Assembly: GCA_913046365.1 (NCBI GenBank)
Contig: CAJWRM010000001.1
Span: 154,860-218,859 of the forward strand
Length of the DNA: 64,000 bases
DNA from: an uncultured Flavobacteriales bacterium
Lineage (GTDB): Bacteria; Bacteroidota; Bacteroidia; Flavobacteriales_D; Crocinitomicaceae
Direction: 5' to 3'
Shown here piece by piece: positions 1 to 64,000 of this stretch. How positions within the stretch are numbered: the stretch's first letter is position 1; the number at the start of each line of letters is the position of its first letter. The notes beneath the pieces were generated by a model that did not search any database, was not told the DNA's origin, and was given only the letters and a program-made list of their open reading frames with translations. A program made the position numbers and the translations under genes.

Positions 1-2
1 TT

Positions 3-1073
3 TGGATTGGAACAGATTATGGTTTGGCAAAATTCGAAGATGAAACAAACTGGACAATATATAATTCATCGAATAGCCCACTCTGGAATGATAACATCAG
101 AGCACTTAAAAATGATGGGGACTCCCTCTTGTGGGTTGGTACAATTCAAGGTGGTTTGTTTAAATTCAATGGCGCTGAATGGGAAAATTACACGCCAGAA
201 AACTCAGGGATTGGAGATTTCCTTGTTCGTGGAATCGAAATTGACCTGAACGGTCATATATGGATTGCCACCACCGAAGGCCTCTACATGTATGATCGAA
301 ATACGTGGAACTCTTGGACAAGTGATGATGGCCTACTTTCAAATAATATTTCAACTATTTGTACAGGCCCGAATACAAAATATATCGGTACAATAAATGG
401 AGGTGTTTTATATTTCGATGCATCAAACAATTTCGTAAACCACAATATCATCAGTTCAGGTATACCCGACAATTCAACATTAGATATCGAATTAGATTAT
501 GAAGGAAGACCCTGGTTCATTTCTCCTGCTGCTGGCTTAATTGTAGATCAGGGAAATGGAGGTCCTTGGGAATCCTTTAACGCTACCAATTCAACGATGC
601 CGGCAAATAGTCTTCTTTGTCTAACTCATGGAGCACAAGGAGAAATATATATTGGTTCTGAAACCAATGGATTAATTACTAAAACAGAGGACGAATACCT
701 CCAATTAACCTCAGAGAATTCAAATTTAACCGATAACCATATTCTATGCATAATAAAAGGAAATAACCAAGATTTATGGGTAGGAACATTTAACGGGGGT
801 GTCTGTAAAATAAGCAATACCATGAGCCATTTATTTGAGCAGGATAATTTTCAGATAACCCCAAATATAATTAAGCGAGGGCAGCACCTTAATTTCTCGC
901 GAAATATCAAGGCCCAATATGAAATTTATAATCTCCAAGGAAAAAGAATTCAGCAAGGAGACTTAATAGACCAGAATTATTTGGAGATATCAGCTTCTGC
1001 AGGTCCAGGTGTTGTGTTTTTAAAAATAAATCGAAACGGTATTTTAAAGATTGAAAAAGTACTTATACGCTAA
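3..1073 (+). CDS. Two-component-regulator-propeller-like repeat protein with T9SS-type C-terminal sorting domain (5' truncated by window edge)
   Basis: Frame open from base 3 (WIGTDYGLAKFED...), repeated LWVGT..GGLFKFNG / IWIATTEGLYMYD propeller motifs; C-term YEIYNLQGKRIQQG...GVVFLKINRNG..KIEKVLIR resembles a T9SS type A sorting domain. Confidence 0.8.
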   Translation, partial: WIGTDYGLAKFEDETNWTIYNSSNSPLWNDNIRALKNDGDSLLWVGTIQGGLFKFNGAEWENYTPENSGIGDFLVRGIEIDLNGHIWIATTEGLYMYDRNTWNSWTSDDGLLSNNISTICTGPNTKYIGTINGGVLYFDASNNFVNHNIISSGIPDNSTLDIELDYEGRPWFISPAAGLIVDQGNGGPWESFNATNSTMPANSLLCLTHGAQGEIYIGSETNGLITKTEDEYLQLTSENSNLTDNHILCIIKGNNQDLWVGTFNGGVCKISNTMSHLFEQDNFQITPNIIKRGQHLNFSRNIKAQYEIYNLQGKRIQQGDLIDQNYLEISASAGPGVVFLKINRNGILKIEKVLIR

Positions 1074-1077
1074 GGGC

Positions 1078-2121
1078 TTAGCCCCTTAAAAAACCTTTAT
1101 ACTTTTCAAAAAGCAAATCTACCGCCCTTCCGGGTGAAAGTTTTCCTTTGGTAAGCTCAGTTTCTAAATGAGTCAGGTATTTCTTTAATTCAGGATCTTG
1201 ATCAAATTCATTTAGCATCAAATCAGTTAAGTTTTCTCTTAAAAAACGTGCATTTTGTTGTCTCCGATTTTGAATATAAAAGCCATTGCTGATAATGGAA
1301 TTAAAATAGCTTTGAACTGAATCCCATGTCATATCCAAGCCTATTCCATCAAGGCTGCTTGTGGTCAAAACATTAGTTGTCCAATTACTTTCTTTGGAAG
1401 GAAATAAATGTACTGCATTGGCATAGGCTCTTGCGGCCAACTTAGACGCTTTTTCATTGCCTGAATCCGCCTTTGTAATTAAGATGGTATCGGCAAGCTC
1501 CATGATTCCTCTTTTCATACCCTGCAACTCATCTCCTGCACCCGCCAAAAGAAGCAGAACAAAATAATCTACCATACTATGTACCATTGTTTCGGATTGC
1601 CCTACTCCAACCGTCTCTATAAAAATAACATCAAAGCCCGCCGTTTCACATAACAACATAGCATCTCTTGAGTTGCGCGCTACGCCACCCAAATTACCTG
1701 CAGCGGCAGTTGGACGAATGAAAGCATTTTCTTCTTGAGAAAGTGTATTCATCCTTGTTTTATCGCCAAGAATACTCCCGCCAGTAACATTTGAGGAAGG
1801 ATCAACAGCGAGGACAGCTAGCTTATGACCAGCATCCAATATTTGTGATCCAAAAGCTTCAATAAAAGTACTCTTTCCTACACCTGGAACACCAGTAATG
1901 CCTATTCTCCAAGACTTAGATTTTTCCCGGGAACAAAGCTCTATAAGCTTACTGCTTTCTATTCTAGCCTTTGGATGCGTACTTTCAATTAGTGTGATCG
2001 CAGAACTCAATGCCTGCTTATCTCCTTTAAGGAGCAGCGGGTATAACTCATCGGCCTTGAAAGATTCTAGTCTTTTCTTTCTAGATGAAATCCACTGATC
2101 AATTTTTTTATTTGAAGACAT
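1078..2121 (-). CDS. meaB: Methylmalonyl-CoA mutase-associated GTPase MeaB/ArgK
   Basis: GITGVPGVGKSTFIEAFG P-loop, LAVDPSSNVTGGSILGDKTRM, FIRPTAAAGNLGGVA, ETVGVGQSE motifs. Confidence 0.95.
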   Translation of the reverse strand: MSSNKKIDQWISSRKKRLESFKADELYPLLLKGDKQALSSAITLIESTHPKARIESSKLIELCSREKSKSWRIGITGVPGVGKSTFIEAFGSQILDAGHKLAVLAVDPSSNVTGGSILGDKTRMNTLSQEENAFIRPTAAAGNLGGVARNSRDAMLLCETAGFDVIFIETVGVGQSETMVHSMVDYFVLLLLAGAGDELQGMKRGIMELADTILITKADSGNEKASKLAARAYANAVHLFPSKESNWTTNVLTTSSLDGIGLDMTWDSVQSYFNSIISNGFYIQNRRQQNARFLRENLTDLMLNEFDQDPELKKYLTHLETELTKGKLSPGRAVDLLFEKYKGFLRG

Positions 2122-2162
2122 AAGTTGAAATCTATTCCCTAAGCTATTGATTTTACGATAGC

Positions 2163-3281
2163 TTACTGCTCTACTAATTTAGTATAAATATCCTCATACA
2201 TTGGTAGTACTTTCTCAATAGTAAAAGCTTCTGCTTGTTTCAAAGCATTACTTCTAAAGGTTTCTAAATGTTCGTCTGATAGCATATGAATTAAGTTTTT
2301 TGACATGTCGTTCACATCGCCAACATCTGATAAAAAACCAGAGAACTCATGCTTATTCACCTCTGGTATTCCACCAGAATTACTTGATACGACAGGGACT
2401 CCCATAGACATTGCCTCCAATGCTGCCAAGCCAAAACTTTCTGTTTGTGAGGGTAATAAAAAGGCATCAGAGATTGCAAGTACATCAGAGGTATCTCTAA
2501 TTTTTCCTAGAAAAAGAATATGTTCGCATAATGAAAGCTCTCTACACAACAGCTCACAGCTATATCTTTCAGGTCCATCCCCAACAAATAATAGTTTAGC
2601 AGGGACTGTTTTAATAGCTTCAGCAAAAACCCGAATGACATCCTCCACCCTTTTCACTTTTCTAAAATTGGAGATATGGCTCACTATTTTTTCACCTTGC
2701 GTAGCGTATAAGCTTCTATTTATTTTGCTATCACTTCGTTTTTTGTCCAACGAAATAAAATTCGGAACTACTGTGATTTCATTTTGAACATTAAAATGTT
2801 TCAACGTATCTTCCTTTAAACTTTTAGAAACAGCCGTAACCGCATCAGATTCATTAATACAAAATGTAATTACTGGCTCAAAAGAAGGATCTCGACCGAC
2901 CAAAGTAATATCAGTCCCATGAAGGGTCGTTACATATGGTATTGAAATCCCTTGTGTTTTTAGGATTTGTTTGGCCATGTATGCAGCAGAAGCATGAGGA
3001 ATGGCATAATGAACATGTATCAGATCAAGGTTTTCATATTTTACTACATCGACCATTTTACTTGCTAGCTCCGTTTCATAGGGCTGAAAATCAAACAAGG
3101 GATAATCCGAAACAGAAACCTCATGATAGAATACGTTTTTTGTAAATCCACCAAGGCGCACGGGTTGAGAGTAGGTAATAAAATGAATCTCATGTCCCTT
3201 GTTCGCCAAAGCTTTTCCTAACTCCGTTGCCACAACTCCACTCCCACCAAATGTTGGGTACAATACAATTCCGATTTTCAT
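2163..3281 (-). CDS. bshA: N-acetyl-alpha-D-glucosaminyl L-malate synthase (bacillithiol biosynthesis glycosyltransferase)
   Basis: MKIGIVLYPTFGGSGVVATELGKALA..GHEIHFITYSQPVRL and GT4 motif ESFGLAALEAMSMGVPVVSSNSGGIPEV. Confidence 0.93.
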   Translation of the reverse strand: MKIGIVLYPTFGGSGVVATELGKALANKGHEIHFITYSQPVRLGGFTKNVFYHEVSVSDYPLFDFQPYETELASKMVDVVKYENLDLIHVHYAIPHASAAYMAKQILKTQGISIPYVTTLHGTDITLVGRDPSFEPVITFCINESDAVTAVSKSLKEDTLKHFNVQNEITVVPNFISLDKKRSDSKINRSLYATQGEKIVSHISNFRKVKRVEDVIRVFAEAIKTVPAKLLFVGDGPERYSCELLCRELSLCEHILFLGKIRDTSDVLAISDAFLLPSQTESFGLAALEAMSMGVPVVSSNSGGIPEVNKHEFSGFLSDVGDVNDMSKNLIHMLSDEHLETFRSNALKQAEAFTIEKVLPMYEDIYTKLVEQ

Positions 3282-3282
3282 T

Positions 3283-3879
3283 TTATTTCTCTTTTTTTAA
3301 TCCGATAGGGAAAAAGAAGTTGATTCTGTATATTATTGGAAGAATACGTTGTGTTCCTCCCTCAGCATTCTTAATTCTGATTGCATAGTTGGGGCGAAAT
3401 GGACTATTTTCAGCATTGACTACATCATAAAAAATACCCAAGTTAATCCTTACCTTATTATATAATTTTGAGAAGCCACCACCTATAAAAAGAGTTGCTA
3501 TCCATGGTTTAAATTCACCTCCAGTTTGGCTAAAGTTGAAAGGTGTTTTAAGTAATTCAAATTCGACACCTCCAAATAATGCATCCTTGTAACGTGCATG
3601 CGCAAAAAAACCTCCACCGTAAATACTTGCACTAGAAGGAATATCAGTTGCCAGACCGTTATATAAATAATTCCAAGTTCGATGATATCTAAACGAGGGC
3701 CCAACAGCGAAGTTCTCATTTAAAATGGCTGCATACTTAAAGCCTGCTCCCATAGTTCCTCCGTTAGATCCTGCACGGGCGGCAAATATTTCCACACCTA
3801 TTTCAGATCCGTCAAACTCAGTTTGGGCATGCGCTGAAAACAAGCATAAAACAAAAATTAGTTGAAAAAAATTCTTCAT
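3283..3879 (-). CDS. Hypothetical outer-membrane/periplasmic protein with signal peptide
   Basis: N-terminal signal peptide MKNFFQLIFVLCLFSAHAQ; alternating beta-barrel-like C-terminal half. Confidence 0.6.
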   Translation of the reverse strand: MKNFFQLIFVLCLFSAHAQTEFDGSEIGVEIFAARAGSNGGTMGAGFKYAAILNENFAVGPSFRYHRTWNYLYNGLATDIPSSASIYGGGFFAHARYKDALFGGVEFELLKTPFNFSQTGGEFKPWIATLFIGGGFSKLYNKVRINLGIFYDVVNAENSPFRPNYAIRIKNAEGGTQRILPIIYRINFFFPIGLKKEK

Positions 3880-3917
3880 TGTTAAATAGTTTTTACAAAG
3901 ATACGATGTTTTGGGCC

Positions 3918-3945
3918 TTTGGAATTATAACCCTTATTATCTTTG
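3918..3945 (+). promoter_or_regulatory. Bacteroidota-type sigma-A promoter for folD
   Basis: TTTG (3918-3921), 16-bp spacer, TATCTTTG (3938-3945), 13 bp upstream of the folD ATG. Confidence 0.6.
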
Positions 3946-3958
3946 TTAAAAATACACT

Positions 3959-4837
3959 ATGCAGCGCTTAAACGGAAAAGAAACCGCAAAACAAATTAGA
4001 ACTGAACTAAAAGATAAAGTTTCTTTAAGAAAAGAAATGGGTCAGAAAACACCACATTTGGCTGCTGTTTTGGTAGGAAATGACGGCGGTTCCTTGTCTT
4101 ATGTTACCGCAAAAGTTGAAGCATGCGAGGAAATTGGGTTTGAAAGTACCTTAATTCGATTTGAAGATACCATATCAGAAGATACTCTATTGGCGAAGGT
4201 TCGTGAACTTAATGATGACGAGACTATAGATGGCTTCATCGTTCAGCTGCCCCTGCCTAATCACATCAATGAAACGAAAATAACCGATACCATCAGTCCA
4301 AATAAAGATGTTGATGGCTTCCACCCTATGAATTTGGGAAATATGATGCTAAACCTGCCGGGTTTTCTTCCTGCGACACCTGCAGGGATAATGGAACTGA
4401 TGCGCCGCTACGACATTGAAACCTCAGGGAAGCACTGTGTCATCATTGGCAGAAGTAATATTGTTGGCACACCGCTAAGTATGATGCTCAGTAGAAATTC
4501 CAACCCAGGTAATTGCACAGTCACACTGGCGCACTCGAGAACAAGGAATCTAAAAGATATCTGCCTCCAGGCTGATATATTAATTGCTGCTATTGGTAAA
4601 CCTAATTTTGTCTCTGCAGATATGGTGAAAGATAATGCAGTCATTATCGACGTGGGCACTACACGCGTAGAGGATGCGACTAGAGAGAGAGGTTGGCGAC
4701 TTGTCGGAGATGTGAATTTCAGAGAGGTTTCGCCCAAAGCAAGCTTTATCACACCTGTTCCAGGAGGTGTTGGACCCATGACCATAGCATCTTTAATGAT
4801 GAATACCCTAAAAGCGATGGAGCTAAATGGAAAATAA
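3959..4837 (+). CDS. folD: Bifunctional methylenetetrahydrofolate dehydrogenase/cyclohydrolase
   Basis: GFIVQLPLPNHI, PNKDVDGFHPMNLG, PATPAGIMELMRRY, GRSNIVGTPLSMML, TPVPGGVGPMTIASLMMNT. Confidence 0.97.
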   Translation: MQRLNGKETAKQIRTELKDKVSLRKEMGQKTPHLAAVLVGNDGGSLSYVTAKVEACEEIGFESTLIRFEDTISEDTLLAKVRELNDDETIDGFIVQLPLPNHINETKITDTISPNKDVDGFHPMNLGNMMLNLPGFLPATPAGIMELMRRYDIETSGKHCVIIGRSNIVGTPLSMMLSRNSNPGNCTVTLAHSRTRNLKDICLQADILIAAIGKPNFVSADMVKDNAVIIDVGTTRVEDATRERGWRLVGDVNFREVSPKASFITPVPGGVGPMTIASLMMNTLKAMELNGK

Positions 4838-5042
4838 CACGACCTTTAAAATCAATGGTGAATACATTGAACTACTTGCACTTCTAAAAGCGCTTGGTAT
4901 TGCACAAACGGGAGGTCATGCAAAAATGATTGTTGATTCGGAGGAAGTAATTCGGAATGGTGAAATAGAGCTAAGACGCAGAGCGAAATGCGTGAAAGAC
5001 GATCTCATTGTAGTTGGTAACCAAAAAATACAACTCACTTAG
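4827..5042 (+). CDS. Small S4-domain RNA-binding protein (YbcJ-like)
   Basis: 71 aa; LLKALGIAQTGGHAKMIVDSEEVIRNGEIELRRRAKCVKDDLI S4-like core; overlaps folD 3' end. Confidence 0.8.
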   Translation: MENNTTFKINGEYIELLALLKALGIAQTGGHAKMIVDSEEVIRNGEIELRRRAKCVKDDLIVVGNQKIQLT

Positions 5043-5079
5043 GAACACTGAAGTTCATTGCATATAACTATAAAGCAGA

Positions 5080-5979
5080 TTAATTGATTTGCTCTGGTTG
5101 TCGGGAAGATTCTGTTGCCTGATAGATTCTTAAAACCAAAAGACCAAAAGTAACACTGGAAATAATCAATGCAATATTAGTCAGTCCGTCAGTTGCAAAC
5201 GACAATCTAATCAAGATGGTACAGATTACAAAACCAGTATTTCGTATCAGCTGACTGTATCGTTCTGTGTACTGAAAGGACAGAAGCAATATGAAAACAT
5301 CAGCCAAAATCAAAATGGTAAAAAATTCATTGTAGAATATTGAATTCAAATGAAAGGACGAGGTAATTGACGCTCCAGAAAACTGTGTCTCAAGCCATGC
5401 TATTAGAGTGTATAAGCTCGTAAAAACCAAGACAGGGAGTAAAATTAAACTTATTGCACGTTTAGAATTCACAAAACGTTGGAGACGGTCAGATAGTTTT
5501 CCCTTGACAAGCTTTTCACGACTTTTATTGAATAAGTAAATGAGGAAAAATAAAATTAAAATTCCTATTAAATCATAAATAAGCTGAAGGTTTTCAGGTG
5601 CTGTAGACCATGAGGCCATTAAGTCGATGTGTGGTATCTCTCCGAAAATTCGCCTAATTACAATCAATGATATAATTTCAAATTGCTTCGAAACAGATGT
5701 TGTAAAAGAACGGGGAAGGAAGTGAATTAGAAGATAAATCTCATAAATCAAAATAATAGAAAATGGTGTATAAATTGCCGAAATGGGGTCTGCGAGAAGA
5801 ATATTGTCCATTCTAGAATGGAAAATATCATAGTTCTTACCTAAGATGAGTAAAAGGTGAATTATAAATCCAACAACTGAAACATTGATCGTAATACGCT
5901 CAATTGTTTTTCGATTGTTTTCAGAAAAAACGCGAAAAAATAATTTTTCCACCCGAGGCTGCCATCCCTTTTGTTCCAT
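5080..5979 (-). CDS. Multi-pass integral membrane protein, function unknown
   Basis: Several hydrophobic segments; track start at 5997 is GTG, ATG at 5979 (MEQKGWQPRVEKLFF) preferred. Confidence 0.6.
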   Translation of the reverse strand: MEQKGWQPRVEKLFFRVFSENNRKTIERITINVSVVGFIIHLLLILGKNYDIFHSRMDNILLADPISAIYTPFSIILIYEIYLLIHFLPRSFTTSVSKQFEIISLIVIRRIFGEIPHIDLMASWSTAPENLQLIYDLIGILILFFLIYLFNKSREKLVKGKLSDRLQRFVNSKRAISLILLPVLVFTSLYTLIAWLETQFSGASITSSFHLNSIFYNEFFTILILADVFILLLSFQYTERYSQLIRNTGFVICTILIRLSFATDGLTNIALIISSVTFGLLVLRIYQATESSRQPEQIN

Positions 5980-6050
5980 GATTGGTAAACAACTCACAAG
6001 TATAAATGTTGTGATTGAGATGTATTATCCAGAAGAATTTGAGCCTATCT

Positions 6051-7130
6051 TTACTTCAGATATCTGAAATCTTGGCCAGCTTTGATGGACTTTACGGTTT
6101 CCAAAATCATACGAATACTATTTTCTACATCGTCTTTGTGAACCATTTCAACTGTTGTATGCATATACCGTAATGGTAAAGATATTAGTGCACTTGTAAC
6201 ACCATCATTCGAATAGGCAAATGCGTCTGTATCTGTTCCTGTTGAACGAGAAACAACAGCCCTTTGGAAAGGTATTTTATTTTTCTCTGCCGTTTTGAAT
6301 ATTTGCTTTAAGAAGTTGTTTTGTACCGCTGGTCCATATGTTAGGACAGGACCCTCACCTGATTTCAAATCTCCGTTTTCAATTTTACTCACCATTGGCG
6401 TATTGGTATCATGGCAGACGTCTGTCACCAAAGCAACATCAGGCTTAATACGCTCAGCAATCATTTGGGCTCCGCGCAATCCGATTTCTTCTTGTACAGA
6501 ATTAACAACGTACAATGTAAATGGCAATTTGGTCTTTGATTCTTTTAGTAAACGAGCTACTTCGGCAATCATAAAACCACCCATCCTATTGTCTAAAGCA
6601 CGTCCTACATATTTATTTTTATTCAGAATCATGAATTCGTCTTCGAAGGTGGCAACACAACCAACATGAATCCCTAAAGCCTCAACCTCATCCTTAGTAG
6701 TACAACCACAATCTAAAAAGATGTTCTTCATACTCGGGGTTTCTTCTTTACCCTTTCTCATGTGTATGGCTGGCCACCCAAATACGGCCTTCACAGGGCC
6801 TTTTTCAGTATGAATATTTACCCGCTTTGAAGGCGCTATCATATGATCCGATCCACCATTGCGCATCAAATAAATAAAACCATCCTTGGTAATGTAATGT
6901 ACAAACCATGATATTTCATCTGCATGCGCCTCAATAACAACTTTATATTTCTTTCCCGGATTTATGATTCCAGCAACACTACCATAATTATCAGTTATAT
7001 ATTCATCCACGTAAGGTTTCATATATTCCAACCAAAGCTTTTGGCCTTCAGATTCAAATCCTGTAGGACTTGGATTGTTTAAATATTTCTCGAGAAAATT
7101 TTCTGATTTCTTTGTAATTATCTTTTTCAT
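6051..7130 (-). CDS. M42 family metallopeptidase / glutamyl aminopeptidase-like
   Basis: VVIEAHADEISWFV, GRALDNRMGGFMIAEV, VQEEIGLRGAQM, DVCHDTNTP metal-binding motifs. Confidence 0.93.
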   Translation of the reverse strand: MKKIITKKSENFLEKYLNNPSPTGFESEGQKLWLEYMKPYVDEYITDNYGSVAGIINPGKKYKVVIEAHADEISWFVHYITKDGFIYLMRNGGSDHMIAPSKRVNIHTEKGPVKAVFGWPAIHMRKGKEETPSMKNIFLDCGCTTKDEVEALGIHVGCVATFEDEFMILNKNKYVGRALDNRMGGFMIAEVARLLKESKTKLPFTLYVVNSVQEEIGLRGAQMIAERIKPDVALVTDVCHDTNTPMVSKIENGDLKSGEGPVLTYGPAVQNNFLKQIFKTAEKNKIPFQRAVVSRSTGTDTDAFAYSNDGVTSALISLPLRYMHTTVEMVHKDDVENSIRMILETVKSIKAGQDFRYLK

Positions 7131-7131
7131 T

Positions 7132-10100
7132 CTACCTCATTAAAGTTACGTTTCCTTTCACTATTGATGTCAATCCACCGACACAAGTAACATCTAGATA
7201 AAAATCATAGACATCAGGTTGTAACAACTGATTTCTAAACATCCCATCCCAACCAACAGAAACATCATTGGATTCAAATACCATCTCTCCCCAACGATTG
7301 AAAACTCTAAATATTACTTTTTCAATATATAATCCACGAACATACAAAACATCATTATAATTATCACCATTTGGTGAAAAAGCGTTTGGCACAAATACAT
7401 AAGGATCCTCACAGATAATCTCATAGACTTTTATTTCAACAGTGTCATCACGTGTACATATTCCATCTGAAACGGACAGCGTATAAATAATATCTTCATT
7501 AATAACAGCATTTGTTTGTTGATTTGTCGGAGCACTTAGACCATCTACAGGGCTCCATTGATAAAATGGCAAACCAGAAGGCGAACCAAATAGTGTGACG
7601 GTGGCACCTTCAGGCACAGCGTATTCTGAGGAACTTGCAATCACCAAAGTAGAATCAATATCAGTCACATTAATAAATATAGAATCTTCCACAATACAGT
7701 TTTCTGGGGATGTTGCAGTGACATAAACATACTGAGATGTTAAAGGTTGTACCTGAATCAATTCTTGATTATCCGAGGTGATAATAGAATCAGGTTGCCA
7801 AACATAGTTAAAACCAATTGCCGGTGTTAAATTCTCCACAGCAACCTCTGAAAAATCATAGAGACAGATAGAATCCTCAGCAATAAGTGCAATTTCTGGA
7901 TTAATGAATTCTACAAAAACACTGTCAACAAGCGAACACTCAGAATTACCCAGCTGGATATAGTAGGTACCAGAGGCTGAAACAACAATTGAAGAATCAC
8001 CTGATGGGTTAATTAAATCTGAAAAATCCGGACTAGAAGACCATTCATAGGTTGAGGCCGTTCCATTTGAATTTGCCGAAAGTACAACATTTCCCTCACA
8101 CAAAGAAACAGAGTCCAAACCCGAAACTGTAATATTAGGCAGTATGGTTATTGTAGCAAAAGTAGTATCCGATGCAGGACATAATGAATCGAATATATAT
8201 AGGCTCACTGTATAAATACCTGGCGCTGTATATAGGATTTCTGGATCAAAGTTGACAGAATCAACTTCTCCATTTCCAAAATCCCAAAGAAAATAATCAG
8301 TCTGAATGGACTCATTAAAGAAAGAAGCGCTCAAAGGAGCACAGCCTACAGAATCTAGAATGCTAAATTGAGCCTCCGGTGAGGCGTCAAATAATACCTG
8401 TACGGTGTCTTCTGCGGAGCAGAAGCCATTATCAGCCATAATATAATATGTCCCATCTGCAGAAACAGTAACTGTAGAATCTGAGGGGCTATTTAATGGA
8501 TTAGTAAAATCAGCATTAGCAGACCAAATAAATTGATTGGCAGTACCCAGTGAATTAGCAACCAAGTCAAATGGCACATTGTCACAGACGCTCATTTGAT
8601 TGGGAACATCAAGCAAAACAGAATCAACCACAATAACGGTAATTTGAGCAGTATCTGTTAGTTGACATACACTATCTGTAACAAAAAGATTAACCTCATA
8701 TATTCCTGCCTCTGTATATGTAATTACTGGATTAAATGTTGTTGAGTCTAGTGCGCCATCTCCAAAATCCCATAAGTACGTATCGCTGTCTGAAGAAATA
8801 TTTTCAAAGTTTACTGTAAAATCATTACAGCCAGTTGTTTGATCAACCGTAAAGTCAGCTACGGGTAAAATACCTGAATCAAACTTAAAAATAAGGTTGT
8901 TACAATTCGTACTATTATTGCTTGCTGACCAAGCACCTGGAGTTGTTGGAAAATCACTATTACCACCGCAGCCGCCACAAACAGACTGATAGACAATACC
9001 ATTTTTATCAAAGCGAGAAGTTCCTCCATCGACATGCTCTCGAGCAACAGTACCTCCCAAGTAAGAACCGTAGAGAATATCAGAAAAATCAGCAAACATG
9101 ACCATTAAATAAAAATCAAACCCATTTGGGGGGTCTGACTGAAAGGCATCTGGTGTTATAGGCATTCCAGTTAAAGGTGTGGCCTGAAGTAAATCAGCTC
9201 CCCAAGCGGAGACGTATATATTCCCGCAATTATCCACTAAAAATGCTGTAGGTGAAATATGAATATTGGGATCTCCATTTCCAAAACGAGTCGAAGCAAT
9301 ATTCGTTGTTAAATTGGAATCCAATTTCATTATAAAATTACTACTTGCACCATTTGAAAATGCTGCGTTATTGACTGGGAATGTACCTCCAACGGATTGT
9401 CCCAAAAGAAAAATACTATTCACCCGGTCAATTTCCACAAAGAAAACCTGGTCGTACTGACCCATACCGATATAACTCGCATTCGTAATTGAGGTACCTG
9501 AAGGAGGAGTCTTTACGACAAAACCATCTGTTTCACCACCTCCATACGTATTTTGATACCCTAGACCCATGCCAGGTAAATTAGAAGATTTAGTACCTCC
9601 AGCGAAGATAAGATTGTCTGATTCATCTACCTTTACAGAGTAACAAGCATCATTTTCAGTTCCACCATAATAGGTGGAAAACAAGAGCTGAGAGAAATCA
9701 GCAGAAAGCTTGAAAACAGTACCATCTTGTGCACCTCCATTTGAATTCTGAATGGCATTAACTACTGGGAAATCAATAGAATGTGTGCATGAAGCAACAA
9801 TTACATTATTTGCATCATCCAGCATAATTTCGCCTCTAAAATTATCCCCATAATTACTCGTCAATTCCGAAAAAGCACCAAAATTCGCAGCATTATAGTT
9901 TACCCCATCATTACCAGAACCTCCGACATAAGTTGAACCCATCAAACTTGTACCATCGGCACTAAGCTTTGACACATATAAATCAATGCCGAATGCGGAA
10001 TGATTGACACCTGTACTTCCAAAGTTATAGCCTACATCACCTCCATTATGAATAGTATTATAGGCACCGGGGCTAACGGGAAAATCAGGACTAGATGTCG

Positions 10101-11187
10101 AGCCGAATAGATATAAATTATTAGCACCATCACAAATCATACTATGTGCTGTCTCGGTACCTGTATTATCATTACCACCACCTAAAAATGTGCTCCAAAG
10201 CATTTGAGCTCCGTCTTCATCAAACTTACTGACGAATACATCAGTAATACCCATTGGACCGAATGGTACTGTAAAATTTGAATTAATGTCATAGGCACCA
10301 TTATCGGGCATAGGATAATCATTGCCGTAAACAGTTCCTCCGGAATAAGCAGAACCATCGTACCCGTATGTTGCTGTCATTCCAAAATTATCTGTATTTG
10401 CTCCATTGTAGGTTGCAAAAACTAAAACTGGATCAATAACCAATTCAAAACCGGGGTTATAAGCGCCCAATTCAAAACTCACGATACCATCTGTGATGAC
10501 AAAATCACAAGGAATCTCAATTTCATTACCATCAATAATCTGAAAAGCAAAAGGTTTCTCCTCGTAAACGACACCCAATTCTGCGGTAATCTCCAAATCT
10601 CCATTTGAGCCGATTGTCATATCTTTCTGACCTACATACTCCAGTTTCAGCTGATCAATAGCAGCATTTGGCGCTACAATAAACTCATACTTAAATTGAT
10701 TGCCCCTATTTTGGATATGAAGGTCAATTCCTTCATAAAAATCAGATAGAGTAGCATGACCATAAACATGCACCTTACTCGCCCATTTGCTTGGGTCATT
10801 TCCTTTCAAATAATTATAGTAGTGCGCACTCTTTTCAGATTTAAGAACCTCATTAACCTCTTGACTCCCTATAAAATTAAGATGAATAACTTCTTGTTTG
10901 GCAATAGGGTCCTCTAAAGGAGTTAATAATGGGTTAGCATGTGCCTCATGCATTGATGAAAAATCTTGTAAGTGATAGATGAATTTATTTTGCTGGACCC
11001 ACACTTTACCGCCATCAATTTTAGACTGAAAGAGAACGCCATCCGGCCATTGGCCTTTATTTTCAATTAATGACTCCTTGGACGAACCATGATTATGATT
11101 TTCATGAGTTTCTTGTTCTTGAGACCAATAATTTTGAGCAAAAAAACATATAAGAATACCAGAATAAATTTGAATTTTCATAAACAT
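7132..11187 (-). CDS. Giant secreted protein: SBBP-type propeller repeats, PKD domains, gliding-motility-associated (CHU_C/TIGR04131-like) C-terminus
   Basis: IENKGQWPDGVLFQSK N-terminal domain, repeats (STYVGGSGNDGVN..., STYYGGTENDACY), PKD motif YLWDFGDG / FLWDFGNG, C-term VFVPNAFSPNGDNYNDVLYVRG..FRVFNRWGEMVFES. Confidence 0.88.
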   Translation of the reverse strand: MFMKIQIYSGILICFFAQNYWSQEQETHENHNHGSSKESLIENKGQWPDGVLFQSKIDGGKVWVQQNKFIYHLQDFSSMHEAHANPLLTPLEDPIAKQEVIHLNFIGSQEVNEVLKSEKSAHYYNYLKGNDPSKWASKVHVYGHATLSDFYEGIDLHIQNRGNQFKYEFIVAPNAAIDQLKLEYVGQKDMTIGSNGDLEITAELGVVYEEKPFAFQIIDGNEIEIPCDFVITDGIVSFELGAYNPGFELVIDPVLVFATYNGANTDNFGMTATYGYDGSAYSGGTVYGNDYPMPDNGAYDINSNFTVPFGPMGITDVFVSKFDEDGAQMLWSTFLGGGNDNTGTETAHSMICDGANNLYLFGSTSSPDFPVSPGAYNTIHNGGDVGYNFGSTGVNHSAFGIDLYVSKLSADGTSLMGSTYVGGSGNDGVNYNAANFGAFSELTSNYGDNFRGEIMLDDANNVIVASCTHSIDFPVVNAIQNSNGGAQDGTVFKLSADFSQLLFSTYYGGTENDACYSVKVDESDNLIFAGGTKSSNLPGMGLGYQNTYGGGETDGFVVKTPPSGTSITNASYIGMGQYDQVFFVEIDRVNSIFLLGQSVGGTFPVNNAAFSNGASSNFIMKLDSNLTTNIASTRFGNGDPNIHISPTAFLVDNCGNIYVSAWGADLLQATPLTGMPITPDAFQSDPPNGFDFYLMVMFADFSDILYGSYLGGTVAREHVDGGTSRFDKNGIVYQSVCGGCGGNSDFPTTPGAWSASNNSTNCNNLIFKFDSGILPVADFTVDQTTGCNDFTVNFENISSDSDTYLWDFGDGALDSTTFNPVITYTEAGIYEVNLFVTDSVCQLTDTAQITVIVVDSVLLDVPNQMSVCDNVPFDLVANSLGTANQFIWSANADFTNPLNSPSDSTVTVSADGTYYIMADNGFCSAEDTVQVLFDASPEAQFSILDSVGCAPLSASFFNESIQTDYFLWDFGNGEVDSVNFDPEILYTAPGIYTVSLYIFDSLCPASDTTFATITILPNITVSGLDSVSLCEGNVVLSANSNGTASTYEWSSSPDFSDLINPSGDSSIVVSASGTYYIQLGNSECSLVDSVFVEFINPEIALIAEDSICLYDFSEVAVENLTPAIGFNYVWQPDSIITSDNQELIQVQPLTSQYVYVTATSPENCIVEDSIFINVTDIDSTLVIASSSEYAVPEGATVTLFGSPSGLPFYQWSPVDGLSAPTNQQTNAVINEDIIYTLSVSDGICTRDDTVEIKVYEIICEDPYVFVPNAFSPNGDNYNDVLYVRGLYIEKVIFRVFNRWGEMVFESNDVSVGWDGMFRNQLLQPDVYDFYLDVTCVGGLTSIVKGNVTLMR

Positions 11188-11304
11188 GAAATAACTTATC
11201 TAAGATACACAATTTACGTTAAAAATTTTGTTTAAAAAAACAGGATAAAGGAACATTAAGCATTATAATATTTAATTTCGTTGAAAAGCCTTTTTAACAG
11301 AAAT

Positions 11305-12255
11305 ATGAAAAATAGGATTACCGAACTCTTCAATATTCAATACCCAATCATACAAGCCGGAATGATATGGTGCTCAGGTTGGGAACTAGCCTCAACGGTT
11401 TCTAATGCCGGGGGTTTGGGTATTATTGGTTCTGGATCGATGTACCCGGACATTTTAGATGAACAAATAGCTAAATGTAAAGCGAATACATCAAAACCTT
11501 TTGCGGTAAACCTTCCGATGCTTTACCCCAATATTGAAGAACATATTCAAACCATTATAAAACACAAAGTTCCCATCGTTTTTACCTCAGCGGGAAATCC
11601 AAAAACATATACTGAACGATTACAAAAAGAAGGGATTACCGTCGTTCATGTTGTTTCTAGTCTGAAATTTGCTTTGAAAGCTCAACAAGCTGGTGTAGAT
11701 GCAGTTGTAGCTGAAGGTTTTGAGGCAGGAGGCCATAATGGACGTGATGAAACGACTACATTATGTCTTGTACCTATGGTGAAGAAAGAGATTACAATTC
11801 CTTTGATCGCAGCGGGCGGCATAGCAACAGGTAGGGCAATGCTTGCATGTATGGCACTCGGGGCAGATGGTGTTCAGATTGGTAGTCGATTCGTTGCCTC
11901 CCACGAATCTAGCGCACATATCAATTTCAAAAAAGCCATTTTAAATGCTAAAGAAGGCGATACGGAGCTTACACTAAAAGAGCTCACCCCCGTTCGATTA
12001 ATGAAAAATGAATTTCATAGCAGCATAAAAGAGGCCTACTCAAAAAATGCCTCAATAAAAGAACTTAGTGAGTTACTTGGAAGAGGACGTGCAAAAAAAG
12101 GTATGTTCGAAGGAGATTTGAAAAATGGAGAATTAGAGATTGGACAAATAGCAGGTATTATGGATGAGCTCCTATCCGCAGAGCAAATCATTATAGACTT
12201 GGTCAAAGAATTTAATGACGCACAAAGTGAATTGTCAAAAATCTCAATAAAGTAG
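11305..12255 (+). CDS. Nitronate monooxygenase / FabK-like flavin enzyme
   Basis: MKNRITELFNIQYPIIQAGMIW, AGGLGIIGSG, AEGFEAGGHNGRDE, PLIAAGGIATGRAM, GADGVQIGSRF; track start at 11281 is TTG, ATG at 11305 preferred. Confidence 0.9.
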   Translation: MKNRITELFNIQYPIIQAGMIWCSGWELASTVSNAGGLGIIGSGSMYPDILDEQIAKCKANTSKPFAVNLPMLYPNIEEHIQTIIKHKVPIVFTSAGNPKTYTERLQKEGITVVHVVSSLKFALKAQQAGVDAVVAEGFEAGGHNGRDETTTLCLVPMVKKEITIPLIAAGGIATGRAMLACMALGADGVQIGSRFVASHESSAHINFKKAILNAKEGDTELTLKELTPVRLMKNEFHSSIKEAYSKNASIKELSELLGRGRAKKGMFEGDLKNGELEIGQIAGIMDELLSAEQIIIDLVKEFNDAQSELSKISIK

Positions 12256-12256
12256 A

Positions 12257-13495
12257 ATGATTCAATTTAAACGTTATACCTTAAATAATGGACTTAAAGT
12301 AATCCTCCACCACGATAAAACAACGCCGATGGCTGTTGTCAACACCCTTTATGATGTTGGTTCCAGAGATGAGCAGGAGGATAAGACCGGGTTCGCTCAC
12401 CTCTTTGAGCACCTTATGTTCGGAGGTTCTATTCACGTTGAAGATTTTGACCAAGAGCTTCAAAAAGCTGGTGGAGAAAGCAATGCGTTCACGAGCAATG
12501 ACCTTACAAATTATTATGAAATAATACCTGCAAACAATATAGAGACGGCACTTTGGTTAGAAAGTGACAGGATGCTTTCACTCGCTTTTACTGATAAAAG
12601 CTTGGAAGTGCAGCGCAGTGTAGTTATAGAGGAGTTTAAACAGCGTTATTTGAACCAACCCTATGGTGATGTTTGGCTCGAGTTAAGACCATTAGCATAT
12701 GAAAAACACCCTTACCAATGGGCAACTATTGGAAAAGATATTACCCACATTGAAAAAGCAGAAATGAGCGACGTCAAAGCATTTTTCAAAAAGTTTTATT
12801 GCCCCTCGAATGCAATTTTATGTGTCTCAGGTAATTTTGATTCCAGCTCAATTCAACAGCTCATCGAAAAATATTACGGAAGTATCCCAGGAGGTATAAA
12901 GCCTGCAAGAATTTTACCACTTGAACCACCTCAGACAGAATTTAGAGAAAAGTTGATTGAGCGTGATGTTCCCGCTAATGCTTTTTATTATGCCTTTCGG
13001 ATGTCAGAAAGAAAAAATATTGGATATTACTTGGGAGACTTTTTAAGTGATGCCATAGGTAAGGATCAATCCTCATTATTAAATGTGGCACTTAAAAAAG
13101 AGCAGGGCTTAGTTTCCGAAATAAATGCTTTCATTACAGGATCCCTTGATGATGGCTTATTCCTAATTACTGGAAAGCTTTCTGAGGATGTTAATTTCGA
13201 CACCTTGGACAGTGCACTCTGGCAGGAGTTAGAAAAGATTAAAGCAGAGGGTTTTAAAGCCCGTAAGCTTAACTCCTTAAAGAATAAATTAAATACTGCA
13301 AAAGCTTTTCAAGAGCAAGGATTATTAAACAAATCTATAAGTCTTTGCATGTTTGAGCTGCTCGGAGATGCAAACGGTTTAAATGAGGAAATTCAGATCT
13401 ATAATAAGATTGAAAATGATGATATTCTTGGATTTGCGAATTCAATTTTAAGGAAGGAAAATTGCTCTTTACTCAAAATAAATAAAACAAAATGA
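12257..13495 (+). CDS. M16 family zinc peptidase, catalytic-type subunit
   Basis: HXXEH motif in GFAHLFEHLMFGGS; RSVVIEEFKQRYLN; LNPYG-type region. Confidence 0.92.
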   Translation: MIQFKRYTLNNGLKVILHHDKTTPMAVVNTLYDVGSRDEQEDKTGFAHLFEHLMFGGSIHVEDFDQELQKAGGESNAFTSNDLTNYYEIIPANNIETALWLESDRMLSLAFTDKSLEVQRSVVIEEFKQRYLNQPYGDVWLELRPLAYEKHPYQWATIGKDITHIEKAEMSDVKAFFKKFYCPSNAILCVSGNFDSSSIQQLIEKYYGSIPGGIKPARILPLEPPQTEFREKLIERDVPANAFYYAFRMSERKNIGYYLGDFLSDAIGKDQSSLLNVALKKEQGLVSEINAFITGSLDDGLFLITGKLSEDVNFDTLDSALWQELEKIKAEGFKARKLNSLKNKLNTAKAFQEQGLLNKSISLCMFELLGDANGLNEEIQIYNKIENDDILGFANSILRKENCSLLKINKTK

Positions 13496-14745
13496 ATCGA
13501 ACAAAGGCTCCAAAAACCCACAAAACGGGTGCTATTTCATTCATTTCTCCAGAGAAAATCGCGCTTAATAAAACAACTCCATTATATTGGATGTCTGATG
13601 TCTCTAATGAAACTGCAAGGATTGATGTTTATTTTGACGCAGGCTTGAGAAAAGCCAAAAACAGCATTGCGAGTATGACCTCATCGATGCTGCTTTCTGG
13701 TACTTCGCAAAAAAACTCAACTGAAATACATAACCAGCTAGATGATCTAGGTGCCTTTTTTGATATCGGTCTATCACATGAAGGTGTTATGGTTTCATTA
13801 TTTGCATTAAAGAGGAATATTTCTGAAGCCTATCATGTCCTTTTGGACGCCATAATCAATGCATCCTTTCCCGAATCAGAATTTCAAGAAGTAAAAGCCG
13901 AAAAAATTCAAAACTTTAAGATCAATATCAACCGTGTAGCCGTTATTGCTCAAAGGGCTTTTCAAAAACAATTATACTACGGAACAGAATATGCAATGCT
14001 TTCCGATGAATCTGATCTCCAAAAAGTTGAAAGACAGGAATTATTAGATTTTCATAAGACTAACTATGTAAATGGTATTTTTAAAATTGCCATTGTCGGC
14101 GCATTAGAAGAAAAGAAAATTCAACAAATCTGCGATGTATCAAAAACACATTGCATTGAACAAGCATTGGAATTTAAAAGTGATTTCCGTAACAAATCTG
14201 GAGTGATTCATGTTGAAAAAATAGATGCCCTCCAAACGGCAATACGCATAGGAAAAACCCTCTTCAATAAAAAACACGAAGACTTCTTGGATGTTAGTAT
14301 TCTCAATACTATTTTGGGAGACTATTTTGGGAGCCGGCTTATGAAAAACATAAGGGAAGACAAGGGATACACCTATGGTATAGGAAGTATAATTTCAGAA
14401 TCTGGCGGATCGGGATATCTGCTCATCGGCTCCGAAGTTGGCAAGGAACATTTACAACCAACATTAGATGAAATTAAAAAAGAGATGCTACTCTTGTGCA
14501 ATGAGAAAATAGGAAATGATGAACTTGGATTAGTGAAAAACCACCTGCTTGGTCAAATGCTTAAAATTTCTGATGGCCCCTATGCAATGATGGATCTATT
14601 TTTGAGTGTTGAATCTTATGGACTTCGCTCTGACTTCTATAATTCATATATTCAACGAATACACGACATAGATGCAAAGACAATCCTGCGAATGGCAAAT
14701 AGCTACTTGAATTGGAGTGACATGTCAGTTATTTCTGCAGGTTAG
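13492..14745 (+). CDS. M16 family peptidase-like, non-catalytic-type subunit
   Basis: M16 fold motifs (MKNIREDKGYTYGIGS) but no HXXEH; overlaps the upstream M16 gene by 4 bp. Confidence 0.9.
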   Translation: MNRTKAPKTHKTGAISFISPEKIALNKTTPLYWMSDVSNETARIDVYFDAGLRKAKNSIASMTSSMLLSGTSQKNSTEIHNQLDDLGAFFDIGLSHEGVMVSLFALKRNISEAYHVLLDAIINASFPESEFQEVKAEKIQNFKININRVAVIAQRAFQKQLYYGTEYAMLSDESDLQKVERQELLDFHKTNYVNGIFKIAIVGALEEKKIQQICDVSKTHCIEQALEFKSDFRNKSGVIHVEKIDALQTAIRIGKTLFNKKHEDFLDVSILNTILGDYFGSRLMKNIREDKGYTYGIGSIISESGGSGYLLIGSEVGKEHLQPTLDEIKKEMLLLCNEKIGNDELGLVKNHLLGQMLKISDGPYAMMDLFLSVESYGLRSDFYNSYIQRIHDIDAKTILRMANSYLNWSDMSVISAG

Positions 14746-14802
14746 CAACTTTATTTGGACGTTCTCGTTATAATACTACGTATTATGTTACGTTATATCC
14801 AT

Positions 14803-17800
14803 ATGCAAAGAGCCTTTGCCTTCATTCTTTTTTTAAGCTTTTCAATAAGCTTACATGCCTCCCATGTGATGGGTGGAGAAATAACATGGAGCTGCAGCGG
14901 AGCAAACACATATGAATTTCAGCTTGTGTTCTATCGAGACTGCAATGGTGCAGAAGTAAATATTATTTCTGAAGACCTCAGGGTTTGGAACCATCCTACA
15001 CTTAATTCAATAGTCTTAAATTTTATATCAAGAGAAGATATTTCTCCTTCATGCACTGTAGTGGCAGGATCACCACCTATGCTCGAATGCGGAACAGGCA
15101 GTGCGGCTGGTAATGGAGTTGGCGCAATTGAACGGATAACATACCGGAGTGACCCAATAAGCATAGAGGGTATTCCTCCCTCGGAAGGTTGGGTCTTTAC
15201 TTATGAAAATTTTTCAAGAAGTAATGCAATTAGCAATTTATCCGATCCATCCACATTTGGAATTACCTTGGCGGCGAAAATGTTCTCCAACCCAAATAGC
15301 ATTGACAATACATGTACAGACTCTTCACCTAACTTCTTACAATCACCTCATTTCGTTACTTGTGCAGGTTCTGAATATAGATACAATATGAATGCGATTG
15401 ATCCTGATCTCGATTCACTTCATTTTCAATTTGGGATACCATTTGATTATTTTCCCGTAGGTGTTTATGACCCTCCATCAAATCCAATGCCCGTTCCATT
15501 TGAATCTGGGTATTCATTTGACTCACCTACCCCGGATGAGAATATAGATGTTAACAATATTTCGGCGTCAATTGACCCTTCCACAGGTGAAATCGTGTTT
15601 ACAAGCTTTACCATTGGGAATTTCAATATTAAGGTCGCCGTTCAGTCTTTTAGGAATGGGGTATTAATCGGTGAGGTTGAACGAGAGATGCAGGTTGTGG
15701 TTTTGCCATGTAGCAGTGAAAACGATGCGCCTATAATTACGCCTCCATTTGCTGGTGGATTATTTGAAACAACAGTAAATGCCGGAGATTTAATTGACTT
15801 TGATCTTCTGGCAACAGACCTTGACCTTCTTCAGAATGGTGCAGCCCAAAATGTTATCATATCTGCCTCTGGACCCATGTTTGGCAATGGATATACAAGT
15901 CCTTTAGGTTGCGATATTGAACCTTGCGCTACCTTAAATAGCTTACCTCCTATCGAAGCACCTGAAAACGCAACGGCTTCTTTTTCTTGGCAAACCACCT
16001 GTGACCATTTGGTCAATCAGTTTGGGGGTATTTCTGAGATGATTCCTTATGACTTTGTATTTAAAGTTCAAGACAATTTTTGTCAGGTTCCAAAGATAAC
16101 CTACGCCACAGTCAGAATTAATGTTATGAATCCTGGAGTTCTTCAAGCGCCCAAAATAGATTGCATTCAAACAGACGTTGATGGTAACCTGACACTAAAT
16201 TGGACCTCCCTAAATAATCCCTTTAGTTCTTTCGTTGAATACGGGGTTTATTCTGTTCAAGATGGTTTATTGGCAAATCTCGTTGATGTTAATGCGAATA
16301 GTTTTCCTATCATGGGATCTACAGACACACAAGATTTTTTCCTATCGGTAACTTCTGGATGTAATGGGAATACAATAAAATACTCAGATACTATTTCCAA
16401 TATCTTTCTAAACCTAAACAACCCTGGAAACGGAATGGCTCTACTAAGCTGGAATGCTCCATCAAGCACTCCATTATCCTACACGGGAGACTTCTATCAT
16501 ATTTATAGAGAATACCCAACTGGAGTTTTCACCCTCATTGATAGCGTTGCAATGGGAAACAATTCGTATCAAGACACGATAGATATTTGTTCGGCATTTC
16601 TCAATTATCAAATTGTGCTTCCGGGAGCCATTTGCGATTTTACATCAAATATCACAGGAGATGTTTTTGAGGATTTAATGACTCCAGATATACCTTTAAT
16701 ATTCAGTGCAGGAATAGATACAACAACGAACCTCATGCAGATTGAGTGGAGCCAAAACCTACAAAGTGACACCTATGGATATGTGATCTATACCTTTGAT
16801 GCCGCTGGTATTTTGTATGAACTTGATACCGTATGGGGAATAGAATCAACAATATACACCTATGATGTACCATTTGAAGAAGGTCCCTTTTCATATTCAG
16901 TTGCGGCCTTTGATTCTTGCGAAACGAGTTCAGTACCTGTAACCTATCAAACAAGTGCTAAAGCAGACGTTCACACAACTATGGTATCCTCTTCCGAAGT
17001 ATTTATGTGTGAGCAAGAGGCTATTTTATCATGGACAAGCTATGCAGGGAGCACAACTGATTTTTACGAAATTTGGAGTCTCTCTAATGGTATATGGAAT
17101 TTAGAAGAAATCACTGAGGAAACAACAGCGACAATTGCTGTGAATGGAAACCAAAGCTATACGATTTACATCAATTCAATATTCATTGATGGCCACAATG
17201 CTTTTTCATCTCCTACATCATTTACAGTTCCCATTGCAGGAGACCCAGGATATAATTACCTGAAATTAGTTTCTGTAGTTGATGGAAATATTGAGTTGTA
17301 TCAATATATAGATGAATCTGTGGGTATCACTGAAATCATATTTCAGAGACGAGATTACAATGGCGCCTATGAAGAAATAGGAAGATCGGATGCAACCTCA
17401 GATGTGGTGTTCTTTATAGATGAGGATGTAGAAACAGAATTCCAGGCTTGGGAATACAGAACCAAATATATCGATAGCTGTGGTTTTGAAGGAGAATTTT
17501 CAAATGAGGCTAAAACAATATTCTTAGAAGGAGAAGCGAATGATTACGATTACATAAATACGCTCAATTGGTCAGATTATGAAGGGTTCGATGGCGGCAT
17601 AAAAGAGTACAAACTCTATAGGTCAATTAATGGCAGCTATGACCCCACTCCTATTGCTACATTTCTACCTGATGAAAATAATTTTATTGATGACATTAAT
17701 GGCATAGGTGTTCAATCTAAGGTTTGTTATCGAATAGAGGGTGAAGAACTTTTTAATACCTATGATTTCTCAGAAATCAGTTCTTCAAATGAACTATGCT

Positions 17801-18090
17801 TGAGCTACTCCTCGAAAATTTTTATTCCAAATGCTTTTACACCAGGTGGAATCAACCCTATTTTCTTACCTGTTGTTTCGCACATAAAACCAGAAACCTA
17901 CCATCTAACAATAATTAATAGATGGGGACAGCTCGTTTTTGAGAGCTTTGATCAAAATGTTGGATGGAATGGTACCATTCAAACTAATGGAAGCAAAGCC
18001 AAAAATGATGTTTATGTTTATATTTTTGAAGCCGAGGACGACGAGGGCAACTTTATTCAAAAGAAAGGTTTCGTTTCGCTCATAAAGTAA
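14803..18090 (+). CDS. Large secreted protein with gliding-motility-associated C-terminal domain (CHU_C-like)
   Basis: Signal peptide MQRAFAFILFLSFSISLHASHVMGGEITW; C-term IFIPNAFTPGGINPIF...TIINRWGQLVFESFDQNVGWNG; track start 14755 is TTG. Confidence 0.86.
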   Translation: MQRAFAFILFLSFSISLHASHVMGGEITWSCSGANTYEFQLVFYRDCNGAEVNIISEDLRVWNHPTLNSIVLNFISREDISPSCTVVAGSPPMLECGTGSAAGNGVGAIERITYRSDPISIEGIPPSEGWVFTYENFSRSNAISNLSDPSTFGITLAAKMFSNPNSIDNTCTDSSPNFLQSPHFVTCAGSEYRYNMNAIDPDLDSLHFQFGIPFDYFPVGVYDPPSNPMPVPFESGYSFDSPTPDENIDVNNISASIDPSTGEIVFTSFTIGNFNIKVAVQSFRNGVLIGEVEREMQVVVLPCSSENDAPIITPPFAGGLFETTVNAGDLIDFDLLATDLDLLQNGAAQNVIISASGPMFGNGYTSPLGCDIEPCATLNSLPPIEAPENATASFSWQTTCDHLVNQFGGISEMIPYDFVFKVQDNFCQVPKITYATVRINVMNPGVLQAPKIDCIQTDVDGNLTLNWTSLNNPFSSFVEYGVYSVQDGLLANLVDVNANSFPIMGSTDTQDFFLSVTSGCNGNTIKYSDTISNIFLNLNNPGNGMALLSWNAPSSTPLSYTGDFYHIYREYPTGVFTLIDSVAMGNNSYQDTIDICSAFLNYQIVLPGAICDFTSNITGDVFEDLMTPDIPLIFSAGIDTTTNLMQIEWSQNLQSDTYGYVIYTFDAAGILYELDTVWGIESTIYTYDVPFEEGPFSYSVAAFDSCETSSVPVTYQTSAKADVHTTMVSSSEVFMCEQEAILSWTSYAGSTTDFYEIWSLSNGIWNLEEITEETTATIAVNGNQSYTIYINSIFIDGHNAFSSPTSFTVPIAGDPGYNYLKLVSVVDGNIELYQYIDESVGITEIIFQRRDYNGAYEEIGRSDATSDVVFFIDEDVETEFQAWEYRTKYIDSCGFEGEFSNEAKTIFLEGEANDYDYINTLNWSDYEGFDGGIKEYKLYRSINGSYDPTPIATFLPDENNFIDDINGIGVQSKVCYRIEGEELFNTYDFSEISSSNELCLSYSSKIFIPNAFTPGGINPIFLPVVSHIKPETYHLTIINRWGQLVFESFDQNVGWNGTIQTNGSKAKNDVYVYIFEAEDDEGNFIQKKGFVSLIK

Positions 18091-18103
18091 AATGAACACC
18101 TTT

Positions 18104-19021
18104 TTAAGTACCTAACCTAGAGCATAACTCCTCTAATAAATGGGGAACAGAAATAAATTCATTACCATCACCCACCTTATAGCTACCATGCCAGGGCCTT
18201 GTCTTATTGATTTCTGTAGCACCAAACAAACCAATGACATTAGCACCGAAAAAAGAAGCAAGATGCATTGCTCCACTGTCATTAGCCAATACAAATTTCG
18301 CTTCACGCATAACATAGGCAGAAACAGATAGTGTATTACTCAAAACAAGAATATCTGGAAAATCATTACAGCATCGGGTATAATCACTTTCAGAGACAAC
18401 AGCCACGATCTTTGTTTCGGAATACTTGACACAGAAGTCATTCCAAAATGGCCATTCCTTATTTTTGCCTTTATGCAAATTCGTAGCGTAAGGACAAATA
18501 ACAATATACTCTTCTTTTATTTTTTCTTCAATAAGATTTTGACCTAGAGCAACACTTTTTTCATCGATAGGAATAAAACTATCGAAGGACGATGCATCCA
18601 AATCTTCCTTTAAATATCCTTTCGCTAGATCAAAGTAATTTTCAACAGTGTGTAGCTCATCATTATAAGCAAGACTTTGGCGAGAAAGAAAATGATAACC
18701 TATGGTATATATCCCAGCAAGTCTCATTGGAGCAAGAGAAGATAATGTTTTCGGGCAAAGTAAACCCACATCAAAATTATACTCACGATAAAAACGATAA
18801 GACCATTTTGAATTCTTGATTTCAGGACTCGAAACAATATTTAGATCTGTGCCAGAGAACAATTCTTTCGCCCAAGGGTGACCCAAACAGACAAAATCAA
18901 CTCCCCTATTTTGCAGCGCAAGGAGCATTGGATAGGTCATTAGCGTATCACCAATCCAGTTTGGAAGCCGAACAATTAGCTTAGCATCTTGAATATGTTT
19001 TGTAGATAATGAGGAATTCAC
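18104..19021 (-). CDS. Glycosyltransferase family 9 (heptosyltransferase-like)
   Basis: LIVRLPNWIGDTLMTYPML, ICPYATNLHKGKNKEWP, LANDSGAMHLASFFGANVIGLFGAT. Confidence 0.9.
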   Translation of the reverse strand: MNSSLSTKHIQDAKLIVRLPNWIGDTLMTYPMLLALQNRGVDFVCLGHPWAKELFSGTDLNIVSSPEIKNSKWSYRFYREYNFDVGLLCPKTLSSLAPMRLAGIYTIGYHFLSRQSLAYNDELHTVENYFDLAKGYLKEDLDASSFDSFIPIDEKSVALGQNLIEEKIKEEYIVICPYATNLHKGKNKEWPFWNDFCVKYSETKIVAVVSESDYTRCCNDFPDILVLSNTLSVSAYVMREAKFVLANDSGAMHLASFFGANVIGLFGATEINKTRPWHGSYKVGDGNEFISVPHLLEELCSRLGT

Positions 19022-19116
19022 AATTAAAATTAAAATTAATCAAAACCTTAATGAGAGCCGCAATGTAAAATGATTGGTAAGACTTATTTTGTTCGCTGAT
19101 AAAATAGAAACAAAGG

Positions 19117-20328
19117 TTAAGACAATACCTCTTTTACTTTATCTGCCGCTTCTTGTAAAAGTACTGCTGAATGCACATTCAAACCAGAATCATCAATCAA
19201 TTTTTTCGCTTCAACCGCATTGGTGCCTTGCAGGCGAACAATAATTGGAACAGGAATCTCTCCCATGTTCTTGTAGGCGTCAACAACACCTTGAGCAACG
19301 CGATCACATCGAACGATTCCACCGAAAATATTTATTAAAATTGCTTTAACATTCGGATCCTTTAGGATAATATGAAATGCCTTTTCCACACGTTCTGCAT
19401 TGGCCGTTCCTCCAACATCTAAGAAGTTTGCTGGATTCCCACCAGAAAGCTTTATAATATCCATTGTAGCCATTGCAAGTCCGGCACCATTCACCATACA
19501 TCCAACATTGCCGTCAAGCTTCACGAAATTTAAACCAACCTCATCAGCTTCAACCTCTGTTGGATCTTCCTCGGTTTTATCTCGCATTTCTGCATAATCC
19601 GGATGGCGAAATAAACCATTACCATCTAGCGTAACCTTTGAGTCAACTGCTATTATTTTATCATCTGCTGTCTTGAATAAAGGATTGATTTCAAACATAG
19701 ATGCATCAATACCTATGTATGCCTTGTACAATGAAGCAACGAACTTCACCATTCCTTTGAACGCCGTTCCTGACAAACCTAAATTAAAGGCGATTTTACG
19801 TGCTTGAAAACCTTGTAGACCTAAATGAGGATCAATAAACTCTTTATAAATCTTGTCTGGAGTATGCTCGGCAACATGCTCAATATCCATCCCTCCTTCA
19901 GTAGAATATACAATTACATTCTTACCTTCCTCTCGGTCTAAAAGAACGGACATATAGAATTCCTTAATTTCTGACGGTCCAGGATAATATACATCCTGAG
20001 CTATAAGTACCTTATTTACTTTTTTAGCTTTGCCGTTAGTTTGAATGGTTTCCAAATGACCTCCTAAAATACCTTTAACTGTATCTTCAACTTTATCAAT
20101 TCCTTTCGCAAGAACAACGCCATGAGAACCTGTTTCCTCCACGGTTCCTTTTCCACGCCCTCCAGCATGAATCTGGGCCTTCACGACAAACCAGCTCGTT
20201 CCTGTTTCATCACTCAGCTTTTGCGCTGCAGCGACTGCGTCTTCTACTTTGTCAACCACTACTCCTTCTTGAATAGCGACTCCGTAAGTTTTTAAGATTG
20301 ATTTCCCCTGATACTCGTGTAGATTCAT
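19117..20328 (-). CDS. sucC: Succinate--CoA ligase (ADP-forming) subunit beta
   Basis: MNLHEYQGKSILKTYGV, VKAQIHAGGRGKG, GCMVNGAGLAMATMDIIKLSGGNPANFLDVGG, INIFGGIVRCD. Confidence 0.97.
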   Translation of the reverse strand: MNLHEYQGKSILKTYGVAIQEGVVVDKVEDAVAAAQKLSDETGTSWFVVKAQIHAGGRGKGTVEETGSHGVVLAKGIDKVEDTVKGILGGHLETIQTNGKAKKVNKVLIAQDVYYPGPSEIKEFYMSVLLDREEGKNVIVYSTEGGMDIEHVAEHTPDKIYKEFIDPHLGLQGFQARKIAFNLGLSGTAFKGMVKFVASLYKAYIGIDASMFEINPLFKTADDKIIAVDSKVTLDGNGLFRHPDYAEMRDKTEEDPTEVEADEVGLNFVKLDGNVGCMVNGAGLAMATMDIIKLSGGNPANFLDVGGTANAERVEKAFHIILKDPNVKAILINIFGGIVRCDRVAQGVVDAYKNMGEIPVPIIVRLQGTNAVEAKKLIDDSGLNVHSAVLLQEAADKVKEVLS

Positions 20329-20391
20329 AAGTCAAATTTTGTTAGGCAAAAATAATTTATTTAAATGAATATAAGCTTGCGATTCCTTTAA

Positions 20392-21879
20392 TTATTTATT
20401 CCCACTCCTTTTCCAAGAAGAAGTGATGTATCGCGAGCTAAAATCCTTGTTCTTTAGATCTATTTCCCTGCTCCATATTTGTTCTATGGCTGCTTCTAGC
20501 GCCTCACCCTCTTCTTTCAATTCTTGATGCAATATAGTGGGATCTGGAAGATACTTTTGGATAAAGTTAGTATCAAAATCACCGCTTCTAAAGCTTGGAT
20601 GCTGAAGGACAAATTTTCCAAAATCTAAAGTGGTATTTACTCCCGATATTTGATAATTATCAATAGCATTTATGGTGTTCTCTATACATGTTTGACGATC
20701 TTCACCCCACACGACTAACTTCGCGAGCATGGGATCGTAATAAACTGGAATTTCCATACCCTCCTCAAAAGCGTCATCCACCCTTACATTCATTCCTGTC
20801 GGTCTTCTGTATTTATTCAGTGTTCCTATATCTGGGGTAAAACCGCTTCTTGCATCTTCCGCGTATACTCGGACTTCAATGGCATGACCATGAATGGCTA
20901 AATCATCCTGTCTGAGTGGAAGATTTTCTCCGCGTGCAACACGAATCTGCCATTCTACGAGATCAACTCCAGATATTTTTTCTGTTACAGGATGTTCCAC
21001 CTGCAAACGCGTATTCATTTCCAAAAAATAAAAATCTAAAGAAGCATCTAGTAGAAATTCTACTGTTCCTGCTCCAGAATAATTACATGCTTTACATACA
21101 GCCAATGCAGCAGCGCCCATTTCATCTCTCATTTTAGGGGTTAAGACAGCACTTGGGGCTTCTTCAACAACTTTTTGATGACGTCTCTGTACCGAACACT
21201 CTCTTTCAAACAAATGCACCATGTTTCCATGATTGTCAGCAAAAACTTGAATCTCTATATGTCGAGGTTTAGTTACAAACTTCTCAATAAAAACTGCATC
21301 ATCCGAAAAAGAAGACATGGCCTCATTTTGCGCCATCTGCATTTGTTCTTCAAACTCTTCTTCACCATGAACAAGACGCATACCCTTTCCTCCTCCTCCA
21401 GCTGAAGCTTTTATCAAAACGGGATATCCAATATCCTTGGCAATGGCCTTAGCTGCCTTTACATCTGTGATTGCCTCATCTACGCCAGGTACCAAAGGAA
21501 CGCCAAAGTCTTTAACCGCCTGCTTTGCCTTTAGCTTATCTCCCATAACCTCCATAGACTCAGGAGATGGACCTATAAGAATAACTCCAGCAGCTTTCAG
21601 TTTTCTAGCAAAATCAGCGTTTTCGGAAAGGAAGCCATAACCGGGATGCACTGCATCTACATTTAGTGCTTTGCAGGCTTCTATAATTTTATCTTGTCGC
21701 AGATAGCTTTCGGATGATGGACTCGCTCCTAAATGCACGGATTCATCAGCTTCTTTTACATGTGGTGCATTTTGATCTGCATCAGAGTAAACAGCCACAC
21801 TTTTAATGTTCATTTGTTTTAAGGATCGAATTACCCTTCTCGCAATTTCTCCTCTATTCGCTATTAATACTTTTTCCAT
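20392..21879 (-). CDS. accC: Biotin carboxylase subunit of an acetyl-/propionyl-CoA carboxylase
   Basis: MEKVLIANRGEIARRVIRSL, HPGYGFLSENADFA, KASAGGGGKGMR, RECSVQRRHQKVVEEAPS, FLEMNTRLQVEHPVTE. Confidence 0.93.
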   Translation of the reverse strand: MEKVLIANRGEIARRVIRSLKQMNIKSVAVYSDADQNAPHVKEADESVHLGASPSSESYLRQDKIIEACKALNVDAVHPGYGFLSENADFARKLKAAGVILIGPSPESMEVMGDKLKAKQAVKDFGVPLVPGVDEAITDVKAAKAIAKDIGYPVLIKASAGGGGKGMRLVHGEEEFEEQMQMAQNEAMSSFSDDAVFIEKFVTKPRHIEIQVFADNHGNMVHLFERECSVQRRHQKVVEEAPSAVLTPKMRDEMGAAALAVCKACNYSGAGTVEFLLDASLDFYFLEMNTRLQVEHPVTEKISGVDLVEWQIRVARGENLPLRQDDLAIHGHAIEVRVYAEDARSGFTPDIGTLNKYRRPTGMNVRVDDAFEEGMEIPVYYDPMLAKLVVWGEDRQTCIENTINAIDNYQISGVNTTLDFGKFVLQHPSFRSGDFDTNFIQKYLPDPTILHQELKEEGEALEAAIEQIWSREIDLKNKDFSSRYITSSWKRSGNK

Positions 21880-21891
21880 GTCTTATCGTTT

Positions 21892-24800
21892 TTAGGAATC
21901 TATTTTAGTGAGTTTGTTTTTATTCTTTCTTAAATACCTTCTTTTACTTTTCGGTCTGAAAATATCAAAAAAGTATTGAATAAGCTTAAAATCGTCAATA
22001 TTCGTAAAGTCTTCTTGATAGCTTAATCCTGCGCCTTGTGTCGATGGTTTTTGACCTGACTCGTCGGTACCAATATTATAGGGGTCTGATTCACTAAATG
22101 CCGTAGCACGAAAAGTACCGGATTCATTGATTAAATATTCTACAAAAAGGTCTCCAATTGGAATATAACTCGAGGTTTCACTAGAGCCTGTAGAATCCTC
22201 TTCTAAGCCAAAATTCCCTGAAACAATTAGACGGTCATTGAAAAACCTTTTAGAAATACCAAATTCTATCAAATCTATACCAACTAAATCATTGTCCATA
22301 ATAGAGTTGAAATTTAAGTCGTATTCCTGACTAACCTCACTTAACAAGGCATTCACTTGTGATTCTGCAAGATCTTTAGCTGCCGATGCATGCGCTTCAA
22401 TGGAACTATTGAGCGGCTGGAAAGAGCGTAGTAAAAGAAGTGAGAAAAACTGTTTGCTCAACTCACTTTCTTCACTGATTACCTCATTGAGTAAGGTCTT
22501 TCCTGTTTCCGGTGCATTAGGGGCCTTTATATCAAAGCTAATTTGGGGTGCCATCAATGTCTCATCAAGGTTCAGATAACAATCTATTTTTTGATTCTTC
22601 ATTTGTCTACTTTCTTGCTCTGACATTACGATCTCAGGAGCCAAATCTTTTAGTGAAACCTTAGGGATTGAAAAAGAAGTCACCAAATCAATATCTGCAT
22701 CATATGGGTTTCCTGTCCAAGAAATTGTTGAACCCTTCTCAATGTCAAACTTTTGTTTGATAACGCCCATTGCAAAATTATAGTTGCTACCCTCTGAAAT
22801 TTTATAGGTACCGTTTAAATCAATTTTATAAAAAGGATCAAGTTTCATATTTATATTTCCGGAGCCATGCGCTAGAATCTGATCTCCAATTGAAGGGTCA
22901 AAAATAATATTGAGCTGCGCTTTTGGGTTTAGGTTAAAGTTTAAATCCAAATCTAATCCTGTAAAATCAAACTTTTTTTCGAGTTCTGAGCTTAACTCTA
23001 GATTACTTTTAAATTGTACAAACTCAAAATCTTCATCAATATCGGAAGAACCATACATAGGAAAGTTGATTACCGTGTTTTCTTGAGTCGTCATGTTTAC
23101 GGTAATCGTCATATTTTCACCATATCCTGAAATATTAGCATCCCCACGTCCATATACTTTACCAAAATAAGAGTCTCCATCTTGATATTCCGTATCAAGG
23201 ATTAAAAACTGATTCAGAGGCGCATACCCAAAAGGGAAACTTGTTCGCCACTTAGTAATGTCATTTTCAAAATTGATTTGAACGTCATAAGACCAATCGA
23301 GAAAATTAGAATGAAATACTGAACCTGTAATTGAACCTGTATTACCCTCTGGGTCTGTAAACGGAACGTTATTTAGAGCAAAGAGCTCTTCATCTATGTC
23401 AATCTTACCATCCACGTAGTAATCTACCCCAAGTAATTCAATCTTGACATGAACGTCATCCAGTGTCAAATCCCCCTTAAGTTTGGGCTCATACCATTTT
23501 CCATTCACATGAACAGAACCGTCCAAATTTCCAGTTATGTTATTCATTAGCTCAGGATCCAATAAGACATTTATAAATGATACATCCGTATTGTCAAAGC
23601 TCAAATCCACTTCGAGATTATTATCTCTCGTGAAATAATCTCCTGTCAGATTAAATGTCGTCAATCCATCTACCTTCAAATCCCCTTTCAAATCAATGGA
23701 GTTTTTCTCTCTATCCCAAGTTGTTTTAAGCGACATGTCCCCTATTGACTCTTCAGCCAAATGAAATCCTTCTAAACTTAACTTGCCTGTATAATTAAAA
23801 TTATCAGTGGGGTTCGTAAATTTAGACTCTCCAGAAAGCAATCCTTCCAAACTTCTCTCTAAACCAAGAATTGAACTTATTTCTGAAACGTCAACATTTT
23901 CAATATTCACATATAAAGTATCAAAGTCATTTTCAGACAAACAACCTTCGATTCTAATATTTTGTTCTACTCTATTTAGTTCAAATTTTTCTACGTGGAG
24001 ATCTTCAGTAGTAATAGAAAATTCAGACTCATTAACAATTGCCCAGCGAATAGAGTCCAAGGAAAAGAAAGAAGGTTGTAGTAAAATTTTTACATGATCT
24101 TGATCATGAATCGTTGTTTCCCAATCTACCTTGGAATATTCCTCTGTTCCTCGCTCCCATGACAATTGACTTTCTAATAACCCTTCAGAACCATGGGTGT
24201 AAAACTCAATCAAATTAAACCTTAAAGAATCTTTATACGACATGAAATCTACAAGGTAATCGGCAAATATACTGTCACTATGTAGTCTTTGTGCTCCAGT
24301 AAGGCCACTTATTAAAATATCATTTATTCTAATTTCGGAAGACTCAACATCTAAATCTAGATCTCTTGAAAAAGCATTATACTTCCCAACAATCTTAGAC
24401 GATGAATCTACATAAAGTCCTGGTACAAAAAAATTGAGCAAGTGATCCGAGGATTTACCAATTATATTAAATTCAACAGTATGATCCATACGTTCATAGG
24501 AAGAAAGTATTTCATTTTCCTTTCCGACTTTTATACTTGGTAAGATAACCGCTAGGTCGTTGTAAAAATTTGAAACTAAAGCATCCCATTCAAAATTACC
24601 GCTTATTTGCGCATCAAAGAATGTGCTTTCTAAAGTATAGCGGTACATTTCCTCTTCAGAAAAAACGCCAATATCTAAATGACTTGTTTTTAAAGAGTCC
24701 ATCCCTCGGAAATAAACCAAATCATCACACATAACATGCCCTCCCCAATCTAAATCTGTTTTTCCATTCAAATCAAATCTTATATTTCCCATAAAAAAGG

Positions 24801-26442
24801 ACGTGTCCTGAGTGTAGTTCAAAGCATCTAAATCTAATTGATTAACTTGAATCTCGCCTTTATAATTAGGAGATGACAAATCTATTGCTGTCAACAATTC
24901 CACATCAACTGCTGCTTCTTTAATCATTAATTGGAGATCAAGCAAGTCATTTTTAATTGAGCTTCCGTCAATAGATATACCAGAGACCGGGTAATTATTC
25001 ACATCAAAGCGCGTTACGGACCCTTTACTAATATCGACCTCGAATTCTCCAGAGTTATCCCAACGAAAAGTTGGACGAAAAGACCCAACAACTATACCCA
25101 GCTGATTCTGGTTTAAGAAAGAACCTAGCGCAAACTCACTAATAATTAAAGGAGAAACAAACTCCTTAACAGGTAGCATAGACCATCCTGTTATTTCCTT
25201 TGTCAATACCATTTGCTCTTGCAGTTGAAGCCGACCATAATTTGATTCAATAGCCAAAGCTTCAATGTTCACTTTATTGAGATTACCCTGCAAAGTGAGG
25301 TCTGTGAATGATATAAATTCATGCTTTAGAATAGAAGCCATTTGAAGAGGCTCAACACCAATAGGTAAGACAAATCCCTCGACATCTTTAAAATCTATAT
25401 ATGCGTTCCTAATTTGTTGTTTAACAATTTCATTTGCGCCCTTTGAAAAATCAGGGAGCTGAAAATCTCCTTTAACAAAAGATTTATCACCAAAGGATAA
25501 CTCTAGATTATTGACCTCAAGATTGGTTACTGAATTTAGGACTTCCCCTTTGAGCATAACATTATCTGACATGCCCTCCATAGAGGGTACAAAATAAGCC
25601 AGCTCGCTCAAAGAAAGACGAGAATCATTTAAAATAGAATTGAATAATACTGAGTCTTCAAAAGAACGAAAAGCAGACCATTGGTTGTAATTCAGTTCAA
25701 ATAGAGGAATATCAATTTCAGAATGCTTCGTATTCATTTTAAGGCCCGACAACTGAAGCTGCTTATCGCTAATTCGAAGCTTGGAACTCATCTCAGTGAG
25801 TACCAATCCACTTTTTTCAGAAAAGTTCAGATCCATTATGTTTGCTGTAATACCCGGTCCATCTATGATAAAATCATTTAATGATAGTGCAAATTTATTC
25901 AGCTCGATATGATTAAAATCTACACCATAACCCCTATTTTTGGCACCAATATTTTGATAGCTAAATGAGAGATTGTCAATTTTCAACTGGTCTATTTTGA
26001 ATTTCCCACTTTTAGTAGTTTGATCAGAATCTGAAGAAAAATAATCAATCAAAAACTGAAAGTTAGAAGTTCCATTTTCCACATCTCTATTGATGTTTAG
26101 ACCTCCTCCATTTAAAGAGACCTTTTTTAGAATTACCTCTTCTTGAAATAGCGCATTTTGGTCCATTTCAATTTTTAGTTCTTTAATAAATAGAAGTTGA
26201 TCGTTTTCACGGTCTTTAACAGATACATTCTTGACATAAATCTTATCGAATAAAGCTATGTCAACTTTACCGACATATAATTCAGCTTTCAACTCATCTG
26301 ATAAATAAGAAGTTGCATATGCTCCGATATGGGTTTGAACATAAGAACTACGTATGGCAAAAACGAAAAAGAGAATAGCGATTAGAATCCATTCAGCGGA
26401 TATACTAACACTACGACCTAATATTTTCAGTAACTTTGACAT
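21892..26442 (-). CDS. tamB: TamB-type translocation/assembly module protein
   Basis: ~1500 aa, N-terminal TM, long beta-repeat region, C-terminal DUF490-like (GSNYNFAMGVIKQKFDIEKGSTISWTGNPYDADIDL). ATG at 26442 preferred over the upstream start. Confidence 0.87.
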   Translation of the reverse strand: MSKLLKILGRSVSISAEWILIAILFFVFAIRSSYVQTHIGAYATSYLSDELKAELYVGKVDIALFDKIYVKNVSVKDRENDQLLFIKELKIEMDQNALFQEEVILKKVSLNGGGLNINRDVENGTSNFQFLIDYFSSDSDQTTKSGKFKIDQLKIDNLSFSYQNIGAKNRGYGVDFNHIELNKFALSLNDFIIDGPGITANIMDLNFSEKSGLVLTEMSSKLRISDKQLQLSGLKMNTKHSEIDIPLFELNYNQWSAFRSFEDSVLFNSILNDSRLSLSELAYFVPSMEGMSDNVMLKGEVLNSVTNLEVNNLELSFGDKSFVKGDFQLPDFSKGANEIVKQQIRNAYIDFKDVEGFVLPIGVEPLQMASILKHEFISFTDLTLQGNLNKVNIEALAIESNYGRLQLQEQMVLTKEITGWSMLPVKEFVSPLIISEFALGSFLNQNQLGIVVGSFRPTFRWDNSGEFEVDISKGSVTRFDVNNYPVSGISIDGSSIKNDLLDLQLMIKEAAVDVELLTAIDLSSPNYKGEIQVNQLDLDALNYTQDTSFFMGNIRFDLNGKTDLDWGGHVMCDDLVYFRGMDSLKTSHLDIGVFSEEEMYRYTLESTFFDAQISGNFEWDALVSNFYNDLAVILPSIKVGKENEILSSYERMDHTVEFNIIGKSSDHLLNFFVPGLYVDSSSKIVGKYNAFSRDLDLDVESSEIRINDILISGLTGAQRLHSDSIFADYLVDFMSYKDSLRFNLIEFYTHGSEGLLESQLSWERGTEEYSKVDWETTIHDQDHVKILLQPSFFSLDSIRWAIVNESEFSITTEDLHVEKFELNRVEQNIRIEGCLSENDFDTLYVNIENVDVSEISSILGLERSLEGLLSGESKFTNPTDNFNYTGKLSLEGFHLAEESIGDMSLKTTWDREKNSIDLKGDLKVDGLTTFNLTGDYFTRDNNLEVDLSFDNTDVSFINVLLDPELMNNITGNLDGSVHVNGKWYEPKLKGDLTLDDVHVKIELLGVDYYVDGKIDIDEELFALNNVPFTDPEGNTGSITGSVFHSNFLDWSYDVQINFENDITKWRTSFPFGYAPLNQFLILDTEYQDGDSYFGKVYGRGDANISGYGENMTITVNMTTQENTVINFPMYGSSDIDEDFEFVQFKSNLELSSELEKKFDFTGLDLDLNFNLNPKAQLNIIFDPSIGDQILAHGSGNINMKLDPFYKIDLNGTYKISEGSNYNFAMGVIKQKFDIEKGSTISWTGNPYDADIDLVTSFSIPKVSLKDLAPEIVMSEQESRQMKNQKIDCYLNLDETLMAPQISFDIKAPNAPETGKTLLNEVISEESELSKQFFSLLLLRSFQPLNSSIEAHASAAKDLAESQVNALLSEVSQEYDLNFNSIMDNDLVGIDLIEFGISKRFFNDRLIVSGNFGLEEDSTGSSETSSYIPIGDLFVEYLINESGTFRATAFSESDPYNIGTDESGQKPSTQGAGLSYQEDFTNIDDFKLIQYFFDIFRPKSKRRYLRKNKNKLTKIDS

Positions 26443-26471
26443 CCAAAGAGTATTACAAAAATAACAATCTT

Positions 26472-27491
26472 TTGAGTGGAAAACACACAACCATTTTAGG
26501 AATAGAATCCTCCTGTGACGATACCTCTGCAGCCATTCTTTGTGGAAACAAAATCATGGCGAATTGTGTTGCAACGCAGCATATACATCAAAAATATGGG
26601 GGTGTTGTACCTGAGCTGGCAAGCCGCGCACATCAAGAGCAAATTGTTCCGATTATAAAAGAGGCCCTTGTTAATGCTAAAATTGAGCTCAAAGATATTG
26701 ACGCTATCGCTTTTACTCGTGGTCCTGGTTTAATGGGCAGCCTTGTTGTAGGCGTATCTTTCGCAAAAGCATTGTCGCTTGTAATGAAAAAACCGCTTAT
26801 TGATGTGAACCATATGAAGGCACACGTTTTAGCGCACTTTATAGAAGTAGAGGGAACTACGGCCCCTGGTTTCCCTTTTTTATGTTTAACCGTTTCCGGA
26901 GGACACACACAAATTGTCGAGGTCCATGGACCAAATGATATGAACGTTATTGGAACTACAATAGACGATGCAGCTGGAGAAGCTTTTGACAAAGCAGCAA
27001 AAATGTTAGGAATTGATTACCCCGGTGGGCCAGAGCTGGATAAAATTGCAGAAGAAGGGAATCCTGAAAAATTCTCTTTTGCCAAACCGCGAATAAAAAA
27101 TTTAGATTTTAGCTTTAGCGGATTAAAAACCTCCATTTTATATAAAATAAGGGACCTATCTATTGAAAATCCTGACTTTATAAAAGAAAACAAAATAGAT
27201 TTATGTGCTTCGATTAGAAAGAGCATTGTGGATATTTTATTGGAAAAATTACTCAAGGCATCGAAAGATAAGGGAATTAAAACCCTAGCTATAGCCGGAG
27301 GAGTTTCTGCGAATCGGGAACTCAGAAGAAGGTTACTATCTCTTGACCAAAATGGGTATCGAGTCCACATTCCGAGATTCGAATACTGTACCGACAATGC
27401 AGCTATGGTTGCGATTGCAGGAAAATTTGCTTTTGAACGTGGTGAATTTGCCTCACAGAACGTTTCTGCAGACCCTAGGCTTAAATGGTAA
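26472..27491 (+). CDS. tsaD: tRNA N6-adenosine threonylcarbamoyltransferase
   Basis: ILGIESSCDDTSAAIL, NHMKAHVLAHF, LTVSGGHTQIV, DDAAGEAFDKAAKMLG, YPGGPELDKIA, FSFSGLKTSI; start is TTG (26436 or 26472), no ATG before the conserved N-terminus. Confidence 0.95.
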   Translation: MSGKHTTILGIESSCDDTSAAILCGNKIMANCVATQHIHQKYGGVVPELASRAHQEQIVPIIKEALVNAKIELKDIDAIAFTRGPGLMGSLVVGVSFAKALSLVMKKPLIDVNHMKAHVLAHFIEVEGTTAPGFPFLCLTVSGGHTQIVEVHGPNDMNVIGTTIDDAAGEAFDKAAKMLGIDYPGGPELDKIAEEGNPEKFSFAKPRIKNLDFSFSGLKTSILYKIRDLSIENPDFIKENKIDLCASIRKSIVDILLEKLLKASKDKGIKTLAIAGGVSANRELRRRLLSLDQNGYRVHIPRFEYCTDNAAMVAIAGKFAFERGEFASQNVSADPRLKW

Positions 27492-27587
27492 GCGTCAAGC
27501 CTTTAAATTGTTTATTTAAATAAATATTGTAATTTGGAAATACTACTCTCACCAAATGAAACTAGAAATATTAATCGAAACATAGGA

Positions 27588-28037
27588 ATGAAATTTCTTT
27601 TCCAGGTATGCTTCAGCTTTTTTGGGTTTACCGCGATTTGTCAAGAACATGTGCATTGGCAAGCGGATATCGTAGATAGAAATGAACGTTACATACCGAT
27701 TCAAGTTTCTGCAGAAATTGAACCTGGATGGCACCTTTATTCAGCTGAGACGCCGAAAGATGCCGGTCCTATTCCAATAGGTTTTGAAATCCAAAAGAAT
27801 AGATTTGTTAAATTGAAAATGCCTTTTGTTGAAAAAACAAAAGCGATCAAGAAATTTGATGCCAATTTTGACTCTGATGTTTATATATTTGAAGACAAAT
27901 TCCTTGGGGAGTTTAAAGTCAAGTCGAAAAAAGACACAATACTATCGATGATAGTTACCTATATGATCTGCAATGAGGTAATGTGTCTCCCGCCGATTGA
28001 TGAAACACTCTCCATAAAATTAGATACAAATGAATAA
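27588..28037 (+). CDS. Standalone DsbD N-terminal (alpha) domain-like secreted protein
   Basis: Signal peptide; HWQADIVDRNERYIPIQVSAEIEPGWHLYS ... TYMICNEVMCLPP; the same layout begins the downstream DsbD. Confidence 0.78.
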   Translation: MKFLFQVCFSFFGFTAICQEHVHWQADIVDRNERYIPIQVSAEIEPGWHLYSAETPKDAGPIPIGFEIQKNRFVKLKMPFVEKTKAIKKFDANFDSDVYIFEDKFLGEFKVKSKKDTILSMIVTYMICNEVMCLPPIDETLSIKLDTNE

Positions 28038-30138
28038 GTTTTTTACACTTTTGCTTTTCGCTTTTTTCACAATTACGAGCGGAATTACTTTTTCTCAAAT
28101 TGAATTACCTGAAGACAAGGTAAAGGCATCGATTAGCTTGAATCAGGATGACTGCAGTCTAGAAGTTATAGTTGACGTTGATATTGTTGAAGGTTGGCAC
28201 ATTAACTCACATGTTCTTCCAGAAGGTTCTTTCTCGATCCCAACAAATATAACCGTTGAAAAAAGCAACAACTATAAGTTTAGAGATGGGATTATTGAGC
28301 CTAAGCCCATACTAGAATTCGACGAAATGGCAGATGAAATGATGAGCTACCATCATCATAAGTTCACCTTAAAAAAGAAAATCACCTCAAAAGCAAGAAA
28401 AGATTATGTGCTTAAAGGTGTCTTTTCCTTTCAAACGTGTAACGAGGTCAAATGCTTACCGGAATACGAACAGCCTTTTGAGCTAAAAGTAAAGGCTTGT
28501 GGGCCAGTCATGGAGCTCAGAGATGATGTTGAGCCCGCAACAGATATCAATGGAACAGATGAAGCATTAGAAGGTCATAGTGATGAAACAGAAGAAACAA
28601 ATAAAGTAGAAAATATTGAAGAACCCGAAACCAAAGACCTCGGCGTTGAAGCATCAGTAGCAGTAAAGAGTAAAGACTCAAAAGAGAAACCTAAATCCTT
28701 CTGGCTCATCTTCATTATCTCATTTTTAAGTGGTTTTGCTGCTTTACTGACGCCTTGTGTATTTCCTATGATTCCAATGACCGTCAGCTTTTTTACAAAG
28801 CAAAGTAAATCTAAAGCACAAGGCATTAGAAATGCATTATTTTATGGGTTATCAATCATTTTGATTTATGTTCTTTTGGGAACACTTGTGACAAGTATTT
28901 TTGGATATGATGCACTGAATGCTTTATCTACAGACGTAACCTTCAACCTTATATTCTTTCTCTTGTTAATTGTATTTGCTTTCTCTTTCATGGGAGCATT
29001 TGAGATAAGATTACCCAGCTCTTGGCTCAATAAAGCGGATCAAGCCTCTGATAAAGGTGGTATTATTGGTATCTTTTTTATGGCTCTGGCCCTAGCACTT
29101 GTATCTTTCTCTTGTACTGGTCCAATCGTAGGTACATTACTCGTTGAATCTGCAACAATAGGAGGAATGGCTCCATTTATTGGGATGTTTGGTTTCTCTC
29201 TTGCCCTTGCGCTTCCTTTTGGCTTGTTTGCCGCATTCCCAGGTTGGATGAATTCACTGCCAAAATCTGGGGGCTGGTTAAATACTGTAAAAGTTGTTCT
29301 TGGATTTTTAGAATTCGCATTTGCTTTCAAATTCCTTTCGAATGCAGATCTTGTCGTTGATGCACACCTATTGGAAAGAGAATTATTTATAGCGATATGG
29401 ATTGGCGTTTTCTTAGCTTTAAGCTTATATCTTTTCGGTTTCATCAGAATGCCACATGATAGCCCAGTAGAATATTTATCCGTTGGACGAACAATGCTAG
29501 GACTGTCGTCACTCATATTTGTCATCTATCTTCTTCCAGGGATGTGGGGTGCGCCTCTAAATTTGATTAGCGGGTTCCCTCCTCCTACAACCTACAGTGA
29601 ATCTCCTCAAGGAGTCGGTGGTGGTAGTGTGAGTGCACCAGCACATATTGAAGGAGAGGATACGCATCCTGGACCACACAATCTACCTCTATTCCATGAT
29701 TATGACAAGGCATTGGCATATGCTAAAAAAGTCGGAAAACCATTATTCATTGACTTTACAGGAAAGGCTTGTGTAAATTGTCGTAAAATGGAAGGAAACG
29801 TTTGGGGGAAACCAGGTGTTATCGATATTCTAAGGGATAAGGTTGTTATTGTTTCATTATATGTTGATGACAAAACCGACCTCCCGGAATCAGAACACAA
29901 AACAGTCGAATATGCGCCGGGAAAATTCAAAGAGATTACCCAAGTTGGACATAAATGGTCTTATTTCCAGGCGAATAAGTATAAAAAGAATACGCAGCCT
30001 TATTATATAATGATTGGTCCTAACGGAGAGGACCTGAGCAATGGAGGGGCAGATTATGAACACCATGGAAAAACCTCCTTATTTAAAAAGTGGTTGGATG
30101 AGGGCATGATTGCATATAAAAAAGCGAGTTCTAATTAA
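28030..30138 (+). CDS. dsbD: Thiol:disulfide interchange protein DsbD
   Basis: N-term domain with CNEVKCLPE, TM core GFAALLTPCVFPMIPMTVSFF / SFSCTGPIVGTLL, C-term thioredoxin-like GKACVNCRKME. Confidence 0.94.
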   Translation: MNKFFTLLLFAFFTITSGITFSQIELPEDKVKASISLNQDDCSLEVIVDVDIVEGWHINSHVLPEGSFSIPTNITVEKSNNYKFRDGIIEPKPILEFDEMADEMMSYHHHKFTLKKKITSKARKDYVLKGVFSFQTCNEVKCLPEYEQPFELKVKACGPVMELRDDVEPATDINGTDEALEGHSDETEETNKVENIEEPETKDLGVEASVAVKSKDSKEKPKSFWLIFIISFLSGFAALLTPCVFPMIPMTVSFFTKQSKSKAQGIRNALFYGLSIILIYVLLGTLVTSIFGYDALNALSTDVTFNLIFFLLLIVFAFSFMGAFEIRLPSSWLNKADQASDKGGIIGIFFMALALALVSFSCTGPIVGTLLVESATIGGMAPFIGMFGFSLALALPFGLFAAFPGWMNSLPKSGGWLNTVKVVLGFLEFAFAFKFLSNADLVVDAHLLERELFIAIWIGVFLALSLYLFGFIRMPHDSPVEYLSVGRTMLGLSSLIFVIYLLPGMWGAPLNLISGFPPPTTYSESPQGVGGGSVSAPAHIEGEDTHPGPHNLPLFHDYDKALAYAKKVGKPLFIDFTGKACVNCRKMEGNVWGKPGVIDILRDKVVIVSLYVDDKTDLPESEHKTVEYAPGKFKEITQVGHKWSYFQANKYKKNTQPYYIMIGPNGEDLSNGGADYEHHGKTSLFKKWLDEGMIAYKKASSN

Positions 30139-30155
30139 AACTAGCGTTGTAGTTC

Positions 30156-31937
30156 ATGAAGCTTTGTATTGCTGAGAAACCAAGTGTAGCCAAAGATTTA
30201 GCAAATATTCTTGGAGCAAATGCGCGCCATGATGGCTATTTTGAAGGCAATGGGTATCTCGTTTCATGGACCTTTGGACATTTATGTACGCTAAAGGAAC
30301 CCCAAGATTATAAGGACCATTGGAAATATTGGAAAATTGAAGACTTACCGATATTCCCCGAACGATTTGGCATAAAAATCAAGAATAACCAAGGAATTCA
30401 AAAACAATTTGAGCTGATCACAAAGCTTGTTGCCAAAGCTACTGAGGTTATCAACTGTGGGGATGCGGGGCAAGAAGGAGAGTTGATTCAGCGATGGGTG
30501 TTGATCAAAGCGAATTGTAAAGTTCCAGTCAAAAGGCTATGGATTTCCTCCCTAACAGAGGAGGCCATCAAAGAAGGTTTCAAGAAGCTAAAAGATGCCT
30601 CGAAATACGACAACTTATTTGCTGCAGGAAATTCCCGAGCGATAGGAGATTGGATTTTGGGGATTAATGGAACCAGATTATACACAAAGAAATTCGGGCA
30701 GAACAAAACCACCTTATCTGTGGGGCGCGTTCAAACCCCTACCCTTGCCATGATTGTCAACAGACAACATGAAATCAATAATTTTAAGGTAGAGCACTTT
30801 TGGGAGCTAAAAACTATTTATCGAGATACCGAATTTTCCTGTCAAATCGATCGACTAAAAAGTAAATCAAGGGCTGAAGAAGGTATATCCTATTTAAAGG
30901 ATAAGGAATTTGAAATTATGTCTTATGAGCAAAAGGAAGGTAAAGAAAATAATCCCAGGCTATACGACCTTACCTCCATTCAGGTGGATGCCAATAAAAA
31001 ATTCGGCTATACAGCGGAGGAAACCTTAAAAACGGTTCAAAGCCTCTATGAAAAAAAGCTGGTCACTTATCCAAGAGTAGATACAACCTACCTGTCAGAA
31101 GACTTACATCCAAAGGTTCCAAAAATACTTACTAATCTACAGCAATATGCTCAGTTTATCGAGCCATTGATGAAAAAGCCTATCGCGAAAAGTAAAACAA
31201 TATTCAACGATAAAAAGATAACAGATCACCATGCCATTATTCCTACTGGAGTCAATGGACAAGGATTGTCTGGATTTGAAGAAAAAATATATGACCTTAT
31301 CTGTAGGCGATTCATTGCTGTATTCTATCCCCCTTGTAAAGTGTCTAATACAACAGTTTTAGGAAAAGTAGAAAAGCTCGAGTTCAAAACATCAGGGAAG
31401 CAAATCATCGCCCCTGGTTGGAGGGTTTTATATAAAGGGGAATCAAAAAAGGAAAACACAGATGATTCAAAAAATAAAACAGAACCCAAAGATAAGGTGC
31501 TGCCCAATTTTGTAAAAGGAGAAAAAGGGCCTCACGCACCGCTTATACATGAAGGGAAAACCAGCCCCCCGAAATACTACACAGAAGCCTCCCTGCTTAG
31601 GAGTATGGAGACTGCTGGTAAATTTGTAGATGATGACGAAATGCGTGATCTCATGAAAGAGAATGGTATTGGAAGACCTTCAACGCGAGCCAATATTATT
31701 GAAACATTGTTCAGGAGAAACTATATCGAAAGAAAGAAAAAAAACATTCACGCAACAGATCTTGGCATAAAACTCATTGGAACGATTAAGAATGACCTGC
31801 TGAAAAGTCCGGAATTAACCGGTCAATGGGAAAACAAATTACGGCAAATAGAAAAAGGTACTTACAGTCCTTCAGAGTTTAGACAAGAATTATTTGAAAT
31901 GATTCGGAAGCTAACTGACGAGGTGATTTTTAATTAA
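30156..31937 (+). CDS. topB: DNA topoisomerase III
   Basis: MKLCIAEKPSVAKDLANILGA, TFGHLC, NCGDAGQEGELIQRW, LSVGRVQTPTLAMIV, LVTYPRVDTTYLS, ENGIGRPSTRANII. Confidence 0.96.
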   Translation: MKLCIAEKPSVAKDLANILGANARHDGYFEGNGYLVSWTFGHLCTLKEPQDYKDHWKYWKIEDLPIFPERFGIKIKNNQGIQKQFELITKLVAKATEVINCGDAGQEGELIQRWVLIKANCKVPVKRLWISSLTEEAIKEGFKKLKDASKYDNLFAAGNSRAIGDWILGINGTRLYTKKFGQNKTTLSVGRVQTPTLAMIVNRQHEINNFKVEHFWELKTIYRDTEFSCQIDRLKSKSRAEEGISYLKDKEFEIMSYEQKEGKENNPRLYDLTSIQVDANKKFGYTAEETLKTVQSLYEKKLVTYPRVDTTYLSEDLHPKVPKILTNLQQYAQFIEPLMKKPIAKSKTIFNDKKITDHHAIIPTGVNGQGLSGFEEKIYDLICRRFIAVFYPPCKVSNTTVLGKVEKLEFKTSGKQIIAPGWRVLYKGESKKENTDDSKNKTEPKDKVLPNFVKGEKGPHAPLIHEGKTSPPKYYTEASLLRSMETAGKFVDDDEMRDLMKENGIGRPSTRANIIETLFRRNYIERKKKNIHATDLGIKLIGTIKNDLLKSPELTGQWENKLRQIEKGTYSPSEFRQELFEMIRKLTDEVIFN

Positions 31938-32362
31938 AGTCGCTCGTAGTTATATGATACATTGTTCGTCTCATCACGCAGCACTAAAACTCTATTACTT
32001 AAGGACACAACTCGATAGACTCTTTGAGGAAAGCTATGTTTAATTTGTTGCTTATTAAATTCACCGTCCAAAGCATATTCCCATGTCCATGTTCCGGTAA
32101 TCGTTTCATTTGCTCCTGACCAATTTGAGGTCATGTGACCAACATTAGAAGTCCTGGTAAATGTTGAATCTGAACCATCAATTGAATATTCTACTTGGTC
32201 AAAAACCTCAAATTCATTACCTGATTCATCTACGGCATTGACACAACGCCAAGTATTTTGAGTAAGTCGTTTTTCAGGAGATTTAAAACTAATGAATGGC
32301 TTTTCATATTTTCCACAAGAAACAAAAAGGCACAAAATAAAGGCCCCAACTAATAACTTCAT
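31934..32362 (-). CDS. Small putative lipoprotein
   Basis: Lipobox-like LCLFVSC followed by an acidic/Trp-rich 120-aa domain; typical Bacteroidota lipocalin-like size. Confidence 0.65.
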   Translation of the reverse strand: MKLLVGAFILCLFVSCGKYEKPFISFKSPEKRLTQNTWRCVNAVDESGNEFEVFDQVEYSIDGSDSTFTRTSNVGHMTSNWSGANETITGTWTWEYALDGEFNKQQIKHSFPQRVYRVVSLSNRVLVLRDETNNVSYNYERL

Positions 32363-32392
32363 AACTTCAATTTTAAGGTCAAATATATGAAA

Positions 32393-34282
32393 TCACATCC
32401 TTTTCGGCGAATGAATTCCCAAAAGATGTAAAGATTTTTCTATGATTAAACTTACGGATCTGCTTAAAATCAATCGATTACACCGTAAATTCTCATCAGT
32501 TTCTGGTAAAATTTTAACATTTTGATAAAACTGATTATATAGTTTAACAAGCTCATAGCAATAGCTAGTTATACCTGATGGGGTATATGATTGGGCTGAC
32601 TCCTCGATGATTGAAGGGAATCTTGAAATTGCTTTAATTACATCTTTTTCACTCTTGATCAATGAAATACTTTTGTTCAGTTGATTTTCATATTTACCCG
32701 CTTTTTTCAATAGAGAACAAATTCTTGCATAGGTATATTGAATGAATGGGCCTGTATTACCATTTAAGTCAATTGACTCCTGAGGGTTGAACATCATTCG
32801 TTTTTTAGGATCTACCTTCAGTAAATAATACTTGAGTCCTGACATTCCAATTTGGTGATACAATTCCTCTTTTGCTTCTTCAGACATGTCATCCAAATGA
32901 CCTCGTTCTTTGGTCATTTCCTTAGCTCCTTCAATTACAGCAGCCATTAATTCATCCGCATCTACAACTGTGCCTTCACGAGACTTCATTTTTCCGGTAG
33001 GAAGATCTACCATTCCGTAAGATAGGTGATGACAATTATCGGCCCAGCCATAACCTAGCTTCTTTAAAATCAAGAATAGAACCTTGAAGTGATAATCTTG
33101 TTCATTTCCAACAGTATATACCATACCATCAATACTTGGAAAGTCCTTAAATCGATCTATAGCAGTTCCAATGTCTTGGGTCATATAAACGGCAGTGCCA
33201 TCAGAACGAAGGACAATTTTTTCATCTAACCCATCCTCAGTAAGGTCAATCCAAACAGAGCCGTCAGCTTTTTTGTAAAAAACTTCTTTTTGCAATCCTT
33301 CCTGAACTACATCTTTACCAAGGGCATAGGTATCTGATTCATAATACAACTTATCAAAGGAAACACCCATAGTCTTGTAGGTATGCTCAAATCCTTTATA
33401 AACCCATCCATTCATGGTGCTCCAAAGTAAATACGTTTGTGGATCTCTTGCCTCCCATTTAATCAGCATTTCTTTTGCTTCATTCAATAGGTTTGTATTT
33501 GCTTTTGCCAGCTCCTTTAGCTTAGCATCAATGGCTTTCGTTTGCGCTTCTGACTTTGCTTCTTTGGCCTGTTGCAATTGATTTACTTCATCCTGCAAAG
33601 CATCATCAATATTACCTTGACTCCATGCATCCATCAAAGCAGACGCCTCTTTATTCATTTGCTGATCAAACTCAACGTAGTATTTCCCTACCAATTTATC
33701 GCCTTTTAAACCAGTGCTGTCAGGAGTTTCTCTTTCGCCTTTTTCATTCAGTGGAGAAAACTTTTCCCATGCTAGCATACTCTTGCAAATATGAATTCCT
33801 CTATCGTTGATGATTTGCGTGCGAATTACTTCATGCCCATTTGCTTCAAGAATAGAGGACACTGAATCTCCCAAAAATATATTTCGTAAATGACCCAAGT
33901 GCAATGGTTTATTCGTATTGGGAGAAGCATATTCAACCATTACGAGAGGTTTTGATTTAGGAGGACTAAATCCGAAGTTTGTCACTGAACTGTTCTCAAG
34001 CTGGCGTAACCAATATTGATCCGAAAGGGTAATGTTTAAAAAACCTTTTAAAACATCAAAGCTTTGAATTTCTTCAATTTTTTCTTTTAAAAAAGCACCG
34101 ATTTTTTGTCCAGCATCCTCGGGTTTACATCTCAATAGCTTGACAAAAGGAAAAACAACCAAAGTTAGATCTCCCTCAACATCCTTTCGCGTTGGTTGAA
34201 ATTGAATCATACTTTCAGACACCGTTGATCCAAATAAATTGTTACTGTTCTCGAGTAATAATGCTTTTATCTTTTGCTCCAT
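32393..34282 (-). CDS. argS: Arginine--tRNA ligase
   Basis: VEYASPNTNKPLHLGHLRNIFLGDS (HIGH-like HLGH), VDLPTGKMKSREGTVV, NGNTGPFIQYTYARI. Confidence 0.97.
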   Translation of the reverse strand: MEQKIKALLLENSNNLFGSTVSESMIQFQPTRKDVEGDLTLVVFPFVKLLRCKPEDAGQKIGAFLKEKIEEIQSFDVLKGFLNITLSDQYWLRQLENSSVTNFGFSPPKSKPLVMVEYASPNTNKPLHLGHLRNIFLGDSVSSILEANGHEVIRTQIINDRGIHICKSMLAWEKFSPLNEKGERETPDSTGLKGDKLVGKYYVEFDQQMNKEASALMDAWSQGNIDDALQDEVNQLQQAKEAKSEAQTKAIDAKLKELAKANTNLLNEAKEMLIKWEARDPQTYLLWSTMNGWVYKGFEHTYKTMGVSFDKLYYESDTYALGKDVVQEGLQKEVFYKKADGSVWIDLTEDGLDEKIVLRSDGTAVYMTQDIGTAIDRFKDFPSIDGMVYTVGNEQDYHFKVLFLILKKLGYGWADNCHHLSYGMVDLPTGKMKSREGTVVDADELMAAVIEGAKEMTKERGHLDDMSEEAKEELYHQIGMSGLKYYLLKVDPKKRMMFNPQESIDLNGNTGPFIQYTYARICSLLKKAGKYENQLNKSISLIKSEKDVIKAISRFPSIIEESAQSYTPSGITSYCYELVKLYNQFYQNVKILPETDENLRCNRLILSRSVSLIIEKSLHLLGIHSPKRM

Positions 34283-34349
34283 GTTGAGTTGTCTTGATTT
34301 ATCACAAGACCTCGCAAATTTAAAGATTTACCTTCAATGGTGCATTTTA

Positions 34350-34380
34350 TTTGAGTAACTCTTTGAAAATAGTATATTTG
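34350..34380 (+). promoter_or_regulatory. Bacteroidota-type promoter for tRNA-Ala
   Basis: TTTG (34350-34353), exactly 19-bp spacer, TATATTTG (34373-34380), 8 bp before the tRNA 5' end. Confidence 0.75.
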
Positions 34381-34388
34381 CTGTCATC

Positions 34389-34462
34389 GGGGATGTAGCT
34401 CAGCTGGCTAGAGCGCTTGACTGGCAGTCAAGAGGTCGTGGGTTCGACTCCCATCTTCTCCA
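34389..34462 (+). tRNA. tRNA-Ala (anticodon GGC)
   Basis: Cloverleaf: GGGGATG acceptor, GCTC/GAGC D stem, CTTGA-CTGGCAG-TCAAG anticodon arm (GGC), GTGGG-TTCGACT-CCCAT T arm, CTTCTCC A; contains the G3:U70 alanine identity pair. Confidence 0.95.
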
Positions 34463-34683
34463 CTTTTTCATTTCTTGTTTAAAAGTATGTAGCCGTATGT
34501 TATTAAATAACAGAGTAATTGGCTATTTTTCTAAAGTAAATAGGCGTAAATAAGTGCAGAATATAAGTACATCCTATTCAAAATATATTTGAAAAGGATT
34601 CTAAAATTGATTTACTTTATAGTATGAAAAAGATAATTATTACTAGAGTTGAAACAATATTTAAATACAAAAAAAGATAAGAA

Positions 34684-35415
34684 GTGAAAACAGAATTAAC
34701 TCTCTACTTATCTAGCATTATTTTATCATTCTTTTTCATAATGGAAGCTTTATTTTCTGCTGACTTTAGAAGAGGACTAAAAGGTAAGATTAAATACCGT
34801 AATATTTCTTATATAATTTCAAGTTTATTAGTAATTTTCCTATTGAGTAAGATTTCAAAATATCTTTCGTCTCTGGATTTAAAAAGTTTAGAAGTTTATA
34901 AGTTCCCTTTAATAGACTTTGTAGGGTGTTTTTTAATTGCTGAATTATTAAATTGGCTACTTCATTATATTAAGCATCAGGGCTTTTTATGGAAATTTCA
35001 TTTTCAACATCATTTAGATAAAAGATATACTGTATTGCTGACAGCACATACCCATGGAATTGAGGTCTTATTATCAGGGATTTTTGTTGGTATTATGATG
35101 AATTTAATTGGATTTAGTATTGAGGCTATTAACCTGTATTATTGTTTTTATGTTTTTGGAAATACATACCAACATTCAAGTTTTAATTTAAGTCTTGGGC
35201 CATTAGATAAAGTAATTGTGTCACCTCTTTATCATCGCATCCACCATTCAAAATCTTATCATGCAAACTTTGGGTGTACATTGACTATATGGGATATTGT
35301 ATTCAAAACAGCTAAGTGGCCAAAGTCCGATGAAGTTGTAAGGGATATTGGAATTAATCAAAAAGATGAGCCAATAGGTTTTTTAAAAGAAACATTTTTC
35401 TTTTTAAAAAACTGA
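34684..35415 (+). CDS. Sterol desaturase / fatty acid hydroxylase superfamily membrane protein
   Basis: Histidine boxes HYIKH (HX3H), HFQHH (HX2HH), HRIHH (HX2HH) with flanking TM segments; GTG start. Confidence 0.88.
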   Translation: MKTELTLYLSSIILSFFFIMEALFSADFRRGLKGKIKYRNISYIISSLLVIFLLSKISKYLSSLDLKSLEVYKFPLIDFVGCFLIAELLNWLLHYIKHQGFLWKFHFQHHLDKRYTVLLTAHTHGIEVLLSGIFVGIMMNLIGFSIEAINLYYCFYVFGNTYQHSSFNLSLGPLDKVIVSPLYHRIHHSKSYHANFGCTLTIWDIVFKTAKWPKSDEVVRDIGINQKDEPIGFLKETFFFLKN

Positions 35416-35519
35416 GTTTTTCTATAATATTCCTTAAAGTTCAATAATGACCTCATCGACTCATATTAATTTTATAATTGAAATTAACATATTCTACGTA
35501 AGAGCAAACTTTAAAAATA

Positions 35520-37043
35520 TCAATTGACTTCTTTAAGTTTAAGAGGAAAAAGCACTGGGGGTTTGCGATCGCCCGCCTTAATGTTTTTTTCTTCGTAATA
35601 GTTTTCTAACATTTGGAAATACTGATTCTTAGATAGAGCTTCAATTTTTAGGTCTCCAAGTTGTCCCATCAGTATGGCCTGTTCGTAATACGGGTTAGAT
35701 CTCAACTTCAACTCAACAAACTTGAGAATTTTGTCCTTATCAAATGAAGTTTTTGGATCGACAAGCACCAGTTCATAGAAGTATTTATTCTTTTTTACAA
35801 ATCCAACGGAAAAATACGCGGTGTAAATGTCAATTTCAAAATTCCTTGAAAGCTCATCTATGATTTCAACACAATGTAATTCAGTTAATTTCTCCCCAAC
35901 AATATCAGAATTCAAGCTTTTTCTCCCCACAAAAATCATAGTGGGAGTTTGCATAATCTTTCCGGTAATCAGCACTATGTCCTTAGTCCGATATCGCAAA
36001 AATCCGTTCCCAGTAGTCAGAATTACTTCATACTTGTTTCCAACAACCAAATCCTTACATAATATAACATCTTTAGAAAGTTGGCATTCAAATTCAAAAA
36101 AATGTGAAGTAAAAGACAAAACAGGATCTTTCTCTTTTGAAATCGGAATTGACACAACACCTTCACTGCTTAATAGGCCCTTTGCCTGAATTGGAATATC
36201 TCCTATAACAGTATTTAATTTATTCTGAAATACCTGACTACTACCATGCGTCCAACAACTAATCAACTTAAGATTTGGAAAGATTTTATCCCAAGTTGCA
36301 TCGATAGACAAATTTGAAGTTTTAGAAACGATAGATGTCCAGTATTCCCTGAGTATTTCATCCATCATCAAAAGAAAAGATGGGCTCCATGATGAAATAA
36401 AGCCAATTTTTTGATAGTTGATGATTTCCTTTAATTCTGCTTTAAAAAAAGCAGTTTTTTCAACAAAGTGATTTTTTCTTGACGAAAATATCATGTGTTT
36501 AGATAAAACCCTGCCCGCCCAAGACAAATAACGCGAATCGCTATCTATCCCAACAGCGATTCCTCCTTCAGTCCTCCAAATTGCCTTATTTGGTGGAGAA
36601 ATGGTCCAATAGCTTTTGCCAGAAAAGACGTTTTCATATGATTTGAATACGGCATGCATCCATGGCGCTAAGGCTGAATTAAATTCTTTTAAAAGGGATC
36701 GGTTGTAAGGGATTAATTTTGAGTCTGATTGGGTGCCAGAAGTCTCTTCAAAGAACAAAACCTTTTCGTTAGCAAGCACATTGTTATCTCCTCTTGAAAT
36801 ACAAGAAATGTAGGTGCTTAAGTCGTCATAATCAACTATTGGAACTTCTTTTTGAAACTCTTGGACAGTGGTTATTTTACTCAATGAATGCTTGACACCA
36901 TAATTGCTATTTTTAAATTGATTTAAATAGTCAAATAGTTTTTGTTCTTGAATTTTATTTGGATTATTAAGGTTATTTACAAAGAAATCGTTTTCTTTCT
37001 TTAGGCTTTTTAACCACAGATAATATGCCCAGGTTGTATTCAT
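35520..37043 (-). CDS. GH3 (auxin-responsive promoter) superfamily acyl-adenylate/amido synthetase
   Basis: FFEETSGTQSDSKLIPYN (GH3 ATP motif), YWTISPP, YEVILTTGNGFLRYRTKDIVLITG, EKLTE. Confidence 0.88.
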   Translation of the reverse strand: MNTTWAYYLWLKSLKKENDFFVNNLNNPNKIQEQKLFDYLNQFKNSNYGVKHSLSKITTVQEFQKEVPIVDYDDLSTYISCISRGDNNVLANEKVLFFEETSGTQSDSKLIPYNRSLLKEFNSALAPWMHAVFKSYENVFSGKSYWTISPPNKAIWRTEGGIAVGIDSDSRYLSWAGRVLSKHMIFSSRKNHFVEKTAFFKAELKEIINYQKIGFISSWSPSFLLMMDEILREYWTSIVSKTSNLSIDATWDKIFPNLKLISCWTHGSSQVFQNKLNTVIGDIPIQAKGLLSSEGVVSIPISKEKDPVLSFTSHFFEFECQLSKDVILCKDLVVGNKYEVILTTGNGFLRYRTKDIVLITGKIMQTPTMIFVGRKSLNSDIVGEKLTELHCVEIIDELSRNFEIDIYTAYFSVGFVKKNKYFYELVLVDPKTSFDKDKILKFVELKLRSNPYYEQAILMGQLGDLKIEALSKNQYFQMLENYYEEKNIKAGDRKPPVLFPLKLKEVN

Positions 37044-37784
37044 CTAAACATCAAAAAATGATTGAGAATTAATAGACCTTTCAACAGTAATTTTTGCGAG
37101 TCTTTTAAGATTCGTAGGGCACAATTTTGCCATACAAACCAACTCATCACCTTCATCAAAATGAGGGTTCATTTCTAAAAAAAAGTCAACATGTTTACTT
37201 TTTTTCGAGTATGTCCTTTGCGTATGAAAAGGTTTTAACTGTCCCATTTTTTCAGAAAACCTAAGAGTGCCCTTGGAGGGGCGCCAACTATCGGCAAAAA
37301 AGAAACTGGAACATTCATCTGCAAGCGCAAAATGATCTGCATGGTGTTCCTGATCTACAGAAGGATAATATTTTTCAAAGAAAAAGGGTAGGTACATGTA
37401 TGTTCGGTGTCCCTTAGAAAGAAGATACCACATCCATGTTTTATCTGGATACTTATGAAGCAATGAGGCGACTAAAACACACCAGCTTTTTACCAATTCT
37501 TGAGAACCCGTAAAATCTCCTGAAATGATAGTATCTCCTGAAAATAGAATATTATAATCTTTATTTTGGTAGCCTTTAGGATTTACAGCGAAAGTAGAAA
37601 AACCCTGAATATTTCCCTGGCCATCTTCAAAAACAATCACATAATCTTTATTTGAAAAATCATTCAGGAATATTTGTTTATCCATATGGTCATAATTTTG
37701 ACACATAAGAAGAAACATGCGTTCCTTTTCACTAGATGACACCTCTTCGCATTTCTTAAAAATATACTTAATGGGAATATTCAT
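37044..37784 (-). CDS. GNAT-like putative acyltransferase
   Basis: VIVFEDGQGNIQGFSTFAV...; WMWYLLSKGHRTYMYLPFFFEKYYP; 2-bp gap from the upstream gene. Confidence 0.5.
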   Translation of the reverse strand: MNIPIKYIFKKCEEVSSSEKERMFLLMCQNYDHMDKQIFLNDFSNKDYVIVFEDGQGNIQGFSTFAVNPKGYQNKDYNILFSGDTIISGDFTGSQELVKSWCVLVASLLHKYPDKTWMWYLLSKGHRTYMYLPFFFEKYYPSVDQEHHADHFALADECSSFFFADSWRPSKGTLRFSEKMGQLKPFHTQRTYSKKSKHVDFFLEMNPHFDEGDELVCMAKLCPTNLKRLAKITVERSINSQSFFDV

Positions 37785-37786
37785 AA

Positions 37787-38881
37787 CTATAATTTTGCAA
37801 GATCAATGTAAGGGATTCTATTTAAGGACTTATTAAGTTTATAATCCACAAGATAAAGAAGCCCTTTATACTCAATGTTACTGAAATATTTCATGGAAGA
37901 ACAAAGAGGATCTGATTCGGAAAGACCAACATAAAAGCATTGATAATTCTTGGCATTTTCTACAGAAACCTTATCCAGTAATTGAGCAAATATGTTCGGA
38001 TCATTATGCTCAATTGCAATTAGTGTGACAAAAAATGATTGTATTGAGGCCCCAATATTTGGAATAACTGGTTTGTGAAAGATTTTACTAAAGATTAAAT
38101 TGTGAAAAGGTTTAATCGTTTTGATGCGCGTAGACAAAGCGCGGATAAAAGTTTGTTTATATGAGGTTTGATCCCAGGCACCAATGACTCCCTTTAACTC
38201 TCCCTTGAAATGGGCAATGTACAGATTCGACCAATTAAACATTTGATATTCTTTACTATTTAGATCTTTCAGCTCAAATACAGGGAAAAAATCTTTTTTT
38301 CTTCCTTGCTTATTTATAAAATGAATCACATCCTCAGGCTTAAATCCATCAATTCCTCTTTGAATTTTTAGGCCATCATTAATATGAACCCTAGATCGGC
38401 TTATGGGCTTAATTACAAATGTGGAAAAACTTACATGGTATTTGTAATCTGGTTTGATTTTTCTTTTTTTTTCTAAGAGATTTCTTGCTAAATGATTGTC
38501 TTCTATGATTGTTGTAAAAGTCAATTCAGTATCATTTTTTTGTAAAAGATCCCTTAGTTTTTTAAATCCCAAATAAAGAACACGTCCATTTCTATGATCA
38601 TTTAAAATTCGCAGTGAACTGTAATAATTGACCTTGGATGGCTGTTGGTCTATGTAAAGTGCTTTTTGGGAAATGATGCCTACGCCAACTATTTTCTTGC
38701 TCTCCACTTCTTCAACGATAAGAACATCATTTTTTTTACCTAAAAAATTTATAGCATCAAAAAAGGAGGGTTCGGTTTCAAATGAAACAGAGATGTCTCC
38801 CGACATGGTCGTATCTCTGAGAATTCTTTTGATTGAATCATCATGTTTACAACTGGCAATTTTACTCAAGTATTTTGCCAT
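37787..38881 (-). CDS. GNAT-like (possibly tandem-domain) putative acyltransferase
   Basis: DVLIVEEVESKKIVGVGIIS..., ITIIEDNHLARNLLEKKRK-like context, second half LYIAHFKGELKGVIGAWDQ; ATG at 38881 preferred (track start 38890 is TTG); overlaps the upstream rSAM gene. Confidence 0.6.
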   Translation of the reverse strand: MAKYLSKIASCKHDDSIKRILRDTTMSGDISVSFETEPSFFDAINFLGKKNDVLIVEEVESKKIVGVGIISQKALYIDQQPSKVNYYSSLRILNDHRNGRVLYLGFKKLRDLLQKNDTELTFTTIIEDNHLARNLLEKKRKIKPDYKYHVSFSTFVIKPISRSRVHINDGLKIQRGIDGFKPEDVIHFINKQGRKKDFFPVFELKDLNSKEYQMFNWSNLYIAHFKGELKGVIGAWDQTSYKQTFIRALSTRIKTIKPFHNLIFSKIFHKPVIPNIGASIQSFFVTLIAIEHNDPNIFAQLLDKVSVENAKNYQCFYVGLSESDPLCSSMKYFSNIEYKGLLYLVDYKLNKSLNRIPYIDLAKL

Positions 38882-40229
38882 TCTTGTCAATTATATTACC
38901 TATTGGCCAACTTTGTCTCTGTTTAATTCCTTTTTGAGACACGAAATTTGCACTCATAAAAGAAATGGTTTGAAAAGGATTAGAAAACGGGTCTCTGCAA
39001 TTTGCTTTAAACTCTATTCTTTTCAAAATATTTGAATATTTATAAAATTCGAGTCGGGCATTATAACATCTCTCGGAAAGCTCCTCGGGAGACATATTTT
39101 TAGGCTGAAAGGACACCTCGCCAAAATTATAGCCTTCCTTCAACCACCATTCTTTGTCAATTAACCTGCCTTCTTTTTCAAATCGATGATATAATGGCGT
39201 TCCAGGATATGGCACCAAATGATTAAAAGCGGCTAATGCAAGTTGTTCCTCGATGGCAAATTCTAGTGTTTTTTCGATGTCGTCAGGTTTGTCCTCATCA
39301 TATCCAAATACAAATGTTCCATAGACAGAAATACCATAATCTTTTAAAATTTTTAAGGATTCAGAATAACCTCTTTTCACAACTGCCCAACTTTTTCCCA
39401 TACTTTTTAGCGTATCTTCATTTAGAGATTCAAAACCAATCAACAAGTTCGAACAACCGCTTTTCTGTAATTTTTTTAGTAGGTCTGGTTGACTGGCCAT
39501 ATTAATTGTACCATGACTAAACCATTTTTTCTTTAAAGGAATCATTGCATCGCAAAGCTCTTTGGTTCTTGAGAATTTTGAAACAAAATTATCGTCAGCG
39601 AAATAGAGCATTTTTTGCGAAATATTTTCAATATCTGAAATGATATGTTGAACCTCCTTTGATTTATACTGCGCTTTGTGTGCAGCAGTTATTGCACAGA
39701 ACTCACAAGTAAATGGACACCCCCTTCCTGATTCAACTAGACCTAATGGTAGGTATCCTTTATTCGCGTATAATTTTCTATTTGGTGGGCAATGGTCTAA
39801 GGTTTTTTCAAAATATGAATTTGCATCATATTTCCGTTTCAATTTGTTGTTTTTGAAATCAGAAAGCACTTGATTCCAAATTCCGCCCTCAGCACCGCCA
39901 ACAAGCATGGCGTCACAGTGGTTTACAACCTCATCGGGCATGAGGCTCGCATGTATGCCTCCCATGACCACTTTAATACCCTGTTTTCGGATTTTTTTGG
40001 CAATTGTATAAGCTCTTTTTGCTGTGTATGTTTCAATAGTAATTCCTACCAGATCAGCCTCGTATATTTCCGGCAATTCATCAATTCGTTCATCAATCAG
40101 TTCAATATCAATATCGTCAGGAGTCATACCTGCAAGAGTAGACAAAGCTAAAGGCTCCATTGTCCATGATTTCACATATTTTTCACCATGAATTTTGCCT
40201 ACACTGGGTTGTATTAGTAATAATTTCAT
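38862..40229 (-). CDS. B12-binding domain-containing radical SAM protein (copy 2)
   Basis: N-term cobalamin-binding-like domain (WTMEPLALSTLAGMTPDDIDIELIDERID, VVMGGIHASLMPDEV), CxxxCxxC in GRGCPFTCEFCAI, FADDNF. Confidence 0.92.
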   Translation of the reverse strand: MKLLLIQPSVGKIHGEKYVKSWTMEPLALSTLAGMTPDDIDIELIDERIDELPEIYEADLVGITIETYTAKRAYTIAKKIRKQGIKVVMGGIHASLMPDEVVNHCDAMLVGGAEGGIWNQVLSDFKNNKLKRKYDANSYFEKTLDHCPPNRKLYANKGYLPLGLVESGRGCPFTCEFCAITAAHKAQYKSKEVQHIISDIENISQKMLYFADDNFVSKFSRTKELCDAMIPLKKKWFSHGTINMASQPDLLKKLQKSGCSNLLIGFESLNEDTLKSMGKSWAVVKRGYSESLKILKDYGISVYGTFVFGYDEDKPDDIEKTLEFAIEEQLALAAFNHLVPYPGTPLYHRFEKEGRLIDKEWWLKEGYNFGEVSFQPKNMSPEELSERCYNARLEFYKYSNILKRIEFKANCRDPFSNPFQTISFMSANFVSQKGIKQRQSWPIGNIIDKNGKILE

Positions 40230-40235
40230 TTTGAT

Positions 40236-41576
40236 TCAAGTGATTTGTGAATTCCATTTTTGTTCTAAATCAATAATTGTATCATTAGGGAAATTTCTCA
40301 ACCTTGTACCATAGTATCGATATCCCATATTTGTGATTAATGATATCGGAAAGCTCGTTCCGGAATTAGAGATGCGCTCTTTAATATTTTTGTACTTGTA
40401 GGTATTTTCCCATGCCCAGATACTTCCCTCGAATAGTTCATCAGGAGTTAGGTTTTTAGGCTGATAGACCACATGTTGTACGTCATATAAGGACCAATTT
40501 CGGGTTAGAATTCGGTTTTGTGATTCGAGTTTTCTAAATGCACCAGTACCGGGAAATGGAGTGTATATAGCATATCTTGGTAATTCAATTGAATTCTCCT
40601 GAACAAAATCAACTGTTCGTTTAAAGGTATCTTTGGTATCAGAGTCCATCCCAAAAATAAATGTACCATTGATTGCTATCCCTCTTTCATGAAGTCTGGC
40701 ACATAGATTTCTGTATTTTTCTACCACATTGAACCCCTTATTAATTTCTACCAGGGCATCTTGTTCTACGGATTCAAAACCAATGAGTAATCCCTTGCAG
40801 CCACTTTCAGCACAGAGGTCCATTAGCTCCTCATCGTCCCCAATTTTCACAGTGGCTAGTCCTCCCCACATTTTCTTCAAGGGAATCATTTCTCTTAAAA
40901 GTCGTTTGATATATTTTTTATCTTCCATTGGGCTGGGATCGACGAATGTCACAAAGTTTCCATTCATTTCACTGATTTCTTTTATTACATCCTCTACAGG
41001 TCGTCTAAGGTATTTTTTCTGCGTGCTAATTACGGCGCAAAAATCACACTTATAAGGACATCCAAACGTTGCCTGTATTGTGCTTTTTGAGATATATGAA
41101 AATTTTGGTAACAAGTCCTTTCTGGGTAAAGGAAGATTGCTAAAATTCATTTGCGGAGACTGGTCATAATGTCTTTTTAAGGCCCCGTTTTTAAAATCCA
41201 ATAATAATTGAGGCCATGTTTCAAATGCCATCCCTGTGACAATGGCATCTGCATGATTTAGGGCCTCATCGGGCATAAGGGATGCGTGAACACCACCTAT
41301 TACAACACATACACCCTTTTTTCTATAGTGATCAGCAATAGCATAGGCGCGATTAACTGTTCCTGTTATTGCGCTTATAGCCACTATATCGGGACGGTCG
41401 TTATAATTAATCTTTTTTGCAATTTCATCATTCAATTCTATTGACGCTTTAAGTTCATCAGGTACCAATGAGGCTAAAGTAGAGAGAGTTAAAGGAGCAT
41501 AGCGAAGGAGTCTCGGGAATATACCACCCTCTTTCCTGTACATCACGCTGCCCGGAGAAATTATTTTTATGTTCAT
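40236..41576 (-). CDS. B12-binding domain-containing radical SAM protein (copy 1)
   Basis: RYAPLTLSTLASLVPDELK, VVIGGVHASLMPDEA, CxxxCxxC in TFGCPYKCDFCAV, FVDPSP. Confidence 0.92.
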   Translation of the reverse strand: MNIKIISPGSVMYRKEGGIFPRLLRYAPLTLSTLASLVPDELKASIELNDEIAKKINYNDRPDIVAISAITGTVNRAYAIADHYRKKGVCVVIGGVHASLMPDEALNHADAIVTGMAFETWPQLLLDFKNGALKRHYDQSPQMNFSNLPLPRKDLLPKFSYISKSTIQATFGCPYKCDFCAVISTQKKYLRRPVEDVIKEISEMNGNFVTFVDPSPMEDKKYIKRLLREMIPLKKMWGGLATVKIGDDEELMDLCAESGCKGLLIGFESVEQDALVEINKGFNVVEKYRNLCARLHERGIAINGTFIFGMDSDTKDTFKRTVDFVQENSIELPRYAIYTPFPGTGAFRKLESQNRILTRNWSLYDVQHVVYQPKNLTPDELFEGSIWAWENTYKYKNIKERISNSGTSFPISLITNMGYRYYGTRLRNFPNDTIIDLEQKWNSQIT

Positions 41577-41612
41577 TTTAATGATTTAGTTAAATCGTAT
41601 CATAAATCGAAA

Positions 41613-41620
41613 CAAATATA
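41613..41620 (-). promoter_or_regulatory. Candidate -7 element of the radical SAM operon promoter
   Basis: Minus strand TATATTTG (TAnnTTTG consensus) 37 bp upstream of the ATG; no well-spaced TTTG -33 box seen. Confidence 0.35.
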
Positions 41621-41675
41621 TTTTACCAATATCAATGTTTTATTAATAAGTCAAAAGCAAAATTGCGTCAAAAAA

Positions 41676-41789
41676 GGATATTTAAATATAGCAGAAATAG
41701 CCGAAAAATATATCGGTAGTTCAATTGAAGACCAAAAGAAAACTTTAGAAAAAGGTTATAAATGGTTTAAAGAAAATAAGGTAGTGTGA
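41676..41789 (+). pseudogene. C-terminal remnant of a decayed gene (possibly SDR/NAD-epimerase-like)
   Basis: Start-less frame GYLNIAEIAEKYIGSSIEDQKKTLEKGYKWFKENKVV* with protein-like composition; no upstream ATG in frame. Confidence 0.45.
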
Positions 41790-41865
41790 CCGATAGGGAG
41801 CATTATCGCATATACATTGTTGCAAATTAGTATTAATAATCCCTCTTTTTCGTACCTTAGGGTTG

Positions 41866-42567
41866 ATGAGAATTCACTCAACTATACTTGCGCTCTATTT
41901 TCTCCATATAGGCATTATATTCGCTCAAAATAGCCATCTGTCGCCTAAAATCAATTGTGATACAGCTTATTTCCATTTTGAAGACTATATCGATTCGATG
42001 AAAATTTACGAGACACAAATGGGCAAAAACAAAAATCTCAGCACGAATGATGAGCGGCTAAAACTTGCCTTTTTTATCGCCTTAAACCGCTATCCCGAAC
42101 TACATCGCAAAAGAATTACCTTGAAGCATAAAGCCATCAATAGTACGATGCAGGCGCAACCTAGTCCTGACTTTTTCTTTCAAAGAAAAAGCAAAAGAGC
42201 CTATCGAATATTTGTAAACAATAACCCAGACCTAACTGGTATCAATTATGAGGAGCTCAGTTTTAATGGTTTGGTAGGATGGATTGGACATGAATTTGCC
42301 CACCTCATCGATTACAACGCCATGAGCAATAGAGAACTAGTTGGTTTCATCGTGGGTTATGTATTCGATCAAAGAACAATGCGCAAAACCGAAAGAAATG
42401 CAGACAAAGAAACCATAAAACGTGGTCTGGGCATTCAGCTACTCGACGGTGTGGCCTTTTTTGAAAAAAACAATAAGGTCTCAAAAAAATACCGCAAGAG
42501 AAAGCAAAAAAATTACCTCTCGGAAGCCGAAATCATTGTTGATATCCAAAGAAACTGTAATCATTAA
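41866..42567 (+). CDS. Secreted putative zinc metallopeptidase-like protein
   Basis: Signal peptide MRIHSTILALYFLHIGIIFAQ; HExxH in GWIGHEFAHLIDY; downstream KTERNADKETIKRG (candidate third ligand). Confidence 0.6.
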   Translation: MRIHSTILALYFLHIGIIFAQNSHLSPKINCDTAYFHFEDYIDSMKIYETQMGKNKNLSTNDERLKLAFFIALNRYPELHRKRITLKHKAINSTMQAQPSPDFFFQRKSKRAYRIFVNNNPDLTGINYEELSFNGLVGWIGHEFAHLIDYNAMSNRELVGFIVGYVFDQRTMRKTERNADKETIKRGLGIQLLDGVAFFEKNNKVSKKYRKRKQKNYLSEAEIIVDIQRNCNH

Positions 42568-42596
42568 AATGTACAACCAAACATAAAAGCTAAATC

Positions 42597-43730
42597 ATGA
42601 AATATAGCATACTTATCACCTTCATTGCGCCAATATTAATATTTGGACAGGCACTGACAAGCTCATCTAACCTCGATATCGAAAAAACCTGGGAGCAAGA
42701 ACCACAGGGTTGGACATATGAAATGAATCTCTTTGTACCCAATGAAATAGTTCCTGCAGATGGATTTCCGGTATGTATTTTATTGCATGGAAATGGTGGT
42801 GAGGCAGCTGAATTCATAAATGAATTTACGCAAAGTATACCCTGTCATATTTTGATTGCACCAGGTGGATATATGAACAGCTGGAATATCTGTAGTGAAG
42901 AAAGCGACGCACCTGACATGGAAATGCTCGATGAATTGATCGCATCGTTGGCAGCTTACACAAATGTAAATACGAACAAAATTCGATTGTTGGGTTCCTC
43001 AAATGGGTCCGCACTGGCAAACCGAGTATTAATTGAAAATAATAATCCAGATATTGATAAAATATGTTCTGTCGTTTGTCAGCTTTCAGAAATGCAGGCA
43101 CATAATGGTAGCTTTTTTGGACCTTCAGGTGATACTGAGGCGTCGATTGCGTTTTGTGGCTACGACACTGAGAAAACTCCACTTACAGGAAGGCATTATT
43201 TAAATATTTGTAACACCAACGACCCTGTAATTCCTTATAATGGAGGATCAGCGGTAGGTGCAGTTTTTATTCCCTCAAAAGCTGCAATTTATGAGGTTGC
43301 AAAGAGCCAAGGATATACAGGATCTATGATAGATGGAGATGGACAAGAAATCAATTCATCAGGTATTTTTGAATACAATTACCTCTCTGGTCAAGTAGTT
43401 CACATTAGGGGAGATGCTGGTCACGGTCTCAATGAATCACAGGTTGACCGTATTTCAGACTTCTTCTCCTATGATTGTTCTCCCACCGGATCATCAGAAG
43501 AAAACGAATCAAATATCAGTATTTTTCCTAACCCGGTCAGCGAGACCTTATCGATTCAAGGTATAAACATGTCCGCTTCGGTTGAAATTATCGATACCAA
43601 AGGAAGAACTGTATTTCATGAAAAAATTAGCAAAGGAGAATTGAATATAAGCGAGCTAAAAGCTGGTATTTATTATCTTCATATTCAAGAAGATTCGAGA
43701 TTTATTATAAAAGAATTCATCAAGAAATAA
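42597..43730 (+). CDS. Secreted alpha/beta-hydrolase (esterase/PHB-depolymerase-like) with T9SS type A sorting domain
   Basis: CILLHGNGGEAAEF, GSSNGSALANRVL nucleophile elbow, GDAGHGLN; C-term ISIFPNPVSETLSI...GIYYLHIQEDSRFIIKEFIKK. Confidence 0.82.
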   Translation: MKYSILITFIAPILIFGQALTSSSNLDIEKTWEQEPQGWTYEMNLFVPNEIVPADGFPVCILLHGNGGEAAEFINEFTQSIPCHILIAPGGYMNSWNICSEESDAPDMEMLDELIASLAAYTNVNTNKIRLLGSSNGSALANRVLIENNNPDIDKICSVVCQLSEMQAHNGSFFGPSGDTEASIAFCGYDTEKTPLTGRHYLNICNTNDPVIPYNGGSAVGAVFIPSKAAIYEVAKSQGYTGSMIDGDGQEINSSGIFEYNYLSGQVVHIRGDAGHGLNESQVDRISDFFSYDCSPTGSSEENESNISIFPNPVSETLSIQGINMSASVEIIDTKGRTVFHEKISKGELNISELKAGIYYLHIQEDSRFIIKEFIKK

Positions 43731-43886
43731 ACATACCGATACTCCCAATAGTATAACTTTCGAGTGACCATAATTGTATTTTTTTATTTAGATTTACAAC
43801 ATGGAATGGTATATGAAAAATCGGTGGTGGATTTGGAGTCTAATGGCAGTTTATTTGGCCTACAGAATTTATCTGTCCGTCATATA

Positions 43887-45695
43887 TTAGTGTCTTACTA
43901 TTACGCGCTTTTTAAGCATCCCCTTCTCCCCTTCTCCGAAGAGCATGTACATGCCATTTGATAGCTGAGATACATCAATCACCTGAGGTGATGAATTTAC
44001 TTCTATAGAAAGCATCCGTCTTCCTTCCATATTGAAGAGCGTCAAAGATTCAAGCCCTTCTTTCTCTGGCCACATCACAACAAATTGATTCTGCGCTGGA
44101 TTCGGGTAGCACCACCAGTCACTTTGAAGCTCCTGAATACTAGCATCATTATAATAAACGAAAGGTGCAGTCAAGAAATCACAACCAAGACTATCGTAAA
44201 TATAAGCCACATAATCTCCGTTTTCATCAGGTTGGTGGTCATAGGTAGTCGCTCCACTAATCTCTATTCCATCCAGATACCATTGCACGCCATAACTTTG
44301 GGGTAAATTAGGTACATATAAGTTTTCAGCAGCATCTATTTCAATATCAAAGCTCAATGTGGTATCGCAATAAATGACAAATACAGAGTCGGAAGTTGAG
44401 TTGCAACCTAAAGGACTATATGCCGTCACATAATAATAACCTGTTTGGTCTATAGATTCAACGGAATCCGTATGTCCCGTCCAGAAAACACTGTCAATAG
44501 ACCATTGTAAAATGTACTGTGAAGAATCCGTTGAGATTGTATATGCAGTTGAGTCGTACACAATATTTGGGATGCCTGGTGCTGCACCTACAATAATCGT
44601 ATCAATACTCTGAACTGAAGGAACAGGGAAAATCTGTTGGTAGTCGATGTTGTAGGCAACATCGGAATAAGAGCCTGCTCCACAGCTAGAACAGCTAGAA
44701 AAATTCATAATGTGACTTCCGCAATTATCGTCTCCACCATAGGTGATCTCAGCTGCATTGGTTTGCGCCGCTGTTTCATCAGCATCCATCACTTTAATCT
44801 TATATTGCTTGGTGGGATCCATATTAATATTAACAGACCAAGTTATTGGCCCATCGTTATTGTATTCATAGTTGGATTGATAGATTAAGTTTCCATCTTC
44901 CAGAAGCTTAAAATAGGGATCTGGATTGTTTCCGTTAAGAAGCTCCCATCCCCATGGTTCCCCAAGCCAATTCTCGCCAACATTTAATATAGTAACCTCG
45001 GTAAGGGTATAATTGTCAAGCGTATCGGTATTATTATAGCCTGAATACTGGACAGGATACGTGCCAGGCTGAGTATATGTTTGAACTCCCGGGTTTTCAT
45101 CATTAGAAGTGATACCATTTCCAAAATCCCATTCATAATAAAGCAATCCTGGGTTGTTATTGGTGAAATCAACCTCAAGCGGTAGACAACCAATCGGTGG
45201 GTTAGAATTAAATCCAGAATTTCCAATGGCAGGCGTCTGAATTTCAAGCGTAATAAAGAAAGGAACTGGAATATTTTCAATATTAGCCCCTGAAGCAGTC
45301 ACATCAACTAAAATACTGACCTCAACTTCATAAATCCCAGCAAGAATTGGTGTTCCATATACATTGATACATCCATACACGTTGTTTTGAGGGTTGTAAT
45401 TACATCCATTTGCGTCATTGTTACAAACCCAGCTGAGTCCAACAGGTAGCGCGATACTGACGATCTCAAAGTTATTAATAGTTGCTCCACTCGTATCTGT
45501 AGGCATCACAAAAGTAATATCTTCAGAATATGGTTGACCTGCAAATCCTGCTGGAAGTGGATCTGGATAAATTCCAGCGATGGTATAGCTATTGTCCACC
45601 GTGCACTGTGCAAGTAAATGGTTGGATGTGAAAAGAGAAACAAAAAGTAGCGAAATAATGAATAATGGTCTCATGGCTTGTCTATATGTTGGCAT
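43887..45695 (-). CDS. Secreted PKD-domain protein with T9SS type A sorting domain
   Basis: YYEWDFGNGITSNDENPGVQTYTQPGTYPV (PKD), C-term WWCYPNPAQNQFVVMW...SNGMYMLFGEGEKGMLKKRVIVRH. Confidence 0.87.
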   Translation of the reverse strand: MPTYRQAMRPLFIISLLFVSLFTSNHLLAQCTVDNSYTIAGIYPDPLPAGFAGQPYSEDITFVMPTDTSGATINNFEIVSIALPVGLSWVCNNDANGCNYNPQNNVYGCINVYGTPILAGIYEVEVSILVDVTASGANIENIPVPFFITLEIQTPAIGNSGFNSNPPIGCLPLEVDFTNNNPGLLYYEWDFGNGITSNDENPGVQTYTQPGTYPVQYSGYNNTDTLDNYTLTEVTILNVGENWLGEPWGWELLNGNNPDPYFKLLEDGNLIYQSNYEYNNDGPITWSVNINMDPTKQYKIKVMDADETAAQTNAAEITYGGDDNCGSHIMNFSSCSSCGAGSYSDVAYNIDYQQIFPVPSVQSIDTIIVGAAPGIPNIVYDSTAYTISTDSSQYILQWSIDSVFWTGHTDSVESIDQTGYYYVTAYSPLGCNSTSDSVFVIYCDTTLSFDIEIDAAENLYVPNLPQSYGVQWYLDGIEISGATTYDHQPDENGDYVAYIYDSLGCDFLTAPFVYYNDASIQELQSDWWCYPNPAQNQFVVMWPEKEGLESLTLFNMEGRRMLSIEVNSSPQVIDVSQLSNGMYMLFGEGEKGMLKKRVIVRH

Positions 45696-46268
45696 AGATA
45701 TTTTAGATTCGTTCGTCTAAATATAATGGTATTTATTTTAAGGTTTTCAACAATTGTTGATAAGTACAACTTATAATATGTTGATAAGTAGAGCATTAAC
45801 TATGAATAACTTCGATTTCGCATTTTTGCTTTTCTAAAACATGTTTTGTTATTTTAAAGAACCAAACGAGGGATAAAAGGTTTGTCAGCGGACAAATTCC
45901 TCCCGACAAGTTTCGTGCCGGATGTATTTAGAAGGGTTTTGAACAATGCGAATAAAGTTTATTACTGAGAAGGGTTAGCCCTCAGAATTTATACCAAGCA
46001 TTTGATGCTGTGAAAACAAAAATCAAAAGAAAGTTTGTCTAAGGGACATTGCGAGAGTATTTGTTCTACGAGTTGAATGAAGTTTGAATATCAGTCGCAT
46101 GAAAATCAAGATTCGGGATACAAAGTTATCGAAAGTACTGAATACCCTAGGGTATGAATTCATAGATGATTGGAAGTTTAGAAGTATTATTTTGAGTTTT
46201 CGGGCGATAAATATTACGGAAGCCTCATAACAGTAGTTTGGCGATACATGTTGTTCGCAACTGAATTG

Positions 46269-46307
46269 AAAGCGATTTGCAATCCTTCACGGAATGCAAG
46301 TCGCTTT
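46269..46307. repeat. Intergenic stem-loop (13-bp imperfect inverted repeat), possible terminator or REP-like element
   Basis: AAAGCGATTTGCA - ATCCTTCACGGAA - TGCAAGTCGCTTT, arms complementary except one G:T position. Confidence 0.65.
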
Positions 46308-46322
46308 ACTGTTTTAAGGACT

Positions 46323-47861
46323 TTAGTTTTTCTTAAATACCTTTAGAGAACTATTTCCTATTTTGAGATAATACATATTTGGACTAATCCCAGAAAGATC
46401 AATTTGAGCATTCATTTCATTGATTTCACCATCAAACACAAGTTTACCATCTATACCAAAAAGTGAATAATGCATTGGGTATTCTATTCCTCCTTTTATC
46501 ATGATAATATCAGCCGAAGGATTGGGATAAACTGAAATTTGCTCAGACTGAGACTCATTTAAGGATGCAAATGAGCTACAGTCTACAACAGATGACAAAT
46601 AATTGAAGCGTGTCTGAATGAACGACTTTAAGCCATATATCGCTCCACCGGGTCCAGGCCCCGAATTTAAATTGGATTCAATATTGGTATCAAAATCATT
46701 ATTACTGTACATTTTGTTGTTGTCGGCATATACGAATTGCTGAATCAAGGCCTTATAATCATCAATAATTGGATTCAGATAAGTCGGGTTAAATACCGTA
46801 TTTAAAAGCAGGCAAATCTCTGAGGTATATTGACTCATAAATAAATCGTTCTCAAATACTCGCTCTAATAAAGGTCGCTGACCCTGATAGAAGTCAATAG
46901 GCAAATTGGTCATGGGTGTTTGTACACCAAACGCATAGGAGCCAAAAGTTTCATTAGCATCCCATTTGATCCACTCCCATTGGTCTGTAGACATATTGTG
47001 ATATAGGTAATAATTTCTTGCAGACAAGGTATATGTATCGAGATTACTGAATAAATTGTTGAATGCCACTGAGCTTAAAAATGGACTTAGATCTAAACGA
47101 GAGGGTAAGCCTGATTCAAATTCTTCATCTGATGAGCTATTCAAGAAATATATAAAATCAATGAGGTCATACCAGTCATTAGCCTCTTCGTTAGATTTCA
47201 GCACATATGATGATTCATAAGAGGATTGATTTAAACCTAAATAGACAAGGCTTGCCTCTCCATCACCTCCGCCAAAATTTGATCCCGCCTTAAAAAGGTT
47301 TCCGTCATCATCACCAATACGCCAATCTAAAAACTGGTCATCAATTTGCTCGATCATCGTATAAAAACCCCACGCCTCATCATTGTATTTCACAGTAGCA
47401 TAATTTGCTCTTGGCGCCGGCACTCCTCTTTCTCTGCACAAATCAAAAAATAGCTTCTCGCGCATGAAAGTTGGATCTTTAAAACCATTACTGAAATTCA
47501 GTTTTTTCAATCCGTTATAATTTTGACCAGAAATATACTTGTTGAAGTCAATTTTAAAAGACTTTTTATCACCAGGATGCATTCCACTTGAATTACCCTT
47601 TAGCCGAATACCCACACTGTCAAAAGTATAAGCACCTGTCGCGTCTGTCAATGTTAAATTGGCAGGAATATAAACAGACCCATTGACATCCATATTCTCA
47701 TAATTATATTCCAATTGTTGCCAAAAGTCATTTTGCGGAAAATCAAGCTCTATCGATACTACCTGATCGGTAGAAAATAGATTTGAACCTTCAATTTGAG
47801 CGTGAATGATCAAATTAAACATTACAGTAAAAATAAGGTAAAGTGATTTTGATATTTTCAT
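46323..47861 (-). CDS. CotH kinase family secreted protein with T9SS type A sorting domain
   Basis: GIRLKGNSSGMHPGDKKSFKIDFNKY, GLKKLNFSNGFKDPTFMREKLFFDLCRERGVPAPR, WEWIKWDANETFG; C-term ISVYPNPSADIIMI. Confidence 0.9.
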   Translation of the reverse strand: MKISKSLYLIFTVMFNLIIHAQIEGSNLFSTDQVVSIELDFPQNDFWQQLEYNYENMDVNGSVYIPANLTLTDATGAYTFDSVGIRLKGNSSGMHPGDKKSFKIDFNKYISGQNYNGLKKLNFSNGFKDPTFMREKLFFDLCRERGVPAPRANYATVKYNDEAWGFYTMIEQIDDQFLDWRIGDDDGNLFKAGSNFGGGDGEASLVYLGLNQSSYESSYVLKSNEEANDWYDLIDFIYFLNSSSDEEFESGLPSRLDLSPFLSSVAFNNLFSNLDTYTLSARNYYLYHNMSTDQWEWIKWDANETFGSYAFGVQTPMTNLPIDFYQGQRPLLERVFENDLFMSQYTSEICLLLNTVFNPTYLNPIIDDYKALIQQFVYADNNKMYSNNDFDTNIESNLNSGPGPGGAIYGLKSFIQTRFNYLSSVVDCSSFASLNESQSEQISVYPNPSADIIMIKGGIEYPMHYSLFGIDGKLVFDGEINEMNAQIDLSGISPNMYYLKIGNSSLKVFKKN

Positions 47862-48007
47862 TTTAGGTTGAATTCAAGGTTTATACTGTTACAGAGTCAA
47901 TCAATTCTTTGACGATTTAAGTTAATATTTCCTTTGAAATTAATTCACATTTATTTAATAACCGAACGTTATGATAAATTGATTAATAAAAAACTTAATT
48001 TTAAGGT

Positions 48008-49405
48008 ATGAATTCATCTACAAAACTTGCGTCAAAACTTATTTTTCTTTTCTTTCTTCCGATATTTTCATGGTCACAACCACAATATACCATCTCGACA
48101 AATAACGGTGCTCATCCGGGAAATTTATTTTTTCATGTAGGCGGAACGCCACCTAGAACAGTAAATATTATGGACTCAACAGGTTCACTTATTTACTCCG
48201 AACCATTTGGACTTAAAGGTTGGTCTTGGAAAGTCAACTTAAATAATAAAATCACCTACTTCGATAGGCAATCGAAAGGTTGGTTCGTAATGGATTCTTT
48301 GGAGAATGTAGTCGATACTGTATACTGTCAGAACGAATATATTGCAGACAACCATGACTTTCTTGCTTTACCAAACGGAAATTATATTTTGTTTGCCTAC
48401 GACGAACAACCATATGCAACAGATACTATTTCTCCGGATGGAAGCCAGGATGAAACAGTTATAGGCCTTGTTATCCAAGAGTTAGATTCCGATCATAATG
48501 TTATTTTTGAATGGCAAAGCTGGGACCATTATTACATGTCTGACTATCCAGATATTAGTTATAATGGTAACGGAATTGATTTTTTACATTGTAATGCTAT
48601 TGATATTGACGAAGACGGTCACTTTTTAATCTCAAACAGAAATATTTCAGAAATCACAAAGATTCATAGGACTACGGGAGAAATCATTTGGAGATTTGGC
48701 GGAGCACAAAGTGATTTTACTTTTTTAAATGATTACCCTTTTTCTCAACAGCATTGTATCAAAAGCCTCGGTAATAATAAGTATTTACTATTTGACAATG
48801 GTAACCAGAGTGATATATATACTGGCGGTATACGAAGATCAAGAGGTGTAGAATATGAACTTGATTTAAATGATTACACAGCCACTAAAACATGGGATTA
48901 TGTGCATCCTGATTCCTTATTTACGCCATCAATTGGAAGCATCCAAAGACTAAATAATGGGAATACACTTATAAATTTTGGCAACAACCAACAAATCAAT
49001 AGAGGATCAGTTATCACAGAAGTCACTGAAAATAATGAGGTGGTATTTGAAATAGAAATGGATAATGGTCTTAATATCTATTGTGCGAATAAAGCCGAAT
49101 GGAATTTTTATTCTGAACCAGTGGTAGAATTAAATGAATTAAACGAAAATAACAGCACTAATCTATCCGTATATCCAAATCCTGCTCAGTCAACATTTTT
49201 TGTTGAATTAACAAATGAAGACGAAAGCTTGGAAAAGATTGAAATTTTGAATTTAAAAGGAGAATCTATCGTTTCGATTAATATTCTTGAGGGAAGTCCA
49301 AAAAATATATTTCCTGTCAATGAGAAGCTTGCGAAAGGAATTTACATTATAAAAACTACCTCCAACGAGGATTCGTATTTCAGCAGAATATGTATCTCAG
49401 ACTAA
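48008..49405 (+). CDS. Arylsulfotransferase (ASST)-like secreted protein with T9SS type A sorting domain
   Basis: HDFLALPNGNYILFAYDE, LHCNAIDIDEDGHFLISNRNISEITKIHRTTGEIIWRFGG, FSQQHCIKSLGNNKYLLFDNGN; C-term LSVYPNPAQSTFFVEL. Confidence 0.88.
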   Translation: MNSSTKLASKLIFLFFLPIFSWSQPQYTISTNNGAHPGNLFFHVGGTPPRTVNIMDSTGSLIYSEPFGLKGWSWKVNLNNKITYFDRQSKGWFVMDSLENVVDTVYCQNEYIADNHDFLALPNGNYILFAYDEQPYATDTISPDGSQDETVIGLVIQELDSDHNVIFEWQSWDHYYMSDYPDISYNGNGIDFLHCNAIDIDEDGHFLISNRNISEITKIHRTTGEIIWRFGGAQSDFTFLNDYPFSQQHCIKSLGNNKYLLFDNGNQSDIYTGGIRRSRGVEYELDLNDYTATKTWDYVHPDSLFTPSIGSIQRLNNGNTLINFGNNQQINRGSVITEVTENNEVVFEIEMDNGLNIYCANKAEWNFYSEPVVELNELNENNSTNLSVYPNPAQSTFFVELTNEDESLEKIEILNLKGESIVSINILEGSPKNIFPVNEKLAKGIYIIKTTSNEDSYFSRICISD

Positions 49406-49421
49406 ACTTGATTTAAAAAAC

Positions 49422-50384
49422 CTAAGTAAGGTTGACCTCTTCTATCACGGGAGTGACTGACTTGAGCACTTCAAAAGCAGCAGCTGCCATTTTATTCTCG
49501 GTGTCTAAGGTTGGGTTTACCTCAACAACCTCAAAACATGCCGTTTTCCCTGTACGAATAAAGGTATTAATGATTTCAACAACTTCCTCTATATCAAAAC
49601 CACGTGGAACAGGAGTTCCGGTTCCTTTCGATATTCGGTCACAGTCAAGGCTATCTACATCAAAGGATATGTATATAACATCGCAAGAGGAGAGCTTCTG
49701 AACGGCCTCATCTAAGCAAACATCCATACCTCTAAAACGAATTTCATCCACTGTATAGTTTTTGATACTGTGCTCTTTCATACAAGCATCCTCCGGGGCT
49801 TCTGTATCTCTAACGCCAAAATAAATAAGCTCAGAGGCTTCAAGCTTCTTACCGGCAACCCCAATATTTTTAAGATTCGCCCAATGCGCTTCAGTTTCCT
49901 CAGGTACTTCATTAATTTGATGTGCCTTGTTGTCAATAGACAATCCTGCAGCAAGTGGCATTCCATGAACATTTCCTGATGGAGAGGTATATGGCGAATG
50001 TAAATCAGCATGCGCATCTACCCAAATGACACCTAATTTTTTATCCGTATGCACAGCCTTGACACCACTCATCGTTCCCAATGCAGAAGAATGATCACCA
50101 GATAAAACAATAGGATATACATCGTCTTTAATATTGTCATGGACGCATTCGCTTACACGACTGCATACGGATACAACACTTCCAATTCTCTTTGCAAAAC
50201 TATTTTTTACTTTATTATAGATGGATTCGTTTTCGGTTTCAATATCCTCATGAGGATATCGATTAAAATAATTATGGTTCTGATTGATCGCCGCAATTTC
50301 AATAGCATCAATACCTAAATCTGCTCCCCGAGTGCCTGCACCTATATCCGACCTATTTTTCAACAACTTTATCTCTTTCATCAT
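49422..50384 (-). CDS. rocF: Arginase/ureohydrolase family
   Basis: SGDHSSALGTMSGVKA, VIWVDAHADLHSPYTSPSGNVHGMPLA, YISFDVDSLDC. Confidence 0.92.
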   Translation of the reverse strand: MMKEIKLLKNRSDIGAGTRGADLGIDAIEIAAINQNHNYFNRYPHEDIETENESIYNKVKNSFAKRIGSVVSVCSRVSECVHDNIKDDVYPIVLSGDHSSALGTMSGVKAVHTDKKLGVIWVDAHADLHSPYTSPSGNVHGMPLAAGLSIDNKAHQINEVPEETEAHWANLKNIGVAGKKLEASELIYFGVRDTEAPEDACMKEHSIKNYTVDEIRFRGMDVCLDEAVQKLSSCDVIYISFDVDSLDCDRISKGTGTPVPRGFDIEEVVEIINTFIRTGKTACFEVVEVNPTLDTENKMAAAAFEVLKSVTPVIEEVNLT

Positions 50385-50561
50385 TATAATATGACTTTAT
50401 TTATAAACAATCGCTTTGCGCCGAAGCTAATAAAATTTCTCAAGAAATAATATTATTCCATTTGAAATCAAGGTTTTTCACGGATTATTATTAGGGCGAA
50501 TTACTTTGTTTTGTACCTTTCAAAAAAAGTGGCATTACATTAGTAAACAACAAAAAACCCT

Positions 50562-51254
50562 ATGGCCTTTAAATCTTCTTTCAAGAAAACGACAATGCTT
50601 ATTGGGTTTCAGTTTTTAGTAATCAAATCGTTATGTGGGCAGTTAGCCACTGAATTTTCTGGCGAATTAATTTACAGAATAAAAAAAATTGATGTAAACA
50701 ACATACAAAGTGGATTTGGGAATGACAGTCCAAATACAGAAGAAAAATTAATCATTTACGCCAAAGATTCTTTAATCAAACGTGTTCATTTCAATTCTGA
50801 AAATGGTATTCAAGAGAGTATTGAACATTTATCCTATGGGAAAAAAATTTTACTACTCAGCATTGATTCTTTGAATTATGCCATTCAGCTTCCAACGGAA
50901 CAAACCAATGATCAAAAACATCCTGATAGTACTTACAAGCTTTCCAAGAAATGCTTTCCAAAAATTCCTTTTGCTGGTCTTAAAGGAAAACCTATGTTGC
51001 TCTCTCATCCAATGCTAAGCAATGATCTTGAAATATGGTTCAGTAAAAATATACATCCTAAATACAATGCAGTATATCACCAGCTACCTGGACTACCATT
51101 GAAATACTATATTGTATCCGACAAAGGCCTATACCTATACGAGCTAGAGGCACTAAAACGGTATGACCCTCCGCTTGCTATTTTTCAAATTCCAAGAAAA
51201 ACTCATATCCTTTCACTTGAAGATTTTATTGATCTTCTAGAAAACAAAAAGTAA
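50562..51254 (+). CDS. GLPGLI-like secreted hypothetical protein
   Basis: Signal-peptide-like N-terminus, GELIYRIKKIDV... short repetitive beta-strand pattern, size and layout of GLPGLI family. Confidence 0.45.
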   Translation: MAFKSSFKKTTMLIGFQFLVIKSLCGQLATEFSGELIYRIKKIDVNNIQSGFGNDSPNTEEKLIIYAKDSLIKRVHFNSENGIQESIEHLSYGKKILLLSIDSLNYAIQLPTEQTNDQKHPDSTYKLSKKCFPKIPFAGLKGKPMLLSHPMLSNDLEIWFSKNIHPKYNAVYHQLPGLPLKYYIVSDKGLYLYELEALKRYDPPLAIFQIPRKTHILSLEDFIDLLENKK

Positions 51255-51364
51255 CCAAAGCCTTCTATTTAGTTTATAATGAACACTTGAGTGTTCAAAT
51301 ATATGGAGCAAAAGTCCAAATTCTGAGAGGCTTAAGGTTATATTCGTAATACAGTACAAAACGA

Positions 51365-53893
51365 ATGGAGGAAAACGAATTTATACCAGTAGATAATACA
51401 AAAACAAAAAAACGTCCTGCTAAAAAATCTAGTAAGTCAAAAAAAACTGGCAAGTCAAAAAATGGAAGCTCCGTATTTGCTAAAATAGATACACAAAAGC
51501 TTGGAACTATTTTAGGCTCATTTTTCCTTCTTTTTTCTATTTTCTTATTTCTATCCTGTGTTTCCTATTTATTTACTTGGCAACAAGACCAAGATAAGCT
51601 AATAAATTCATCCTTTTTTGATTTCATCTTTAGTCAATCGGATGTTGAAGTTCAAAATTGGCTTGGAAAATTTGGCGCTTGGATGTCTCATATGTTGATC
51701 TTTAACCTTTTTGGTATAACTTCCATTGGCCTCTGTTTTCTCATGTTTTTATTTGGCTTCAAAATTTTATTCAAAAAAGCATTGGTCGCAGGAGGAAAGG
51801 CGTTTTCAATAACAATGGCGTTTATGATATGGGGTTCTCTATTTTTAGCCTTCTTCTCAGCTGAGGTTCATATGCTGGGAGGAACCTTTGGATTTTATGC
51901 AAATCAATGGCTCCTTCAAACGCTTGGAGCAATCGGAACCATCAGTTTAGATCTATTACTGCTTTATATTATCATAACACTGATATTCAACCCAGATTAT
52001 AAAGCCATTTTCAATTACTTGTTCCCAAAGAAAGAAAAAACAGAAGACAATATAGCTGACGAGAAAGAGCTTTCTGAGGATGATAACATGGTTGTAATCA
52101 ACCCAATAACAGAAGAGGAAATCAAAGAAGATGTCGTTTCAGAAACCGTAGACTTTAGCGACGAAGATAAAATAGAAGAACCTCTAACAGAGGAAGAAAA
52201 CACAGCCGAAAATGAACCACTAGAAATTGAGGGCCAAATGACTGGTTCAACTGAACAAAATGACAATCAAAATCAAGCATCCGACGAGGAGTTTGAAATT
52301 GAAATTGCTGAAGAAGAAGCAATGGTTGATGAAAGTGAGCTTGGAGAACAAACCTTGGCAGAAAAGCTAGTTGAAGAGCATGGTGAATTTGATCCAAAAG
52401 CCGATTTAGAAGGCTATCTTCTACCATCGGTAGAACTTCTAAAAGATTATGGATCAAGTAGTGTCTCTGTCAATAAAGAGGAGCTAGAGACCAATAAAGA
52501 TAAAATCATTGAGACCCTATCAAATTATAAGATTGACATCGCTAAAATCAAGGCAACTGTTGGACCTACTGTAACGCTCTACGAAATCGTGCCTGCACCT
52601 GGAGTTCGCATCTCAAAAATAAAAAATCTTGAAGATGATATTGCTTTAAGTCTGAGTGCGCTAGGAATCAGAATTATCGCACCTATTCCCGGGAAAGGAA
52701 CAATTGGTATAGAGGTCCCTAATTCCAGTCCAGATATGGTAAGTATGCGTTCATTGATTGCCTCTGAAAAATTTCAGAACCACGATGGTCAACTTTCCGT
52801 TGTAATGGGTAAAACAATTACCAATGAAACGTTTGTCTTTGATCTCACCAAAATGCCTCACTTACTTGTAGCAGGTGCCACAGGACAGGGGAAATCCGTC
52901 GGATTAAATGCAATTTTAATATCTATTCTATACAGAAAGCATCCTTCACAGGTCAAATTTGTACTTGTAGATCCTAAAAAAGTAGAGCTTACACTTTACA
53001 ATAAAATTGAAAGGCATTTTCTAGCCAAGCTTCCAGGGGAAGAAGAAGCAATCATTACAGACACATCGAAGGTTGTAAATACTTTGAACTCTCTTTGTAT
53101 TGAAATGGATGAGCGATATGAACTACTAAAAGACGCACAGGTAAGAACAATAAAAGAGTACAACGAGAAATTCATCAAAAGGAAATTAAATCCTGAGAAA
53201 GGTCACAAATACCTTCCATATATTGTTGTGCTTATAGATGAGTTTGCCGATCTAATTATGACCGCAGGAAAAGAGATTGAACATCCCATTGCAAGAATTG
53301 CGCAATTAGCACGTGCCATAGGAATACACCTAATTGTTGCAACACAAAGACCTTCTGTGAACGTAATCACAGGAATGATCAAAGCAAATTTCCCAGCGCG
53401 AATTGCTTTTAGAGTATTGTCTAAAATAGATTCTCGAACAATTCTCGATGGCTCTGGCGCAGATCAGCTAATTGGTAGAGGAGATATGCTAATCTCTACA
53501 GGGCAAGAAATGATACGTCTGCAATGTGGATTTGTTGACACGCCAGAGGTTGAAGAAATCTGTAGCTTCATTGGAGATCAAAGAGCTTACCCCGATGCCC
53601 TAATACTACCAGAGTATGTACCTGAAGGAAGTGAAAGTAAAGGTGATATGGACATGGATGAAATGGATGCAATGTTTGTCGATGCTGCACGAATTGTCGT
53701 TATTAACCAGCAAGGTTCAGCAAGTCTTTTACAGCGAAAATTGAAATTGGGATACAACCGTGCAGGTCGCATTGTAGATCAGCTTGAGTCCTTGGGTATT
53801 ATCGGTCCATTCCAAGGAAGTAAGGCAAGAGATGTGCTGTACGCTGATATAGATTCTTTAGAGGAATATTTAAAAGTAAAAGGATTACTATAA
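51365..53893 (+). CDS. ftsK: DNA translocase FtsK
   Basis: N-term TM segments, acidic linker, PHLLVAGATGQGKSVGLNAILISILY, VVLIDEFADLIMTAGKEIE, RIAQLARAIGIHLIVATQRPSVNVITG, winged-helix gamma domain at C-term. Confidence 0.97.
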   Translation: MEENEFIPVDNTKTKKRPAKKSSKSKKTGKSKNGSSVFAKIDTQKLGTILGSFFLLFSIFLFLSCVSYLFTWQQDQDKLINSSFFDFIFSQSDVEVQNWLGKFGAWMSHMLIFNLFGITSIGLCFLMFLFGFKILFKKALVAGGKAFSITMAFMIWGSLFLAFFSAEVHMLGGTFGFYANQWLLQTLGAIGTISLDLLLLYIIITLIFNPDYKAIFNYLFPKKEKTEDNIADEKELSEDDNMVVINPITEEEIKEDVVSETVDFSDEDKIEEPLTEEENTAENEPLEIEGQMTGSTEQNDNQNQASDEEFEIEIAEEEAMVDESELGEQTLAEKLVEEHGEFDPKADLEGYLLPSVELLKDYGSSSVSVNKEELETNKDKIIETLSNYKIDIAKIKATVGPTVTLYEIVPAPGVRISKIKNLEDDIALSLSALGIRIIAPIPGKGTIGIEVPNSSPDMVSMRSLIASEKFQNHDGQLSVVMGKTITNETFVFDLTKMPHLLVAGATGQGKSVGLNAILISILYRKHPSQVKFVLVDPKKVELTLYNKIERHFLAKLPGEEEAIITDTSKVVNTLNSLCIEMDERYELLKDAQVRTIKEYNEKFIKRKLNPEKGHKYLPYIVVLIDEFADLIMTAGKEIEHPIARIAQLARAIGIHLIVATQRPSVNVITGMIKANFPARIAFRVLSKIDSRTILDGSGADQLIGRGDMLISTGQEMIRLQCGFVDTPEVEEICSFIGDQRAYPDALILPEYVPEGSESKGDMDMDEMDAMFVDAARIVVINQQGSASLLQRKLKLGYNRAGRIVDQLESLGIIGPFQGSKARDVLYADIDSLEEYLKVKGLL

Positions 53894-53894
53894 G

Positions 53895-54272
53895 CTAATC
53901 AATCTCTAGCGGCATTGAATAATGACCGAGATGAGGTATTAGGTATTCAGCATAAATAGAATTAGCCAATACTAAAAATTGATCTTCATTCAATATTGCT
54001 TTATCCCCTAGTTTCTGAATCACTTCTTGAGCCCAAAGCTTTCGTTCTTGAGATTTAACAGAGTTGAGATTAAAATCATAAGGTTCTATCTCATCTTCAA
54101 GCTCGAGTAATCCATATTTTCCTGATAAAATATAAATCTGATTTGCTCCCCATGATTCAGCATAATTCATCCAAGCTTTGAAAGCTACAGAAACATACAT
54201 GTCCTTTGCCTTAGTAGAGGTATTCTGTTTCTCTTTTACACAAGCAACAAGGGCGATCTTTCTCTTAGTCAT
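53895..54272 (-). CDS. DUF6884-like protein
   Basis: MTKRKIALVACVKEKQNTSTKAKDMYVSVAFKAWMNYAESWGANQIYILSGKYGLLELEDEIEPYDFNL; ATG at 54272 preferred. Confidence 0.75.
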   Translation of the reverse strand: MTKRKIALVACVKEKQNTSTKAKDMYVSVAFKAWMNYAESWGANQIYILSGKYGLLELEDEIEPYDFNLNSVKSQERKLWAQEVIQKLGDKAILNEDQFLVLANSIYAEYLIPHLGHYSMPLEID

Positions 54273-56661
54273 TGTCGAAATATAAAGCATTGGCCACCAG
54301 TAGCTTTCCATTTTCCCAAAATCCTCTAAAAAGAGGATTATCACAGAAATAGATCAACTCACCTTTGCCATAATCTTCAACACCAAGAATCATAGCATTC
54401 CCTTGATTTAATGCAGCCTTTGTACCAACAAACCCTGAAACTTGCTGAGCATTTTCTGGTAGCGATAAAATAGTCTTTGCATTTTTTAAGCTAAAGTTAG
54501 ATGCTGATTGTCGCAATGAATAATAACCTTCATAACCGAAAGTCAGCGGACTAGATTTAGCAAGCAAGTCACATTTATATATCGCTCCTGTTATGAGGCC
54601 ACTTAGCTCCTCCCGCTCAGTTGCAGTCAAATCCGATTCAATATCTCTCACAGAAATGTCAAAATCAGGAACAAAATTAAAGGAGGCATCACCAAAAATA
54701 AGCAGACGTCCACCATTTTCTATCCAAGTTTTAAGCTGGTTCAGTTCGCTAGCAGAAAGCTCTCCTTCTGGCAGAGCGATTATATCAAGTTCATCAATTC
54801 GATTCAATTCCGATACACGAAACATACGAAATGGCAAAGCCAATTCTTTTTCAAAGAAATGCCAAATTTCACCTGTATTCAAAGGGGATAAGTCTCCTCC
54901 AGAAAGAACTCCGACCTGAGGCATGAAAATTTCGTTATACGACGAAGATCCAAAATCCTTACCTTTTGAAACATAACCAGAGGCGACGGGATGAATATCA
55001 ATCCATGAATCTTTTGCAGCAGAACGAAGAATTTGGTCGAAATTAAGAATGTCTTTATTAATCCCTCTAGGAATTACAAGGGTACCTACGGGATAAACCT
55101 TATCCTCAATCTGAAATTCCTTTTCAGCTACTTTAACGGCGATGTTTTGTGACAAAATTGATTGCAAAAATGCCGCTGAATTCATAGAATTCCATTTGCA
55201 CAAATATGCATAACAATTTGGCATCGGATTCCGTGCAAAGCTTTGAGACCAATTGGCTTCAACTTCAAGCGTCCCATTGAAACCATAGGCATCTAAACCA
55301 TAAGCAAAGGGAAGGGACCAAGCTGTAATGTCGTAAGTTAATGAATCAGATAGATAAGTTTTCGGTTCAAAAAGTACCTCAACCATAGGTCCTTTAAGCT
55401 GATTGGTTGAAACTACTAAGTCACTTTTAGTATAGATTAAAGTCTCTTCCGCCTGTTTTTCAAAAGACCAAGCCCTAACCTTACCTGATGTTGGAATATG
55501 ACCGAATTCAATATCATGAGCGCGCAATAAATTTGTAATCTTTTGAAGTTTGTCATTTTCTCCGCGAAGAATATAATGGCCATATTTATATTTTCTATTC
55601 AGGCTAAATGCATTGTAATTTTCAATAAGTTCCTTTTTATTTTCAAGACTCACCTCCACCGTTGAAAGACCTGTTGTAACATGATGATCAATGCGGTCCC
55701 GTAAAGTTAAAGTATCCCCTAAGTTTGTCCGCACACTTTTACCCGCTCTGCCACTTCCGGCTTGTTCATAGGTCATCCCGATTGCACCATTGTACATGGG
55801 ATAAGTATCACCATAGCTCGGATAGAGCAAATCAAAAATTTCTTTAGAGAAATACAACCAACCTGCATTATCAAAGTACTTCGCATGGTTTTTTCCAATT
55901 CTCTCCTGAAATTCTCTTTGCCAATCTGTGATGATTTCGTGGAATGGCTCAGCTGCCGGCGGAAAATAATAAGGCTCATTATATCCTTGTTCATGAAAAT
56001 CTACATGAACATGTGGCAACCATCGATTATAAACCTTCATTCTTTGCTGACTTTCCACTTGCGTAAGCCATGCCCAATCACGATTAAGGTCAAACAAGTA
56101 GTGATTAAAACGTCCTCCTGGCCACGGCTCCTTATGTTCTATTGACGAAGGGTCTATATTTTCAGTAATAGAGGCATATTGTTTGAAAAAATTGACATAC
56201 CGGTCCCTACCATCTGGATTTAGACAAGGATCAATAATTACAATTGTTTCCTCCAACCAATCTTTATGCTCGGTTAAAAGCTTATAGGCGGTTAGAATAG
56301 ATGATTCTGTAGCTGAACTTTCATTCCCATGTACATTATAGCTTAACCAGATAATGGGTAGTTTCGAGCTACTATCACGCATCAAGTGCATATCTCGTAA
56401 TTCATCTAACCTGTTGACGTTTTCCTCACTTCCCAAAAAAAACAAAATCAACTTACGGCCTTCGTTAGTTTCCCCATACTCTAATATTTTACTTTGGTTC
56501 TTAAAAGCATTGTGGAGGTTTTCATAAAAAGAAATCACTTCGTGATGCCTTGTGAACTCTTGACCAATTTCATGACCTAAAAGAGATTTTAAGGAAGGGG
56601 TTTCTTGTGCGAATGCATTTGATGTAAGAAATAGTATGGTAAGGAGGATAAATTGTTTCAT
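54265..56661 (-). CDS. M14 family zinc carboxypeptidase
   Basis: WLSYNVHGNESSATESS zinc motif, IDPCLNPDGRDRYVNFFKQY, HVHVDFHEQGYNEPYYFPPAAEP. Confidence 0.93.
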   Translation of the reverse strand: MKQFILLTILFLTSNAFAQETPSLKSLLGHEIGQEFTRHHEVISFYENLHNAFKNQSKILEYGETNEGRKLILFFLGSEENVNRLDELRDMHLMRDSSSKLPIIWLSYNVHGNESSATESSILTAYKLLTEHKDWLEETIVIIDPCLNPDGRDRYVNFFKQYASITENIDPSSIEHKEPWPGGRFNHYLFDLNRDWAWLTQVESQQRMKVYNRWLPHVHVDFHEQGYNEPYYFPPAAEPFHEIITDWQREFQERIGKNHAKYFDNAGWLYFSKEIFDLLYPSYGDTYPMYNGAIGMTYEQAGSGRAGKSVRTNLGDTLTLRDRIDHHVTTGLSTVEVSLENKKELIENYNAFSLNRKYKYGHYILRGENDKLQKITNLLRAHDIEFGHIPTSGKVRAWSFEKQAEETLIYTKSDLVVSTNQLKGPMVEVLFEPKTYLSDSLTYDITAWSLPFAYGLDAYGFNGTLEVEANWSQSFARNPMPNCYAYLCKWNSMNSAAFLQSILSQNIAVKVAEKEFQIEDKVYPVGTLVIPRGINKDILNFDQILRSAAKDSWIDIHPVASGYVSKGKDFGSSSYNEIFMPQVGVLSGGDLSPLNTGEIWHFFEKELALPFRMFRVSELNRIDELDIIALPEGELSASELNQLKTWIENGGRLLIFGDASFNFVPDFDISVRDIESDLTATEREELSGLITGAIYKCDLLAKSSPLTFGYEGYYSLRQSASNFSLKNAKTILSLPENAQQVSGFVGTKAALNQGNAMILGVEDYGKGELIYFCDNPLFRGFWENGKLLVANALYFDND

Positions 56662-56699
56662 GATAAAATTTTACTAAAAATAATAAAGATTGCCTGTAG

Positions 56700-58481
56700 T
56701 TAAGCATCTAGCTGCTGCATCTCAACAAGTTTGGCATAAACACCATTGTTTGACATCAATTCCTTATGCTTTCCTGATTCAGCAACAACACCATTTTCAA
56801 GCACTAAAATCATATCAGCTTTTTTAATCGTAGAGAGACGATGAGCAATGACAATCGAGGTCCTATCCTTCATCAAAAGGTCTAAAGCCTCCTGAACCAA
56901 TTTCTCAGAGACTGAATCAAGTGCTGATGTAGCCTCATCTAGAATCAGAATGGTTGGATTCTTTAAGATTGCTCGGGCGATAGCTATACGTTGTTTTTGG
57001 CCACCTGAGAGTTGTATTCCACGGTCACCAACTTCCGTGTCTAGCGCATCTGGGAATGACTGAATAAATTCCCATGCATTTGCTTTTTTCGCTGCATCAA
57101 CAACTTCAACTTTTGAAGCGTTTGGGTTACCAAATTGAATATTCTCAAATATACTACCTGAAAATAAGAGCACGTCCTGCGGCACATATGCCATATTCGT
57201 TCTTAAATAATTAAGATCAAAATTTTCAATAGGCACATTGCCCATTTGAATAGATCCATTTGATGCTGAATAGAAATTGAGTATTAAACTCGCTATAGTC
57301 GTTTTTCCTGACCCACTTGATCCCACAAGCGCTACACGATCGTTCTTACATATTTCAAACGATACATCTCTTAAGACTTCCACATCATCTCTTTGGGCAT
57401 AACGAAAATTAACATGTTGAAAGGAAATAGATCCATCTATTCCTGCTGAGTGCATACCTGATTTAATTTGTGTTTCCTCTTGATCGTTTAGAATCTCCAT
57501 TAGATTTTCAATAGCGCCCCGTGTCTTTTGAATATTAGCATATAAATCTGGCAATGAACCTACACTCGCACCCATCATTATGGTAAACAATACAAATTGA
57601 TAGAACCCTTCATTTGACAGTTCAGGTTGCGGACCTTGTGTCATTAATAAACCCTGCCAAACTATAAAAACAATGGCTCCAAATAAACAAAAGATGATAA
57701 AGGAAACAAACAAACCACGCCAAATACCGCTTTTTACATTTAAGTTTCTGATTTCTTTTGTTTTCTTGCCATAATTTGAAATAGAAAAACGTTCAAAAGT
57801 AAAAGCCTTGACATTTGAAATTCCAGATAAGGTTTCTTCAATGATAGAATTTGACTCCGCTGCATAATCCTGTGCCTGCTTACTTAATTTACGAATAAAC
57901 CTTCCAAAAAGAACAGCTAGAATAGCCATAATAGGAACAGTTCCAAGCATTATTAGGGCTAGCTTCCATGAAATCATAAATAAGAAGGCCACACCTCCTA
58001 AAATAATAATGATCTGTCGAAAAAACTCAGCGATGGTCGTACGAAGTGTTTCTTGAATTTGGGTAATATCCGACGAGACCCGACTCGTTAACTCACCAAC
58101 CTTGTTGATATCAAAAAAACTCATTGGCATATAAACCATTTTCTTGAAGGCTGCATTACGAATATCACGCAATGTGTTTTCGGTGACATTATTAAAAATA
58201 ACGACGCGGACAAAAGAGAACACAGCCTGAAATGCAAATAAAATAAACAAGGCGAATGCCACATCCGTAGCATTGTCAAAAGTCAAGAGTTCGATACTGT
58301 CCTTCGAAACAGATGTATTAGTCGTTGTAGAACCTAAAAGTTTACCCATTAAATAAGGAAAGACCAATCCAGCTGAGGACGAAAGAAAAAGAAAAACCCA
58401 ACCAACCAGATACCACCATAGATATGGGCGAATAAAGTAAATAAGTGAAATTTTTGATTGAAACCTTTGTTTTTCTTCCAT
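56700..58481 (-). CDS. ABC transporter, fused TM + ATP-binding domains (MsbA/LmrA-like)
   Basis: Walker A VGSSGSGKTTIASLIL, signature QLSGGQKQRIAIARAIL, Walker B ILILDEATSALD, H-loop VIAHRLST; ATG at 58481 preferred over TTG at 58496. Confidence 0.95.
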   Translation of the reverse strand: MEEKQRFQSKISLIYFIRPYLWWYLVGWVFLFLSSSAGLVFPYLMGKLLGSTTTNTSVSKDSIELLTFDNATDVAFALFILFAFQAVFSFVRVVIFNNVTENTLRDIRNAAFKKMVYMPMSFFDINKVGELTSRVSSDITQIQETLRTTIAEFFRQIIIILGGVAFLFMISWKLALIMLGTVPIMAILAVLFGRFIRKLSKQAQDYAAESNSIIEETLSGISNVKAFTFERFSISNYGKKTKEIRNLNVKSGIWRGLFVSFIIFCLFGAIVFIVWQGLLMTQGPQPELSNEGFYQFVLFTIMMGASVGSLPDLYANIQKTRGAIENLMEILNDQEETQIKSGMHSAGIDGSISFQHVNFRYAQRDDVEVLRDVSFEICKNDRVALVGSSGSGKTTIASLILNFYSASNGSIQMGNVPIENFDLNYLRTNMAYVPQDVLLFSGSIFENIQFGNPNASKVEVVDAAKKANAWEFIQSFPDALDTEVGDRGIQLSGGQKQRIAIARAILKNPTILILDEATSALDSVSEKLVQEALDLLMKDRTSIVIAHRLSTIKKADMILVLENGVVAESGKHKELMSNNGVYAKLVEMQQLDA

Positions 58482-58575
58482 GGAGCGCTGTCCCAAAAAT
58501 GAGTCTGATTTTTCAACTACAAAAATAATGGTTTCATTGAGTATTGCTTTTTTTTAAATATTTTTCTTCGATACA

Positions 58576-58605
58576 TTTGTATTCTCTAAAAAAAACCTAT
58601 CTTTG
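58576..58605 (+). promoter_or_regulatory. Bacteroidota-type sigma-A promoter for rpmH
   Basis: TTTG (58576-58579), 18-bp spacer, TATCTTTG (58598-58605). Confidence 0.7.
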
Positions 58606-58641
58606 CATTCCTCAAATAAACATTAATTTGAATTAAAAGAA

Positions 58642-58800
58642 ATGAAAAGAACGTTTCAACCTTCGTTAAGAAAAAGAAGAAATAAGCACGGTTTTAGAAG
58701 CAGAATGGCAACTAAAAACGGAAGACGTGTACTTGCTGCGCGAAGAAGAAAAGGAAGAAAGAAATTAAGTGTTTCCTCTGAAACACTAGCAAAGAGATAA
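58642..58800 (+). CDS. rpmH: 50S ribosomal protein L34 (absent from the ORF track because it is only 52 aa)
   Basis: [52 protein letters not shown]. Confidence 0.98.
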
Positions 58801-58823
58801 TTATTATCTTTTTAATAACACTG

Positions 58824-58849
58824 AAAAGCCCTCAATAGAGGGCTTTTTT
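58824..58849. terminator. Intrinsic terminator hairpin (copy A), downstream of rpmH
   Basis: AAAAGCCCTCAATAGAGGGCTTTTTT: 7-bp GC-rich stem AGCCCTC/GAGGGCT, flanking A and T tracts. Confidence 0.9.
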
Positions 58850-58899
58850 AATGGCTAAAAACTCATAAAAGAAGCTTTAATATGTAAATAGCATGAACT

Positions 58900-58928
58900 A
58901 AAAAAGCCCTCAATAGAGGGCTTTTTTT
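58900..58928. terminator. Intrinsic terminator hairpin (copy B), downstream of pckA
   Basis: AAAAAAGCCCTCAATAGAGGGCTTTTTTTT; same stem-loop sequence as copy A. Confidence 0.9.
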
Positions 58929-58950
58929 TAAATATTCAGATGTAAAAATT

Positions 58951-60561
58951 TTATACCAATATTTTTGGAGCCGCTGCAAGAATTGCAGGATCTGTCTCAG
59001 CTTTAAATGTCTCAAAATTCTCAACAAATTTAGATGCAAGACTTGCTGCTGTATCATCATAAGCTGTACCATCAGCCCAAGTCTCCTTAGGATTCAAAAT
59101 CTCATCAGGGACATTGGGACAAGTTTTAGGATAAGCAAGTTCGAAGACAGGTAAGGTCTCAAAAGAATTTTCATCAAGCTGCCCTTCAAGCGCGGCAGTA
59201 ATCATGGCCCGAGTGTAGGATAGTTTAATTCGACTTCCAACTCCATAACTTCCACCAGACCATCCAGTATTTATGAGCCAAACTTTGGTGTCAGAATTTG
59301 AAAGTTTTTCTCCCAACAGTTTCGCATACTTTGCAGGGTGCAAAGGTAAAAACGCAGCACCAAAACATGCCGAGAAAGTTGTGGTTGGTTCTGTTATACC
59401 AACCTCCGTTCCAGCAACTTTAGCCGTATAACCGGACATAAAGTGATACATCGCCTGCTCGGTAGTTAACCTCGATATTGGCGGGATAACGCCAAAAGCA
59501 TCTGCAGTCAAAAAGAATATGTTTTTTGGGGCGCCACCTTTGGAAGGCAAAACAACGTTGTCGATATGATGAATCGGATAAGACACACGTGTGTTCTCGG
59601 TTATTGACCCATCCGCATAATCAGGTGTTGAACTTTCATTTTCAAACCCAATATTCTCCAACAACGCACCAAACTTAATAGCATCATAAATCTGTGGTTC
59701 TTTCTCACGAGAGAGGTCTATTGTTTTAGCATAGCATCCGCCTTCAAAATTAAAAACCGTTTCATTACTCCAGCCGTGTTCATCGTCACCGATTAAAGCT
59801 CTCTGAGGATCAGAGGACAAGGTTGTTTTACCTGTTCCGGATAAACCAAAAAATATCGCTGTGTCTCCATCTTTTCCAATGTTTGCAGAACAGTGCATTG
59901 ACAGCACGTTTCTATCATGAGGTAAAATAAAGTTGAGCACAGAAAAGATTCCTTTTTTAATTTCCCCTGTATATCCGGTACCCCCGATTAGGATCATTTT
60001 TTTCGAGAAATTCAGAACCGCAAAGTTATGCTGTCTCGTTCCGTCAATCTCTGGGTCTGCATAAAAACCAGGAGCACAAACGATGTGCCAATCTGGTAAG
60101 AAATTTTCTAGCTCGTGAATTTCAGGGCGCAAAAACATATTATAAGCAAACATATTTGACCATGGAAGCTCTGTAATTACCCTAATATTCATTCTAAAAT
60201 CATCATCCGCACAAGCATATGAATCTCGAACGTACAAATCTCTTCCGGAAAGATATGCTTGCATACGCTCATAAATCGTATCAAAATGCGCTTCGCTTAT
60301 TCCTTTGTTGATTCCTCCCCACCAAACTGAGTCCTTGGTGATGTCGTCCTCTACTATAAATCTATCTTGTGGTGAGCGTCCGGTGAATTCACCAGTATCG
60401 ATTGCTAAGGCTCCTGTATCTGAAAGAAGCCCTTGTCCCTGGAGTATTGTATCTTCTACTAATTCTGCAGGTGTTAAATTCCAAAATTGGTTTCCTGTGT
60501 TTTTCAGACCTATTGAACTAGCCAAATCTGAGGTGGAACCAAAATTCCCGAATAAATCCAT
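58951..60561 (-). CDS. pckA: Phosphoenolpyruvate carboxykinase (ATP)
   Basis: TGEFTGRSPQDRFIVED, GIFSVLNFILPHD, GLSGTGKTTLSSDPQRALIGDDEHGW, GYTAKVAGTE, NTGWSGGSYGVGSRIKLSYTRAM. Confidence 0.98.
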   Translation of the reverse strand: MDLFGNFGSTSDLASSIGLKNTGNQFWNLTPAELVEDTILQGQGLLSDTGALAIDTGEFTGRSPQDRFIVEDDITKDSVWWGGINKGISEAHFDTIYERMQAYLSGRDLYVRDSYACADDDFRMNIRVITELPWSNMFAYNMFLRPEIHELENFLPDWHIVCAPGFYADPEIDGTRQHNFAVLNFSKKMILIGGTGYTGEIKKGIFSVLNFILPHDRNVLSMHCSANIGKDGDTAIFFGLSGTGKTTLSSDPQRALIGDDEHGWSNETVFNFEGGCYAKTIDLSREKEPQIYDAIKFGALLENIGFENESSTPDYADGSITENTRVSYPIHHIDNVVLPSKGGAPKNIFFLTADAFGVIPPISRLTTEQAMYHFMSGYTAKVAGTEVGITEPTTTFSACFGAAFLPLHPAKYAKLLGEKLSNSDTKVWLINTGWSGGSYGVGSRIKLSYTRAMITAALEGQLDENSFETLPVFELAYPKTCPNVPDEILNPKETWADGTAYDDTAASLASKFVENFETFKAETDPAILAAAPKILV

Positions 60562-60778
60562 AAAGTGTTTTTTAAGCCTAGGCTTATATTTATGCTACAA
60601 AATTAGTGTTCAAGGACTGAAAACAACGAGAAATACAATCAATTTTACTAACAATAACGTTTTGTAGTGTTGGTAAATTAATTATTTAGTAACCTAAATA
60701 TTTTGTATATTAAGTAAGTGTCATTTTCACACATTGTAAGTGGCATGGGTTTTGGTTTACATAGTAAAAAACTACATC

Positions 60779-61462
60779 ATGGAATCAAGACAGAACAACA
60801 TCAATTTTATATCAAATGGACTGCTTTTCGCTTCTTCTATTTTATTTGCAGCCTTCAGCTATTCAGAAAAAGACAAAATAAGAACGGATCTTGAGAAAGT
60901 AAAATCAACAATCATAAAATACCAAATCATAAAGAAAGATGAACCTCGAAAAACAAAAGAGGTAAAGAAACGCAAACAGCCGCAAACAAAAAATAAAACA
61001 AAAAAATCCATAGACCTGAAAAGTCAGCCTACGCATAAAATCAAGGTGACAAAGAATATTCCTGATTCCTCTAGCACAGTAAACTTACTTCCGCAGCCAA
61101 TTGACTTTGATAGCGTAGTTATATACAAGGTCGTGGATATTAAACCAGATGTAGTTGACTTTCCTGACCAAGACGCAAAATTTAAAGGTGAAACTGGCGC
61201 AATGACTAAATTCATCATACACCATTTAGACATTAACAAAATGGACCTATCCGAAGCCCAAAACATCATAGTTCATGTAGAATTTGTAATAGATGATGAA
61301 GGTAAGGTGACATTAATCAGTTTTAAAGGGGATTATCATAAAAGTATTGAAAGTGAAATCAAACGAATGATTTTCTCCATGCCCAGTTGGATTCCGGGAG
61401 AACATAAGGGAAGAAAAGTACATACAAGAATGTACCTACCCATCAGAATAGATTTACAGTAA
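60779..61462 (+). CDS. TonB-like energy transducer family protein
   Basis: N-term TM, Lys/Pro-rich linker, C-term VHVEFVIDDEGKVTLISFKGDYHKSIESEIKRMIFSMPSWIPGEHKGRKVHTRMYLPIRI matching the TonB CTD pattern. Confidence 0.75.
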   Translation: MESRQNNINFISNGLLFASSILFAAFSYSEKDKIRTDLEKVKSTIIKYQIIKKDEPRKTKEVKKRKQPQTKNKTKKSIDLKSQPTHKIKVTKNIPDSSSTVNLLPQPIDFDSVVIYKVVDIKPDVVDFPDQDAKFKGETGAMTKFIIHHLDINKMDLSEAQNIIVHVEFVIDDEGKVTLISFKGDYHKSIESEIKRMIFSMPSWIPGEHKGRKVHTRMYLPIRIDLQ

Positions 61463-61537
61463 CCTTGTTGAGAACTATAGCGTGAAATTGAACATTTAAG
61501 AAAGAAAAATATTTAGTTTCGTCTAGAATTGACGCGC

Positions 61538-63349
61538 ATGAAATACACCCTCCTTTTTGTCCTTTTTATTTGGTGCCTTTTGCCTTTTGCAAATGCTCAA
61601 ATCTCAAATAAGTCTGAAAATGACTCTTTGCTCTATATTTTCCAAAACAACGATGATCTATTACCACTTGATAAGCTGAATCGAACAGTTTTTAGAACTG
61701 CTTACGGAATGAACCCTTCAGGCTTTGGCGACATGCTCAATAGATTTACCCATGTCCCTTTAATCTCAAGAGATAGCAGTGATTTTTTTAAAAGCCGAAA
61801 GCCAAATGATGTACACATCGTTTCCTTTATGGCTCCTGAGAATGATTCTATTGCTTCATTGGCCCTGAAAAACTTTTTTCAGAGTCTACAAAAACTTCCG
61901 AATGAAAAAGTAATCGCAATTATATTCGGCATAAAAAAATATTACAATCCTGACCACATCATGGGCTTACCCTTTTCAAATTGCACCTCAATTTTGTACT
62001 GCAATGACACAACCTCGCATGCCCAGCAGGAAGCCGCACAATTAATTATGGGCGCAAGGAAGAATAGCCCACCCAAAACAATTAGTCCAGGTATAAAATA
62101 TATACTAGGATTTAAACAAATAGAACAAAAGGAAATTGAAACTAATGGCCGCTTGCGCTACGCCAATGCTTCATCAGTGGGAATCAATGAGGAGTCCTTT
62201 AAGGATATTGATAGTATCGCTTTAAACGGGATCTCGGAGGGAGCTTTTCCCGGGTGTCAGGTTTTAGTTTCAATAAAAGGCAACATTGTTTATCAAAAAA
62301 GCTTTGGACACCATACCTATGAATCAGGTGCAAATGAAGTAAACAATGATGATGTCTATGATATTGCTTCGATAACAAAAATTGCAGGAAGTACACTTCT
62401 AGCCATGTATTTGGAGCATTTCAATCTATTTAATGTAGACGATTCACTTGGCAAATACATTCCCGAGCTCACAGGAAATACCGGTTATCAGAAAATTATT
62501 ATTCGTGAAATGATGGCGCACCAGGCAGGATTAAAATCTTGGATCCCATTCTATATCAAAACACTTAAGGACGGTGAGTTAAACCCAGAAATTTATAGAA
62601 AAAAGCAAGACTCTTTATACTCAATAGAGGTGGCCGAGAATATTTTTATTCATCAGGACTATACTAATTATATGTACGACAAAATATTAAGTACTTCATT
62701 GGGACCAAAAAAATATAAGTACTCTGATTTGTGCTACTATTTCACGCAAAAAGTGTTCGAATCGATTCTAGATGAAGGACAAGAAGCATTCTTGCACAGG
62801 GCTATATATGAGCCCATGGGGCTTCAGAACATCCGATATAATCCCTTAAGACATTTTAATAAAGAACGTATTGTACCAACTGAACATGATCATAAATTCA
62901 GAAAACAGCTCATTCATGGATACGTCCACGATCCGGGGGCTGCTATGCTTGGAGGTGCAGGGGGTCATGCCGGAATATTTAGTAATACAGCAGATTTGGC
63001 CTCGATTATGCAACTATTTCTTAAAAATGGAAGCTACGCTGGTAATACCTTTTTCACAGAATTAATTCGTAAAAAATTCACGAAAAAACAATTCGAAAAT
63101 AACAGAAGAGCAATTGGTTTTGATCGTCCAAGAGAAAATGGTGGTGGTACTTGCGATAAATTGGCCTCTCAAATAAGCTTTGGTCATTCAGGATTTACGG
63201 GAGCACTTGCCTGGGCAGACCCAAAAGACGAAGTGATCTTTATTTTCTTATCTAATCGAGTTCATCCCGATCAAGAGAATTGGAAGATTAGAGACATGAA
63301 CATACGTACAGATATGCAGCACGTTGTTTACAAGGCATTAAATCGTTAA
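61538..63349 (+). CDS. Serine hydrolase (class C beta-lactamase-like) with N-terminal region resembling a GH3-glycosidase C-terminal domain
   Basis: SxxK in YDIASITKIAG, YSDLCYYF, GHSGFTGALAWADP; N-term FRTAYGMNPSGF...EKVIAIIFGIKKYYNP...QQEAAQLIMGA. Confidence 0.8.
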   Translation: MKYTLLFVLFIWCLLPFANAQISNKSENDSLLYIFQNNDDLLPLDKLNRTVFRTAYGMNPSGFGDMLNRFTHVPLISRDSSDFFKSRKPNDVHIVSFMAPENDSIASLALKNFFQSLQKLPNEKVIAIIFGIKKYYNPDHIMGLPFSNCTSILYCNDTTSHAQQEAAQLIMGARKNSPPKTISPGIKYILGFKQIEQKEIETNGRLRYANASSVGINEESFKDIDSIALNGISEGAFPGCQVLVSIKGNIVYQKSFGHHTYESGANEVNNDDVYDIASITKIAGSTLLAMYLEHFNLFNVDDSLGKYIPELTGNTGYQKIIIREMMAHQAGLKSWIPFYIKTLKDGELNPEIYRKKQDSLYSIEVAENIFIHQDYTNYMYDKILSTSLGPKKYKYSDLCYYFTQKVFESILDEGQEAFLHRAIYEPMGLQNIRYNPLRHFNKERIVPTEHDHKFRKQLIHGYVHDPGAAMLGGAGGHAGIFSNTADLASIMQLFLKNGSYAGNTFFTELIRKKFTKKQFENNRRAIGFDRPRENGGGTCDKLASQISFGHSGFTGALAWADPKDEVIFIFLSNRVHPDQENWKIRDMNIRTDMQHVVYKALNR

Positions 63350-64000
63350 TCCTTATAGCGATTTAAGCCCATTAGCTTTAAGATAATCCAAGGAAGTGAT
63401 TTACCAGGTTTTCTGTTTTTCAAGTGGATATACCAACCGAACTTTTTAAGAATGGGCACCTTATGTGTTTCAACAAATTCAATCAGCGTACCATCAGGAT
63501 CCTCAACATATGAAAACCTTCCTCCCGCTTCACCCATATCAAAAGTATCAGAGCTATCAACAGTAAAAGGGAATCCTTTTTCTTCGCATTCTTGCTTCAA
63601 AACATCCATTCCCTGGACATCAAAACACAAATGAATAAAACCCCAATCACCCCAAAATCTATTTTCAAATATTTTTCGACAATCCTTTCGCTCAAGGGAT
63701 TGCACCAATTCAATTGTAGAATCACCTAAAAGAGGTGCAAACGGACCGGTTCTTTTACTGCTGTGCTTGAGCAGAACACGTCTAAACTTACCCGAACCTG
63801 AGGGAAAAAAATTGAGGTCTTCAAAATGCCCTGTCTCATCATATACAACCTCGTCATAATTCAATATATCTTGATACAAATGCATGGATTTATCAATATT
63901 GGAAACACCTATAATAGAACCATAAACGCCACCACAATGGGAAGGATGATTTGTTTTTGAGAACCAATCGGAGGATTCAATAACCTCAAAAATATTTCCG
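63346..64000 (-). CDS. VOC/glyoxalase-family protein (5' end outside window)
   Basis: The frame stays open past the track start at 63885 (GGVYGSIIGVSNIDKSMHLYQDILNYDEVVYDETG), so the M at 63885 is internal; FIHLCFDVQGMD, VEDPDGTLIEFVET. Confidence 0.82.
   Translation of the reverse strand, partial: GNIFEVIESSDWFSKTNHPSHCGGVYGSIIGVSNIDKSMHLYQDILNYDEVVYDETGHFEDLNFFPSGSGKFRRVLLKHSSKRTGPFAPLLGDSTIELVQSLERKDCRKIFENRFWGDWGFIHLCFDVQGMDVLKQECEEKGFPFTVDSSDTFDMGEAGGRFSYVEDPDGTLIEFVETHKVPILKKFGWYIHLKNRKPGKSLPWIILKLMGLNRYKD

Follow-up and report, generated by a model that had tools for sequence, protein, structure and literature searches.

A horizontally transferred five-gene cassette with paired B12-binding radical SAM enzymes, an NMT-like acyltransferase and a GH3 ligase, a candidate route to an amphiphilic amide

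We propose that five adjacent genes of an uncultured Flavobacteriales bacterium form a complete, horizontally transferred cassette for making a small amphiphilic molecule that contains two or more amide bonds, a reading to which we assign a probability of about 0.45. The observations from which we start are the gene content, its linkage across phyla, its transfer as a unit, the predicted folds of the proteins and the fixed C-terminus of one of them. Linkage and transfer of the five-gene unit are well supported, and the recurrence of all five across phyla shows that their joint presence is not due to chance. All five open reading frames were confirmed in the sequence of the window (the whole 64,000-nucleotide stretch of DNA analysed), codirectional and nearly abutting on the minus strand, with the coordinates and junctions reported in an earlier note on this DNA. 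The order of transcription is rSAM1 (40236-41576), a B12-binding radical SAM enzyme usually present once per cassette; rSAM2 (38862-40229), a second such enzyme, with one to three copies per cassette in relatives; N1 (37787-38881), predicted to be a tandem-GNAT acyltransferase with an N-myristoyltransferase (NMT)-like fold and a conserved C-terminal Leu; N2 (37044-37784), a single GNAT-fold protein and the most constant partner of GH3; and GH3 (35520-37043), a GH3-family ATP-dependent acyl acid amido synthetase. The enzyme classes given in the earlier note were right, those of GH3 and the rSAMs by Pfam and those of the two GNAT proteins by relatives and structure.

The junctions between the five genes are 6 bp, an overlap, 2 bp and 0 bp, and with intergenic gaps this short a single transcript is likely. 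The ORF caller starts N1 at TTG 38890, but ATG 38881 is probably the true start, because an ATG occupies the same codon in the homologue in locus L008; the overlap with rSAM2 is then 20 bp. Upstream of rSAM1, a region on the same strand (41577-41728) is conserved in a second Flavobacteriales locus (L007, see below) and probably holds the promoter.

Homologues were surveyed first with rSAM2 across GTDB and then with all five proteins by tblastn. Many unrelated phyla have the five genes together, frequently in the same order and with about 25-50% identity. MAGs labelled Myxococcota, Parcubacteria, Verrucomicrobia, Kiritimatiellae, Lentisphaerae and Oligoflexia carry rSAM1, one to three rSAM2-type genes, N1, N2 and GH3; the full set is also present in MAGs labelled Gastranaerophilales, Desulfobacterales, Synergistaceae, Nitrospirae, Planctomycetota, Holophagaceae and Flavobacteriales, and Acidobacteriota are among the groups in which it recurs. 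Partial sets, some of them at contig ends, are found in further groups such as Bacteroidales. The order rSAM1-rSAM2-N1-N2-GH3, as in the window, is seen in five of the loci (L151, L153, L155, L156 and L157). The homologues are thus syntenic, where the earlier note had allowed that they might not be.

N2 was followed separately and is present in 21 of 24 genomes carrying an rSAM-family relative. A single-sequence search with N2 across 297 genomes of the phylum recovered only its own genome, and a profile was needed to find more; profile matches, counted with the seed genomes and weak matches included, occur in 12/141, 8/196 and 3/198 genomes of the phyla of L038, L022 and L020, respectively. 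Thirteen strong matches lie outside the profile seed, and their loci contain GH3 (12 loci), N1 (10), a B12-rSAM (8) or all five genes (6). Distant N2-like GNATs at L136-L142 and L159 were rejected as members, the other four genes being absent nearby. The distance matrices of the five families correlate in all ten pairs (Spearman 0.27 to 0.59, no pair being equalled or exceeded by more than 6 of 999 permutations), and these correlations owe part of their strength to shared organism history. In a comparison of the window with L008, identity is 78-81% for the rSAMs but only 41-48% for N1, N2 and GH3, a contrast that would fit a radical step that is kept while the acyl or amine partners change. 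We note that rSAM1 of L008 (L008:345-1682) contains one in-frame stop, reflecting either a decayed gene or an assembly error.

The Flavobacteriales MAG MED-G58 (L007) contains a 6.3 kb block that is 96.8% identical to window positions 35435-41728 (cassette on the minus strand), with unrelated sequence on either side; both of its flanks are unlike those of the window. The left flank of the MED-G58 block is found in the host genome on another contig, at 66-72% identity and without the cassette. A cassette approximately 97% identical, set against a compared backbone of about 70% and placed at different loci, is strong sequence evidence for recent transfer of the complete five-gene set. No convincing attachment repeats were seen at the block ends, and no N2 was found in the other congeneric genomes surveyed. 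Together with synteny and the distance-matrix correlations, transfer of the whole block supports the earlier proposal that the five genes act as a single functional unit. The cassette is single-copy and patchy in distribution, and patchiness and mobility would also fit an anti-phage defence cassette; both rSAMs weakly match the PADLOC candidate PDC-M51A (25.9 and 38.4 bits). Such a match is expected from shared B12/rSAM architecture, however, and GH3, N1 and N2 match no defence model, so that the PADLOC results led us to reject a defence system, which we regard as very improbable.

Both radical SAM proteins have the two expected domains, with Pfam scores for rSAM1 of 39.1 bits (B12-binding) and 63.8 bits (Radical_SAM), and with both domains above cut-off in rSAM2. 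The CxxxCxxC motifs reported earlier are confirmed as invariant in both families (C173/C177/C180 of rSAM1 in 24 homologues; C171/C175/C178 of rSAM2 in 30). The two form two clades, with three outgroup sequences falling inside one and one inside the other. MetH is present in the host genome, which indicates that the host uses cobalamin. The rSAMs score below every curated cut-off, the best scores being to HpnJ (98 bits against a cut-off of 578), BchE (96/481), PhpK (85/600) and TIGR04072 (68/360).

NMT acylates proteins and some radical SAM enzymes modify proteins or tRNA, and the cassette could in principle direct modification of a macromolecule, by protein or tRNA lipidation with radical methylation, and yield no free metabolite. 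This is improbable: free acids are the substrates of GH3 enzymes, no substrate gene is conserved nearby, and the rSAMs lie far below every curated macromolecule-modifying family. The refuting condition named in the earlier note, that the rSAM pair are known tRNA- or protein-modifying enzymes, did not hold, as no curated family of that kind was reached.

Pfam finds nothing above cut-off in N1 or N2 of the window, and sequence profiles of the two against the PDB gave nothing useful; their folds were informative instead, and these, with their relatives, support and sharpen the earlier guess that both are GNATs. The N2 AlphaFold model (pLDDT 90.5) is a single GNAT fold with GNAT structural matches. 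The N1 model (pLDDT 92.3) is a tandem GNAT, with two adjacent GNAT domains in one chain, and its best 50 Foldseek matches in the PDB, a database very rich in NMT entries, are all eukaryotic N-myristoyltransferases (E values of 2e-14 to 1e-12). The N1 chain ends exactly four residues past the last internal column to be conserved, with Leu as the final residue in 22/22 aligned homologues at ~25% identity; the C-termini of N2, GH3, rSAM1 and rSAM2, by contrast, are ragged in both length and residue. Among N1 sequences fetched later, 11 of 14 (two of them duplicate contigs) end in Leu, with Val in L156 and L157 and Thr in the diverged L158.

This fixed terminus would correspond to the catalytic C-terminal carboxylate of NMT, where the carboxylate of the last residue deprotonates the substrate amine, and the site of human NMT1 is completed by Thr282 and the backbone amides of Phe247 and Leu248 (PMC7048800). 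An invariant Tyr89 and a near-invariant Thr127 of N1 are 38 residues apart, compared with 35 between Phe247 and Thr282 of NMT1, and they may be the corresponding residues. A review describes use of the C-terminus as unique to NMT among GNATs (PMC4964394), and Eis is reported to use a C-terminal carboxylate as well (PMC8556138); in view of Eis, the long-chain acyl specificity of N1 is putative and is suggested by its fold similarity to NMT. The Pfam GNAT model Acetyltransf_9 matches 6 of the 22 N1 members, and the Pfam NMT family matches none of the 22 at E values up to 0.1. An NMT-like reading of N1 is likely from the model, yet because there is no Pfam NMT match we do not file it as a family member, its resemblance being one of fold and C-terminus.

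GH3 scores 135.8 bits with PF03321 and 55.8 bits with PF23571, the N and M domains being above cut-off, and its C-terminal domain (PF23572, 20.9 bits) is just under the cut-off of 23.6; the family profile matches plant GH3 structures over its full length (E value of 4e-39). Two more GH3 genes, on contigs C16 and C24 of the host genome, are about 27-32% identical to the cassette GH3 over the aligned parts. The nearest named NCBIfam family, to which GH3 is distantly related, is the lyso-ornithine lipid synthetase OlsH (NF052613), but a score of 37 bits against a curated cut-off of 620 led us to reject membership. In a planctomycete, N-acyl ornithine is the product of the GH3-like OlsH, and the authors of that work anticipate that other bacterial GH3 proteins take different amino acids as head groups (PMC12493201).

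That precedent, together with the NMT-like N1, raises the question as to whether an ornithine-lipid-like amino lipid is made here by yet another route, distinct from OlsH/OlsI, in which N1 makes the N-acyl bond, GH3 or N2 finishes the molecule and the rSAMs methylate the acyl chain. We consider this quite unlikely, given the distance of GH3 from the OlsH cut-off, a cassette with no OlsI-like hydrolase, and a host that already has OlsB-type Acetyltransf_5 family matches elsewhere.

The accessory genes differ from locus to locus, and not all of them suggest a lipid. A SPASM-like rSAM, an amidohydrolase and a hexapeptide protein are present in some clusters, and a methyltransferase is also among the varying genes. 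In L154, N1-N2-GH3 lies beside a radical SAM protein with a zinc-ribbon N-terminus (5000-6319), the best PDB match of which is the tetraether lipid synthase Tes (GDGT-macrocyclic archaeol synthase; E value of 6.6e-17). Three Myxococcota loci (L131, L132 and L134) have neither N1 nor a B12-rSAM, and combine N2 and GH3 with AurF-like, Rieske, ferritin-like or fatty acid hydroxylase genes (the last in L134), a pattern that would fit an oxidative module exchanged around a core of N2 and GH3. Possible tailoring genes follow GH3 in two close relatives, a fatty acid desaturase in L008 (L008:6411-7367) and a sulfotransferase in MED-G58 (L007:12775-13740). In L158, proteins with an HxxxDG-like motif and no Pfam match are encoded (5292-6464, 12288-13628 and 13676-15019) beside N2, GH3 and a diverged N1 that lacks the C-terminal Leu.

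The window itself has a gene of the FA_hydroxylase family (34684-35415, plus strand) adjoining the cassette, near tRNA-Ala(GGC) (34389-34463). We rejected it as a sixth core gene, as it lies outside the block shared with MED-G58, is on the opposite strand and has only local similarity to the L134 hydroxylase. Among 29 congeneric genomes there are at most distant homologues, and the gene may have been acquired independently at this locus.

This mixture of accessory genes bears on whether the product is a membrane lipid at all. It could instead be a polar small molecule (an antibiotic, signal, metallophore or osmolyte-like amide), with N1 and N2 transferring short acyl or acetyl groups, GH3 joining two small acids or amines, and the rSAMs tailoring the core. 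A single-copy, patchy cassette that jumps between genomes would suit such a product, as would the amidohydrolase and SPASM-like rSAM accessories and the Acetyltransf_9 similarity of some N1 proteins, and the B12-rSAMs known from antibiotic biosynthesis (PhpK, AprD4) reach scores similar to those of the lipid ones. On the other hand, the best fold matches of N1 are long-chain acyltransferases, the family nearest to GH3 is a lipid synthetase, some loci have fatty acid desaturase or hydroxylase and Tes-like rSAM accessories, and no resistance or exporter gene is constant. We thus view a polar product as possible but rather unlikely.

For the amphiphile that we favour, we infer the following order of steps, with acyl chain length and the identities of the amines equally provisional. 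N1, with its own C-terminal carboxylate as base, would acylate an amine with a fatty acyl group taken from CoA or ACP; GH3 would adenylate a carboxylic acid (this N-acyl amino acid or a fatty acid) and join it to a second amine, or to an amino acid; N2, working closely with GH3, would acylate a remaining amine; and rSAM1 and rSAM2, using SAM and cobalamin, would methylate, cyclise or cross-link an unactivated carbon. The product would be an N-acyl amino acid or lipid, its lipid nature being suggested by the NMT-like fold of N1, the OlsH-like chemistry of GH3 and the lipid-type accessory genes of some relatives; the core cassette has no carrier protein, O-acyltransferase or lipid exporter. The interpretation offered in the earlier note is plausible and receives partial support. 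A more specific proposal, which we advance tentatively and consider doubtful, is that this widespread, mobile combination of NMT-like acyltransferase, GH3 ligase and paired B12-radical SAM enzymes makes a new class of non-glycerol amino lipids, and that in some Myxococcota oxygen-dependent enzymes of the AurF/Rieske type seem to take the place of N1 and the radical enzymes while N2-GH3 stays as the core.

The cassette spans more than ten bacterial groups and has no PKS, NRPS or terpene enzymes, and standard cluster finders would probably miss it. The earlier note had called the system a candidate undescribed one, and we found no published description of this gene combination in the open-licence literature, which is weak evidence of novelty. 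If the pathway is confirmed, it would provide a new class of amino lipids or lipoamides and place NMT-type acylation, thought to be eukaryotic, in bacterial metabolism. The orphan protein families N1 and N2 gain a role that can be put to the test, and at 6.3 kb the unit is of a size that could be expressed in one piece.

N1 shares with eukaryotic NMT a tandem GNAT fold (Foldseek E value of 2e-14, TM about 0.6) and a C-terminus fixed in position and residue, but has only 9-13% identity in the fold alignments, and is bacterial and operon-borne with an acceptor that is probably a small molecule; NMT itself takes a long-chain acyl-CoA as donor and an N-terminal glycine as acceptor. With Eis-type bacterial acetyltransferases it has GNAT domains in common, and Eis too has a catalytic C-terminal carboxylate (PMC8556138); however, Foldseek ranks NMT first for N1. 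Eis combines a tandem GNAT with a C-terminal SCP-like domain; N1 is about 365 aa long, and its model ends directly after the second GNAT domain. The cassette GH3 resembles the plant amido synthetases GH3.12 and JAR1 in its full-length profile match, but is distant and encoded in a bacterial operon. Like OlsH/OlsI of Singulisphaera (PMC12493201), the cassette has a GH3-like enzyme that would form an amide bond with ATP, and it differs in having two B12-rSAMs and two GNATs in place of an OlsI-type alpha/beta hydrolase. Finally, the rSAMs are similar to HpnJ, BchE, PhpK, AprD4 and the ladderane-type TIGR04072 in their B12-binding domain, radical SAM core and CxxxCxxC motif, but fall below the cut-offs of those families and form two separate clades.
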